From Acidimicrobiales bacterium (GTDB taxonomy: Bacteria > Actinomycetota > Acidimicrobiia > Acidimicrobiales > JAVJTC01), in NCBI GenBank assembly GCA_040219085.1, contig JAVJTC010000014.1, positions 1 through 43,058 of the forward strand: a DNA stretch of 43,058 bases, given 5' to 3'. The notes beneath the pieces are model-generated. The model saw only the letters and a list, made by a program, of their open reading frames with translations. It was not told the DNA's origin and searched no databases. Numbering within the stretch: position 1 is the stretch's first letter; every line of letters begins with the position of its first letter. Shown in pieces: positions 1 to 43,058 of this stretch. The translations under genes were made by a program, and so were the position numbers.

Positions 1-2
1 CC

Positions 3-200
3 CTCACCATCGTGAGGACCGAGCTGGGTCGCCAGATCATCATCGCCATGCTCGAAGAGGGCGTGATCGAGGGCAAGCCCGGGGACTCCGATCCCGGCGC
101 CATCGCTCTCATGCAGCGCCTCGCGAAGAAGAGCCGCGAGCGTTGGCCCACGTGGGCCTCACCCGAGGCGCGCATCGGCCTTCCGACGAAGAAGAAGTAG
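3..200 (+). CDS. C-terminal end of an unidentified protein (5' end outside window)
   Basis: An open frame runs in from the left edge and stops at 198-200. The visible tail (about 65 residues) is charged and ends in a lysine cluster (PTKKK). A GTG at 12 is in frame, but the frame is already open before it, so I treat this as the end of a longer gene. I do not recognise the family: the segment reads like the C-terminal helix and tail of a soluble enzyme, but no catalytic motif is visible. It converges on the lipoprotein gene that ends at 237. Confidence 0.5.
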   Translation, partial: LTIVRTELGRQIIIAMLEEGVIEGKPGDSDPGAIALMQRLAKKSRERWPTWASPEARIGLPTKKK

Positions 201-201
201 G

Positions 202-237
202 GACCGGCCCGGCTGGGCCACCACCGGGTGGGCGGTC
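202..237. terminator. Possible bidirectional terminator between convergent genes
   Basis: The short gap between the stop codons at 200 and 237 contains a GC-rich hairpin, GGCCC-GGCT-GGGCC (206-219), followed by a second inverted repeat (CCACC/GGGTGG). The whole is flanked by GACCG...CGGTC. There is no T-run, so termination is inferred from position and folding only. Confidence 0.35.
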
Positions 238-632
238 TAACTCGAGGCGACCTGCTGGATACAGGTCCGCACGGCCGTCTGGACGATCTCACCTGTGCGG
301 GACCCGTCGAGGCTGTTGATGTCCTCGCGGAGCTCGTCGTCGAGCTGCTCGAACTCCTCGAAGGTGATGGTCTCGGCCGCGGGCACGTCCGGGTCGGCGC
401 CGGTGAAGCGGTCGTAGGCACACTCACAGACGGCGTTGGCGGCGGCCGCGATGACCTCGTCGTCGGCATCGGCCAGTTCCACCTTGCAGCCGTCGACGAA
501 GTTGCGCTCGGCGAGGCTCTGACCGTCCTCGACCTGGTCGTCGAAGGACTTGGGGTCGCCGCTCGAGCCGCACGCGGCGGCGACGATCACGATGACCAAC
601 AGGGCGGGGAGAAGGCGAATCATCTTGCTCAT
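237..632 (-). CDS. Small secreted lipoprotein, unknown function
   Basis: 131 residues. The N-terminus is a typical type II signal peptide: a few basic residues, a hydrophobic run (LLPALLVIVIVAAA) and a lipobox ending in C-G-S-S at about residue 21, so the mature protein should be lipid-anchored outside the membrane. The mature part is acidic and holds three further cysteine positions (DGC, CEC) plus one near the C-terminus (RTC), which could form disulfides. No family is recognised. A TAGCGT box lies 10 nt before the ATG, so the mRNA would have almost no leader. The next gene leftwards is convergent, so it is probably monocistronic. Confidence 0.75.
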   Translation of the reverse strand: MSKMIRLLPALLVIVIVAAACGSSGDPKSFDDQVEDGQSLAERNFVDGCKVELADADDEVIAAAANAVCECAYDRFTGADPDVPAAETITFEEFEQLDDELREDINSLDGSRTGEIVQTAVRTCIQQVASS

Positions 633-642
633 GGCGCCGCCA

Positions 643-648
643 ACGCTA
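643..648 (-). promoter_or_regulatory. -10 box TAGCGT for the lipoprotein gene
   Basis: TAGCGT on the minus strand, 10 nt upstream of the ATG at 632, predicting a leader of about 4 nt. The same hexamer precedes the glycosylase gene (1371-1376) and pgi (34321-34326). Confidence 0.5.
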
Positions 649-691
649 TCGGGCCACGGCGCCGGCGGTGGACCATCCGCACCGGAGAACC

Positions 692-1363
692 TCAGGCGGC
701 GAGCTCGCGTGCCCGGGTGAACACGGCGTCGAGCATCTCGGAGGTGAGGCGACCGGTGAAGGTGTTCTGCTGACTGACGTGGTACGAGCCGATCACCGTC
801 CGGGCGACCCCGTCGTCGTCCACGTCGAACTCCGCCCCGTGGCCGAACTTCGGTCGGGGGCTCACCGCGAAGTGGCGGGCCAACTCGTCGAACGCGAGCT
901 TGCCGAGTGCCACGAGTACGCGCGCCGTCTCGAGAACGGCCAGTTCGCGACGCAGGAACGGTCGGCAGGCGTCACGCTCGGCCGCGGTCGGCTTGTTGGC
1001 AGGCGGCGCACACTTGACCGGCGACGTGATGAAGACCCCGTCGAGTTCGAGTCCGTCGTCACGGTCCACCGACTCGGGCTGGTTCGCGTAGCCCGCCCGC
1101 CACAACGCCCGGTACAGCCAGTCCCCGGATCGGTCACCGGTGAACATGCGCCCCGTGCGGTTCGCGCCGTGCGCGGCCGGTGCCAGTCCGACGACGACCA
1201 CACGCGCCCTACGATCCCCGAAGCCCGGGACCGGCCGACCCCAGTACGTCTGGTCCGCGTAGGCGGCACGGCGCGTCACAGCCACCTCCTCACGCCATTC
1301 GACGAGGCGGGGGCAGAGCCGACAGTCGACGACTTCGGCGGCGATACGGTCCAGTGAATCCAC
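692..1363 (-). CDS. Uracil-DNA glycosylase, family 5 (UdgB type)
   Basis: Base-excision repair enzyme removing uracil and related damaged bases from DNA. About 223 residues from the GTG at 1363, the usual family size. Cysteines at about 14, 17 (CRLC), 118 and 133 match the four ligands of the [4Fe-4S] cluster of family 4/5 enzymes. Motif I is the family 5 form, APAAHGANRTGR (about 61-72), and the C-terminal catalytic loop reads YHVSQQNTFTG. The open frame extends further upstream but only as an antisense shadow of the next gene. The GTG was chosen because it begins the conserved region and lies exactly 7 nt after a TAGCGT box, which would make the mRNA leaderless. Divergent from the phosphatase operon. 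Confidence 0.9.
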   Translation of the reverse strand: MDSLDRIAAEVVDCRLCPRLVEWREEVAVTRRAAYADQTYWGRPVPGFGDRRARVVVVGLAPAAHGANRTGRMFTGDRSGDWLYRALWRAGYANQPESVDRDDGLELDGVFITSPVKCAPPANKPTAAERDACRPFLRRELAVLETARVLVALGKLAFDELARHFAVSPRPKFGHGAEFDVDDDGVARTVIGSYHVSQQNTFTGRLTSEMLDAVFTRARELAA

Positions 1364-1370
1364 GGCACCA

Positions 1371-1380
1371 ACGCTAGGTT
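1371..1380. promoter_or_regulatory. Overlapping divergent -10 boxes (TAGCGT minus, TAGGTT plus)
   Basis: The 10 bp ACGCTAGGTT contains a minus-strand TAGCGT (1371-1376) placed 7 nt before the glycosylase GTG and a plus-strand TAGGTT (1375-1380) placed 10 nt before the phosphatase ATG at 1391. The two hexamers share the central TA, so the two promoters cannot easily be occupied at once. Confidence 0.5.
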
Positions 1381-1390
1381 GACCTCCGCC

Positions 1391-2047
1391 ATGGCCTCCA
1401 AGCGAAACTCCCCGCCGAAGCCCACGACGGTCCTGTGGGTCCGTCACGGCAAGACCCCCACCACCGGTGCCGTGCTGCCCGGCCGGGCGAAGGGTCTGCA
1501 CCTCGCGCCCGAAGGCGTCGCACAGGCCGAACGGGCCGGTCGACGCATCGCCGGGATCGGCGAGAAGAAGATCACCGCCGTCTACGCGTCGCCGATGGAA
1601 CGCACCCGGGAAACGGCCAAGCCGATCGCACGGGCCCTGGGACTCAGGGTCCGGACCGCAAAGGGCCTCATCGAATGTGACTTCGGCGAGTGGACCGGCG
1701 CCAAGCTGTCCGACCTGCGCAAGCTGAAGGAGTGGTCCCAGGTCCAGCAGTACCCCAGCGGGTTCCGCTTCCCCGGTGGCGAGTCGTTCAGCGAGATGCA
1801 GGGCCGAGTCGTCGACCAGGCCGCCCGTCTCGTCGCGGCCCACCCGGGCGAGACGATCGTCGCCGTCTCGCACGCCGACACGATCAAGGCGGCCGTCGCG
1901 CACGCCAACGGTACCCACCTCGACCTGTTCCAGCGCACCGTCGTGTCGCCGTGCTCGATCACCGCGATCACCTACACCTTCGACGGACCGTACGTCCTCA
2001 CCGTCAACTCGACCGGCGACGACCTGTCGACGCTGTCACTGTCATGA
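1391..2047 (+). CDS. Histidine phosphatase superfamily protein (MSMEG_4193 family)
   Basis: 218 residues. The phosphoglycerate mutase-like fold is shown by the RHG motif (VRHGKTPTTG, His19 as the phospho-acceptor), the mid-region TRETA(K) element with E-C-D-F-G-E-W-T-G, and the second catalytic histidine in VAVSHADTIKAAVAH. It matches, from memory, the actinobacterial MSMEG_4193-type family encoded beside DUF3090 and SCO1664, which is exactly its setting here. The substrate is unknown. The ATG at 1391 was preferred over an in-frame TTG at 1379 because the TTG sits inside the -10 box. First gene of an apparent four-gene operon with short or negative spacing. Confidence 0.9.
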   Translation: MASKRNSPPKPTTVLWVRHGKTPTTGAVLPGRAKGLHLAPEGVAQAERAGRRIAGIGEKKITAVYASPMERTRETAKPIARALGLRVRTAKGLIECDFGEWTGAKLSDLRKLKEWSQVQQYPSGFRFPGGESFSEMQGRVVDQAARLVAAHPGETIVAVSHADTIKAAVAHANGTHLDLFQRTVVSPCSITAITYTFDGPYVLTVNSTGDDLSTLSLS

Positions 2048-2081
2048 CCGGTCCTCGGAACGCCACCGGAGTCCGGAACCC

Positions 2082-2561
2082 GTGAACGAGTTCGACCATC
2101 TCGACGCCTTCACGACCGGGACCGAGGGCCCACCCGGACAGAGGATCTTCTACCTGCAGGCCCGGATCGGCGAGTCGTTGTTGTCGCTGCGGCTCGAGAA
2201 ACAGCAGGTGGCCGCGCTGGCCGACTACATCGACGACATGCTGTCGAAGTTGACGGCGGCGACGACGGTGATGCCCGACGACCACGAACTCGAGATCGTC
2301 GCGCCCGTGATGCCGGCGTGGATCGTGGGCTCACTCGGTGTCGTCTACTCCGAGAGCGACGACCGCGTCGTGATGTGGGCGGAGGAACTCGCCGACGAGG
2401 AGGACGAACGCTCTCCCGAGACCGCCCGCTTCCGCCTCACACGGGGGCAGGCGACGGCTTTCGTCCAGAGGGCCCGGGCGGTCGTCGAAGCCGGCCGTCC
2501 ACCGTGCCCGTACTGCGGGCGCCCCCTCGACGATGCCGATTTCTGCCCCTGTTACAACTGA
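2082..2561 (+). CDS. DUF3090 family protein
   Basis: 159 residues from the GTG at 2082. The N-terminal part (FTTGTEGPPGQRIFYLQAR, and LRLEKQQVAALA) is characteristic of the actinobacterial DUF3090 family. The C-terminus ends in a compact cysteine cluster CPYCGRPLD...FCPCYN, a probable zinc ribbon. The function is not established; in other actinobacteria it travels with the neighbouring phosphatase and SCO1664 genes. The gap of 34 nt from the phosphatase and 8 nt to the next gene suggest co-transcription. Confidence 0.88.
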   Translation: MNEFDHLDAFTTGTEGPPGQRIFYLQARIGESLLSLRLEKQQVAALADYIDDMLSKLTAATTVMPDDHELEIVAPVMPAWIVGSLGVVYSESDDRVVMWAEELADEEDERSPETARFRLTRGQATAFVQRARAVVEAGRPPCPYCGRPLDDADFCPCYN

Positions 2562-2569
2562 GCGATCCG

Positions 2570-3307
2570 GTGTCCGACACCCCTATCCGCGACCGGCCGC
2601 CCATCTCCGCCGACGACGCCCTGCCCGTTCTGCGGGAGGCACCGATGGAGGTCCTCGGGCGGATGCCGTGGAGTTCGAACGCCACGTTCCTCGTGGACCT
2701 CGACGACGCCGACCACGACCTGCAGGCCGTCTACAAGCCCGTGCAGGGCGAGCGGCCGCTGTGGGACTTCCCCACCGGCCTGGCGCGGCGCGAGGTCGCG
2801 GCCTTCGAACTCTCGCACCACCTGGGTTGGGACCTCGTCCCGCCGACGGTCCTGCGGACCGAGGGTCCCCTCGGCGTCGGGTCGCTGCAACTCTTCGTTC
2901 CGGCGGACTTCGAGCAGCACTACTTCACGATCCGTGACGACCCGGCCCACGAGCCCACACTGCAGCGTCTGTGCGCCTTCGACATCATCGCCAACTCGAC
3001 GGACCGCAAGGGCGGCCACTGCCTGTTCGACTCCAACGGGGAGATCTGGGCGATCGACAACGGTCTGTCGTTCCACACCGACTTCAAGCTCCGGACCGTC
3101 ATCTGGGACTACGCGGGCGAGACGATCCCCGCGGACATCGTGGCTGAGGTGGCCTCGTTCATCGAGGGCGGGCCGCCAGAGTCGTTCGCGGACCTGCTCG
3201 ACGACGACGAGGTGGACGCCGCCATGCGACGGGCCTCCGCCCTGATAACCGACGGCTGCTTCCCGGTGGATCACACCGGCCGTCGCTGGCCCTGGCCGAT
3301 GGTGTGA
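2570..3307 (+). CDS. SCO1664 family protein (PI3/PI4-kinase-like fold)
   Basis: 245 residues from the GTG at 2570. Visible features of the family are a nucleotide-binding lysine segment (AVYKPVQGERPLWDFP), the catalytic-loop-like DIIANSTDRKGGH, and a metal-binding-loop-like AIDNGLSFH. These correspond to the K, D..N and D elements of lipid-kinase-like enzymes, so ATP-dependent phosphotransfer is plausible, but no substrate is known. It is part of the phosphatase/DUF3090 cassette. Its stop overlaps the next start by 4 nt (GTGA), indicating translational coupling. Confidence 0.88.
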   Translation: MSDTPIRDRPPISADDALPVLREAPMEVLGRMPWSSNATFLVDLDDADHDLQAVYKPVQGERPLWDFPTGLARREVAAFELSHHLGWDLVPPTVLRTEGPLGVGSLQLFVPADFEQHYFTIRDDPAHEPTLQRLCAFDIIANSTDRKGGHCLFDSNGEIWAIDNGLSFHTDFKLRTVIWDYAGETIPADIVAEVASFIEGGPPESFADLLDDDEVDAAMRRASALITDGCFPVDHTGRRWPWPMV

Positions 3308-4284
3308 ACGACAACTCCCGTCTGGTCGACGGAGGCGACCTCGACGCCCTCGTTCGCCGCGTGGACGATCTGTGCGCCACACGAGACTGGGACGCTCTGG
3401 CCGACCTGCATCGCCGGTGCCGTGCCGCCCTCGACACCGGACGCCAACTGTGGCCGGTCGCGGTCCTCGCTGCGCACAGACTCGCGCTGGGCGCTCCGCC
3501 GGCCATCGCGGTGCAGGCCCTCGAGGATCCCGGCACGTTCGGGATCGGACCGTTGACCGAGGTGTTGGCCTCCCGGGCCACATGGGCCGAACTCGAGCCC
3601 CACCTGCCGCCCGGAGCGGCGCGGGCGCTCGTGGCGCACGAACGAGTCGCCCGGGGCGAGGACCTCACCGGTGCCGACATCGGCCACGACCCGCTCGACG
3701 GCCTGGCGCTACGGCCCCACCCGTGGGAGCCCGGCTGGCCCGTGGCGACCTACACCGACGATGCGGTGACCGTCCCCGAACCGGCGCCGGTCGCCGGAAC
3801 CCCGCTCGACCTGCCGGAAGCGGAATCCGACCTCGGACCCGACGCGACCACCGCCGCTCTGCGCGGATGTGTCGAGCACTGGGCGTCGGCGTCCAACGGC
3901 CGGGTGGAGGTCGTGGCGGTGCGCGGGACGGCCCGCACCGCGATCGCGTCACTCGGGGTGCGCACTGCCGCCGGGTCCGACATCGACACGGCCGACGCGC
4001 TCGGTCGACTCGCGTGGGCGTCGGCGTCCGGGGCGGCCCACGCCCGCCGGCGCGGCGCCGCCCGCGGGCGTTTCGACGCCTGGTGGTTCGCCGCATGCGC
4101 CCTGGGCCTCGACGACGACTGGCCGCTGGATCCCGACGAACTGGCTCCCGGTGTGGGCGAACTGCGCGCCGTGGCCTGGCGGCCCCGCACCCCCCCGTCG
4201 GGCTGGGAACTCCACCTCGCGGTCGAGGATCCCGTCGAGGGCGTCGCCTGGGCGATCAGCGCGACCGACGAACGCCTCACCTGA
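3304..4284 (+). CDS. Unrecognised protein coupled to the SCO1664 gene
   Basis: 326 residues, starting at a GTG that overlaps the SCO1664 stop by 4 nt. The N-terminal third is helical and rich in Ala/Leu/Arg (VDDLCATRDWDALADLHRRC), resembling a helical repeat. The middle is proline- and acid-rich (about 150-185). The C-terminal third is compact and contains WWFAACALGLDDDWP and a closing beta-like segment. No signal peptide, membrane span or catalytic motif is visible, so it is probably cytosolic. Coupling to a kinase-like protein and a phosphatase suggests a shared pathway, but no function can be assigned. Confidence 0.75.
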   Translation: MNDNSRLVDGGDLDALVRRVDDLCATRDWDALADLHRRCRAALDTGRQLWPVAVLAAHRLALGAPPAIAVQALEDPGTFGIGPLTEVLASRATWAELEPHLPPGAARALVAHERVARGEDLTGADIGHDPLDGLALRPHPWEPGWPVATYTDDAVTVPEPAPVAGTPLDLPEAESDLGPDATTAALRGCVEHWASASNGRVEVVAVRGTARTAIASLGVRTAAGSDIDTADALGRLAWASASGAAHARRRGAARGRFDAWWFAACALGLDDDWPLDPDELAPGVGELRAVAWRPRTPPSGWELHLAVEDPVEGVAWAISATDERLT

Positions 4285-4325
4285 GAGGCTTCACGCCCCG
4301 ACTGCGGCGACGAGACCGGTCCCGC

Positions 4326-4595
4326 TCAGAAGAACGCCGGGTCGACGCCGGTCCCCTCACATCGCTCGCAGGGCCGCAGTTCGCCGCGGCCCACGGATGC
4401 GCCCACGCCGTCACAACGGCGGCAAGGGGCCTCACTGTCACGGTCGTGGTCACGATCGTGCGCGGCCACGTCGACGGTGCCGTCGGGGGCGTGCGGTCCG
4501 CTCCGGCGGTGGAACCAGCCCGAGAACCAGACCATCCCCACCCAGACGAACGCGATCACCAGCACGAGGGCGAGGAGGTTCACGGCGAGAGCCAT
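4326..4595 (-). CDS. Small membrane-anchored protein with DnaJ-type cysteine repeats
   Basis: 89 residues. One N-terminal membrane segment (about 5-27, LLALVLVIAFVWVGMVWF) is followed by a histidine/aspartate-rich linker (AAHDRDHDRD). The C-terminus has two CxxCxGxG-type motifs (CRRCDGVG and CERCEGTG), the half-repeat of the zinc centre of DnaJ. Four cysteines should bind one zinc ion on the cytoplasmic or external face. No J-domain is present. The start is firm: a TAGGCT box lies 7 nt before the ATG, giving a leaderless mRNA. Function unknown; a redox or protein-binding role is only a guess. Confidence 0.78.
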   Translation of the reverse strand: MALAVNLLALVLVIAFVWVGMVWFSGWFHRRSGPHAPDGTVDVAAHDRDHDRDSEAPCRRCDGVGASVGRGELRPCERCEGTGVDPAFF

Positions 4596-4602
4596 CGGTA
4601 CG

Positions 4603-4608
4603 AGCCTA
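4603..4608 (-). promoter_or_regulatory. -10 box TAGGCT for the 89-residue membrane protein
   Basis: TAGGCT on the minus strand, 7 nt upstream of the ATG at 4595, the spacing expected when transcription starts at the first base of the start codon. Confidence 0.5.
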
Positions 4609-4668
4609 GTCAGCGCGCGCCACCCGCCTCACGGCGAGCGGCAGGTTCACCCGCCGATCACAGTGGAC

Positions 4669-5634
4669 TCAGCGCGCTTCGAGCGCCTCGATGAGCTTGG
4701 GCAGGACCTTGTGGACGTCGCCGACGATGCCGAGGTCGGCGACCGCGAAGATCGGCGCCTCCTCGTCCTTGTTGATGGCGATGATCGTCTTCGAGCCCTT
4801 CATGCCGACGAGGTGCTGGGTGGCACCCGAGATGGCGGCAGCGATGTAGACGTCGGGCTTGACGACCTTGCCGGTCTGACCGACCTGGTAGCTGTAGGGC
4901 ACCCACCCGGCGTCGACGATCGCCCGAGACGCTCCGGGTGCGCCCTTGAGCTGCTTGGCCAGCTTCTCGATCATCTCGAAGTTGGCGGCCTCACCGAGAC
5001 CGCGCCCGCCGGCGACGACGACAGCCGCCTCGTCGAGCTTGGGACCGTCGGACTCCTCGACGAAACGGTCCGTGACCCGGGCCGTTCCGGTCGCCCCGAG
5101 ATCCGGTACTGCGAGGGGCTTGACCTCGGCGGAACCGCCGCCGGACGCTTCGGCCATGAAGGACTTGGGACGCACGAGGAAGATCTGCGTACCGGTGCCG
5201 GTGAACGTGGTCTTGACGTTGGTCGTGCCACCGAACACGGGCTCGGTGCCCACCACCGAGCCGCCGTCGTCGGCGAGGTCCACCACGTTGGTGATGACGC
5301 CGACACCGAGCTTGGCGGACAGACGCCCGGCGACGTCACGGCCGTCGTAGGTGGTGCCACACAGCACCACGTCGGGGCCGGTACCAGCCTCCACCGCCGC
5401 CGCGACGGCAGCAGCGACGGCCGGGCCCGCGAGCCCACCACCGAGGTCACCGGTCGCATGGACAGCGGTCGCGCCGTGCGCACCCAGCGTCTCGGCGAGA
5501 CCGTCTCCGTCGACGCCACAGAAGGCCTCGACCGTGTCACCCAGCTCGCGCGCCTTGGCGAGCATCTCCAAGGTGATGCTCGCGACAGCGCCGTTGGACT
5601 CCTCGGCGAACACCCAGATCGTTCCGACACCCAT
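4669..5634 (-). CDS. etfA: Electron transfer flavoprotein alpha subunit
   Basis: 321 residues, normal for EtfA/FixB. The N-terminal domain starts with [15 protein letters not shown]. The C-terminal FAD-binding domain has the family signature from [17 protein letters not shown] through [18 protein letters not shown] to [19 protein letters not shown]. Together with EtfB it carries electrons from acyl-CoA dehydrogenases to ETF-quinone oxidoreductase. The ATG is preceded by a GAGGCG-like ribosome site. It follows etfB with an 8 nt gap, so the two form an operon. Confidence 0.96.
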
Positions 5635-5642
5635 GACGCCTC

Positions 5643-6422
5643 CTAGAGGACCTTCAACTCGTCGAGGAAGGCCACGATTCGCTCGTGGGCGTCTCCCTCG
5701 TCGACGACGATCTCGCCGGCCTCACGCGTGGGCGCAGGCGAGATGTCCACGATCTGTTGACCACCGCCGGCCCAGCCGACGTCGTCGGCGGTGAGGCCGA
5801 GATCGGCGACGCCGAGCACGTCCAGTGGCTTGTTCTTCGCCGCCATGATGCCCTTGAACGACGGGTAGCGGGGTTCGACGACACCAGCGGTGACCGATAC
5901 GAGCGCCGGCAGCGGAACCTGGACCTCGTCGTAGCCGGACTCGGTCTGGCGTCGGATCGTCGCGGAGCCGCCGTCGATCTCGATGGCCTTGGCGAACGTC
6001 ACCGACGGGAGCCCGAGGAGTTCGGCCAACTGCTCGGGAACGGTGCCCGTGTAGCCGTCGCTCGACTCCGTCGCCGCCATCACCAGATCGGGCTGCGTGC
6101 GCCCGATGGCGGCGGCGAGCACCTTCGCCGTGCCGAGCGCATCGGTGCCGGCCAGCGCGTCGTCGGTGATGAGGATCGCCGAGTCCGCGCCCATCGCGAG
6201 AGCGGTACGAAGGCCGTTCGTCTCCTCGTGGGGAGCCATCGAGACGAGGATGACATCGCCCTCGCCCGCATCGTCACGCAACTGGAGCGCCATCTCGACA
6301 CCGTACGAGTCGGACTCGTCGAGAATCAGCTTCATGTCACGCTTCAGCGTCTTGGTTTCGGGATCGAGCACACCCGGATCGGCTGGATCCGGGATCTGCT
6401 TCACACAGACGACGACGTTCAT
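5643..6422 (-). CDS. etfB: Electron transfer flavoprotein beta subunit
   Basis: 259 residues. The start MNVVVCVKQIPDPADP is typical of EtfB/FixA. The AMP-binding beta subunit hallmarks DESDSYGVEMALQLRD and the late signature region around LPALVSVTAGVVEPRYPS are present. It is upstream of etfA and supplies the partner of the heterodimer. There is no clear Shine-Dalgarno site; a CATCAT box 8 nt before the ATG (6431-6436) might serve as a -10 for a nearly leaderless transcript, but this is weak. Divergent from the diacylglycerol kinase-like gene. Confidence 0.95.
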   Translation of the reverse strand: MNVVVCVKQIPDPADPGVLDPETKTLKRDMKLILDESDSYGVEMALQLRDDAGEGDVILVSMAPHEETNGLRTALAMGADSAILITDDALAGTDALGTAKVLAAAIGRTQPDLVMAATESSDGYTGTVPEQLAELLGLPSVTFAKAIEIDGGSATIRRQTESGYDEVQVPLPALVSVTAGVVEPRYPSFKGIMAAKNKPLDVLGVADLGLTADDVGWAGGGQQIVDISPAPTREAGEIVVDEGDAHERIVAFLDELKVL

Positions 6423-6503
6423 GAAGATGAATGATGGGTCACGGAGGCCGGTGCGGCAAAATCACCCCGGCACCGATCTCACCGAATGATCGCAGGTGAC
6501 GCC

Positions 6504-7436
6504 GTGAAGGTCCTTCTCATCGTGAACCCGATGGCCTCCTCGGTCACCCCGCGCGCCGAGGTCGTCATCCGACGGATCCTCGCGAGTGACCACGATGTGG
6601 ATCTCGCCCACACGGTCCGCCGGGGCCACGCCACCCGACTCGCCGCCACCTCCATCGCGAAGGGGACCGAGGTGGTCGTCGTCTTCGGCGGCGACGGGAC
6701 CGTGAACGAGGTCGCGAACGGCCTCGTCGACTCCGACACCGCGCTGGCGTGCCTACCGGGGGGCTCGACGAACGTCTTCTCCCGGACGCTCGGCATCCCC
6801 GACGATCCCGTCGACGGCGCCGAGGTCCTGTTGAACGCGATCCACGGGAACCGGATACCCCGCATCGGGGTCGGCGACGTGAACGGACGCGTCTTCCTGT
6901 TCCACGTGGGCGTGGGTTTCGATGCCGCCGTGGTCGAGCAGGTCGAACGGCGGGGCGAACTCAAGCGCTGGCTGAGTCACCCCCTGTTCGCGCTGGCCGC
7001 CGTCGACACGTGGTTCCGTGGTTCGCAGCGGTGGCGACACTCGTTCACCGTCGACTTCGACGTGGGCGACCCGGTGGTCGACGGACGATTCGCCGTCGTG
7101 TTGAACTCGAACCCCTACACGTACCTCGGCTCGCGCCCCTTCGACATCGCGCCGGAGGCGACCCTCGACAGGGCCCTCGTCGCGGTCACCGTGACCGACA
7201 TGCACGCCCGGGCGATCGTCGGCATGGCCGCCACCGCGCTGCGGGGCCGCACGAGCCTCGCCGACCACCCGGCCGTCGACTACCGCACCGACCTCGACGG
7301 CCTCACGATCACCGCCGACGTCGGCCTACCCCACCAGGTGGACGGGGACTTCCTCGGCCGGGTGACCGAACTGCGGTTCCGTCACCGACCGGCGGCCCTG
7401 CGTCTCGTCCACCCCGGCGCCGCTCCCGTCATCTGA
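6504..7436 (+). CDS. Diacylglycerol kinase catalytic-domain protein
   Basis: 310 residues from the GTG at 6504, preferred over an ATG at 6486 because AGGTGA lies about 7 nt before it. The nucleotide-binding motif FGGDGTVNEV (GGDGT at about 62-66), the opening VNPMAS and the LPGGSTNVFSRTLG loop define the DAGK/LCB5 superfamily. These enzymes phosphorylate diacylglycerol, sphingoid bases or related lipids at the membrane surface. The exact lipid is unknown. The C-terminal half shows the usual beta-sandwich elements (VDGDFLGRVTELRF, the product-side loop). The next gene, a glycerophosphodiesterase, is convergent and also lipid-related. Confidence 0.88.
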   Translation: MKVLLIVNPMASSVTPRAEVVIRRILASDHDVDLAHTVRRGHATRLAATSIAKGTEVVVVFGGDGTVNEVANGLVDSDTALACLPGGSTNVFSRTLGIPDDPVDGAEVLLNAIHGNRIPRIGVGDVNGRVFLFHVGVGFDAAVVEQVERRGELKRWLSHPLFALAAVDTWFRGSQRWRHSFTVDFDVGDPVVDGRFAVVLNSNPYTYLGSRPFDIAPEATLDRALVAVTVTDMHARAIVGMAATALRGRTSLADHPAVDYRTDLDGLTITADVGLPHQVDGDFLGRVTELRFRHRPAALRLVHPGAAPVI

Positions 7437-7461
7437 AGTCTCACCGGCGCCACAGCTTCAG
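7433..7461. terminator. Weak hairpin between convergent genes
   Basis: CTGAAG (7433-7438) pairs with CTTCAG (7456-7461) around a GGCGCC-containing loop, spanning both stop codons of the convergent pair. No T-run follows on either strand. Confidence 0.25.
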
Positions 7462-8147
7462 CGGGCCTCGTCGACGACACGACGCGCGATGTCGGGATGG
7501 TCGGTGATGAGCGCGTCGACCCCCAGCGCGACGAGTTCGGCCATGGTCGCCTCGTCGTTGACCGTCCATGCGCCGACAGTCAGCCCGGCGGCGTGCGCGG
7601 TGGAAACCAGACCCGGCCCCACGAGCCCGAAGTACGGGTAGATCCCGCTGTGTCCGAGGCCTGCGGCGCGTGCGACCCACTGGGGGGCCGAGACCGGGTC
7701 GTAGAAGAGCACGACAGTGGCCAGACGGTCGTCGATCGCCCGGATCCGGTTCAGGGTCTCCACGTTGAACGACGACACGAGCGCCTCGTCGTAGGGGCGG
7801 TAGGCCGCGATGAGGCCGGCGACCGCCACCGAGATCTGGTGCTTCTCGTCGTAGTCGGGGTCGGCCGGGTCGTTCTTGATCTCGACGTTGACCCCCATCC
7901 CGGCGGCCGCCTCGAAGGCCTCGGCGAGCGTCGGGACGTCGTCACCGAGTTCAGCCGCCGGTGTCCGGGCGACGATCCGCCCGTCGGCGGTATGGGCATC
8001 GTGGTGGACCACCAACACGTCATCCGCGCTGCGGCGAACGTCGAGCTCGACCCAGTCGGCGCCGAGTTTCCCCGCCAGCGAAAAGGCCTCGAGCGTGTTC
8101 TCCGGGGCCGCGCCGGAGGCACCCCTGTGTGCGACGACGATCGTCAT
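7458..8147 (-). CDS. Glycerophosphodiester phosphodiesterase
   Basis: 229 residues from the ATG at 8147, which has a strong GGGGGAG ribosome site just upstream; a longer frame to 8186 lacks such a site. It hydrolyses glycerophosphodiesters to glycerol 3-phosphate and an alcohol. The TIM-barrel signature is complete: VAHRGASGAAPENTLEAF (catalytic His and Arg), the metal ligands in VELDVRRSADD, the second His in VVHHDAH, and VNVEIKNDP. The C-terminal VGAWTVNDEATM and DALITDHPD are also classic. No signal peptide, so cytosolic. Confidence 0.93.
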   Translation of the reverse strand: MTIVVAHRGASGAAPENTLEAFSLAGKLGADWVELDVRRSADDVLVVHHDAHTADGRIVARTPAAELGDDVPTLAEAFEAAAGMGVNVEIKNDPADPDYDEKHQISVAVAGLIAAYRPYDEALVSSFNVETLNRIRAIDDRLATVVLFYDPVSAPQWVARAAGLGHSGIYPYFGLVGPGLVSTAHAAGLTVGAWTVNDEATMAELVALGVDALITDHPDIARRVVDEAR

Positions 8148-8211
8148 GGCCTCCCCCACCCCTGTGTGGACATCATCTCTGATCACCCTTGCGACGAGCC
8201 CGAACCCGCTG

Positions 8212-8217
8212 TAGTGT
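8212..8217 (+). promoter_or_regulatory. Candidate -10 (TAGTGT) for the whiB gene
   Basis: The 182-base gap before whiB contains TAGTGT about 112 nt upstream of the GTG, implying a leader of roughly 105 nt. A good GGAGG ribosome site lies 6 nt before the start, consistent with a leadered mRNA here. Nothing else convincing is visible in the gap. Confidence 0.35.
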
Positions 8218-8329
8218 CGCCGTGCTCCGGTTCCGCCTCAGGGCACAGCAACGACCGGACATGTGAATTCGATCACAAAAGAACGACGGGCGGCAAACCC
8301 CTGCACCCCTATCCGCCCCTGGAGGTTCC

Positions 8330-8620
8330 GTGGCACTGACGATCGTTCCGCCGGCGCATGTCGATGCCGACTGGAGGGCAGGCGCGGCGTGTCGAGACAC
8401 CGACCCCGCGTTGTTCTTCCCGGTCGGCACCACCGGACCGGCACTGGACCAGATCGCCGCCGCGAAAGCCGTATGTCTCGCCTGCGAGGCCCGCGAGAAC
8501 TGCCTCGAGTTCGCCCTCAGTACCAACCAGGACTCCGGTGTCTGGGGCGGTGCATCCGAAGAGGAGCGCCGTGCCATGCGGCGCCGTCGCCAGGCCGCGG
8601 CGCGCGCGGCCCGCGCCTGA
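8330..8620 (+). CDS. WhiB-family Fe-S transcription factor
   Basis: 96 residues from the GTG at 8330, preceded by GGAGG. The four cluster-binding cysteines are at 21, 49, 52 and 58 (C...CLAC...C) and the turn GVWGG is at 70-74, followed by a basic C-terminal tail (RRRRQAAARAARA) for DNA contact. WhiB proteins carry an O2/NO-sensitive [4Fe-4S] cluster and bind the sigma factor. The N-terminus resembles the WhiB1/2/4-type short proteins; the exact paralogue cannot be fixed by eye. It converges on the Get3-like ATPase pair, a neighbourhood shared with mycobacterial whiB4-Rv3680-Rv3679. Confidence 0.93.
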   Translation: MALTIVPPAHVDADWRAGAACRDTDPALFFPVGTTGPALDQIAAAKAVCLACEARENCLEFALSTNQDSGVWGGASEEERRAMRRRRQAAARAARA

Positions 8621-8639
8621 GCCTCCCCGCAGCGACGGC

Positions 8640-9806
8640 TCACCACAGGAAGCCACCGATCCGCACCAGTCCGGAGATGTCGGCGACCTCGCCGGCCAGG
8701 ATCGGCACCGCCACCTGGATCGCAGGATCCACGCGTAGCTCGCTGCGCAACTCCGCCTCACGGCTCGCGGGCACGCGGTAGGCGAGAAAGCTCTCCGCCA
8801 GTTCGCACAGCACGCGACTCACGTCGTCGGCGGAATGCGTCGACCGGACCTCGACGCCGATCTCGGTGGCACGTTCGGCGAGCTGACGGGCCGAGGCCTC
8901 GGCCGCCGGATCACGTAGACCGTCGGGGAGGACCCGGTTAAGCACCACCCCGCCCAGGTGAAGTCTGCGCTGCGCGAGAGCGTCGACGAACCAGGAGATC
9001 TCCGACACCGCCGACGATTCGAGAGTGGAGACGACCACGAAGCTCGTCCGACGGGTGCGGATCGTGCGCTGCACCGCCTCGGCCCGTTCCACGAAACCGG
9101 GATACATCGAACGGAAGAGAAGAAAGAACTCGGCGATGTCGCCGAGGAACTGGGTCCCGAGCGTGCGCTCGGCCACGACGCCGAACGACCGTGACGCCGC
9201 CCCGACCAGGCGGGATCGCGCGGGGATCGTGAGCCACCGCAACAGGCGGCTGTCGAAGAACTCGGCCATCCGTTCCGGCGCCTCCAGGAAATCGAGCGCA
9301 TGGCGCGATGGTGGCGTGTCCACGACGATCAGGTCGTACTCGCCGGACTGGTGCAGTTCGTGGAGCCGTTCCATCGCGATGTAGTCGTGGCTGTGGACGA
9401 ACTTCGCCGTGATGTTCGTGTAGAGCGGGTTGGACAGGATCGCGTCCCGGGTCCTGTCGTCGGGAGAATGGCGCGACACCAGCCGGTCCCACGACGCCTT
9501 GGTGTCGAGCATGGCCACCCACAGCTCGCCCCGTGGCTCCGATCCGGTGGCCGCGGCGAGGGCCCCGGGATCCACACGGCGGGGCTCGTCGCCGAACCCG
9601 TCGATGCCGAGGGACTGGGCCAGTCGCCGTGCCGGGTCCACCGTGACGACGAGCACGCGGCCGCCGAGGCGCGTCGCCGCCATCAGCGCGGCCGTGGCCG
9701 CGGTGGTCGTCTTGCCGACCCCACCCGCGCCGCAGACGATCACGATCTCACGCGATGCCAGGAGCCGCTCGAGCACGGACGCCCCCGCGCCGGCCGCCGG
9801 CGTCAC
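8640..9806 (-). CDS. Get3/ArsA-like ATPase, second subunit (BagA/BagB type)
   Basis: 388 residues from the GTG at 9806; the frame is open further upstream but only across the end of the preceding gene. The Walker A is GAGGVGKT (about 26-33), followed by VTVDPARRLAQSLG (switch I) and IVVDTPPSRHALDFL. It belongs to the SIMIBI-class ArsA/Get3 family, resembling one of the mycobacterial pair Rv3679/Rv3680. Notably the signature lysine of the deviant Walker A (GKGG) is replaced by alanine here, whereas its partner keeps it. Possible roles are guided membrane-protein insertion or metalloid handling; the client is unknown. 25 nt after its partner gene. Confidence 0.88.
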   Translation of the reverse strand: MTPAAGAGASVLERLLASREIVIVCGAGGVGKTTTAATAALMAATRLGGRVLVVTVDPARRLAQSLGIDGFGDEPRRVDPGALAAATGSEPRGELWVAMLDTKASWDRLVSRHSPDDRTRDAILSNPLYTNITAKFVHSHDYIAMERLHELHQSGEYDLIVVDTPPSRHALDFLEAPERMAEFFDSRLLRWLTIPARSRLVGAASRSFGVVAERTLGTQFLGDIAEFFLLFRSMYPGFVERAEAVQRTIRTRRTSFVVVSTLESSAVSEISWFVDALAQRRLHLGGVVLNRVLPDGLRDPAAEASARQLAERATEIGVEVRSTHSADDVSRVLCELAESFLAYRVPASREAELRSELRVDPAIQVAVPILAGEVADISGLVRIGGFLW

Positions 9807-9831
9807 GACCGGGACCGACCCACGGCGGCGT

Positions 9832-10782
9832 TCACAGCAACTCCTCGCCCAGGGCCTCGGCGAGTTGGTTGGTGGTGCGACGACCGTGGACCCGCATGAA
9901 GAGCTCGGGCAGGTACACGACGCCGACCCCGGGCTGCAGACCCTCACGCAGCGTCACGAGGTGGCGGGCCCGGCTGCGCCGGAGAGCGACGGCGAGAGCA
10001 GCCGCGTCCAGAACGGAGGTGACCCCCTCCCCCACCGACCCGACGAGAAGCCTGGTGGCGGCCGGTTCGCGCAACTCCTCGAAGATCTCCTCCTCGCCCC
10101 GCCCGAATAGCTCGGGCAGGACACGGTTGACCACAACGGCTGCGAGGTCCACCTCGGTCTCGTCGTCGAGGCGCTCGGCGAGCTCGAGCGTCTCGGTGAC
10201 CGGCATCTCCTCGGGTGTCGCCACGATCACCGTGCCGGTGACAGCCGGGTCCGTGAGCAGCTCGAGCATCCAGTCGGTCTGCTCGCGGACCATGCCGAAA
10301 CGCACCAGCTCCCGAATCGCCGCCGGCGCGGAGAGTTGGCCGACGACGTGTCCGGTCGCGGGAGCGTCGACGACCACGAGGTCGTAGTTGTTCTCGCGGA
10401 CCTCGTACGCGAGCTTTCCCATCGTCAGAACCTCGCGCACGCCGGGCGCCGCGGTCGCGACGAAGTCGAAGACCCGGGCCAATGGTCCGATGCGGGTGAG
10501 CAGCGGTATGCGCACGAAGATGCGTAGGTACTCCTCGAGCGACTTCTCGGTGTCCATCGCCATCGCGAACAGGCCCGGTTGCACCCGGCGCGGTTCGAAG
10601 ACGAGCTCACCGACCTCGAGGTAGCTGGCGAGATCGCCCCGGCCGTCGACATCGCACACGAGGGTTCGCCTGCCCTCGGATGCGGCGAGGGTCGCCAAGG
10701 CTGCAGCAACGCTGGTCTTTCCGACGCCACCCTTTCCGGTGACCACGAGAAGGCGCCGGTCCAACAGCGGCGTCGGGCTCAC
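9832..10782 (-). CDS. Get3/ArsA-like ATPase, first subunit (BagA/BagB type)
   Basis: 316 residues from a GTG. The deviant Walker A GKGGVGKT is at 16-23 with the intersubunit signature lysine Lys17; CDVDGRGDLA provides the switch I acidic residues, and VVVDAPATGHV the switch II/Walker B region. It is shorter than eukaryotic Get3 and lacks an obvious CxxC zinc pair. It probably forms a heteromer with the next protein, as the mycobacterial Rv3679/Rv3680 pair does. Preceded by DUF3107 with a 42 nt gap that holds a small inverted repeat; the ribosome site is weak. Confidence 0.88.
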   Translation of the reverse strand: MSPTPLLDRRLLVVTGKGGVGKTSVAAALATLAASEGRRTLVCDVDGRGDLASYLEVGELVFEPRRVQPGLFAMAMDTEKSLEEYLRIFVRIPLLTRIGPLARVFDFVATAAPGVREVLTMGKLAYEVRENNYDLVVVDAPATGHVVGQLSAPAAIRELVRFGMVREQTDWMLELLTDPAVTGTVIVATPEEMPVTETLELAERLDDETEVDLAAVVVNRVLPELFGRGEEEIFEELREPAATRLLVGSVGEGVTSVLDAAALAVALRRSRARHLVTLREGLQPGVGVVYLPELFMRVHGRRTTNQLAEALGEELL

Positions 10783-10824
10783 CTCAGGCTGAACCGGAAT
10801 GACGGGTCGGCGGTTCCACCGGGC

Positions 10825-11061
10825 TCAGGCTGCGCCGAATCCGATCTTCGATGCTCCGTCGTCGATGCGGATCTCGACCCAGCCCACACGTGCCACGGGT
10901 ACCCCGACCTGACGGCCGCGGCGATCCGTCATCCAGATGAGACCCTCCGGGGACGCGAGCGCCTCGTCGAGTTGGGCGCGAACGTCGTCGGCCTTCGCCT
11001 CGTCGGGCATCTCGATGATCAGTTCTTTGCCGGTGTCGGCGGCACCGATACGGACCTCCAC
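10825..11061 (-). CDS. DUF3107 family protein
   Basis: 78 residues from the GTG at 11061, with a GGGAGG ribosome site. The short beta-rich protein (VRIGAADTGKELIIEM ... GVPVARVGWVEI) matches actinobacterial DUF3107, whose role is unknown. It sits inside an mrp - DUF3107 - Get3-pair operon, 20 nt after mrp, so its product may assist iron-sulfur or membrane-protein ATPases. That link is inference from position only. Confidence 0.88.
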   Translation of the reverse strand: MEVRIGAADTGKELIIEMPDEAKADDVRAQLDEALASPEGLIWMTDRRGRQVGVPVARVGWVEIRIDDGASKIGFGAA

Positions 11062-11081
11062 GGCGTGACCTCCCAGGTCGT

Positions 11082-12224
11082 TCAGTTGAGAATCTTGAGT
11101 TCGGGGTGATCGCGCCGGGTGGGCGCCAGTTCCTCGTCCACACGCCGGGCGATCTCGGCGAAGATCCCGCCCGCCTCCCCCGAGGGGTCGGTGGCGACGA
11201 GCGGGTTTCCGGTGTCGCTCCCCTCACGCAGGGCGGGAACGAGCGGGATCTTGCCCACGAGGGGGACTCCGAGCCGCTCTGCGAGCGTCTGGCCGCCTCC
11301 CGCGCCGAAGAGTTCGTAGCGGGTGCCGTCGTCGCCGGTGAACCAGGACATGTTCTCGATCACGCCACGGACCTCGAGGCGCACCTTCTCGGCCATCAGA
11401 CCCGCCCGCTGCGCCACGCGCTGCGCGGCGGGCTGGGGGGTCGTCACGACGTACACCTCGGCACGGGGAAGGAACTGCGACAGCGACAGTGAAATGTCAC
11501 CGGTCCCCGGCGGCAGGTCCACGAGCAGGAAGTCCGGATCGTCCCAGTAGACGTCGGTGAGGAACTGCTCGAGCGCCTTGTGAAGCATGGGGCCCCGCCA
11601 GATGACCGGCTGGTCGTCGTCGGCGAAGAAACCCATGGAGATGCAGCGCACACCGTGCACCTCGGGCGGCACCAGCATCTCGTCGATCACGACGGGGGGC
11701 CGGTCGATCCCGAGCATCCGGGGGATCGAGAATCCCCACACGTCGGCGTCGACGATGGCCACGCTCTTTCCGCGGGCGGCGAGAGCGACGGCGAGGTTCG
11801 TCGTGACCGAGGACTTGCCGACACCGCCCTTGCCCGAGGCGATGAGAAGAACCCGCGTGCGGCTCGACGGATCAGCGAAGGGGATCTCACGGCCTTCGGC
11901 ATGACCGTGGGCATGGCCCGAGCCGGCCGTGGCAGACGGGTCGCCGATGAGCTTCTCGCGCAACTCGGCCCGCTCGGCGTCGGTCATCACCGTGTAGTCC
12001 ACCGAGACGTTCGTCACGTCGGCGAGACCCGCGACGGCGCCCGAAACCCGGTTGTCGATCTCAGCGCGCATCGGGCAGCCCTCGATGGTGAGAGCGACGC
12101 GGATAGCGACGTCGCCGCCGGTGATCTCGATCGAGCGCACCATGCCGAGTTCGACGATCGATCGGTGCAGCTCCGGGTCTTCGACTCCTGCCAGCACGTC
12201 GAGTACATCGGCTTCGGTGGGCAT
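11082..12224 (-). CDS. mrp: Mrp/ApbC-type P-loop iron-sulfur carrier ATPase
   Basis: 380 residues. Residues 1-85 form an MIP18/DUF59-type domain (VLDVLAGVEDPELHRSIVELGMV, with Cys50 in EGCP). A His-rich linker (GHAHGHAE, about 103-110) leads to the Mrp/NBP35 ATPase domain with P-loop GKGGVGKS at 131-138, VDADVWGFSIPRMLG and DLPPGTGD. The CxxC pair usually found after ENM in Mrp proteins is missing: the stretch reads ENMSWFTGDDGTRYELFG. Mrp proteins hold or transfer Fe-S clusters. The ATG has GAGGA upstream. It is divergent from a SufR-like regulator and starts the operon leading to the Get3 pair. Confidence 0.93.
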   Translation of the reverse strand: MPTEADVLDVLAGVEDPELHRSIVELGMVRSIEITGGDVAIRVALTIEGCPMRAEIDNRVSGAVAGLADVTNVSVDYTVMTDAERAELREKLIGDPSATAGSGHAHGHAEGREIPFADPSSRTRVLLIASGKGGVGKSSVTTNLAVALAARGKSVAIVDADVWGFSIPRMLGIDRPPVVIDEMLVPPEVHGVRCISMGFFADDDQPVIWRGPMLHKALEQFLTDVYWDDPDFLLVDLPPGTGDISLSLSQFLPRAEVYVVTTPQPAAQRVAQRAGLMAEKVRLEVRGVIENMSWFTGDDGTRYELFGAGGGQTLAERLGVPLVGKIPLVPALREGSDTGNPLVATDPSGEAGGIFAEIARRVDEELAPTRRDHPELKILN

Positions 12225-12260
12225 GGTCCTCCTCAGCGGGTCCGGGTGGGGGCGCGGTCG

Positions 12261-12273
12261 GTAGGCTACCTAC
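12261..12273. promoter_or_regulatory. Inverted repeat GTAGG-CTA-CCTAC over divergent -10 boxes
   Basis: A perfect 5+3+5 inverted repeat lies immediately before the regulator's GTG. It contains TAGGCT on the plus strand (12262-12267; 6 nt before the GTG, leaderless) and TAGCCT on the minus strand (12263-12268; mrp leader of about 32 nt with a GAGGAGGA ribosome site). It could be the operator through which the SufR-like protein controls itself and mrp. Confidence 0.45.
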
Positions 12274-12987
12274 GTGGATCGGGCGCCGCTCACCCCAACG
12301 GAGTTCTCCTCCGCGGTCACTGCGATCACCTCCGCGTTCGGAGATCCGACCCGACGCGACATCTACCTGTTCGCCCACGAGCACCCCGAGGGTGTCACCG
12401 CGGGCGCCACGGCCAGCCAGTTCGAACTCCACCCCAACGTGGCCCGCCACCACCTCGACAAGCTCGCCGCCGGCGGGTACCTGGAGGTCGCGATCGAGCG
12501 GGCCGGCGCGGCCGGGCGGCCGTCGAAGCACTATCGCGCCGCAGAGGCCGGCATCGCTCTGGAGCTGCCGGTCCGCCACCACGACATCCTCATCTCGCTG
12601 CTCGGACGGGCCCTTCAGCTGCTGTCACCGACCCAGGCCGAGGAGCTCGCCGAGGAGGTCGGACGCGAGTACGGCCGGGCGATGGCTGCCACCATCGGAC
12701 CGGACCAGACGGGCCAGCAGTCGTTCCGCTCGGCCCTGCACACCGTGGCCGAGGCCCTGACCGCCCACGGATTCGCCGCCCATGCAGAGAACTCGGCGGG
12801 AGAACTGCGGATCGTCTCTGAGCACTGTCCCTTCGGCGGCGCCGCCGTCGAACACCCGGTCATCTGCGCGGTGGACCGGGGCATGGTCCAGGGGATGCTG
12901 GGAGCCCTCTACGGCGAGGCCTCGGCCGAACAGCGCGTCACCCTCCCCAAGGGCGACGACCACTGCGTCACCACCGTCTCGAACTGA
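12274..12987 (+). CDS. SufR-like Fe-S cluster-sensing transcriptional regulator
   Basis: 237 residues. The N-terminal winged helix (SAFGDPTRRDIYLFAHEHPEGVTA, then PNVARHHLDKLAAGGYLEV and GRPSKHYR) is of the ArsR/SufR type. The C-terminal domain carries three cysteines at 185 (EHCPFG), 198 (VICAVDRG) and 231 (DDHCVT), the arrangement used by SufR to bind a [4Fe-4S] cluster. It should repress Fe-S biogenesis genes when clusters are sufficient. Context supports this: mrp is divergent and a cysteine desulfurase follows 6 nt downstream. The GTG lies 6 nt after TAGGCT, so the mRNA is probably leaderless. Confidence 0.85.
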   Translation: MDRAPLTPTEFSSAVTAITSAFGDPTRRDIYLFAHEHPEGVTAGATASQFELHPNVARHHLDKLAAGGYLEVAIERAGAAGRPSKHYRAAEAGIALELPVRHHDILISLLGRALQLLSPTQAEELAEEVGREYGRAMAATIGPDQTGQQSFRSALHTVAEALTAHGFAAHAENSAGELRIVSEHCPFGGAAVEHPVICAVDRGMVQGMLGALYGEASAEQRVTLPKGDDHCVTTVSN

Positions 12988-12993
12988 GGGGCG

Positions 12994-14112
12994 GTGACCC
13001 GCCACTATCTGGACCACGCGTCCACGTCCCCGCTACGGCCCGAGGTGAAGGCCGCGATGGCGGCCTCACTCGACGAACCCTGGGGTGACCCCGGTCGCGT
13101 CCACACGGAGGGAATGGGCGTGCGGGCCCGACTCGAGGAAGCCCGCGAAACCGTGGCCGCCTTCCTCGGCGCCCGCTCGCGCGAGGTCGTGTTCTGTTCC
13201 GGGGCCACCGAAGCCATCGCCGCAGCAACGTGGGGTGCCCGCGAGCGGGGGCCCGGCGACCACGTGGTCGCCGCCGCCGTCGAACACTCGGCTGTGCGTG
13301 CCGCCACGGAATCGGGCCCCCACACGATCGTCGGCGTGGACCGTGTCGGTCGGGTGGATCCCGCCGACGTCGACGCGGCCATCCGCGACAGCACCGCCCT
13401 GGTCCACATCCAGTGGGGCAACCACGAGGTCGGGACGTTGCAGCCCATGGCCCAGATCGTCGAGATCTGCCGGAGCCGCGGGGTCCTGGTGCACGTCGAC
13501 GCGGCTGCCGCCGCCGGGCGGGCGCCGCTCGACTTCGACGGACTCGGCGCCGACCTGATGTCGATCAGCGGCCACAAGTTCGGCGGCCCGCCGGGGGCGG
13601 GCGTGCTCCTGGTGCGGCGGGGTCTGCGTCTCGGGCCGCTGCTGGGGGGAGGCGACCAGGAACGCGCCCGACGCGCGGGACTCGAGAACGTCCCGGCCAT
13701 CGCCGGGCTGGCTGCTGCATGCGGGGCCCTCGCCGGAGAACGTCTCGGTCGCGAAGCCGCACGCGCCCGTGACCTGACCGACCGCATCGTCGACGCGGTC
13801 GGCGACATCGACGGCGTACGTTCCTATGGCGACACCACTGGGCGCCTACCCCACATCGTGTGTTTCGGGATCGACGACGTCGAACCCCAGGCTGTCGTCC
13901 TCGGACTCGACCGCCGCGGCGTCGCGGTGCACTCGGGCTCGGCATGTTCGTCGGAGTCGCTCGAGCCCTCCGTCGTGCTCGAGGCCATGGGGGTCGATGC
14001 CCACCGTTCACTGAGGGTCAGCGCCGGATGGACCACGACCGACGACGACGCCTACGCGTTCATCGACGCGTTCGGCGCCGTCCTCGCCGAGCTCCGCGCA
14101 CTCAGGTCGTGA
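12994..14112 (+). CDS. Cysteine desulfurase (NifS/IscS-like, class V aminotransferase fold)
   Basis: 372 residues from a GTG with GAGGGG just upstream. PLP-dependent removal of sulfur from cysteine to give alanine and an enzyme persulfide. The start HYLDHASTSPLRPEV, the PLP site SGHKFGGPPGAG (Lys195) and the catalytic loop SGSACSSES (Cys318) identify an IscS/NifS-group enzyme. Downstream of a SufR-like gene it probably supplies sulfur for Fe-S clusters; a role in tRNA thiolation is an alternative. There is no scaffold gene (IscU/SufU) in the window. Confidence 0.93.
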   Translation: MTRHYLDHASTSPLRPEVKAAMAASLDEPWGDPGRVHTEGMGVRARLEEARETVAAFLGARSREVVFCSGATEAIAAATWGARERGPGDHVVAAAVEHSAVRAATESGPHTIVGVDRVGRVDPADVDAAIRDSTALVHIQWGNHEVGTLQPMAQIVEICRSRGVLVHVDAAAAAGRAPLDFDGLGADLMSISGHKFGGPPGAGVLLVRRGLRLGPLLGGGDQERARRAGLENVPAIAGLAAACGALAGERLGREAARARDLTDRIVDAVGDIDGVRSYGDTTGRLPHIVCFGIDDVEPQAVVLGLDRRGVAVHSGSACSSESLEPSVVLEAMGVDAHRSLRVSAGWTTTDDDAYAFIDAFGAVLAELRALRS

Positions 14113-14160
14113 GACCCGGGTCGAAGGTCCCGGTGGTGGTGACCCTCGAGGCCGCGCCAG

Positions 14161-14166
14161 TACGCT
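14161..14166 (+). promoter_or_regulatory. -10 box TACGCT for the SixA-like gene
   Basis: TACGCT 9 nt upstream of the ATG at 14176, predicting a leader of about 3 nt and a transcript separate from the cysteine desulfurase. Confidence 0.45.
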
Positions 14167-14175
14167 GAATGCTTC

Positions 14176-14658
14176 ATGGCTCTGTTCGTCATCCGCCACG
14201 CGTCGGCCGGTGCCCGGAACCCAGCGGCTCCCGACGACCATCTCCGAGCGCTCGACGCCGCCGGCCACGAACGCGCGGCCACGATCGCCGCCCACCTGGC
14301 CGACCGCCGGGTGCAACGGGTACTCACGAGCCCCGCTGTGCGTTGCCGCCAGACCGTGGAGCCGCTCGCCGCGATGGTGGGGGCCGAGGTGGAGGAGCAT
14401 CAAGCGCTCGCCGAAGGAACCGCGCTGGTCGACGCCCTTGCGCTCGTAGCCGGACTCGCCAAAGAAGGCCCCACCGCCGCGTTGTGCACCCACGGTGACC
14501 TCATCCCCGAGATCATCCGCACGCTCCAGCGGACCGGCACGACCGTGAACGGCCGCACGGGCTGGGCGAAGGGGTCGATCTGGACACTCGAGGTACGCGA
14601 CGGCGAGATCGCCTCAGCCAGCTACGAGTCCTTCTCCGGTGCCGGCCTCCTGAGCTGA
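14176..14658 (+). CDS. SixA-type histidine phosphatase
   Basis: 160 residues. A short histidine-phosphatase domain of the SixA type: it starts MALFVIRHASAG (RHA in place of RHG, as in SixA), continues RVLTSPAVRCRQTVEPLA, and has the second histidine in LCTHGDLIPEII. SixA removes phosphate from phosphohistidine of phosphorelay or PTS proteins; other small-substrate roles are possible. It has no clear partner kinase here, and converges on ccmI. Confidence 0.88.
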   Translation: MALFVIRHASAGARNPAAPDDHLRALDAAGHERAATIAAHLADRRVQRVLTSPAVRCRQTVEPLAAMVGAEVEEHQALAEGTALVDALALVAGLAKEGPTAALCTHGDLIPEIIRTLQRTGTTVNGRTGWAKGSIWTLEVRDGEIASASYESFSGAGLLS

Positions 14659-14668
14659 CGCGCCCCGC

Positions 14669-15832
14669 TCAGCCGGCCCCGATCGCGTCGATACGGGCTT
14701 CGAGAGCCAACCGGGAGGCGAGGTCGGCGAGTTCCGCGGAGGGTTGGTTCGCGAGGAACGTCTCGTAGGCCGTAGTGGCGCCCGGACCGTCCTCCACGAG
14801 CGTCAGGGCCAGCGCAAACCAGAACCACGGCTCGGCGTCGTCGGGCGCCACCTGCGTGGCCCGCTCGAGCAGTGCGATCCCGCGTTCGATGATGTCGGGC
14901 GTGTCGACGAAGTCGGGTGTGGCCAGGATGGACCCGAGCGAGATCAGCGCACCGACGTTGTCAGGTTCCGTGTCGAGGACGGCGTCGAGGATCCGCACGG
15001 CGATCTCGAAGTCACCGTTGTCGCGGATCAGCCGGGCGGCGCCCACGACCCGCTCGATCGGCGCGTCGACGGCGGCGATGTCGACAGGTGTGCCGACCGG
15101 GCCGTACTCCTCGACGAGTTCGACGGCCAGCAGATCGGTCCGGATCCCCGCCGACTCGACGAGCTGGTTCATCATCGGCGGCGGATCGAGGGCGTCGAAT
15201 GCCGCCAACTCGGCGGAGGCCTCCGAGAACCGGCCGAGGCGGGTCAGCGCTATGGCGTGGAACACCCGTGCGTCGGGATAGGCCGGATCCGCGGCGGTCG
15301 CGGCGGCGAGCAGCTGCTCCCCGCCGACGAGGTCGTTGTCCAACACTGTCACCCAGCCCTTGTAGGCGAGGGCCTCGGCGTTCGACGGGTCCTGTTCGAG
15401 TACCTCGTCGTACACCTCCACGGCTGCGTCCCGCTCACCCTGACCCAGCAGCTCCTGGGCTTCGAAGAGCAGGCCCCGCGTCGTCTGGCGGACATCGCCC
15501 GTGAGAGAGTCACCCGACGAACGGAAACCCAACGCCGACGCCAGGAGGACCCCGGCGACCGCAGCGAGGATCACCACGCCTCCCAGGGCGACGATCCAAC
15601 GGGACCTGGACCGAGCGGGCGCTTCGGCGAATGCCGCCCGGCGTTCCTCGACGGCCCGCAGGACCTCGGCGGCGCGTCGCGTGTAGTCGTCGCGCAGTTC
15701 GAGGTAGTCGTCCTCGTCGATGTCGCCCGCGTCGTGCTCGCGCTCGAGGTCCTCGAGGGAGCGCAGGAGGAAGTCCCGCTGCTCTTCGAGCTCGGCGAGC
15801 CGGTCGGGATCGATCAGCTCAGTCGTGGCCAC
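14669..15832 (-). CDS. ccmI: CcmI-like cytochrome c biogenesis TPR protein
   Basis: About 387 residues from the GTG at 15832. The N-terminal CcmI element (LRSLEDLEREHDAGDIDEDDY, then LRDDYTRRAAEVL) is followed by one membrane segment (about 75-97, IVALGGVVILAAVAGVLLA) and a long extracytoplasmic TPR region. CcmI chaperones apocytochrome c to the haem ligation complex. The frame overlaps ccmH by 14 nt; an alternative GTG lies 6 nt upstream, and the whole frame is open farther but only in shadow of ccmH. Last gene of the ccm operon. Confidence 0.85.
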   Translation of the reverse strand: MATTELIDPDRLAELEEQRDFLLRSLEDLEREHDAGDIDEDDYLELRDDYTRRAAEVLRAVEERRAAFAEAPARSRSRWIVALGGVVILAAVAGVLLASALGFRSSGDSLTGDVRQTTRGLLFEAQELLGQGERDAAVEVYDEVLEQDPSNAEALAYKGWVTVLDNDLVGGEQLLAAATAADPAYPDARVFHAIALTRLGRFSEASAELAAFDALDPPPMMNQLVESAGIRTDLLAVELVEEYGPVGTPVDIAAVDAPIERVVGAARLIRDNGDFEIAVRILDAVLDTEPDNVGALISLGSILATPDFVDTPDIIERGIALLERATQVAPDDAEPWFWFALALTLVEDGPGATTAYETFLANQPSAELADLASRLALEARIDAIGAG

Positions 15833-16316
15833 GACCACCTGCCAGGGCCTCCGCCACGAGACGCCGGTCGTCCTCGGACGCCGCCACGGCATCGCCGAGG
15901 CGACGCCAACGCCAGAAGGCGAACCCGAGCACGCCGGCGGCCGCGGCACCACCGACGACGGGGATCACCCAGACCAGCGACGAGAAGCCCGAGCCGGGCG
16001 GGGTCAGCAGGATCGACTGGTTGTAGAGGTCGACGTAGGCGGTCCTGATCTCGTCGTCGGTCTGCCCTGCGTCGACCCGGCGCGAGATGTCCGCGCGGAT
16101 CTCCCGCGCGATCGCCACGTTGGATTCGGCCACCGACTCGCCGAGGCACTGGGGGCAGCGGATCTCACGGGCGAGCTCGCCCGCCCGCTCGGAGTCGGTG
16201 CGGGGCCCACCGTCGTCGACGGCGCCGATGGCCAGAGCCGTCGTCGCGATGATCGCCATGAGCACCCAGGGAACCCAGCCGAGCGGCCTCGCCCGCGACG
16301 GTGCGCGTGCACTCAT
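15819..16316 (-). CDS. ccmH: Cytochrome c maturation thiol-disulfide protein CcmH
   Basis: 165 residues. An N-terminal membrane segment (PWVLMAIIATTALAIGAV) precedes the conserved periplasmic helical domain containing the redox motif IRCPQCLGESVAES; a second membrane span follows DLYNQSILLTPPGSGFSSL and ends in the charged RRLGDAVAASED. CcmH reduces apocytochrome CxxCH thiols before haem attachment. The ATG overlaps the ccmG stop by 4 nt (ATGA). Confidence 0.94.
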   Translation of the reverse strand: MSARAPSRARPLGWVPWVLMAIIATTALAIGAVDDGGPRTDSERAGELAREIRCPQCLGESVAESNVAIAREIRADISRRVDAGQTDDEIRTAYVDLYNQSILLTPPGSGFSSLVWVIPVVGGAAAAGVLGFAFWRWRRLGDAVAASEDDRRLVAEALAGGRGHD

Positions 16317-16918
16317 CGGGGTTGCTCGAAGCGGGCGATGGTCGCGTCGAGCTGGTCGGCCGTCACGCCGGAGGCGCCCACGAGCTTGTCGACCACCCGG
16401 CCGTTGGGGGCGACGAGGTAGGTCTCGGGCAGGGCCGTGACGCCGTAGGTCGGGCCGACGATGCCGACGTCGCTCGCGAGGACCGGCCAGTCACCACCGC
16501 GTTCGGCGAAGAACCGCTCGACATTGCTCACGCTGTCGTCGAAGGCTATCGAGACGACGACGGCGTCGCCGGCCGCCGCGTGGCGCTGTGAGAACTCGAC
16601 GAGTTCGGGGTGCTCCTGGATGCACCCGACGCACCAGCTCGCGAAGAAGTTGACCACGACCCAACGACCCCGCTGGTCGTCGAGGTCGAAGATCTCACCG
16701 GTGAGGGTCTCCCCCGAGAACTCCGGCGCCTGCTCCCCGATGATTCCGCTGCCGATGATCACCCCTGGCGAGGTGCCCCGGGTTGCGAGAAGGATCACGA
16801 ACGCACCCAGAACGACGAACACGGTGACACAGACCGACACGACGAGACGACCCGAACGACGCGACATCACGCGGGGCACGTCCGGGCCGGGGCCCGAAGT
16901 GGAAACCTCTCCCCCCAC
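16313..16918 (-). CDS. ccmG: CcmG/ResA-type thioredoxin-like protein
   Basis: 201 residues. A membrane anchor at about 27-46 (VVSVCVTVFVVLGAFVILLAT) is followed by a TlpA/ResA thioredoxin domain with active site WCVGC in FFASWCVGCIQEHPEL and the cis-proline loop VTALPETYLV. It delivers reducing power to CcmH/apocytochrome. The GTG at 16918 lies 3 nt after the ccmF stop; an ATG 17 codons later would also work and leave the anchor intact. Part of the ccm operon. Confidence 0.92.
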   Translation of the reverse strand: MGGEVSTSGPGPDVPRVMSRRSGRLVVSVCVTVFVVLGAFVILLATRGTSPGVIIGSGIIGEQAPEFSGETLTGEIFDLDDQRGRWVVVNFFASWCVGCIQEHPELVEFSQRHAAAGDAVVVSIAFDDSVSNVERFFAERGGDWPVLASDVGIVGPTYGVTALPETYLVAPNGRVVDKLVGASGVTADQLDATIARFEQPR

Positions 16919-16921
16919 GAC

Positions 16922-18979
16922 TCAGCCCGCCGGCGCCGGTGTACCGGCGTCGTCGGTTCGGCTGATGGCACCGACGGGTTCACGCGGCGCGTCCGCTCCG
17001 GGCACGGGGGCCGCCGCGGCTTGAGCCGTACCGCCGTCAGCGGTGGCCCACGAGACGGGGTCGGTCGGATTACGACGGTTCCGGCCGGGGAACAGCGCCA
17101 GTGCAGTTCCGAGGGCCATCACCGCTCCACCGGTCCACAACCACAGGATCAGCGGCTGCTCGGTGACGCGGAACACGAGGTTGCCGCCCGTCTCGGAGGG
17201 GAGCCGCGAGATCGCCACCTGGATGTCGCGGGTGAACGAGGTGTCCGTGTCGGGGTCACCGATGGCCCGCCCGGTCAGCACGTACTGGTTGACCGCAGGC
17301 GTGAGGACATTCCCGTCGAGATCCAGAAGTGCGGCCTGCTCGATGCGCTCGTCGAAGGTCGTGGTGCGTATCCCCTCGAAGGTGATGTCGTGGCCGGCGA
17401 AGCGCACGGACTCCCCTTCGGCCAGCGAGAACTCGGCCTGTTGCAGATAGGCGTTCGACGAGGCGAGCGCGACGGCGATCATGATGACGCCCAGGTGCAC
17501 GATCATTCCGCCGTTCGCCCGGCCGAACAGCCCGCGCGGGCCGTGGCGCCGCGTCGCGAGCACCAGTTGGCGCAGCGCCGCGCCCGCGGCGAAGCCGCCG
17601 AGGCCGAACGCGACGAGGGGGGCGACACCGCGCGCGCCGATCGCCACCGAGAAGACGAGCGCTGCGGTTCCGAGCCACGCGGGCCACACCAGGCGGCGGC
17701 TCAAGAGTTCCCCGGAGGCCTTCCGCCACGGCAGCACGGGGGCGATCGCCATCAGGAACAGCAGCAGGAGCCCGACGGGCATCGTCATGCGTTCGAAGTA
17801 CGGCGCACCGACCGACAGGCGGTCGCCGTTGACGGCTTCGGCGATCAGCGGGAAGACCGTGCCGAGCAGGACGATGAACGCGAACGCGGCGAGAACGAGG
17901 TTGTTCGCGAGGAACGACCCCTCGCGGCTCAGAGGAGAGTCGATCAGTCCGGGGGAGCGGAGCCGGTCCCCACGCCAGGCGATGAGTCCGACCGTCACGA
18001 CGACGACGGCGCCGAAGAACCCGATCAGCAGCGGACCGACGGATCCCTCCGAGAACGCATGGACGGACTCGATGACGCCGGACCGGGTGAGGAACGTGCC
18101 GAGGATGGTCAGAGCGAACGTGGAGCACACCAGTGACAGGTTCCAGACCCGCAACATCCCGCGCCGTTCCTGGACCATCACCGAGTGCAGGTAGGCCGTC
18201 GAGGTGAGCCACGGCAGGAACGAGGCGTTCTCGACGGGGTCCCAGCCCCAGTAGCCGCCCCAGCCGAGCGTGTCGTAGGCCCACCATGCTCCGAGCACGA
18301 TGCCGGCGGTCAGGAAGCCCCAGGCGAACAGGCTCCACCGTCGGATCTCGACAAGCCAGCCTTCGCCGAGGCGCCCGGTGACGAGCGCGGCGATCGCGAA
18401 GGCGAACGGCACGGTGAACCCGACGTAGCCGAGGTACAGCATCGGCGGGTGGAAGGCGACGAGCGGGTTGCCCTGCAGGAGCGGGTTGGGGCCGGGGCCG
18501 TCGAAGCCCACCGGAGCGTCGAAGGGGACGAACGGATCCGTCGGCCCGAGCATCAGCCCGTAGAAGAAGGCGTTCACGACGAACATCGTGAGCAGCGCCC
18601 ATCCGAACATCGGGTCGCCGTCGCGGGCGCGGAACTTCCAGGCCATCGCGACGGTGAACCCGCCCAGAACCAGCGCCCACAGCACGATCGAGCCGTCGAG
18701 TGCGGACCAGGCGGCCGCGAAGTTGTACAGCGCCGGGGTCGTAGAGCTTCCCTGTTCGGCAACGTAGGCGACGCCGAAGTCCCGGGTGATCAGCGCCCTC
18801 TCGAGCGCGATGAACGCGAGAAGGCCGCCTCCGGCGACCACCCACGCGAGCCGGCGCGTGAGTCTCAGCAGGGCCTGGTCGCGGCGGGCGAGTCCGAAAC
18901 CCGCGACACCGATCGCGACGACCGATGCGGAGAACCCTGCGACGACACCGAGATCGCCGAGAACGACGTTGCTGCTCAC
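16922..18979 (-). CDS. ccmF: Haem lyase subunit CcmF
   Basis: 685 residues, normal for CcmF, with many membrane spans. The tryptophan-rich WWD haem-handling motif is clear (WAYDTLGWGGYWGWDPVENA), as are conserved periplasmic histidine segments (NPLVAFHPPMLYLGYVG, GVIESVHAFS). CcmF ligates haem from holo-CcmE to apocytochrome. The C-terminal extracytoplasmic domain (VRFAGHDITFEGI...) precedes a last membrane span and a disordered alanine/proline-rich tail. The GTG overlaps the ccmE stop by 4 nt (GTGA). Confidence 0.96.
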   Translation of the reverse strand: MSSNVVLGDLGVVAGFSASVVAIGVAGFGLARRDQALLRLTRRLAWVVAGGGLLAFIALERALITRDFGVAYVAEQGSSTTPALYNFAAAWSALDGSIVLWALVLGGFTVAMAWKFRARDGDPMFGWALLTMFVVNAFFYGLMLGPTDPFVPFDAPVGFDGPGPNPLLQGNPLVAFHPPMLYLGYVGFTVPFAFAIAALVTGRLGEGWLVEIRRWSLFAWGFLTAGIVLGAWWAYDTLGWGGYWGWDPVENASFLPWLTSTAYLHSVMVQERRGMLRVWNLSLVCSTFALTILGTFLTRSGVIESVHAFSEGSVGPLLIGFFGAVVVVTVGLIAWRGDRLRSPGLIDSPLSREGSFLANNLVLAAFAFIVLLGTVFPLIAEAVNGDRLSVGAPYFERMTMPVGLLLLFLMAIAPVLPWRKASGELLSRRLVWPAWLGTAALVFSVAIGARGVAPLVAFGLGGFAAGAALRQLVLATRRHGPRGLFGRANGGMIVHLGVIMIAVALASSNAYLQQAEFSLAEGESVRFAGHDITFEGIRTTTFDERIEQAALLDLDGNVLTPAVNQYVLTGRAIGDPDTDTSFTRDIQVAISRLPSETGGNLVFRVTEQPLILWLWTGGAVMALGTALALFPGRNRRNPTDPVSWATADGGTAQAAAAPVPGADAPREPVGAISRTDDAGTPAPAG

Positions 18980-19566
18980 GGCTGGAGTGGTACCGCCCCG
19001 CCCTCGTCGGCCTCCGCGAGTCGCTCGGCGTTGTCGGTGCGGTACTCGTTGTCATGCTTCACGAGCATCCGACTCGACAAGAAATACCAACCGTCGTTGA
19101 TACCGCCGTCGAATGCGTCGATCCCGGTCGGCACGCCCTGGACCCACCGTCCCTCGAGCACGACGGGCACGCCGGGCTGGAACAGGTCCGGCGGGCTGCC
19201 GACGTGGACCACATCGGCGACGACACCGTCGAAGTGGATGGAGAAGGCGACGGCCTGTTCGAACTCGACCTCCAACTCGGTGGTCTCGGCACCCGGCGTC
19301 CCCTGGATCCGAAATCGCTCCCCGGCGAGATCGTCGCGCTGTTCGATCGCCTCGTCGACGTTCAGGAAGAACAACGACGCGTCGGACAGCAGGCGGAACG
19401 TGATCACGCCGATCACCGCGAAGATGGCGAGAACCAGACCGCCCGTCAGCAGGGTGCGTGGGCGTTTGCGGCCGGTCGCAACCCGGCGGGGCGACAGGTC
19501 GAGCGCGTCCCCGGCGTCGACCGTCTGCTCGGACGGGTCCACGGGACCGTCGTCGATGGTGCTCAT
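18976..19566 (-). CDS. ccmE: Haem chaperone CcmE
   Basis: 196 residues. A cytosolic N-terminal extension of about 40 residues, acidic and longer than in proteobacteria, precedes the membrane anchor (LLTGGLVLAIFAVIGVITFRLL) and the OB-fold beta barrel (FRIQGTPGAETTELEVEF, VVLEGRWV). The haem-binding element reads LVKHDNEYR, so the covalent-haem histidine and the HxxxY tyrosine are kept, in contrast to the cysteine variants known in some bacteria. 22 nt after ccmD. Confidence 0.93.
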   Translation of the reverse strand: MSTIDDGPVDPSEQTVDAGDALDLSPRRVATGRKRPRTLLTGGLVLAIFAVIGVITFRLLSDASLFFLNVDEAIEQRDDLAGERFRIQGTPGAETTELEVEFEQAVAFSIHFDGVVADVVHVGSPPDLFQPGVPVVLEGRWVQGVPTGIDAFDGGINDGWYFLSSRMLVKHDNEYRTDNAERLAEADEGGAVPLQP

Positions 19567-19588
19567 CGGCTTCGCTCCGCTGCGCTAC

Positions 19589-19759
19589 TCATCGGGGGCT
19601 CTCCGTGGCGGGTTCGTCGTCGGCCGTCATCCAGCGGCGCCGGTGCTCGGGGACACGCCGGGCAAGTGAGCGGCCCCGCACCAGAACCGAGTAGGCATAG
19701 GCGCCCAGGGTCCCCAACCCGATGGACCAGCCGGCGAGGATGTAGCCGAGGTGGGTCAT
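19589..19759 (-). CDS. ccmD: Small membrane protein CcmD
   Basis: 56 residues. One membrane span (HLGYILAGWSIGLGTLGAYAYS) is followed by a basic cytosolic stretch (RGRSLARRVPEHRRRW), the normal CcmD layout. It helps release holo-CcmE from the CcmABC complex. The ATG overlaps the ccmC stop by 4 nt (ATGA). The assignment rests mainly on size, topology and its position between ccmC and ccmE. The surrounding open frame is longer but only because it crosses ccmC out of frame. Confidence 0.85.
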   Translation of the reverse strand: MTHLGYILAGWSIGLGTLGAYAYSVLVRGRSLARRVPEHRRRWMTADDEPATESPR

Positions 19760-20592
19760 CGCTGGTCCCCTCCACCGATGCGCACGGCCGCGTCCACGTC
19801 GGCGTCGGCCTCCGCGCGCCGCTCGACCAGTGCCTCGGACAGACCGTGACGTTCGACCTCGCCCTGGAGCCAGGCCGTACGGAAGCGGTGGACGAGCAGC
19901 CAGGCGAACAACAGTCCGAACACCGCGAAGCCGAGCACCAACGTGAACAGCGTCAGGTCCTCGATCTTCAGATCGGTCAGCGTCGACTGCTGGTGCAGCG
20001 TGCGATTCTCCCACCACTCGACGGAGCGGTTCACGATCGGGATGTCGATGGCGGCCACGAGCGCGACGATCGCCGCGCGCCGGGCCTGGACGTCGGGATC
20101 CGCCGGCACGGATCGCAGCGCGAGATAGCCGAGGTACATCAGGAACAGGATCAGTGTCGTGACGAGGCGCACGTCGCCCCACTCCCACCAGGTGTTCCAC
20201 GTGGGGCGTCCCCAGATCGAGCCCGTGACCAGCGTCAGTCCACAGAACACGACGCCGATCTCCGCCGACGCATGGGCGACGTGGTCCCACCAGCGGGACC
20301 GCTTCCACAGGACCATGACGCTGCCGACGGCGGTTATCGAGAAAGCCACGTAGGCGATGATCGCCGACGGCACATGGATGTACATCAGCCGTACGGCGTC
20401 GGACTGGCCGATCACCGAACCGGGGTCGACGGGGCTCACGCGGGCGTCCTCGGGGCTCAGCACGAACGCGAACAACAGGAGGACTCCGACCCCGACGAGG
20501 GTCATCCATCCGAGGACGCGGGTGGCCCGCGATCCCGTGTGCACCGGTGCGGTGTCGCTCCGGTCCGGTCGGCTTCCGAACAGCGCTGTCAC
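19756..20592 (-). CDS. ccmC: Haem exporter/transfer protein CcmC
   Basis: 278 residues from the GTG at 20592, which overlaps the ccmB stop as GTGA. Six membrane spans are predicted. The WWD-family motif is present as VTGSIWGRPTWNTWWEWGDV and flanking haem-ligand histidines in YIHVPSAIIAY and HVAHASAEIG are visible. CcmC loads haem onto CcmE. An N-terminal extension (about 25 residues) and a C-terminal hydrophilic tail (AEADADVDAAVRIGG) are slightly longer than usual. Confidence 0.94.
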   Translation of the reverse strand: MTALFGSRPDRSDTAPVHTGSRATRVLGWMTLVGVGVLLLFAFVLSPEDARVSPVDPGSVIGQSDAVRLMYIHVPSAIIAYVAFSITAVGSVMVLWKRSRWWDHVAHASAEIGVVFCGLTLVTGSIWGRPTWNTWWEWGDVRLVTTLILFLMYLGYLALRSVPADPDVQARRAAIVALVAAIDIPIVNRSVEWWENRTLHQQSTLTDLKIEDLTLFTLVLGFAVFGLLFAWLLVHRFRTAWLQGEVERHGLSEALVERRAEADADVDAAVRIGGGDQR

Positions 20593-21254
20593 GAATCCTC
20601 CAGGAGCGCACCGAAGGCCAGTGCGCCGAACATCACGTATACGACCGCGAAGGCGACCAGCAACCCGAGCCAGGCCCATCCGTCCACCGCGGCCGAACCG
20701 AGCGCGTCGTCGAACGCGCGGGTGGCCGCGATCAGCACCGGGGCGAGGACCGGGAGCAACAACACGGGCAGGATCGTCTCCCGCACGCGCAGGCCCGCAG
20801 CCAGCACGCCGTAGAGGGTACCGGCGGCGGCCACGCCGGTGGCCGCGGCCAGCGCGGCCACCACGAACAGGGCGGGGTCCTCGATCTCGGCGTCGAACAG
20901 GACGATCACACCCCCCGTGAGCAGCAGCTCGAGGGCGAGAAGTTGCAACAGGATGGCGAGGGCCTTGCCGGCGAATATCGCCGCCGGGTCGACCCCGGAA
21001 AGGCGGAGCCCCTCGATGGCACGGTCGTCGTATTCGAGAGCGAAGGCCCGTTGGACCGCCAGCAGGGCCACCAGCAGCACGGCCACCCAGTACAGGCCCG
21101 ACGTGAACGAACGCAGCGTGACGGTGTCGGCGGACAGGGCGAAGCCGAACAGCACGAGGATGATCAGGGCGAAGGGCGCGACCTGGTTGACAAGGACCCG
21201 TGAGCGGGCCTCGACCCGCAGGTCCTTGGCGGTGACGAGCCACAGCTCACGCAT
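20589..21254 (-). CDS. ccmB: ABC transporter permease CcmB
   Basis: 221 residues from the ATG at 21254, which overlaps ccmA by 8 nt. Six hydrophobic segments; the start MRELWLVTAKDLRVEARSR and the region FALEYDDRAIEGLRLSG are typical of CcmB. With CcmA and CcmC it drives ATP-dependent release of holo-CcmE. The open frame continues upstream through ccmA but lacks CcmB similarity there. Confidence 0.94.
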   Translation of the reverse strand: MRELWLVTAKDLRVEARSRVLVNQVAPFALIILVLFGFALSADTVTLRSFTSGLYWVAVLLVALLAVQRAFALEYDDRAIEGLRLSGVDPAAIFAGKALAILLQLLALELLLTGGVIVLFDAEIEDPALFVVAALAAATGVAAAGTLYGVLAAGLRVRETILPVLLLPVLAPVLIAATRAFDDALGSAAVDGWAWLGLLVAFAVVYVMFGALAFGALLEDS

Positions 21255-21987
21255 CGGCGACGGCCCCCGTCCCCGCGACTCCGGCGGTGTCGCCCGAACG
21301 CTCCGACTCCGCGGCCGCGGCTCTGTCCCCGTATGAGCGCCGTTCGTCGCGGTGCACCACACCGCCGGCGATCGTCACGGTCCGCGACACGAGCGAGCGG
21401 ACCCGCTCGAGTTCGTGGGAGGCCATGAGCACGGTGGCCCCCGCCGAGACGGCATCGGCCACGAGGCGGTCGACAACGTCCCGACCGGCCTGGTCCAGAC
21501 CGGCATGGGGTTCGTCGAGGAGCCACAACTCGGGACGACGGACGATCATGGCCGCGATGGCGGTCCTGCGCCGTTGACCGGCCGAGAGGTGCCGCACGGC
21601 CAGGTCGGCGAGACGCTCGATGCCGAGCCGGGCGAGAATCGCGGGAACGTCGACCGAGTCGACCCCGGCCATGTCCGCCCAGAAGGTGACGTTGTCGGCC
21701 ACGGACAGATCGTCGTAGAGCATCGTCGCGTGACCGACGAGACCGACCCGACGGCGTAGTCCCCGGCGATCGGTCGTGAGGTCGTGCCCGAGGACGGTGC
21801 CTCCGCCGCTCTCGAGACGCAGGAGCCCCGCACACAGGCGCAGGAGCGTGGACTTCCCGGCGCCGTTGGGGCCCTGGAGGAGAACGACCTCTCCCGGGTC
21901 GACGACGAGGTCGACACCGGCGAGCGCAGGGAACCGGCCGAGTAGGCAGACGGCTTCGCGCAGAGAGACGACAGGTGCGGTGGCCAC
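21247..21987 (-). CDS. ccmA: ABC transporter ATP-binding protein CcmA
   Basis: 246 residues from the GTG at 21987. ABC ATPase elements in order are Walker A (GPNGAGKST), Q-loop region (VGLVGHATMLYDDLSV), signature LSAGQRRR, Walker B (LWLLDEPHAGLD) and the switch histidine (MASHELERV). The C-terminal 35 residues are a disordered alanine/glycine-rich tail. First gene of the nine-gene ccm operon; a TAGGAT box lies 12 nt upstream, giving a leader of about 6 nt. Confidence 0.95.
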   Translation of the reverse strand: MATAPVVSLREAVCLLGRFPALAGVDLVVDPGEVVLLQGPNGAGKSTLLRLCAGLLRLESGGGTVLGHDLTTDRRGLRRRVGLVGHATMLYDDLSVADNVTFWADMAGVDSVDVPAILARLGIERLADLAVRHLSAGQRRRTAIAAMIVRRPELWLLDEPHAGLDQAGRDVVDRLVADAVSAGATVLMASHELERVRSLVSRTVTIAGGVVHRDERRSYGDRAAAAESERSGDTAGVAGTGAVADA

Positions 21988-21999
21988 AGCGAGGACCAG

Positions 22000-22005
22000 A
22001 TCCTA
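22000..22005 (-). promoter_or_regulatory. -10 box TAGGAT for the ccm operon
   Basis: TAGGAT on the minus strand, 12 nt before the ccmA GTG. No other promoter-like spacing was seen inside the tightly overlapping ccm genes, so this may drive all nine. Confidence 0.4.
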
Positions 22006-22069
22006 CCGGCCACGCCCGCCCGGGGCCCTGTCGAGCGCGTCCCGACGGAGACGGAGTTCGGTACCCCGG

Positions 22070-22075
22070 TACTCT
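22070..22075 (+). promoter_or_regulatory. -10 box TACTCT for the sortase gene
   Basis: TACTCT 7 nt upstream of the ATG at 22083, the spacing of a leaderless transcript. Confidence 0.5.
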
Positions 22076-22082
22076 CTGACCC

Positions 22083-23342
22083 ATGTTCGTCAGGGTTCTC
22101 GGTGGCATCGGACGCACGCTCATCGCGGCCGGCGTGATCATCCTCCTGTTCACCGGCTACCAGCTGTGGGGAACCGGAATTCAGCACGCCCGGGCCCAGA
22201 GCGCCCTCGACGCCGACTTCTTCGAGGCGCTCGAACAGGCCAACACGACGCTGGCGACGCCTGCGCCGACGGCGGAACCGACATCTGCACCGTCCGGAGA
22301 GCCGAACGGGGAACCCGAGCCCGAACCCGACCCCTTCGAGCTGACCCTGAGCACCCTGCAGTCGGACTTCGACGCGGCGGGCATCGGTTTCGAGTCGATG
22401 TCACCGGAGCTCGTCGAACTCCTGTCGCTGCTGTACCCCGACGCCGGCGAGGCACTCCTGCGGATCACGATCCCGGCGATCGGCGTCGACGAGACGGTCG
22501 TCGAAGGGGTGGGGGTCGAAGACCTGCGGAAGGGTCCCGGCCACTATTCGACGACACCACTGCCCGGCCAGGACGGCAACGCTGCGATCGCCGGCCACCG
22601 GACAACCTACGGGGCGCCGTTCCACGACATCGACCAGCTCGAGCCGGGCGACGAGATCGTCGTCCAGACCATCCAGGGAACCTTCACCTACGAAGTGATG
22701 GCTCAGGAATCAGCCGACGGCACCCAGAAGGGTCATCTGATCGTGCCGCCGTCGGCCACGGAGGTGCTGCGGGACTTCGGCGACGACCGGCTGACCCTCA
22801 CCGCGTGTCACCCCAAGTACAGCGCCCGCCAGCGCATCATCGTCCATGCCGAACTGGTCGGCGAACCCGTGGTGACGTTCCCGCGTCCGGGCCAGGTCAC
22901 GGTGGCCGACCAGACCGAGCCACCCGAGATCGCGTCCGAGTTCGACGACGGCGGGGACGACGACGGGTCGGCGACGGCCGGTGCAGACGCGGACAGCACC
23001 ACAGGCGACCCCGCGGCGCCCGACGGGCCCGCCGGAGACGGGTCCGCCTCGTCGGCTGGAGACCCGGGCGACGGCGAAACCGGCGATGCCGGGGACGACA
23101 CCTTCGTGATCTCACAGACGCCGGTCTCCTCGGAGGGCTTCGGATCCGGACTCGGCGGCGACCTCGGTGCGATCCCGCCGGCCGCGTCCTGGGCCGTCGC
23201 GGCGGGCTCCATCTGGTTGGCGGCGTGGTTCGTCGGGCGACGGTGGCGGCGCTGGCCGTCCTACGCGCTCGGGATCGTGCCCTTCCTCGTCGTCTTGTTC
23301 TTCTCTTTCGAGCAGGTCGACCGGGCCCTACCGGCGTACTGA
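22083..23342 (+). CDS. Class E-like sortase with C-terminal membrane extension
   Basis: 419 residues. An N-terminal membrane segment (TLIAAGVIILLFTGYQLWG) leads into a Pro/Glu-rich linker (about 60-85). The sortase domain has the catalytic histidine in AIAGHRTTYGAPFHDID, the cysteine in LTLTACHPKYSA and the arginine in RQRIIVHAEL. After it come about 90 acidic, Asp/Gly/Ala-rich residues and two further hydrophobic segments (AASWAVAAGSIWLAAWF and YALGIVPFLVVLFF). Sortases attach surface proteins to the wall or join pilins. No LPxTG/LAxTG substrate is encoded in this window. The C-terminal membrane extension resembles that of some housekeeping actinobacterial enzymes but is unusually long. Confidence 0.9.
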   Translation: MFVRVLGGIGRTLIAAGVIILLFTGYQLWGTGIQHARAQSALDADFFEALEQANTTLATPAPTAEPTSAPSGEPNGEPEPEPDPFELTLSTLQSDFDAAGIGFESMSPELVELLSLLYPDAGEALLRITIPAIGVDETVVEGVGVEDLRKGPGHYSTTPLPGQDGNAAIAGHRTTYGAPFHDIDQLEPGDEIVVQTIQGTFTYEVMAQESADGTQKGHLIVPPSATEVLRDFGDDRLTLTACHPKYSARQRIIVHAELVGEPVVTFPRPGQVTVADQTEPPEIASEFDDGGDDDGSATAGADADSTTGDPAAPDGPAGDGSASSAGDPGDGETGDAGDDTFVISQTPVSSEGFGSGLGGDLGAIPPAASWAVAAGSIWLAAWFVGRRWRRWPSYALGIVPFLVVLFFSFEQVDRALPAY

Positions 23343-23378
23343 GCGTCGCCTGCCGCCCGCTGGCGGCCCCGGCGCGCC

Positions 23379-23384
23379 TACCCT
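23379..23384 (+). promoter_or_regulatory. -10 box TACCCT for the septum-formation-like gene
   Basis: TACCCT 9 nt upstream of the ATG at 23394, predicting a very short leader. Confidence 0.4.
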
Positions 23385-23393
23385 CCCGATTCG

Positions 23394-24014
23394 ATGTCCC
23401 GCCCGGCCCTCTTCGCCATCATCGTGCTCTGCGTCGTCGCTGTGACGGCGTGTTCGGGCTCGTCGGGTGATGACGCGTCCGGCGACGGCGGCGCCACCGA
23501 CGAACCCCGGCTCGTCTCCCAGACCCCCGACGTCGCGACGACGATCCCCGGATCCGCCGACAACGGCGTCGACGGTCCCGCTCTCGACGCCCATGCGGAA
23601 CCGGTCCTCGAAGGCCGCGTGACCAACCGCTACGACCTGGCTGTCGGCGAGTGCTTCAACGAGTACGTCCTGGACTTCACCGACGGGGGCTCCGAGGACA
23701 TCACCACCGTCGTCGACTGCCGGGGTGTGCACGACGCGGAGGTCTACCACCAGTTCACCGTGGCGGGCGACCAGGGTGCCGCGTACCCCGGCGAGGACGA
23801 ACTGGACGCTCTCGCCGAGTCGGAGTGCTATCAGCGTTTCGGGGAGTTCGTGGGGGTCCCCTACGAGGTGTCCGAACTCGGGCTCGGCTACCTGCGGCCC
23901 ACCGTGGAGACATGGACGGGGGCGGGCGTGCACCGTGAGGTCACGTGCTACGTGGAACCCTACGACTCGAGTCTGCGCCTCGAGGGCGGCTCGGTGGCCG
24001 GCCGCGGCCTCTGA
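23394..24014 (+). CDS. Septum-formation domain lipoprotein
   Basis: 206 residues. A type II signal peptide (LFAIIVLCVVAVTAC, Cys20 as lipid anchor) precedes a Ser/Gly/Asp linker. The conserved domain has the septum-formation family pattern: LAVGECFNEY, VDCRGVHDAEVYHQF, AYPGEDELDALAESECYQRF, then LGYLRPTVETWTGAGVHREVTCYV. Five or more conserved cysteines could form disulfides. Members are often anchored outside the actinobacterial membrane and linked by name to septation, with little direct evidence. Stands between the sortase and a convergent glycosidase. Confidence 0.85.
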   Translation: MSRPALFAIIVLCVVAVTACSGSSGDDASGDGGATDEPRLVSQTPDVATTIPGSADNGVDGPALDAHAEPVLEGRVTNRYDLAVGECFNEYVLDFTDGGSEDITTVVDCRGVHDAEVYHQFTVAGDQGAAYPGEDELDALAESECYQRFGEFVGVPYEVSELGLGYLRPTVETWTGAGVHREVTCYVEPYDSSLRLEGGSVAGRGL

Positions 24015-24018
24015 GGGC

Positions 24019-25185
24019 CTACCCGTCCACGAACAACGCGGCGAGCGCCGACCACGACTGCGGGATCGCCCCGAGTCCACCGCCGGTGTCGGGATCCCAG
24101 TACTCAGCGAAACCCGAAGCCGTGGCCCCCGCCACCACGCCCTGCGCCACCACCGCGGCCTCGGCGGAGCGGCCGAGCCGTTCGAGCGCCAGCCAGGCCA
24201 GGTAGCCCAACTGGGGCCACACCGGTCCGCGCCAGTAGGTCACCGGGTCGAAGGAGGACTCGGCCCGGTGGACACCGCTCGGCCCCCACGGCGACCCGAA
24301 GGCGTCGGGTTCGACGAGGTCGCGGGCTGCGGAACCGACGCGCCCGGGGGTGTCGTCCACGAGCAGGGCCAGCACGGCGTCGAGGGTGCGCACCCGGCCA
24401 GATCCGGTCTCGGTCTCTCCCGCGTCGACCCAAGTGGCCGCGCCGGGGTCCCAGCGCCCGCAGATCGACGACGCAAGTTGGTCGGCCAGACCGGCGAGCT
24501 CGGCGTCGGGCGCGACGGTGCACAACTCGCGGGCGCAGAAGGCCACGAGAGCGTTGAAACCGACCGGGGCGACGTCGAAGTGGGGGTTGCGGAGCGGCGC
24601 ACCGCCGGCGCCGCGCACGATCTCCGCGACGAGTTCGCTCTTGCGGACGCGCCACGCGTCCCGGGACCAGTCACCCTGGAGCGTGTCGTCCCACCGGGGA
24701 CTGTCGTCGCAGCCTGATTCCCACGGGTGCACGAGCGGAATCAGGCCGCTGTCGTGGCGGGGACGGTGGGCGAGAAGGTGCACGAGCCCCGCCCGGGCGG
24801 CGGCGACCAGGTCCCCGGGCACCTCGGTCCCCGTGCGGTGCAGCTCCGCGAGCGTGTGACCGTAGATCGGCGGCTGGGTGATCGACGACGTGTGGGGCCG
24901 CCCCCAGAAGTCCGTGTCGGGGCCGACACCCTCGTAGATCATGTGCGGCACGAAACCCGTCGGGTCGGCTGCGCCCAGCGCCCGGCGCGTCTCGGCGATG
25001 GCGCGGTCCGGTCGACCGAGGCGATTCCAGACGAGGGCGTGGAAGCAGGAGTCCCACAGCCATTGCCACGGGTACACGGCCTCGTTCGGCACGGTGTAGC
25101 CTGCGGCCCTCCAGTGGCGATCGAGCAGAGCCCGTGACCGGGCGACGAGGTCGGCCCCGTCACCTGCGGGTGCCTCGAGGTTCAT
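24019..25185 (-). CDS. GH63-type glycosidase (mannosyl/glucosylglycerate hydrolase-like)
   Basis: 388 residues, an alpha/alpha-toroid glycosidase. Family landmarks are YPWQWLWDSCFHALVWNRL (about 38-56; Asp45 as likely acid), WGRPHTSSITQPPI, WRGPVWPQLGYLAWLAL, and the C-terminal GFAEYWDPDTGGGLGAIPQSW whose glutamate is the probable base. Best comparison from memory is the glucosylglycerate/mannosylglycerate hydrolase group of GH63, which degrades compatible solutes. The substrate is not provable by eye. Its ATG is only 15 nt from the divergent glycosyltransferase ATG. Confidence 0.82.
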   Translation of the reverse strand: MNLEAPAGDGADLVARSRALLDRHWRAAGYTVPNEAVYPWQWLWDSCFHALVWNRLGRPDRAIAETRRALGAADPTGFVPHMIYEGVGPDTDFWGRPHTSSITQPPIYGHTLAELHRTGTEVPGDLVAAARAGLVHLLAHRPRHDSGLIPLVHPWESGCDDSPRWDDTLQGDWSRDAWRVRKSELVAEIVRGAGGAPLRNPHFDVAPVGFNALVAFCARELCTVAPDAELAGLADQLASSICGRWDPGAATWVDAGETETGSGRVRTLDAVLALLVDDTPGRVGSAARDLVEPDAFGSPWGPSGVHRAESSFDPVTYWRGPVWPQLGYLAWLALERLGRSAEAAVVAQGVVAGATASGFAEYWDPDTGGGLGAIPQSWSALAALFVDG

Positions 25186-25200
25186 CGCGCTGATCCGACC

Positions 25201-26229
25201 ATGTCCACCTGTGCCCTCGTCTCCTTCCGGCTGTGCCTCACCGACGGGGTCTCCGTCGTCGCCCGACGTTGGGCCGACATCCTCGGAGATCTCGGCTTCG
25301 AAACGCTAACCGTGGCCGGCGAGGGACCCGTGGACCGCACGGTTCGGGGCCTCGCCCTCGACGCGACGGACGGCCCGGACGAGGACGAACTCACATCGGC
25401 CCTCGCCGACGCCGACCTCGTGGTGGTCGAGAACCTCGCCACGATCCCCCTGAACCTCCCTGCGAGCCGCTCGATCGGCCGCATCCTCGCCGGGCGACCC
25501 GCGATCATGCACCACCACGACCCTCCGTGGCAGCGGCCCCGCTTCGCCCACGTCACCGAACTCCCCCTCGACGATCCGGCATGGCGCCACGTGACGATCA
25601 ACGAGCTGACCCGGCGTCAGATGGCGGCGCGGGGCATCACCGCGACGACGATCTACAACCCCTTCGACCCGGACCCGACCCCGGGTGACCGGGAGCGCTG
25701 TCGGGCACGTCACGGACTGGCGCCCGACGAACTCGTGGCGCTGCACCCGGTCCGGGCCATCGAACGCAAGAACATCGCCGGCGCCGTGGCGGCAGCGGAG
25801 GCCCTCGGGGCGACCTACTGGTTGCCCGGGGAGGCCGAGGAGGGCTACGACGACGAACTCGCCGCGATCCTCGCAAGCGCGCGGTGCAGGGTCGTCCGCG
25901 ACAACGACGGGTCGATGGCCGATGCCTACGCGGCATCGGACGTCGTGGTCTTCCCGTCACGCTGGGAGGGTTTCGGGAATCCCCCCGTCGAGGCCGCGAC
26001 CCACCGTCGGCCCGCGATGGTCGGCGACTACCCCGTAGCCCATGAGTTGCGTCGGCTCGGGTTCCGGTGGTTCTCACCGGCCGACACCGCCGCACTGGCC
26101 GCCTTCCTCGCCGACCCCGACGATGCGCTCCACGACCACAACCAGGCCGTCGTGCGTGAGCACCTCTCGCCCGACGTCATCGCGGCACAGGTGAAGTCGC
26201 TGCTCGACACGGCAGGCTGGCTCCCGTGA
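25201..26229 (+). CDS. GT4-type glycosyltransferase
   Basis: 342 residues. The N-terminal domain has the glycine-poor but recognisable opening ALVSFRLCLTDGVSVVARRW and an acceptor-side HHHDPPWQRPRF. The C-terminal GT-B donor domain shows LHPVRAIERKNIAGAVAAAEAL and the donor-binding EGFGNPPVEA motif (E-x7-E of GT4). Soluble, presumably using a nucleotide sugar. Paired divergently with a GH63-type hydrolase, so synthesis and breakdown of a hexosyl-glycerate or similar solute is a reasonable but unproven idea. Coupled by GTGA overlap to the next gene. Confidence 0.85.
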   Translation: MSTCALVSFRLCLTDGVSVVARRWADILGDLGFETLTVAGEGPVDRTVRGLALDATDGPDEDELTSALADADLVVVENLATIPLNLPASRSIGRILAGRPAIMHHHDPPWQRPRFAHVTELPLDDPAWRHVTINELTRRQMAARGITATTIYNPFDPDPTPGDRERCRARHGLAPDELVALHPVRAIERKNIAGAVAAAEALGATYWLPGEAEEGYDDELAAILASARCRVVRDNDGSMADAYAASDVVVFPSRWEGFGNPPVEAATHRRPAMVGDYPVAHELRRLGFRWFSPADTAALAAFLADPDDALHDHNQAVVREHLSPDVIAAQVKSLLDTAGWLP

Positions 26230-26555
26230 ACGCGCAGGCACCGACCCCCGGGGAGACACCGGCCGACCCGGTCCTCGCGGGCAGAGCACGCGCCCTGCAC
26301 ATCGCGAAGCGTCTCCAGCGCGTCGGCTACATCGGCTTCGCCGCGGCGCTGGTGGTCTTCTTCATCGGCATCGTCATCGGCCTCGACGACGCGACCGCGA
26401 CGATCATCGTCGTCTTCCTGGGCGTGGGATCGCTGTTCCTGCTCCCGGGGATCCTCCTCGCATACTCGGTCAAGGGCGCCGCCCGCCACGAGGAGGACGA
26501 GGCGGCGGTGCGCCGGCCGACCCGCGGCGACCGGGGCCCGGGTCCGCGCTCATGA
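26226..26555 (+). CDS. Small two-span membrane protein
   Basis: 109 residues from a GTG overlapping the glycosyltransferase stop (GTGA). A proline-rich N-terminus precedes two hydrophobic spans (VGYIGFAAALVVFFIGIVIGL and IIVVFLGVGSLFLLPGILLAY) and a charged tail (AARHEEDEAAVRRPTRGDRG). No family recognised. Overlap on both sides (ATGA with the TetR gene) places it in a three-gene operon. Confidence 0.75.
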   Translation: MNAQAPTPGETPADPVLAGRARALHIAKRLQRVGYIGFAAALVVFFIGIVIGLDDATATIIVVFLGVGSLFLLPGILLAYSVKGAARHEEDEAAVRRPTRGDRGPGPRS

Positions 26556-27139
26556 CCCGCCTGCCCGCCTCCGAACGGCGCCGACAACTGCTCGACGTCG
26601 CCCTCACCGAGTTCGGCAGGCACGGGTACCACACGACCGCGATGACCGAGATCGCCGGCGCCGCCGGCGTCACCAAGCCGGTGCTCTACCAGCACTTCGA
26701 GTCCAAGCGGGACCTGTACCTGGAGGTCCTCGCCGACGTCGGCAGCCGTCTGCGCGAGGCGGTCATCGGGGCCGCGGCGGCGGTGGAAGACCCGCGCGAG
26801 CAGGTCGAGACGGGTTTTCGCGCCTTCTTCGAGTTCTTCGAGGCGAGCCCGGCGTCGTTCGGGGTCCTCTACGGCGACTCGAGCCGGGTGGACGCCGACT
26901 TCGCCGCCGAGGTGGCCGCAACCGAGAGCGCCATCGCCGAACGCATCGCCGACCTCATCGCGATCGGGGAACTGTCCACCGACGTACGACGACTCCTCGG
27001 ACACGCGATAGCCGGAATGGCCGAGGCCGCCGTCCGACACTGGTACGGGGAGGGTTCGGCGATCTCGACCCGCGAGCTCACCGACGCGATCGCCACCCTC
27101 GCCTGGGCGGGCCTGCGCGGGCGCGGCGCCGAGGGCTGA
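26552..27139 (+). CDS. TetR-family transcriptional regulator
   Basis: 195 residues. The N-terminal helix-turn-helix is textbook: RRRQLLDVALTEFGRHGYH, then TTAMTEIAGAAGVTKPVLYQHFESK (split around residue 30-50) and DLYLEVLADVG. The C-terminal ligand domain is all-helical, with FRAFFEFFEASPASFGVLYGD. The ligand is unknown. As the last gene of the glycosyltransferase operon it may regulate that operon and the divergent glycosidase. It ends 3 nt from the convergent Nudix gene. Confidence 0.9.
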   Translation: MTRLPASERRRQLLDVALTEFGRHGYHTTAMTEIAGAAGVTKPVLYQHFESKRDLYLEVLADVGSRLREAVIGAAAAVEDPREQVETGFRAFFEFFEASPASFGVLYGDSSRVDADFAAEVAATESAIAERIADLIAIGELSTDVRRLLGHAIAGMAEAAVRHWYGEGSAISTRELTDAIATLAWAGLRGRGAEG

Positions 27140-27142
27140 CCC

Positions 27143-27769
27143 TCAGCCGTCGTCGACGGATGCGTCGAGCGGAGGGCTGATGTCGATGGGCTCGGTGGGC
27201 AGGTCACCGGCGACCACCGGCGCCAGGAACTCCCGCAGGCGCACCGGCAGAACCGGCTCATCCGACGCCATCAGATCGTCGAGTCCCCACCAACGCGCAC
27301 CACTGAACGCCTGCGCCTCGAGCGATTCGAGATGGCGGGGCGCCCACTCCCCCCCGTCGCACCACGCCACGTGGATCCGCTCGTCCGAACAGAAGTGGAG
27401 CCCACCGAAGTCGAACTCGACGTACTGGGTCCAGATGCACGGACCGATCTCGACGTCGCTGAAGCCGGCCTCCTCATGGAGCTCACGGCGTGCGGCGGAG
27501 GCGCTGTCCTCACCACGTGCCATGCCGCCACCGGGGATCTCCCACCACGCTGGCTTGGTCGCGTCCGCCGGGTCGCTCGCGCTGATCAGGAAGACCGCAC
27601 CGGATCGATCGAGGAGAACCACCCGGGCGGCGGGGCGACGCAGGGTCCAGACCACGGCGTCGACGGTATTGCCCGGGACGGTGGCCTGCACCCGCCGGTC
27701 CGAGCGCCGACCGGCGTGGAGGTGGAGCGTGACGTCGGGGACTGGGTACCGATCGTGCCGTGGGACCAC
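27143..27769 (-). CDS. Nudix hydrolase
   Basis: Up to 208 residues. The Nudix box is complete (about 80-103): G-x5-E-x7-REL-x-EEAGF in GGMARGEDSASAARRELHEEAGF broken as G..E..RELHEEAG. The core starts at RRPAARVVLLDRSGAVFLI. The protein should cleave nucleoside diphosphate derivatives; the substrate is unknown. The start is uncertain: the GTG at 27769 has no clear ribosome site, and the first 40 residues are not obviously part of the fold, so an internal GTG at 27655 is an alternative. Confidence 0.85.
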   Translation of the reverse strand: MVPRHDRYPVPDVTLHLHAGRRSDRRVQATVPGNTVDAVVWTLRRPAARVVLLDRSGAVFLISASDPADATKPAWWEIPGGGMARGEDSASAARRELHEEAGFSDVEIGPCIWTQYVEFDFGGLHFCSDERIHVAWCDGGEWAPRHLESLEAQAFSGARWWGLDDLMASDEPVLPVRLREFLAPVVAGDLPTEPIDISPPLDASVDDG

Positions 27770-27935
27770 GGCCGACGTGACGGACGCCTGAGGCCTCCTA
27801 CCTGGCCATCCACGAACGGATGACCGCGGCCGAGCGGGCCGAGGTCGTGTCGGCGGCGCTGCCCCGGGTCGCGGCCGCTTCCTGAGCAGGGGCCGGCACG
27901 GGCGAGCGGGCTGAGCCGGTTCGGTTTGGCGGCCA

Positions 27936-28071
27936 GGCGCAGTGCCATAGCGAATTCGTCGTGGGTCGGCTCGGAGCCCGGGGGTGCGGCTGGCGCAGTG
28001 TCGTAGCGAATTCGACGTGGCTCGGCTCGGAGCCCGGGGGTGCGGCCAGGCGCAGTGTCATAGCGAATTCG
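27936..28071. repeat. Left repeat cluster: three direct copies
   Basis: Three 23-base copies at 27936-27958, 27992-28014 and 28049-28071, differing at only two positions. Each runs GGCGCAGTG-YC-R-TAGCGAATTCG. The spacers (33 and 34 nt) are also nearly identical, sharing a stretch with GGCTCGGAGCCCGGGGG, so the true unit is about 56-57 bases. Confidence 0.9.
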
Positions 28072-28107
28072 ACGGAGGACATCCCGCCATACCCCGGGCC
28101 CGGACAC

Positions 28108-28271
28108 GATTCGCTATGACGTTGGCGCGGGTGGAGCACCGGCTCGCGCTGCCTATTCGCTACGACGTTGGCGCGGCGGATGGAGCGCCGGCTCGGGATG
28201 CGATTCGCTACGACGTTGGCGCGGCGGATGGAGCGCCGGCTCGCGCTGCCTATTCGCTACGACGTTGGCGC
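28108..28271. repeat. Right repeat cluster: four direct copies, opposite orientation
   Basis: Four 20-base copies at 28109-28128, 28155-28174, 28203-28222 and 28252-28271. The core is ATTCGCTAYGACGTTGGCGC, with T in the first copy and C in the other three. Spacers of 26-29 nt are near-identical (GGATGGAGCGCCGGCTCG), making a unit of 46-49 bases. The first 12 bases are the exact reverse complement of the left-cluster core, so left and right clusters are inverted relatives. Confidence 0.9.
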
Positions 28272-28280
28272 GACGGGCGG

Positions 28281-28319
28281 GTTCGGACGCGAACGGGCGC
28301 CCCTTCGAAGGGGCGCCCG
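28281..28319. terminator. Two adjacent perfect hairpins
   Basis: GTTCG-GACG-CGAAC (28281-28294) abuts a 26-base near-palindrome (28294-28319) whose arms are CGGGCGCCCCTT and its complement. The second is stable enough for a terminator on either strand; neither side has a real T-run. With no plus-strand gene ending here, it could end a minus-strand transcript entering from 28640. Confidence 0.45.
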
Positions 28320-28640
28320 ATCGTGTCGTCTCGTTCGTAACCCGCAGCGTCGAGTGCTGCTCACGGACGGCGACTCGTCTTTGTTCCTCTTGGGCCCGCA
28401 ATGGGCGCTCGGTCGGAAGAAACTGGCGGGTACGGTCCGCGTGCCTCTCGGCGTCTCCGGATCAGGGGCACGGAAGGCAGGTGGTGCATCGCCTTCCTCA
28501 CCGACAGCTGCGCCCCCTTCCACGAGACAACTCCGCTGGCGCCGGGGAGACCCCCGTCGACCCGACGCCGGCGGAAAATGTGGTGCGCCGTACGGCTCCT
28601 GTCCATCACGGAGGTGATGGGTGAAGGTCACCGTTCGACG
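28281..28640 (-). ncRNA. Candidate structured small RNA (unknown family)
   Basis: A possible minus-strand promoter (TTGACG at 28669-28674, 16 nt, GACAAT at 28647-28652) would start a transcript near 28640 that reaches the strong hairpins at 28294-28319, about 345 nt. It would contain a 7-bp hairpin with a CTCC loop (28603-28620), a 7-bp hairpin with a 12-nt loop (28472-28497) and a region closed by 28337-28345 with 28426-28433 that encloses two smaller stems. I see none of the conserved sequences of tmRNA, RNase P RNA, SRP RNA or common riboswitches. Folding was done by eye and works on both strands. Confidence 0.25.
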
Positions 28641-28653
28641 TCTTCCATTGTCC

Positions 28654-28679
28654 ATGGGTTCACCCGCGCGTCAACCCAT
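28654..28679. terminator. Hairpin just downstream of the GH3 gene
   Basis: ATGGGTT (28654-28660) pairs with AACCCAT (28673-28679) around 12 nt, 12 nt past the GH3 stop. It may help end the GH3 transcript, although no T-run follows in that direction. Confidence 0.35.
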
Positions 28680-28690
28680 TAAGAAAACAT

Positions 28691-31213
28691 TCACAAGCCG
28701 ACGGGCTCGATGACGACCGGTCCGGACCCTGCGATGTCCACCGGGAGCACGTGGTGGACGACGACTGCCGACTCGGCCACGAGCACGTCGTAGCGACCGG
28801 GGTCGACGACCCAGCCGGGTCCGGAGCGCTCGTGGCCACGACCCGCCGGGACGGGTAGCCCCTCGACGAGCGCGGCGAAGTCCCGGTCGCCGGGGTCGTA
28901 GTGGGCGAAGGCCCGCGGACCGAGGTCGATCGTGACCTCGCGCGACTCGCCGGCCGCGAGGTCGACCTTCGCGAAGCCCTTCAGTTCGGTGGGCGGACGA
29001 GCGAGGCGTGGGGCCGACGGCGCCACGTAGCACTGCACGACGTGGTGACCGCGACGCTTTCCGGTGTTGGTCACCACGACGCGTACCGTGAGCCCCTCAC
29101 CCGGCTCGACCGACGACGCCGACAGCGTCGCCGACGTCGTGAAGGTCGTGTAGGACAACCCGTGCCCGAATGCGAAGAGCACCGGAAGCGCACGGGCGTC
29201 GCTGAAGCGGTGTCCCACGAACATCCGCTCCGCGTAGGCGGTCACCGAGTTCTCACCGGGATAGGCGAGGTGGGCGGGGGTCCACTCGTCACGCAGGGGG
29301 AACGTGGTCGGCAGTCGTCCCCCCGGGTCGGAGTCGCCGACGAGAACGTCGACGAGGGCCTCGGCCATCTCCTGGCCACCGAACCAGACGTCGAGCACGG
29401 CCGCGACGTCACCGACCCAGTCCATGGCCACCGGCGCGCCGGCGTTGACGACCACGATGCAGCGCCCGTTGACGGCGGCGACACGCCGGATCAGTTCGTT
29501 CTGGTCTCCGGGAAGCTGCGTGGTGGTGCGATCACGGCCCTCGGTCTCCCACTCGTCGTTCGTCCCGACCACGACGATCACCGCGTCCGCCCCGGCCGCG
29601 GCCGCCTCCGCCGCGGCGATCGGATCGGCCCCGGCCGGACGACCGAGGCCGACCTTCGCGCCGAACACGACCTGGGTGTCGCGGTTCGCGTACTCGACGG
29701 TCAGCGCCACGGGGACCCCTTCGACGAGGTCCACGTCGGCCGTCAGCGGTTCACGGGCGAAGCCGAACAGGTCGTCGCCCGCCACGAGGTCGGTGTCCCA
29801 TCCGTCGCAGACGAGGCGGTCGTCGAGCCACAGCCTCGCGCGTCCCGCCTGCACGAGCGACACGGTGTGGACCCCGGTGTCGACGGGCACGAAACTCGCG
29901 CTGGCACGCACGGACCATTCGTCCGCGTCGAGACCTCCGGGGGGATCGGACCAGACGAGACGACCGTTCGCCATCCGCACCGAATCAACCGGTTCACCCG
30001 CCGGTTCGTGGCCTGCGAACACGTCGACGTCGAATGCGATGTCGAGTGCCGGCACGAAGCGCTCGTTGTCGCAGCCCCGTGCGTGAACCACCTCGACATC
30101 GTCGCCGAGTCTGGCGACGAGCGCGTCGAGCGGCGACGTGCGGTGCAGCGGATTGATGTTCGCCGAGCCGCCGCCCATGATGCGCGCGACGGAAGCGTTG
30201 GGTCCCACCACGGCCAGGCGGCGCAGCGCAGCGACGTCGAGCGGGAGAATCCCGTCGTTGACCAACAGGACCGTGGCCTCGGCCGCCGCACGCCGGGCGA
30301 CGGCTACACGCTCAGGTACCTCTTCCACCCGCTCGGTCGTGTCCAGGGGGCCGGCGAGCGCACCCACCCGCTCGCGCAGCCGCAGGAGCCTGTCGACCGC
30401 GGCGTCGACGTCGGCTTCGGCGGCCTCGCCCGCACGCACCGCCGCCGCCAGCCGACCCTCGCCCCAGTGCAGCGCCGGTCCCGGCATCTCGAGGTGCAGG
30501 CCGGCCTCGAGCGACGCGGTGAGTGAGCGCACCGCGAACCAGTCCGACACGACGACCCCGTCGAAGCCCCACTCCCCCATGAGGACATCACGGACGAGCC
30601 AACGGTTCTCGCAACAGAACGTCCCGTTGAGTCGGTTGTACGACGACATCACACCCCAGGCACCGCCTCTTCGCACCGCCATCTCGAAGGGCAGGAGGTA
30701 GACCTCGCGCAACGTGCGCTCGTCGATCACCGAGTCGGTCGTGTTGCGCTCGAACTCCGCGTCGTTCGCGACGAGATGCTTCGGCGTCGTCGCGACACCG
30801 CGGGACTGAACTCCACGGATGTAGGCCGCCGCGAGCTCGCCGGTCAGCACCGGATCCTCGCTGAAGCACTCGAAGTTGCGCCCGCCCGTCGGTGTGCGGT
30901 GCAGGTTGATCGTCGGCGCGAGGAGCATCCGCGCGCCCTTGGACAGTGCCTCGTCCCCCAGCACCTCCCCGACGCGTTCCACGAGGTCGACGTTCCAGGT
31001 GGCACCCAGAGCCGAGCCGCACGGCACGCACAGTGCCGGCAGTCCCGAACCCAACAGACCGTTGCCGCGCGCGCCGTTGGGGCCGTCGGTGCACTTCACG
31101 TCGGCCACGCCGAGGCGATCGACGCCGGGCAGGGTCCAGGTGTCGGCCCCGCTCATCATGGCGGTCTTCTCGTCGAGGGTCATCGCCGCGCGCAGCGCTC
31201 GGAGATCGGGCAT
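28691..31213 (-). CDS. GH3 beta-glucosidase with PA14-like insert
   Basis: 840 residues from the ATG at 31213. The N-terminal GH3 barrel begins TLDEKTAMMSGADTWTLPG and contains TDGPNGARG, KHLVANDAEFERN and the nucleophile region VVVSDWFAV (Asp224). The second domain has ATVLLVNDGILPLDV and the acid/base region DEWETEGRDRT. Between the domains' halves, about 400-540, is a PA14-like carbohydrate-binding insert (VDTGVHTVSLVQAGRARLWLDD, split by loops). A fibronectin III-like domain closes the protein (VTNTGKRRGHHVVQCYV). No signal peptide, so it acts on imported glucosides. Its product glucose would feed the ROK kinase downstream in the window. Confidence 0.93.
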   Translation of the reverse strand: MPDLRALRAAMTLDEKTAMMSGADTWTLPGVDRLGVADVKCTDGPNGARGNGLLGSGLPALCVPCGSALGATWNVDLVERVGEVLGDEALSKGARMLLAPTINLHRTPTGGRNFECFSEDPVLTGELAAAYIRGVQSRGVATTPKHLVANDAEFERNTTDSVIDERTLREVYLLPFEMAVRRGGAWGVMSSYNRLNGTFCCENRWLVRDVLMGEWGFDGVVVSDWFAVRSLTASLEAGLHLEMPGPALHWGEGRLAAAVRAGEAAEADVDAAVDRLLRLRERVGALAGPLDTTERVEEVPERVAVARRAAAEATVLLVNDGILPLDVAALRRLAVVGPNASVARIMGGGSANINPLHRTSPLDALVARLGDDVEVVHARGCDNERFVPALDIAFDVDVFAGHEPAGEPVDSVRMANGRLVWSDPPGGLDADEWSVRASASFVPVDTGVHTVSLVQAGRARLWLDDRLVCDGWDTDLVAGDDLFGFAREPLTADVDLVEGVPVALTVEYANRDTQVVFGAKVGLGRPAGADPIAAAEAAAAGADAVIVVVGTNDEWETEGRDRTTTQLPGDQNELIRRVAAVNGRCIVVVNAGAPVAMDWVGDVAAVLDVWFGGQEMAEALVDVLVGDSDPGGRLPTTFPLRDEWTPAHLAYPGENSVTAYAERMFVGHRFSDARALPVLFAFGHGLSYTTFTTSATLSASSVEPGEGLTVRVVVTNTGKRRGHHVVQCYVAPSAPRLARPPTELKGFAKVDLAAGESREVTIDLGPRAFAHYDPGDRDFAALVEGLPVPAGRGHERSGPGWVVDPGRYDVLVAESAVVVHHVLPVDIAGSGPVVIEPVGL

Positions 31214-31219
31214 CTCGCG

Positions 31220-31225
31220 ATCATC
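31220..31225 (-). promoter_or_regulatory. Possible -10 (GATGAT) for the GH3 gene
   Basis: GATGAT lies 6 nt before the ATG and keeps the A at -11 and T at -7; there is no Shine-Dalgarno site, so a leaderless start is plausible. Confidence 0.3.
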
Positions 31226-31260
31226 GCATCCGGATCGCCGGCCCGGGACGGGGAGGTCGC

Positions 31261-32670
31261 TCAGCCCCCGATGAGAGCGCGCCGCAGGACCTTGCCGGTC
31301 TGGTTGCGGGGGATCTCGGTGACCACGACCCAACGGGTGGGGACCTTGTAGCCGGCCAGGACATCGCGGGCGTGGCGGACCAGAGAGGCCTCGTCGAGAC
31401 GGCCACCGGGATCGGTCGGGACGACGAATGCGACGACGCTCTCGGACTCGTGCTCGTCGGCGACGCCGACGACCGCGACATCGGCCACCGTCGGGTGTGC
31501 CGCGAGCACGGCCTCCACCTCGGAGGGATCGACGTTCTCGCCGCCGCGGACGATGCGGTCGGCGAGACGACCGCGCAGGAACAGGTAGCCGTCGTCGTCG
31601 ATCACGCCGAGATCGCCGGTGTGGAGCCAGCCGTCGGCGCCGGGCGAGAAGAGGTGCCCGGCCCGTGCGAGCAACTCACCCACCCCGGCATGGTCGGGGT
31701 CGGCAATGGCCGCGGTGACACCGGCGACGGCACGGCCGACACTTCCGGTGAGGCGGTGGTCACCAGCTGCGATCGCCACGTGGTCGGCGGCGTCCAGGTG
31801 GAAGAGCGGGCTGCCCTCCGTCTGGCCGTAGATCTGGTGCACCGCAACCCCGGGAACCGCCTCCACGAGCCGTTCCATGAGCGGCGGCGGCATCGGGGCC
31901 CCGCCGTAGACGAACGTCGACGCGGCCGTGTCGGCCCCGAGCCCATCGGCGTCGAGCAGACGGTCGATCATCGTCGGGACGACGACGACGTGGGTCGCCC
32001 GTCCCGCCACCCGAGCCGCGTACGCCTCGACGGTGAACCGGTCGACGCCGATCCACGTCGCACCCACCCCCAGGGTGACGAAGGCCATTCCGAGCGCCGT
32101 CGTGTGGTGGAACGGCGACGTGGTCGCCAGCACCGAATCGGGGCCGACCCCGAGGATGGACCGGTACAGCTCGGTGCGGGCCACGAGGCGGTCCTGGCGG
32201 ACCCGGACCGGCCGGGGCGGACCGGTCGTTCCCGAGGTGTGCAGGACCGCCGCGAGCCCGGACCCCGACGGGGAGCCCATCTGGCTCGGCAACCGGGCCG
32301 CCCGCGGCCTGCCGGGGATCACACGGGACCCGTCGATCACGTCGGCGGAGGCCGGGTCGGCCACCACCAGTGACGGGTCGACTGCCGCGCACACCGCCGC
32401 CAACTCCGTCGCGGTGTGACGCGGGTTGAGCGGAGCGACCGGACGACCGGTGGCGGCGCCCGCCACGACGAGTGCGAGCGCCGTGGCCGACGAGTCGACG
32501 ACGGCGCCGACCGGCCGACCCGCCGGTGCTCCCAGGTCGTCGAGCCAGCCGGCGAGCGCCGCCGCACGCTCCCGGAGCTCGCCGTAGGTGACGGGGCCGT
32601 CTGATCCGAGGACCGCGATGCGGTCGGCTGGGACCGCGGCGACCCGTCCGGACCACGACGTCGGGTTCAA
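31261..32670 (-). CDS. AMP-dependent acyl-CoA synthetase/ligase family protein
   Basis: 469 residues from a TTG at 32670 that overlaps the pgi stop as TTGA. ANL-superfamily motifs in order are [13 protein letters not shown] (A3), YGQTEGSP (A5), [18 protein letters not shown] (A7), [20 protein letters not shown] (A8, hinge) and [11 protein letters not shown] with the catalytic lysine (A10). The A3 loop has arginine where lysine is usual. It is short (469) for fatty acyl-CoA ligases and could use an aromatic or short acid; the substrate is not readable. Translational coupling to pgi is odd for such an enzyme and may be incidental. Confidence 0.85.
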
Positions 32671-34277
32671 CTCCGCCGGCCCGCTCTGATCCGTCGCAGC
32701 AGCGCGGCGGTCGACGCGTCGTGATCCGAGAAGTCCGGTTCGCTTTCGGCGGTGAGCTCATCGGCGATCGTGGTGGCGAGGACCTTGCCCAGTTCCACGC
32801 CCCACTGGTCGAAGCTGTCGATCTGCCAGATCACCCCCTGGACGAAGACCTTGTGCTCGTAGAGAGCGATGAGCTGACCCAGAACCCCCGGCGTCAGCAT
32901 CGGCGCGAGGATCACGTTGGTGGGGCGATTGCCTTCGAAGTCGCGGTGCGGCTCCGCCTCGTTGCGCCGACCGAACGCGAGCGCCTCGGCCTGCGCGACC
33001 AGGTTGGCGAGCAGCAGGTCGTGGTGCCCCGCCACCTCGTGATTCGGGTGGATGAACCCGATCAGGTCCGCCGGCACGAGCTTCGTGCCCTGGTGGAGGA
33101 GCTGATAGAAGGCGTGCTGGCCGTTGGTTCCGGGCTGACCCCACACGATCGGTCCGGTCTGCCAGCCGACACGCTCGCCGGCGAGCGTCGTCGACTTGCC
33201 GTTCGACTCCATGTCCAGTTGCTGGAGATAGGCGGTCAGCCGGGCGAGGTGGTGGTCGTAGGGCAGCACGGCATGACTGTCGGCACCCCAGAAGTTGCCG
33301 TACCAGACGCCCAACAGGCCGAGCAGCACCGGAAGGTTCTGCGCCAGCGGCGCTGTGCGGAAGTGCTCGTCGACCGAACGGAAGCCCGCCAGCATCTCCG
33401 AGAACGCCGGCGGACCGATCGCGATCATCAACGAAAGGCCGATGGCCGAGTCCAGTGAGTACCGTCCCCCGACCCAGTCCCAGAAGCCGAACATGTTCGC
33501 GGTGTCGATGCCGAACTCGCGCACCCGCTGCGCGCTGGTCGACACCGCGACGAAATGCCGCGCGACCGCGGCCTCGCCGAGCCGGTCGGTCAGCCATGCA
33601 CGCGCCGAGCGGGCGTTGGTCAGCGTCTCGACCGTGCCGAACGACTTGGACGACACGATGAACAGCGTCTCGGCCGGATCCAGATCGTGCAGCGCCCACC
33701 ACACGTCGTTCCCGTCGACGTTGGAGACGAACCGGACGTCGAGGCCACCGTGGCCGAACGAGGCGAGAGCCTGGGCCGCCATCTCAGGGCCCAGATGCGA
33801 CCCGCCGATGCCGATGTTCACCACCGTGCGGATCCGACGACCGGTCGCGCCCGTCCAGTGCCCGTCACGCACGCCGTTCGCGAAATCGGCCATCGCGTCG
33901 AGGACCTCGTGGACCTGTTCGGCCACGTCCACTCCGTCGACCATCCACGGCTCGCCCCGGGGTGCCCGCAGCGCCGTGTGCAGCACGGCCCGGTTCTCGG
34001 TCGTGTTGATCGCCTCGCCCGCGAACATCGCCTCGATCCGCTCCGGAACACCCGCTGTGCGCGCCAACTCGACGAGCAGGCCCACCGTCTCCGCGGTCAC
34101 GAGGTTCTTCGACCAGTCGACGTGCAGGTCACCGACGTCGCTGCTCATGGCCCCGACGCGGTCGGGGTCCGCGTCGAAGAGATCGCGCAGGTGCGTGCCC
34201 TTCAGCGTCTTCGCGTGTTCCACGAGCGCGGCCCACTGGCGGGTGCGGTCGATGGGCGTCGTCGGCGGTTCGAACAT
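32667..34277 (-). CDS. pgi: Glucose-6-phosphate isomerase
   Basis: 536 residues from the ATG at 34277, with CGGAGA 5 nt upstream; the frame extends farther as a shadow. It interconverts glucose 6-phosphate and fructose 6-phosphate. Family signatures present are [57 protein letters not shown], and near the end [21 protein letters not shown]. It is divergent from gnd-zwf-kinase-pgl, so the branch point of glycolysis and the pentose phosphate pathway is encoded around one intergenic region. Confidence 0.96.
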
Positions 34278-34320
34278 CGGGTCTCCGAAGTCTGGTGGTC
34301 CGGGCCGGTCGTGCACCCCA

Positions 34321-34326
34321 ACGCTA
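34321..34326 (-). promoter_or_regulatory. -10 box TAGCGT for pgi
   Basis: TAGCGT on the minus strand, 43 nt before the pgi ATG, implying a leader of about 37 nt that contains the CGGAGA ribosome site. The flanking bases CCTAGCGTTGG are also found at the glycosylase promoter. Confidence 0.4.
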
Positions 34327-34429
34327 GGAGGTCCCCACCGTGGCGCGTGCCGCCCGGCCCGACTGGTGCGACAGCGGCTGCGTCGACGACATGAGGCACC
34401 ATGGAGACAACCCCGCGGAGAGGACGACA

Positions 34430-35457
<1,028 letters not shown>

Positions 35458-35461
<4 letters not shown>

Positions 35462-36846
35462 CGCCGACCCCGTCCGACGGCGCCGACGCCGATGCGCTGG
35501 TTCTCTTCGGCATCACCGGCGACCTCGCCCGCAAGAAGTTGTTCACCGCCCTCTACTCGTTGACGCGCCGTGGGCGCCTCGACATGCCCGTGATCGGCGT
35601 CGCGTCCTCGGACTGGTCCGTCGACCAGCTCCACGACCGGGCGCGGACCTCGCTGGTCGAGCAGGGCGTCACGATCGACGACGACGTGTTCGACCGTCTC
35701 GCGGCGAACCTCCACTACGTCTCGGGCGACTACCGGGAGGAGGCGACCTACAGCCGCCTCGCGGAGCTGACCGACGGCGCCGCCTGCCCGGTGTGTTACC
35801 TCGCGATTCCGCCGTCGCTGTTCGACGACGTCGTGGAGGGGCTGGCATCTGTGGACGCCAACCGGGGCCGGGTCGTCGTGGAGAAACCCTTCGGGCGCGA
35901 CCTCGCGTCTGCCCGGGAACTCAACGACGTGATCGCCCGCCACTACCCGGAGTCCGACATCTTCCGGATCGACCACTTCCTCGGAAAGGAGGAGATGCAG
36001 AACCTGATGGTGTTCCGGTTCGCGAACTCGATCCTCGAGCCGGTGTGGAACCGCCACTACGTCGACCACGTGCAGATCACGATGGCCGAGGACTTCGGCA
36101 TCGGCTCGCGTGGCCGGTTCTACGAGGGTGTCGGCGCACTGCGCGACGTCCTGCAGAACCATCTGTTGCAGATGGTCGCGCTCCTCGGGATGGAACCGCC
36201 CGTGTCCGAATCCCCCGAGGCCCTCCGCGACGAACGCGTCAAGGTCCTCCAGGCCGTCCGGGCGCTCGAAGAGGAGACCATCGTGCGCGGACAGTACGAC
36301 GGCTACCGCGGCGAGGACCACGTCGACCCCTACTCCGACACCGAGACGTTCGTCGCGGCGCGCCTCGAGATCGACTCGTGGCGCTGGGCGGGGGTCCCCT
36401 GGTACATCCGCACGGGCAAGGCGCTACCGGTGACGGTCACCGAGGCCACCGTCGTGTTCCAGGCACCACCCCGTCCGCTCTTCGCCGATGCGATGTGCCA
36501 ACCGGAACCGAACCGACTGCGCTTCCGGATGAAGCCGGACGGCTCCATCTCGCTGTCGATGCAGTCCAAGAAGCCCGGCGACGCTCTCGTCAGCCACACC
36601 GTCGACCTCGACGTCGACCCCGGTGAGTCCGCGGCCGGAACCCCCGCCTACGAACGCCTCCTCGACGACGCGCTGACCGGCGATCCGCGCCATTTCGCCC
36701 GCCAGGACGGTGTGGAGGAGGCCTGGCGCATCGTGGACCGCGTCCTCGACCACGCCCGCCCGGTCGAGCCGTACGAGCAGGGCTCGTGGGGGCCCACCGG
36801 GGCGGACAGCCTCACCGCGGGGAGAGCGTGGATCCCATGCCATTGA
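35458..36846 (+). CDS. zwf: Glucose-6-phosphate 1-dehydrogenase
   Basis: 462 residues. It oxidises glucose 6-phosphate to the lactone with NAD(P)+. The nucleotide-binding [15 protein letters not shown], the [14 protein letters not shown] loop and the active-site signature [15 protein letters not shown] are all present, as are [20 protein letters not shown] (the family motif) and [15 protein letters not shown] overlap with gnd. No opcA-type partner gene is present in the operon, unlike in Streptomyces and mycobacteria. Confidence 0.96.
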
Positions 36847-37742
36847 CCGGACGAACCGAGTCGGTCGTCGCCGTCGACCTCGGTGGGACGAACATGCGCT
36901 GTGCGATCGTCGACGCCGACGGCGACCTGCACGCGCGTATCCAACGGCCGACCCCGCACGACGAGCCCTGCACGGTCGCCCTCGTCGACCTCGTCGGCCG
37001 GGTACGCGACAGCGTCGACGATCCACCCGGGATCATCGTGATGGGTGTCCCCGGACGCGTGGACTACGAGACCCGCTCACTCGTCTCGGGGCCGAACCTC
37101 CCCGCCGGCTGGGTCGACGAACTCGCGGCGGCGCCACTCGCCGACCAACTCGGCGCCGAGGTCCACCTGGCCAACGACGCGGACCTGGCAGCGGTGGGCG
37201 AGGTGGCCTTCGGCGCCGCACAGGGGCACCGCAACGTCGCCTACGTCACGATCTCGACCGGAGTCGGCGGTGGTGTCGTCCTCGACGGGAAGCTCGCCCG
37301 CAGCCGGTGGTCCCTGGCGGAGGTCGGTCACACGGTCGTGAGCCTCGAACGCTGGCGCGCTGGCCTGGACCCGACGGTGGAGGGGATCGGAGCGGGCCCG
37401 GCCATCGCGCTCGCGGCGGCCGAGGCCGGACTGCCCGGGGACGCGAAACGGATCTCGGAGATGGTCCGGGCCGGTGACCCCGCCGCCACCGCGGTGTGGG
37501 ATGACGCCCTGCGCGCATCGGGGGCCGGGATCGTGAACGTGGTTCACCTGTTCGGCCCCGACGTCGTCGTCGTCGGAGGTGGAGTCGGCCTCAACGACGA
37601 CATCGTGCTCGACCGGCTCGGCCGGATCCTCGACGAGATCGGCCCGGCCGAGATCATCGGCCGGGTGGCCCTCGTGCGGGCCGCCCTCGGCGACGACGCC
37701 GCTCTCAGTGGTGGAGCCGCCTGGCGGGCGGCCTTCGGATGA
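36828..37742 (+). CDS. ROK-family sugar kinase (probable glucokinase)
   Basis: 304 residues from the GTG at 36828, which has GGGGAG close upstream; an ATG at 36837 is an alternative. The phosphate-binding [14 protein letters not shown], the catalytic-aspartate segment [12 protein letters not shown] and [13 protein letters not shown] mark the ROK family. The usual zinc site CxCGxxGCxE after EVGH is absent: the segment reads [18 protein letters not shown]. Position between zwf and pgl makes glucose the likely substrate. It overlaps zwf by 19 nt and pgl by 4 nt (ATGA). Confidence 0.87.
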
Positions 37743-38473
37743 CCGGAGCCGACCACCCGCCGGACAGCGACAGGACCTTCGGCCGGGTGCTCGTCGGCGA
37801 CGACCCTGCGGTGACGGCTGCCGCGCTCGTGGCCGAACGCGGGCGCACGGCCCTCGCCGAACGCGGCCGGTTCGTCCTCGCGCTCAGCGGTGGGTCGACT
37901 CCTCGCCCCCTCTTCGAGGCCCTCGCCTCGCAACGACTCGACTGGGACCGGGTCCACCTCGTCCAGGTCGACGAGCGCGTCGTCGGTCGCGACTCACCCG
38001 AGCGCAACCTCGTGGACATCGAACGTCTGCTCCGCGCGCCGCTCGCCGACGCCGGTACCGCGCCGACCCTCCACCCGATGCCGGTCGACGGCGACGCGGA
38101 TGCCGGTGCCCTGCGATACGCCGACGAACTCGCCGCCGTCGCCGGCGAACCACCTGTCATCGATGTCGTCCACCTCGGACTCGGCGCCGACGGGCACACG
38201 GCCTCGCTGGTGCCCGGGGACGCGGGACTGCTCGTCGTCGACCGCGACGTCACGGTCACGGCCCCGTACCAGGGAAGACCCCGGATGACCCTCACCTTCC
38301 CTGCGATCGCGCGGTCCCGCCTCGTCGTGTGGTTCGTGACGGGCGCCGGGAAGGCACCGGTGACGCGCCGCCTCGTCGACGGCGACACCTCGATCCCGGC
38401 GGCGAGGATCGCGACCCCCGAACAGATCCTGGTGTGTGACCGAGCCGCCGGCGCCGACCTCGTCGACCGCTGA
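37739..38473 (+). CDS. pgl: 6-phosphogluconolactonase
   Basis: 244 residues. It hydrolyses 6-phosphogluconolactone in the oxidative pentose phosphate pathway. The DevB/SOL-type signatures are LALSGGSTPRPLFEAL, VDERVVGRDSPERN and HLGLGADGHTASLVPG. It closes the gnd-zwf-kinase-pgl operon (ATGA overlap). Its stop codon abuts the stop of the convergent DUF1684 gene exactly (TGATCA). Confidence 0.94.
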   Translation: MTGADHPPDSDRTFGRVLVGDDPAVTAAALVAERGRTALAERGRFVLALSGGSTPRPLFEALASQRLDWDRVHLVQVDERVVGRDSPERNLVDIERLLRAPLADAGTAPTLHPMPVDGDADAGALRYADELAAVAGEPPVIDVVHLGLGADGHTASLVPGDAGLLVVDRDVTVTAPYQGRPRMTLTFPAIARSRLVVWFVTGAGKAPVTRRLVDGDTSIPAARIATPEQILVCDRAAGADLVDR

Positions 38474-39121
38474 TCAGCCGACCGGGTCCATCTCCCCCAC
38501 CGCAACCTCCACCTCGAGGTGGTTCGCGCCCGGAGCGAGCGGACACGACCACCGTGGATCCCACGCGCACGACGGGTGGTAGGCGAAGTTGAAGTCCAGC
38601 CACAACAGATCGGCCCCGTCGGGAGCGACCCCGGCCCCGCCCAGGTCGGCGCCCTTGGCGGTGTCGAGCAGGTATCGGCCGCCGCCATAGGTCTGCACGC
38701 CACACGTGGCGTCTCGGAAGGGGACGAAGAGCCCACCGGAGTACTCCTCGATCCACCACACGCCGAGGCGCATCTCGACACCGGCCCGCTCGAACACCGC
38801 GTCACCCACGCGGCTGTAGGGCGTCGTCCCCGCGCCGCTGTGACTCAACGGGGTCACGCCGTCCCCGTCGACCGCCGCACCGGTCGTCGTGTCCAGCTTC
38901 GCGACGAGACACCACGTCGGGTCGTACGCGAAGAACGGCGCACCGTCGAAGCCGGGCCGGTTCGCGGGGACGACGGGGGACATCGGATGGTCGGCGAAGA
39001 GCCGGTCGCGATCGGCCCGCCACGCCGACCACGACCCCTGCGAGCATCCGGCGGCCCTCACCTCCGAATAGATCTCCGCCACGCGACTCCGATACGAGGT
39101 GAGGGAGATGGCGTCACGCAC
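38474..39121 (-). CDS. DUF1684 family protein
   Basis: 215 residues if started at the GTG at 39121, which lies 7 nt after TACGGT; a GTG at 39130 inside that box is less likely. The family core is clear: FVPFRDATCGVQTYGGGRYL, then LLWLDFNFAYHPSCAWDPRWSCPL (read as LDFNFAYHPSCAW and WSCPL) and LEVEVAVGEM. The function is unknown. No signal peptide is visible, so it is presumably cytosolic. Possibly leaderless. Confidence 0.85.
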   Translation of the reverse strand: MRDAISLTSYRSRVAEIYSEVRAAGCSQGSWSAWRADRDRLFADHPMSPVVPANRPGFDGAPFFAYDPTWCLVAKLDTTTGAAVDGDGVTPLSHSGAGTTPYSRVGDAVFERAGVEMRLGVWWIEEYSGGLFVPFRDATCGVQTYGGGRYLLDTAKGADLGGAGVAPDGADLLWLDFNFAYHPSCAWDPRWSCPLAPGANHLEVEVAVGEMDPVG

Positions 39122-39128
39122 CGCGCCC

Positions 39129-39134
39129 ACCGTA
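39129..39134 (-). promoter_or_regulatory. -10 box TACGGT for the DUF1684 gene
   Basis: TACGGT on the minus strand, 7 nt before the GTG at 39121; used here to choose the start codon. Confidence 0.45.
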
Positions 39135-39168
39135 GGCGCGGCTCCTCACGGTGTGGGCCGCGAGTGCG

Positions 39169-39174
39169 TACTCT
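39169..39174 (+). promoter_or_regulatory. -10 box TACTCT for the AI-2E family gene
   Basis: TACTCT about 36 nt upstream of the GTG at 39211, giving a leader of about 30 nt that includes a GGGGGA ribosome site. Confidence 0.4.
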
Positions 39175-39210
39175 CGCGGTGGCGACACCGACCGCCACGG
39201 GGGATCCACG

Positions 39211-40398
39211 GTGACCGAGCGCGAGGACGACACCGAACCGGACGACGGGACTGAACCGGCGGCGCCGACGGGACGACTACGACCCGGGTCCGAGATCCCC
39301 GCGTGGCTCGACCGGGCCGCCGGCTGGTCGTGGCGCATCCTGTTGATCGCGGCACTCGCAGGTCTCGCGGGATGGCTCTTCCTACGGATGCGGATCGTCG
39401 TGCTTCCCGTCTTCGTCGCCCTGCTCGGCACCGCTGTCCTCTACCCACCCGTCGCGTGGCTGAAGCGACGGGGAATCCCCGCCGCCATCGCGGCGCTGCT
39501 CGTGTCGCTTCTCGCGGTGCTGGCCACAGCGGGCGCGGTCTCCGTCGTGTCGGTGGCACTCGTCGACGAACTCGGCGACAACGAGCAGTGGAACGAGGTG
39601 CTCGACGACGTCCGGGACTGGCTGCAGACCGGCCCCCTGGACCTCGACGAGACCCAGGTCGACGACCTCGAGAACCGGGTCCGTGACGGCCTCTCCGACG
39701 GCCTGATCGGTAACGGCGTCGACCGTGTCCGCCTGGTGGCCGAACTCGCCACCGGCGTCTTTCTCGCAGGCATCCTGACGTTCTTCTTCCTCAAGGACGG
39801 CGACCGCATCTGGACCTGGCTCGTCAGCCGGATCGCGCCGAACAGGGCGCCACACGTCGACCGGGCCGGACAGGCGGCGTTCACATCCCTGAGCCGCTAC
39901 ATGACCGCCGTGGCGATCACCGGCGTGATCGACGCGGTCGCCATCTCGCTGGGGCTCGTGCTGATCGGCGTCCCGCTCGTGGTCCCCCTCGCGATCATCA
40001 CGTTCTTCGGCGCGTTCTTCCCGATCGTCGGAGCGACGACGGCCGGTGCGATCGCGACGATCGTCGCGCTGGTGGCCAACGGTCCGGTCGACGCGGTCCT
40101 CGTCGCAGGTGTCGCACTCGCCGTCCAGCAACTCGAAGGCGACGTGCTCATGCCGATTCTCATGCGTAGGGCCGTGGAGCTGCATCCGGTGGCGGTGCTG
40201 GTCGCGCTCGGCGCCGGTGGAGCCCTCGCCGGCCTGCTCGGCGCATTCGTCGCCGTACCGCTCGCGGCGATGGGACTAGCGGCGATGTCGACGTGGCCCC
40301 GACCCGAGGCGCTTCAGACCGGCGGAGCGCAACCCCGCGAGCTGCACTTCGACGAGATCGACGAGACCGGGACCGGGACCGCAGGCGACGACGACTGA
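39211..40398 (+). CDS. AI-2E family (PerM-like) membrane transporter
   Basis: About 395 residues from the GTG at 39211, with GGGGGA just upstream; a longer frame to 39151 includes the -10 box. An acidic N-terminal 35 residues precede seven or so membrane spans. Family landmarks are [22 protein letters not shown], the central extramembrane helices, [18 protein letters not shown], and [18 protein letters not shown] through [13 protein letters not shown] and [17 protein letters not shown]. The family contains exporters of varied small molecules or ions; the name does not prove an AI-2 role. A short acidic tail closes the protein. Confidence 0.9.
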
Positions 40399-40418
40399 CG
40401 AGCGGCGCCGAGAACCGA

Positions 40419-41087
40419 TCAGGAACCGGAGACGAGGATCCTCTCCGACGCGAAGGAGCCGACCCCGACCGTGCTGCCGTCGATCTCCACGGTGGTCGTC
40501 CCGTCGGGCGACATCGCGGTCACTACACCGATCCGCCCCGGGACGACCGCCGAGTCCTCGAGGAAGTCCAGCAGTCCCGGGCGGAACTCGAGCTCCTCGG
40601 GGATCCGCTCGACGGTGAAGCGCGCCCCCACCCTCAGGCTCGACAGCTCGACGAGTTCGGGCGGCCGCTCATAGGACGAACCGGGAATCGGGTTGCCGTG
40701 CGGACAGGTCGTCGGATCGTCGAGCACCCGGATCATCGCCGACTCGACCACAGGGGAGATGACGTGTTCCCACTTCCCGGCCTCATGGTGGGCCTCGGTC
40801 CAGCTCAACCCGAGCACGTCGGTCAGGAAGCGCTCGGCGATCCGGTGACGACGAACCACCTGGCGGGCCAGCACCTCGCCATCCGCACTGAGCGCGATCG
40901 AGCCACCGTCGAGGACCACCAGCCCGTCCTTCTCGAGTTTGCGCACCATCTCCGACACGGCCGGCCGGGACACCTCCAGTCGTTCCGCGATCCGCGCCTG
41001 GATGACATCCACGCCGTCTTCGGCCAACTCGAAGATCGTCTCGCAGTACTCCTCGAAGGCGGGGTGGTACTCGGGCGCCTCGTACAT
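40419..41087 (-). CDS. DtxR/MntR-family metal-dependent repressor
   Basis: 222 residues. The winged helix at the N-terminus ([41 protein letters not shown] split at about residue 40) is followed by the metal-binding dimer domain ([38 protein letters not shown]) and a C-terminal SH3/FeoA-like domain. Compared with DtxR, the residues at the Met10 and Cys102 positions appear to be Glu and Gly. The Mn(II)- or Fe(II)-response is thus open. TACAAT lies 6 nt before the ATG (leaderless). Divergent from valS. Confidence 0.9.
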
Positions 41088-41099
41088 GGGCCCATTGTA
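41083..41099. promoter_or_regulatory. Near-palindrome over the metalloregulator start and -10 box
   Basis: TACATGGGCCCATTGTA is an almost perfect dyad covering the ATG (41085-41087) and the -10 box TACAAT (41094-41099, minus strand). A repressor bound here would block its own transcription, so it is a candidate autoregulatory operator. Confidence 0.4.
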
Positions 41100-41144
41100 G
41101 GAGTGTCGGCGGCGTCGACGCCGTGGCGTACGGGATGGGACCGG

Positions 41145-41150
41145 TACCGT
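41145..41150 (+). promoter_or_regulatory. -10 box TACCGT for valS
   Basis: TACCGT 9 nt upstream of the ATG at 41160, predicting a leader of about 3 nt. Confidence 0.4.
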
Positions 41151-41159
41151 GTTGCGACG

Positions 41160-43058
41160 ATGAGCGCCGACGAGACGACCGCCGACTTCACCCCCCGCGG
41201 GGTACCCGACAAACCCGGGATCGAAGGACTCGAGGACCGATGGAGTGACGCCTGGGAACGCGCCGGCGTCTACGCCTTCGACCGGACCCGGACCCGCGAC
41301 GAGATCTACTCGATCGACACGCCGCCGCCGACCGTCTCGGGGTCCCTGCACGTCGGACACTGCTTCTCCTACACCCACACCGACGTCATCGCCCGGTTCC
41401 AACGGATGCGCGGACGCGAGGTCTTCTACCCGATGGGCTGGGACGACAACGGCCTGCCCACCGAGCGGCGCGTGCAGAACTACTACGGCGTGCGCTGCGA
41501 CCCGACCCTCCCCCACGATCCCGACTTCGTCCCGCCCGAAGACCCGGACCCGAAGAACCAGGTCGCAATCAGCAGGCCGAACTTCATCGCCCTGTGCAAC
41601 GAGTTGACCACCGAGGACGAGAAGGTCTTCGAACAGCTGTGGCGCCACCTCGGGCTGTCGGTCGACTGGTCACTCACGTACGCGACGATCGACGACCGGT
41701 GTCGGGAGATATCCCAGCGGGCCTTCCTGGGGAACCTCGCGCGCGGGGAGGCCTACCAGGCCGAGGCGCCCTCGTTGTGGGACATCACCTTCCGCACCGC
41801 CGTCGCCCAGGCGGAGCTGGAGGACCGCGAACGCCCGGGCGCGTACCACCGCATCTCGTTCCTGCGACCCGACGGGGAACCCGTGTGGATCGAGACCACC
41901 CGCCCCGAACTGCTCGCCGCCTGCGTCGCCCTCGTCGCCCATCCCGACGACGAGCGGTATGCGCCGCTGTTCGGTACCACGGTGCGCACACCCGTCTTCG
42001 ACGTCGAGGTCCCGGACGTCGCCCACGAGCTCGCCGACCCCGAGAAGGGCTCGGGTATCGCGATGATCTGCACGTTCGGCGACACCACCGACGTGACCTG
42101 GTGGCGCGAGCTGGACCTCGACGTGCGTCCGATCGTCGGACGGGACGGGCGCATTCTGGCCGACCCGCCCCAGGGGCTCACCGAAGGGCCCGCCCGCGAG
42201 GCCTACGGACACATCGCCACCAAGACGCTGTTCTCGGCCCGTGAGCGCACCGTGGAGCTGCTCGCGGAGGCCGAACGGCTCGACGGGGAGCCCCGCCCCA
42301 TCACCCATGCCGTGAAGTTCTACGAGAAGGGCGACCGCCCCCTCGAGATCGTGACCACCCGGCAGTGGTACATCCGCAATGGCGGACGTGACGCCGAGCT
42401 CCGTGGCGAACTGCTCGAGCGGGGCCGCTCCCTCGAGTGGGTCCCCCCGTACATGCAGGCGCGCTACGAGTCATGGGTCGAGGGCCTCAACGGCGACTGG
42501 CTCGTCAGCCGCCAACGCTTCTTCGGCGTCCCCATCCCCATCTGGTACCCGCTCGACGCCGACGGGGAGCCGGTCTACGACTCCCCGATAATCCCCGCCG
42601 ACGACACCCTCCCCGTCGACCCCGCCGCAGAGGTGCCACCGGGCTACCAGCCTTCCCAGCGCGGCGAACCGGGTGGTTTCGTGGCCGACCCCGACGTCAT
42701 GGACACCTGGGCGACGTCATCTCTGACGCCCCAGATCGCGTGCGGGTGGTCCGTCGACGACGACCTGTTCGCCCGGACGTTCCCCATGGACCTGCGGCCG
42801 CAGGCCCACGAGATCATCCGGACGTGGCTGTTCTCGACCACGGTGCGCGCCCACCTCGAACACCAGAGCCTCCCGTGGGCCAACGCCGCCATCTCGGGAT
42901 GGGTGCTCGACCCGGACCGCAAGAAGATGTCGAAGTCGAAGGGCAACGTCGTCACCCCGATGGGACTGCTCGAACAGTACGGCTCCGACGCGGTGCGGTA
43001 CTGGGCGGCCAGTGGCCGACCGGGAACCGACACCGCCTTCGACGAGGGCCAGATGAAG
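41160..43058 (+). CDS. valS: Valyl-tRNA synthetase (3' end outside window)
   Basis: The first 633 residues of a class I aminoacyl-tRNA synthetase. The HIGH-type motif is [13 protein letters not shown] (about 55-67). The editing domain includes [30 protein letters not shown]-type and WATSSLTPQ segments follow, and KMSKSKGN begins at 589. The valine-specific PPPTVSG form and the CP1 editing domain support ValS over IleS or LeuS. The frame is open to the edge of the window, so the anticodon-binding domain is missing here. It resembles the variant ValS of some archaea and actinobacteria, from memory. Leader almost absent. Confidence 0.95.

Follow-up and report, generated by a model that had tools for sequence, protein, structure and literature searches.

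SufR regulators control suf genes and combine a helix-turn-helix (HTH) domain with a C-terminal cysteine cluster. For those of cyanobacteria and Streptomyces avermitilis, the accessible parts of the published accounts describe a 14-bp dyad of 4-6-4 spacing, CAAC-N6-GTTG, that overlaps a -10 element, and regulators that are often autoregulated (PMC8593673, PMC11995493). In Mycobacterium tuberculosis, Rv1460 (SufR) heads the suf operon, has a leaderless mRNA and carries three cysteines (203, 216 and 244), with X12 between the first two (PMC6034842, accessible part). A second kind of system with bearing on the present locus is the bidirectional promoter of Escherichia coli described by Warman, Grainger and colleagues, where one symmetric -10 is shared by both strands (PMC12825309, accessible part). 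In the literature searched, with subscription journals outside its scope, no text was found that joins Acidimicrobi* with SufR, and TAGGAGAAA was absent from the 5 papers listed out of 502 matching ones.

The locus described here lies in an Acidimicrobiales genome, within a 43,058-nucleotide stretch of DNA that was analysed as a whole and is called the window. The genes around it are the following:

12274-12987, plus strand: SufR-like HTH regulator of 237 aa with Cys185, Cys198 and Cys231 (weak match to TIGR02702; HTH_20 and MetOD1 over their Pfam cut-offs)
12994-14112, plus strand: NifS/IscS-type cysteine desulfurase, 6 bp past the regulator (profile matches)
11082-12224, minus strand: mrp, an Mrp/ApbC-type Fe-S carrier with DUF59 and a NUBPL-type P-loop (profile matches; mrp is divergent in relatives as well)
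10826-11061, minus strand: DUF3107 protein (PF11305, 59.1 bits)
9832-10782, minus strand: Get3/ArsA-like ATPase that comes closest to NCBIfam BagA without reaching the cut-off of that model
8640-9947, minus strand: Get3/ArsA-like ATPase that comes closest to NCBIfam BagB, again under the cut-off of the model; its true start probably lies further in

The regulator and the cysteine desulfurase are probably co-transcribed. Convergent with the Get3-like pair, a small plus-strand ORF (8330-8620) shows a C...CxxC...C pattern that resembles a WhiB-type protein.

The initial annotation had called the gene divergent from mrp SufR-like, and this assignment stands. Its N-terminal HTH matches PF12840 over residues 23-71 (35.4 bits against a cut-off of 27), and Cys185-X12-Cys198-X32-Cys231, where a cluster is predicted, is invariant in 30/30 aligned orthologs. 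Like Rv1460, the protein is actinobacterial, has three such cysteines and would be made from a leaderless mRNA (PMC6034842, accessible part). Contrary to cyanobacterial SufR, it falls below the cut-off of TIGR02702, the SufR_cyano equivalog (36.6 against 178.8 bits), whose model is cyanobacterial. Whereas Rv1460 heads the suf operon, the gene studied here has mrp and a cysteine desulfurase as its neighbours, unlike the suf-associated regulators of cyanobacteria and S. avermitilis, and the suf genes of its genome form two units on another contig. A search for solved structures among sequence relatives gave 0 matches.

The reading that we favour, with a probability of about 0.72, is that a symmetric -10 shared by mrp and the regulator gene explains the palindrome between them, and that the SufR-type regulator uses a different operator, MCTAY-N4-RTAGG, which in this genome stands at sufB and sufC and has lost its canonical copy between mrp and the regulator.

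This operator is conserved in the order. A single copy of CCTAY-N4-RTAGG-TANAATA is present in each of 54/298 genomes, against none for the reversed control, and all 30 of these 54 loci that were checked fall between mrp and the regulator; when extended, the pattern gains ATT...AAT as outer arms and a tail AGAAA on the mrp side. With MCTAY-N4-RTAGG-WGAAA, 105 sites turn up, spread over 68/148 genomes of the order (reversed control, 3); of these sites, 56 from relatives and the 2 of this genome were examined. The rows of the relatives lie at sufB (27), sufC (14), sufD (9) and mrp|regulator (9) and nowhere else, these 59 rows being 56 distinct sites with three listed twice, and two places counted on both strands. 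Suf genes were named from PF01458 and a reading of the translations. In the present genome there are exactly two sites, one for each of two suf units that lie about 41 kb apart:

C20:9608-13046: sufB-sufD-Rieske-like unit
C20:9539-9552: operator core of the sufB site C20:9539-9557; the core is 55 bp from the sufB ATG at C20:9608 (pattern scan)
C20:53874-56418: sufC-sufS-sufU unit
C20:56454-56467: operator core of the sufC site C20:56454-56472; the core is 35 bp from the sufC ATG, and sufC leads its unit (pattern scan)

Two more exact copies of the 14-bp core, at C6:29775 and C8:47470, lack the GAAA tail, and their neighbours do not seem to be suf genes.

The site thus has the 4-6-4 spacing described for SufR, but its arms are MCTA/TAGG instead of CAAC/GTTG (PMC8593673, PMC11995493, accessible parts). 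CAAC-N6-GTTG, allowing at most one mismatch, was absent from the four stretches scanned, namely mrp|regulator and the sufB, sufC and paralog promoters. Since the spacing is the same and the arms are others, the change of recognition becomes directly open to study, and the sites would amount to a one-motif suf regulon for a large, mostly uncultured order. That suf genes are the targets of the regulator is indicated by the motif and by co-occurrence. In a phylum-wide set the pattern appears in 9/22 genomes inside the order and in 11/274 outside it, where the reversed control reaches 16/274 (all hand counts); at such a background level, it is not claimed beyond Acidimicrobiales.

Between mrp and the regulator, the operator abuts the -10 of the regulator in 54/110 best-scoring orthologs and in 20/46 of a second set. 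The first figure is a regex count, used since a PWM scan missed canonical sites where the start lies far upstream (L075, L086, L089). The 110 orthologs comprise 30 loci and the next 80 best-scoring ones, and 233/298 genomes had some match, so distant orthologs are under-represented. With the canonical operator missing from about half of these 110 promoters, autoregulation is not general; of 22 relatives whose regulator promoter lacks the canonical site, 13 keep sites elsewhere in the genome (hand count), which shows that losing the autoregulatory site while retaining others is common. The window belongs to the promoters without it: at the canonical place the left arm would read GGGGG and the right arm GTCGG. 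The canonical copy is lost here, and what remains across the start codon is no more than a weak one:

12269-12282, no strand assigned: CCTACGTGGATCGG, that is CCTAC-GTGG-ATCGG, a one-mismatch copy of MCTAY-N4-RTAGG and candidate weak operator (PWM; one-mismatch scan)

The alternative that survives best, tentative as it is, holds that the operator has moved across the shared -10, and that the regulator binds this copy, which would cover the transcription start and GTG of its gene. The copy overlaps the GTG start and, like canonical sites, lies directly against the palindromic -10; its PWM score of 11.28 is exceeded among 286,816 scored positions only by the two suf sites, corresponding to about 8e-4 for a 76-position target, with a PWM whose input sites came from a fixed-pattern search, so that its fixed columns are given by construction. 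On the minus strand, moreover, ATCCACGTAGG is identical to that stretch of the sufB site. Against this, the mismatched arm ATCGG is coding (V-D-R) and common to some orthologs, the outer ATT/AAT arms are missing, 0/109 other best-scoring orthologs score at least 8 away from the canonical place, and the genome has about 70 one-mismatch sites on each strand. We put the chance that the copy is a relocated weak operator and no coincidence at about one in three.

A still bolder and rather doubtful extension would have an Acidimicrobiales SufR with the changed operator MCTA-N6-TAGG tie the scattered suf units to the mrp|sufR pair under one symmetric, partly leaderless bidirectional promoter, the operator having jumped, in the lineage of the window, across the -10 onto the regulator start codon and left a dyad that would be the seam of promoter and operator. 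The order also offers a natural series of operators kept, lost and possibly moved around one symmetric -10, by which the control of bidirectional promoters becomes testable in actinobacteria.

On the favoured reading, with the canonical copy lost, sufB and sufC are the best-supported targets of the regulator in this genome, and autoregulation is unproven. The initial proposal that a SufR-like protein controls both mrp and its own gene agrees with the order at large, where many relatives, such as Aquihabitans sp. G128 (L267), carry the operator in this intergenic space, but it does not agree with the dyad.

Which protein would bind MCTAY-N4-RTAGG is addressed by co-occurrence, taking the regulator as present at about E<1e-30, a threshold set by eye, in tables compiled by hand that ignore kinship among genomes. 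Operator sites occur in 66/104 order genomes with a regulator ortholog and in 2/44 without one. They might instead belong to an Rrf2/IscR-like protein or to a second SufR-like protein encoded on contig C42, with the window gene as a mere target, and two proteins of this genome that pass the Pfam cut-off for Rrf2, the SufR-like paralog beside a second mrp, and the sites in those 2/44 genomes speak for such an assignment. We nevertheless consider it improbable, since the operator tracks the window-type regulator and continues to do so among genomes with an Rrf2 ortholog (65/100 with the regulator against 2/36 without). Nearly every genome has that ortholog, and a site is present in one that lacks it; as the operator binder, Rrf2 is disfavoured by co-occurrence. 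Only 2/18 genomes with just weak, paralog-type matches have sites (hand count). Conservation, regulon content and co-occurrence are computed results, and they make the window gene most likely an Fe-S-cluster SufR-type repressor of Acidimicrobiales with MCTAY-N4-RTAGG as its predicted operator; binding, cluster sensing and repression are what we infer.

The Rrf2/IscR-like protein of this genome (C2:81772-82224, L225) belongs to a family near-universal in the order and may be a second Fe-S regulator. On contig C42 (L003, 155-2133), the second mrp paralog (402 aa) is divergent from the second SufR-like regulator, which is about 30% identical to that of the window and is followed by an IscA-like gene; no MCTAY-N4-RTAGG was seen by eye at this locus.

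The promoter elements between mrp and the regulator are as follows:

12260-12270, no strand assigned: GGTAGGCTACC, the palindrome GGTAG-G-CTACC with a TAnnnTA core at 12262-12268, proposed as a shared bidirectional -10 (conservation; single genomic site)
12262-12267, plus strand: TAGGCT, -10 of the regulator, with a predicted leaderless mRNA start at 12274 (108/110 best orthologs; genome spacing peak)
12263-12268, minus strand: TAGCCT, -10 of mrp, with a predicted TSS at about 12256 and a leader of about 31 nt (sequence; conserved symmetric -10)
12228-12234, minus strand: GAGGAGG, Shine-Dalgarno-like element of mrp (sequence)
12261-12273, no strand assigned: the dyad GTAGG-CTA-CCTAC (GTAGGCTACCTAC), union of the -10 palindrome and the CCTAC half-site

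Leaderless actinobacterial promoters have a TANNNT -10 at 6-8 nt before GTG or ATG. In this genome, the distance from TAnnnT to RTG peaks at 6 and 7 nt (35 and 28 counts, against 4 to 15 at other spacings), an excess that is the mark of leaderless genes. Among the best-scoring orthologs of the regulator, TAnnnT precedes an in-frame start codon by 6-9 nt in 108/110, a permissive count in that the finder accepted spacings of 4-10 nt and kept the best.

In 96 of these 108 leaderless orthologs the box extends to the symmetric TAnnnTA. A divergent mrp (E<1e-5) adjoins 100 of the 108, and TAnnnTA is found in 91 of those 100 and in 56/58 orthologs of the same best-scoring set whose mrp start is estimated within 60 bp; 12 of the 108 miss the seventh-base symmetry, 9 of them with a divergent mrp. 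Among 23 leaderless-like genes sampled in this genome, the window gene is the sole one with A as the seventh base (0/22 for the others), and the controls in relatives gave 1/12 for unassigned genes, 1/10 for sufC and 0/2 for sufD. By these comparisons, the symmetric seventh base is specific to the mrp|regulator locus. The form GGTANNNTACC of the palindrome, which overlaps the dyad, is unique in the genome (33 occurrences when read backwards) and recurs in 51/110 best-scoring ortholog promoters.

A -10 that serves both directions is the simplest reading of the TAnnnTA symmetry, since TAGGCTA at 12262-12268 can be read as a -10 on both strands. Rightward, it would produce a leaderless mRNA from the GTG for the regulator and the cysteine desulfurase; leftward, a short-leader mRNA for mrp and the DUF3107-Get3-like genes, both transcription starts being positions that we infer. 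As in the E. coli promoters of Warman, Grainger and colleagues, one -10 would act for both strands, whereas here the host is a GC-rich actinobacterium, a single locus is conserved across an order, and the start would be leaderless on one side and, in some relatives, apparently on both (PMC12825309, accessible part).

It could be objected that the TAnnnTACC symmetry represents a second half-site of the regulator and no bidirectional promoter, given that GGTANNNTACC, in 51 of the 110, has more symmetry than a -10 requires and that GG/TACC resemble the operator half-sites. In operator-bearing relatives, part of the symmetry (GG, AAT) does coincide with the right arm of the operator, so that the two signals overlap. 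Even so, TAnnnTA is kept in 41/53 other leaderless orthologs of the best-scoring set that have no canonical operator, and an arm of the operator therefore does not fully account for it. Alignment places the mrp start an estimated 8-10 bp from TAnnnTA in six orthologs (L059, L062, L063, L067, L087 and L107), which leaves no room for another mrp -10. We regard this objection as unlikely to hold, and retain the shared symmetric -10.

The dyad itself is present exactly as first drawn: it occupies 12261-12273, overlaps the -10-like hexamers of both directions (TAGGCT at 12262-12267 on the plus strand, TAGCCT at 12268-12263 on the minus strand), adjoins the GTG start at 12274 and is 36 bp from the mrp ATG (12224, other strand). 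Its shape is an ordinary one: the window contains 115 perfect 5-N3-5 inverted repeats, for which reason palindromicity alone was rejected as proof of an operator. Matches with at most two mismatches number 17, against 9.57 expected, a count that 3/100 shuffles reach; as an inverted repeat, the dyad does not exceed chance. The exact dyad has 1 copy in the 3.77-Mb genome (9 when the pattern is read backwards) and none at suf or isc genes, where the initial annotation had suggested looking; being single-copy, it is no dyad shared with suf or isc promoters, and as a repeated operator it was rejected on this copy number and on the near-chance count of mismatched matches. It is found in 1/110 best-scoring ortholog promoters, that of the window, hence in 0/109 others, and in 0/46 further promoters from a second collection, the very absence from orthologous intergenic regions that had been named in advance as counting against it.

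The reading of GTAGG-CTA-CCTAC as a SufR operator that blocks both promoters is thus very unlikely as drawn, for even though both -10 boxes fall under it, its sequence occurs once in the genome and it adjoins a SufR-like gene whose relatives carry an operator in this place, it is missing from those ortholog promoters, the suf genes bear another dyad, and it is one inverted repeat among many of its kind. The half-sites of the conserved operator (CCTA/ACTA-N6-TAGG) face the opposite way to its arms. As a half-site, the right arm CCTAC may still serve, paired with the downstream ATCGG and not with the upstream GTAGG as had been supposed. The dyad is more probably a by-product of the shared symmetric -10, a seam between GGTAGGCTACC and CCTAC as a possible operator half-site.

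In four of the relatives named above (L062, L063, L067 and L087), 10 bp separate the symmetric -10 from the mrp start as estimated, and both divergent genes may be leaderless from that one element. At the C42 pair, TAnnnT boxes stand 6-8 nt before both starts, which suggests that the mrp paralog and its regulator are both leaderless.

Follow-up and report, generated by a model that had tools for sequence, protein, structure and literature searches.

A candidate lineage-specific small RNA gene between a GH3 beta-glucosidase gene and a repeat array in an Acidimicrobiales genome

The intergenic gap and its neighbours

The window, that is, the whole stretch of 43,058 nucleotides analysed here, is contig C14 of the 3.77-Mb genome of an Acidimicrobiales bacterium, and includes a long gap between two genes encoded on the minus strand. 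The family of this bacterium is represented in the genome collection by the present genome only, and all homologue searches were performed without a close relative. The closest relatives of the glycosidase encoded upstream of the gap come from Acidimicrobiales and Ilumatobacteraceae. The main features of the locus are as follows.

27143-27769, minus strand: downstream NUDIX gene
27770-28690 (921 nt): intergenic gap between the GH3 beta-glucosidase and NUDIX genes
28281-28294, minus strand: small perfect hairpin GTTCG-CGTC-CGAAC, directly adjoining the next feature (read from the sequence)
28294-28319, either strand: perfect palindrome CGGGCGCCCCTTCGAAGGGGCGCCCG with an 11-bp stem and no U-tract, resembling an I-shaped terminator at a 3' end (genome survey)
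28294-28640, minus strand: candidate non-coding transcript of about 347 nt, from the predicted start to the base of the end hairpin, without coding potential
28647-28674, minus strand: sigma70-like promoter TTGACG-16-GACAAT with a predicted start at about 28640 (motif scan and genome survey)
28654-28679, either strand: 26-bp imperfect, operator-like dyad ATGGGTTGACGCGCGGGTGAACCCAT that spans the -35 box plus spacer
28691-31333, minus strand: upstream gene for a GH3 beta-glucosidase with a PA14 domain (Pfam)

The GH3 gene ends in a weak terminator-like element of its own, a hairpin followed by a T-tract (28709-28694), and the T-rich stretch that precedes the promoter-like site doubles as this element. 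No tRNA genes were found in the window. On its left side, the gap contains a repeat array (27929-28276) adjoining the candidate RNA region and consisting of two facing halves, namely about three plus-strand units of 56 nt with the core GTCATAGCGAATTCG followed by about four reversed units of 48 nt. Allowing two mismatches, the genome contains 22 copies of this core, compared with a single occurrence of a control, and these often form REP-like inverted pairs 40-57 nt apart (C20:255681/255721, C34:57588/57645, C41:3290/3330). Further left, a plus-strand open frame (27781-27885), which ends with YLAIHERMTAAERAEVVSAALPRVAAAS and a stop codon and has no Pfam match, resembles what would remain of the C-terminal part of a gene since lost.

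The description of the remaining stretch as protein-free, made in an earlier note on this DNA, is borne out. Gene-like codon statistics are absent from all frames of 27820-28690, no frame tested there has a Pfam match at E<=10, and tblastn of the frames yields weak, scattered protein matches, none of them firm. Thus, judged by codon statistics and Pfam, the stretch contains no translated frame, as would be expected of a small RNA gene.

A promoter-like site followed by a gene-end-type hairpin

To place the two ends of the candidate in the context of the genome, a sample of 603 kb was surveyed, comprising 28 stretches (560 kb; contigs C20, C9 and C29) and the window, in which genes were called by a purpose-written simple caller based on codon statistics and 7.5% of the sequence was intergenic. 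The promoter-like pair reported previously on the minus strand, TTGACG and GACAAT separated by 16 nt, is indeed present at 28674-28647 and is the sole sigma70-like match of 9 of 12 positions within positions 1-40000 of the window, where 0 and 1 such matches were found and about 1.1 were expected from shuffled sequences. Across the sample, 15 of the 23 matches are intergenic compared with about 1.7 expected by area, a roughly ninefold enrichment that is approximate, given the simple gene caller and the usually higher A+T content of intergenic DNA. The predicted promoter is overlapped by the dyad at 28654-28679, to which a regulator may bind; similar dyads occur at 0.44 per kb of intergenic DNA, and there is no second copy of this one in the genome. 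Elsewhere, two gaps of contig C9 (122206-122233 and 136814-136841; L099) share a promoter-like region almost letter for letter, which represents either a dispersed repeat or a duplicated regulatory region.

At the opposite end of the candidate lie the two abutting perfect hairpins that had been noticed before (28294-28319, 11-bp stem, and 28281-28294). No other perfect hairpin of the window is as strong as the first of these, and its sequence has no second copy in the genome. Perfect hairpins of at least 10 bp in the 603-kb sample number 10 in intergenic DNA, which makes up only 7.5% of the sequence, and 20 within genes. Eight of the nine other intergenic hairpins follow an in-sense stop codon at a distance of 9-58 nt, and this set of eight includes one pair of near-copies; the nearly identical 15-bp perfect hairpins at C20:140529-140563 and C20:144569-144603 (L090), each separated by 29 nt from the stop codon before it, are good examples of gene-end hairpins without a U-tract in this genome. 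By contrast, the hairpin at 28294-28319 lies 371 nt behind the nearest in-sense stop codon, with the promoter-like site in between, and therefore most likely ends a separate candidate transcript. It is the only hairpin in the sample that is preceded in the same gap by a promoter match on the same strand with no gene between them. Whereas gaps elsewhere in the sample that contain both elements run from gene end to hairpin to promoter to the next gene, here the promoter comes first, then 347 nt devoid of genes, and then the hairpin; nothing else argues as strongly for a separate transcript.

I-shaped terminators that lack a U-tract have been described near stop codons in mycobacteria (PMC12288462); the hairpin at 28294-28319 shares with them the GC-rich perfect stem and the missing U-tract, and differs in its distance of 371 nt from the stop codon, compared with about 50 nt at most in the mycobacterial cases. 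Self-termination at such hairpins is disputed, as cited in PMC12288462 (Czyz et al. 2014 versus Ahmad et al. 2020), and Czyz et al. (2014), as cited in PMC12288462 and PMC8355165, reportedly found a U-tract to be necessary for the purified mycobacterial polymerase. Trimming of a longer transcript back to the hairpin would equally generate the 3' end.

Predicted fold and a possible mode of action

The elements of the candidate transcript predicted to fold are listed below.

28394-28406, minus strand: small hairpin
28464-28517, minus strand: stem 3, two main helices, pair probabilities 0.94
28531-28576, minus strand: GC-rich stem-loop 2, pair probabilities 0.9-1.0
28586-28640, minus strand: 5' stem-loop 1, pair probabilities 0.88-0.99
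28603-28620, minus strand: hairpin CCAUCAC-CUCC-GUGAUGG of stem-loop 1

The minus strand of 28290-28640 folds well as a whole (z -5.4), as had been proposed, but unevenly: without the end hairpin the score drops to z -2.3, against a 5th percentile of -2.1 for the window, and the remaining foldability is carried by the 5' part (28533-28640, z -4.3 versus shuffled sequences). A score of z -6 is attained elsewhere by a stretch of coding sequence. When compared with 154 stretches of other gaps, the minus strand of 28570-28690 falls into the lowest 2% and 28270-28469 into the lowest 8%, whereas the middle, 28370-28569, is average. Stem-loops 1 and 2, stem 3 and the end hairpin stand out with high pair probabilities; most other values are 0.35-0.7, and the middle of the transcript has no firm structure. 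The 5' and 3' ends of the predicted transcript do not pair with each other.

The three-way junction drawn by eye in the earlier note does not survive this analysis. Its probability in the full transcript is about 8%, its closing helix (28337-28345 with 28426-28433) has a pair probability of about 0.04-0.08 and the inner stem at 28351-28377 of about 0.05, so that the other inner stem, at 28394-28406 (P 0.95), is the sole firm part. In the isolated fragment, the junction is the minimum-energy fold, yet its z-score is -0.74 and 45 of 200 shuffled sequences fold as well. Hence, of the proposed structured RNA of about 345 nt, the layout of promoter, stretch without a reading frame and end hairpin holds up, with both ends backed by the genome survey, and the proposed inner fold fails.

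The best clue to what such an RNA might do, if it is produced, is the loop of stem-loop 1. This loop, CUCC (28610-28613), has an unpaired probability of about 1.0 and lies inside the motif AUCACCUCC, whose letters match those at the usual 3' end of 16S rRNA. The motif is complementary to GGAGGUGAU, and CUCC is complementary to Shine-Dalgarno sequences (GGAG). A perfect hairpin of at least 7 bp with CUCC in the loop was found in 7 of 1000 shuffled sequences of the same composition, and AUCACCUCC occurs at a frequency of about 0.008 per intergenic stretch as long as this one, both tests having been chosen after the motif was seen. In the mechanism that can be proposed on this basis, RNA polymerase would start at about 28640, at the promoter-like site just behind the GH3 gene, and produce a transcript of about 347 nt without a reading frame, which would end, or be trimmed back, at the GC-rich, U-less hairpin at 28294-28319; stem-loop 1 would then offer its CUCC loop to the Shine-Dalgarno sequences of target messages and block their translation. 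Among modes of action of an RNA gene, such a trans-acting riboregulator is the most likely one, although its probability taken by itself is low.

Relatives, rival explanations and known RNA classes

In line with the earlier note, which had seen no signature of a known RNA family, no Rfam family matches the region at or above its gathering score, and the matches at low thresholds are chance hairpins of the microRNA type. DNA searches of first 59 and later 397 genomes belonging to the order detected no homologue, no shared region was found downstream of GH3 among 33 related glycosidase gene loci, a covariance model of the 5' domain revealed no homologue in 298 genomes, and plasmid and phage collections contained none. 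Stray DNA matches were rejected: two lie in coding DNA (L004, L005), one is inside a redoxin-like gene (L074) and one amounts to no more than a similar hairpin located where a gene ends (L075). An extra match of the covariance model in another genome (L112) falls within a glycine-rich coding gene and is at chance level.

The best single reading of the locus, which we tentatively favour from the sequence, is a stand-alone, lineage-specific small RNA gene. The promoter-like site, the missing coding potential, the firm 5' stem-loops and the hairpin of the gene-end type are directly apparent, and from these transcription is inferred. Next comes a non-functional spacer, quite possible as well, in which the promoter-like site and the hairpin would be coincidental or the leftovers of a decayed gene beside a spreading repeat array. 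Such a spacer is suggested by the lack of a homologue wherever one was sought (genomes of the order, plasmids, phages and the model of the 5' domain), although the same lack would be seen both for a rapidly evolving small RNA from a family with a single genome and for junk. Also consistent with a spacer are the promoter match, given the number expected by chance in 40 kb, the apparent C-terminal coding relic within the same 921-nt gap, and a short plus-strand frame reading RWCIAFLTDSCAP that resembles a motif of the redoxin in L074, a resemblance treated as chance because it has no further support. Against it stand the succession of promoter and hairpin on one strand, both elements being of types enriched in intergenic DNA, the lack of a Pfam match in all frames, and the weakness and scatter of the protein matches.

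It is unlikely that the candidate transcript is instead a long 5' leader of the NUDIX gene with the hairpin serving as an attenuator. This gene is on the same strand and no other consensus promoter is present between 28640 and 27769; however, a leader of about 870 nt would have to extend through both a strong hairpin and the complete repeat array, and, as many promoters of this genome will miss the consensus (23 matches in 603 kb), the absence of a second match means little.

A divergent RNA that binds RNA polymerase, of the Ms1, CoRP or 6S type, is very unlikely. The size of the candidate is near that of Ms1 (about 300 nt), the genome has no detected 6S RNA, and the synteny phrases given for Ms1 include a glycoside-hydrolase neighbour (PMC9130861), but this phrase is generic, and the GH3 protein here is a PA14 beta-glucosidase. 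The specific neighbour of Ms1, a HAD-IB hydrolase, is absent from the contig: HAD-IB matches are found on C17, C10 and C9 and none on C14, so that the locus lacks the synteny of Ms1. Moreover, Acidimicrobiales are not among the groups from which Ms1 is listed (PMC9130861). 6S RNA (RF00013), which has a closing stem and a central bubble, is ruled out by the lack of a model match in the genome and by the unpaired transcript ends, and RNase P RNA (RF00010) by its location on C2. Still less probable is a new, lineage-confined class of abundant structured RNA that does the job of 6S or Ms1 by holding RNA polymerase in an order from which neither of the two is known; the candidate is ordinary in kind. 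A separate observation concerns a 433-nt gap on C10 (L038, 2104-2536), which adjoins a HAD-IB gene and contains a promoter-like TTGACG-16-GATGAT, a hairpin of 15 bp and repeats of the unit CCGCCGCAGGCGGCGAC; this gap is a better place than the present locus to search for an Ms1-like RNA.

Least probable of all is a plus-strand transcript, for example one encoding a small protein at 28401-28682, since, although the plus strand folds well too (z -4.0) and GGAGG precedes an ATG at 28617, the spacing of these is only 2 nt, the GC content by codon position is 0.57/0.66/0.73 compared with about 0.75/0.5/0.87 for genes, no Pfam family is matched and the plus strand has no promoter-like site.

A full-text literature search found no paper on small RNAs of Acidimicrobiia, which appear almost unstudied. 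If transcribed, the candidate would count among the early small-RNA genes of this class, possibly with a regulated promoter and a Shine-Dalgarno-binding loop; if not, it would be a warning that a promoter plus a hairpin alone over-predicts RNA genes.

Among known systems, 6C RNA is an example of an actinobacterial intergenic small RNA with an exposed C-rich loop. RNAs of the 6C type are likewise stand-alone and intergenic, with a stable hairpin and a pyrimidine-rich loop, whereas the candidate is longer, has one CUCC loop rather than two C runs and has no Rfam match. Ms1 RNA and its counterparts MTS2823 and scr3559 (PMC9130861, PMC11077062) are actinobacterial structured RNAs of about 230-300 nt encoded in a long gap, and Ms1 is defined by binding to the RNA polymerase core without sigma; in a comparison by synteny and fold rather than by sequence similarity, the candidate is like them in having a glycoside hydrolase, one of their possible neighbours, next to it, and unlike them in the missing HAD-IB neighbour and the unpaired ends. 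CoRP RNA of Corynebacterium (PMC11077062) has tRNA neighbours, which the window does not, and is longer (500 nt compared with about 345 nt), but it is likewise a long structured RNA confined to one lineage, and such RNAs escape homology search (PMC11077062).
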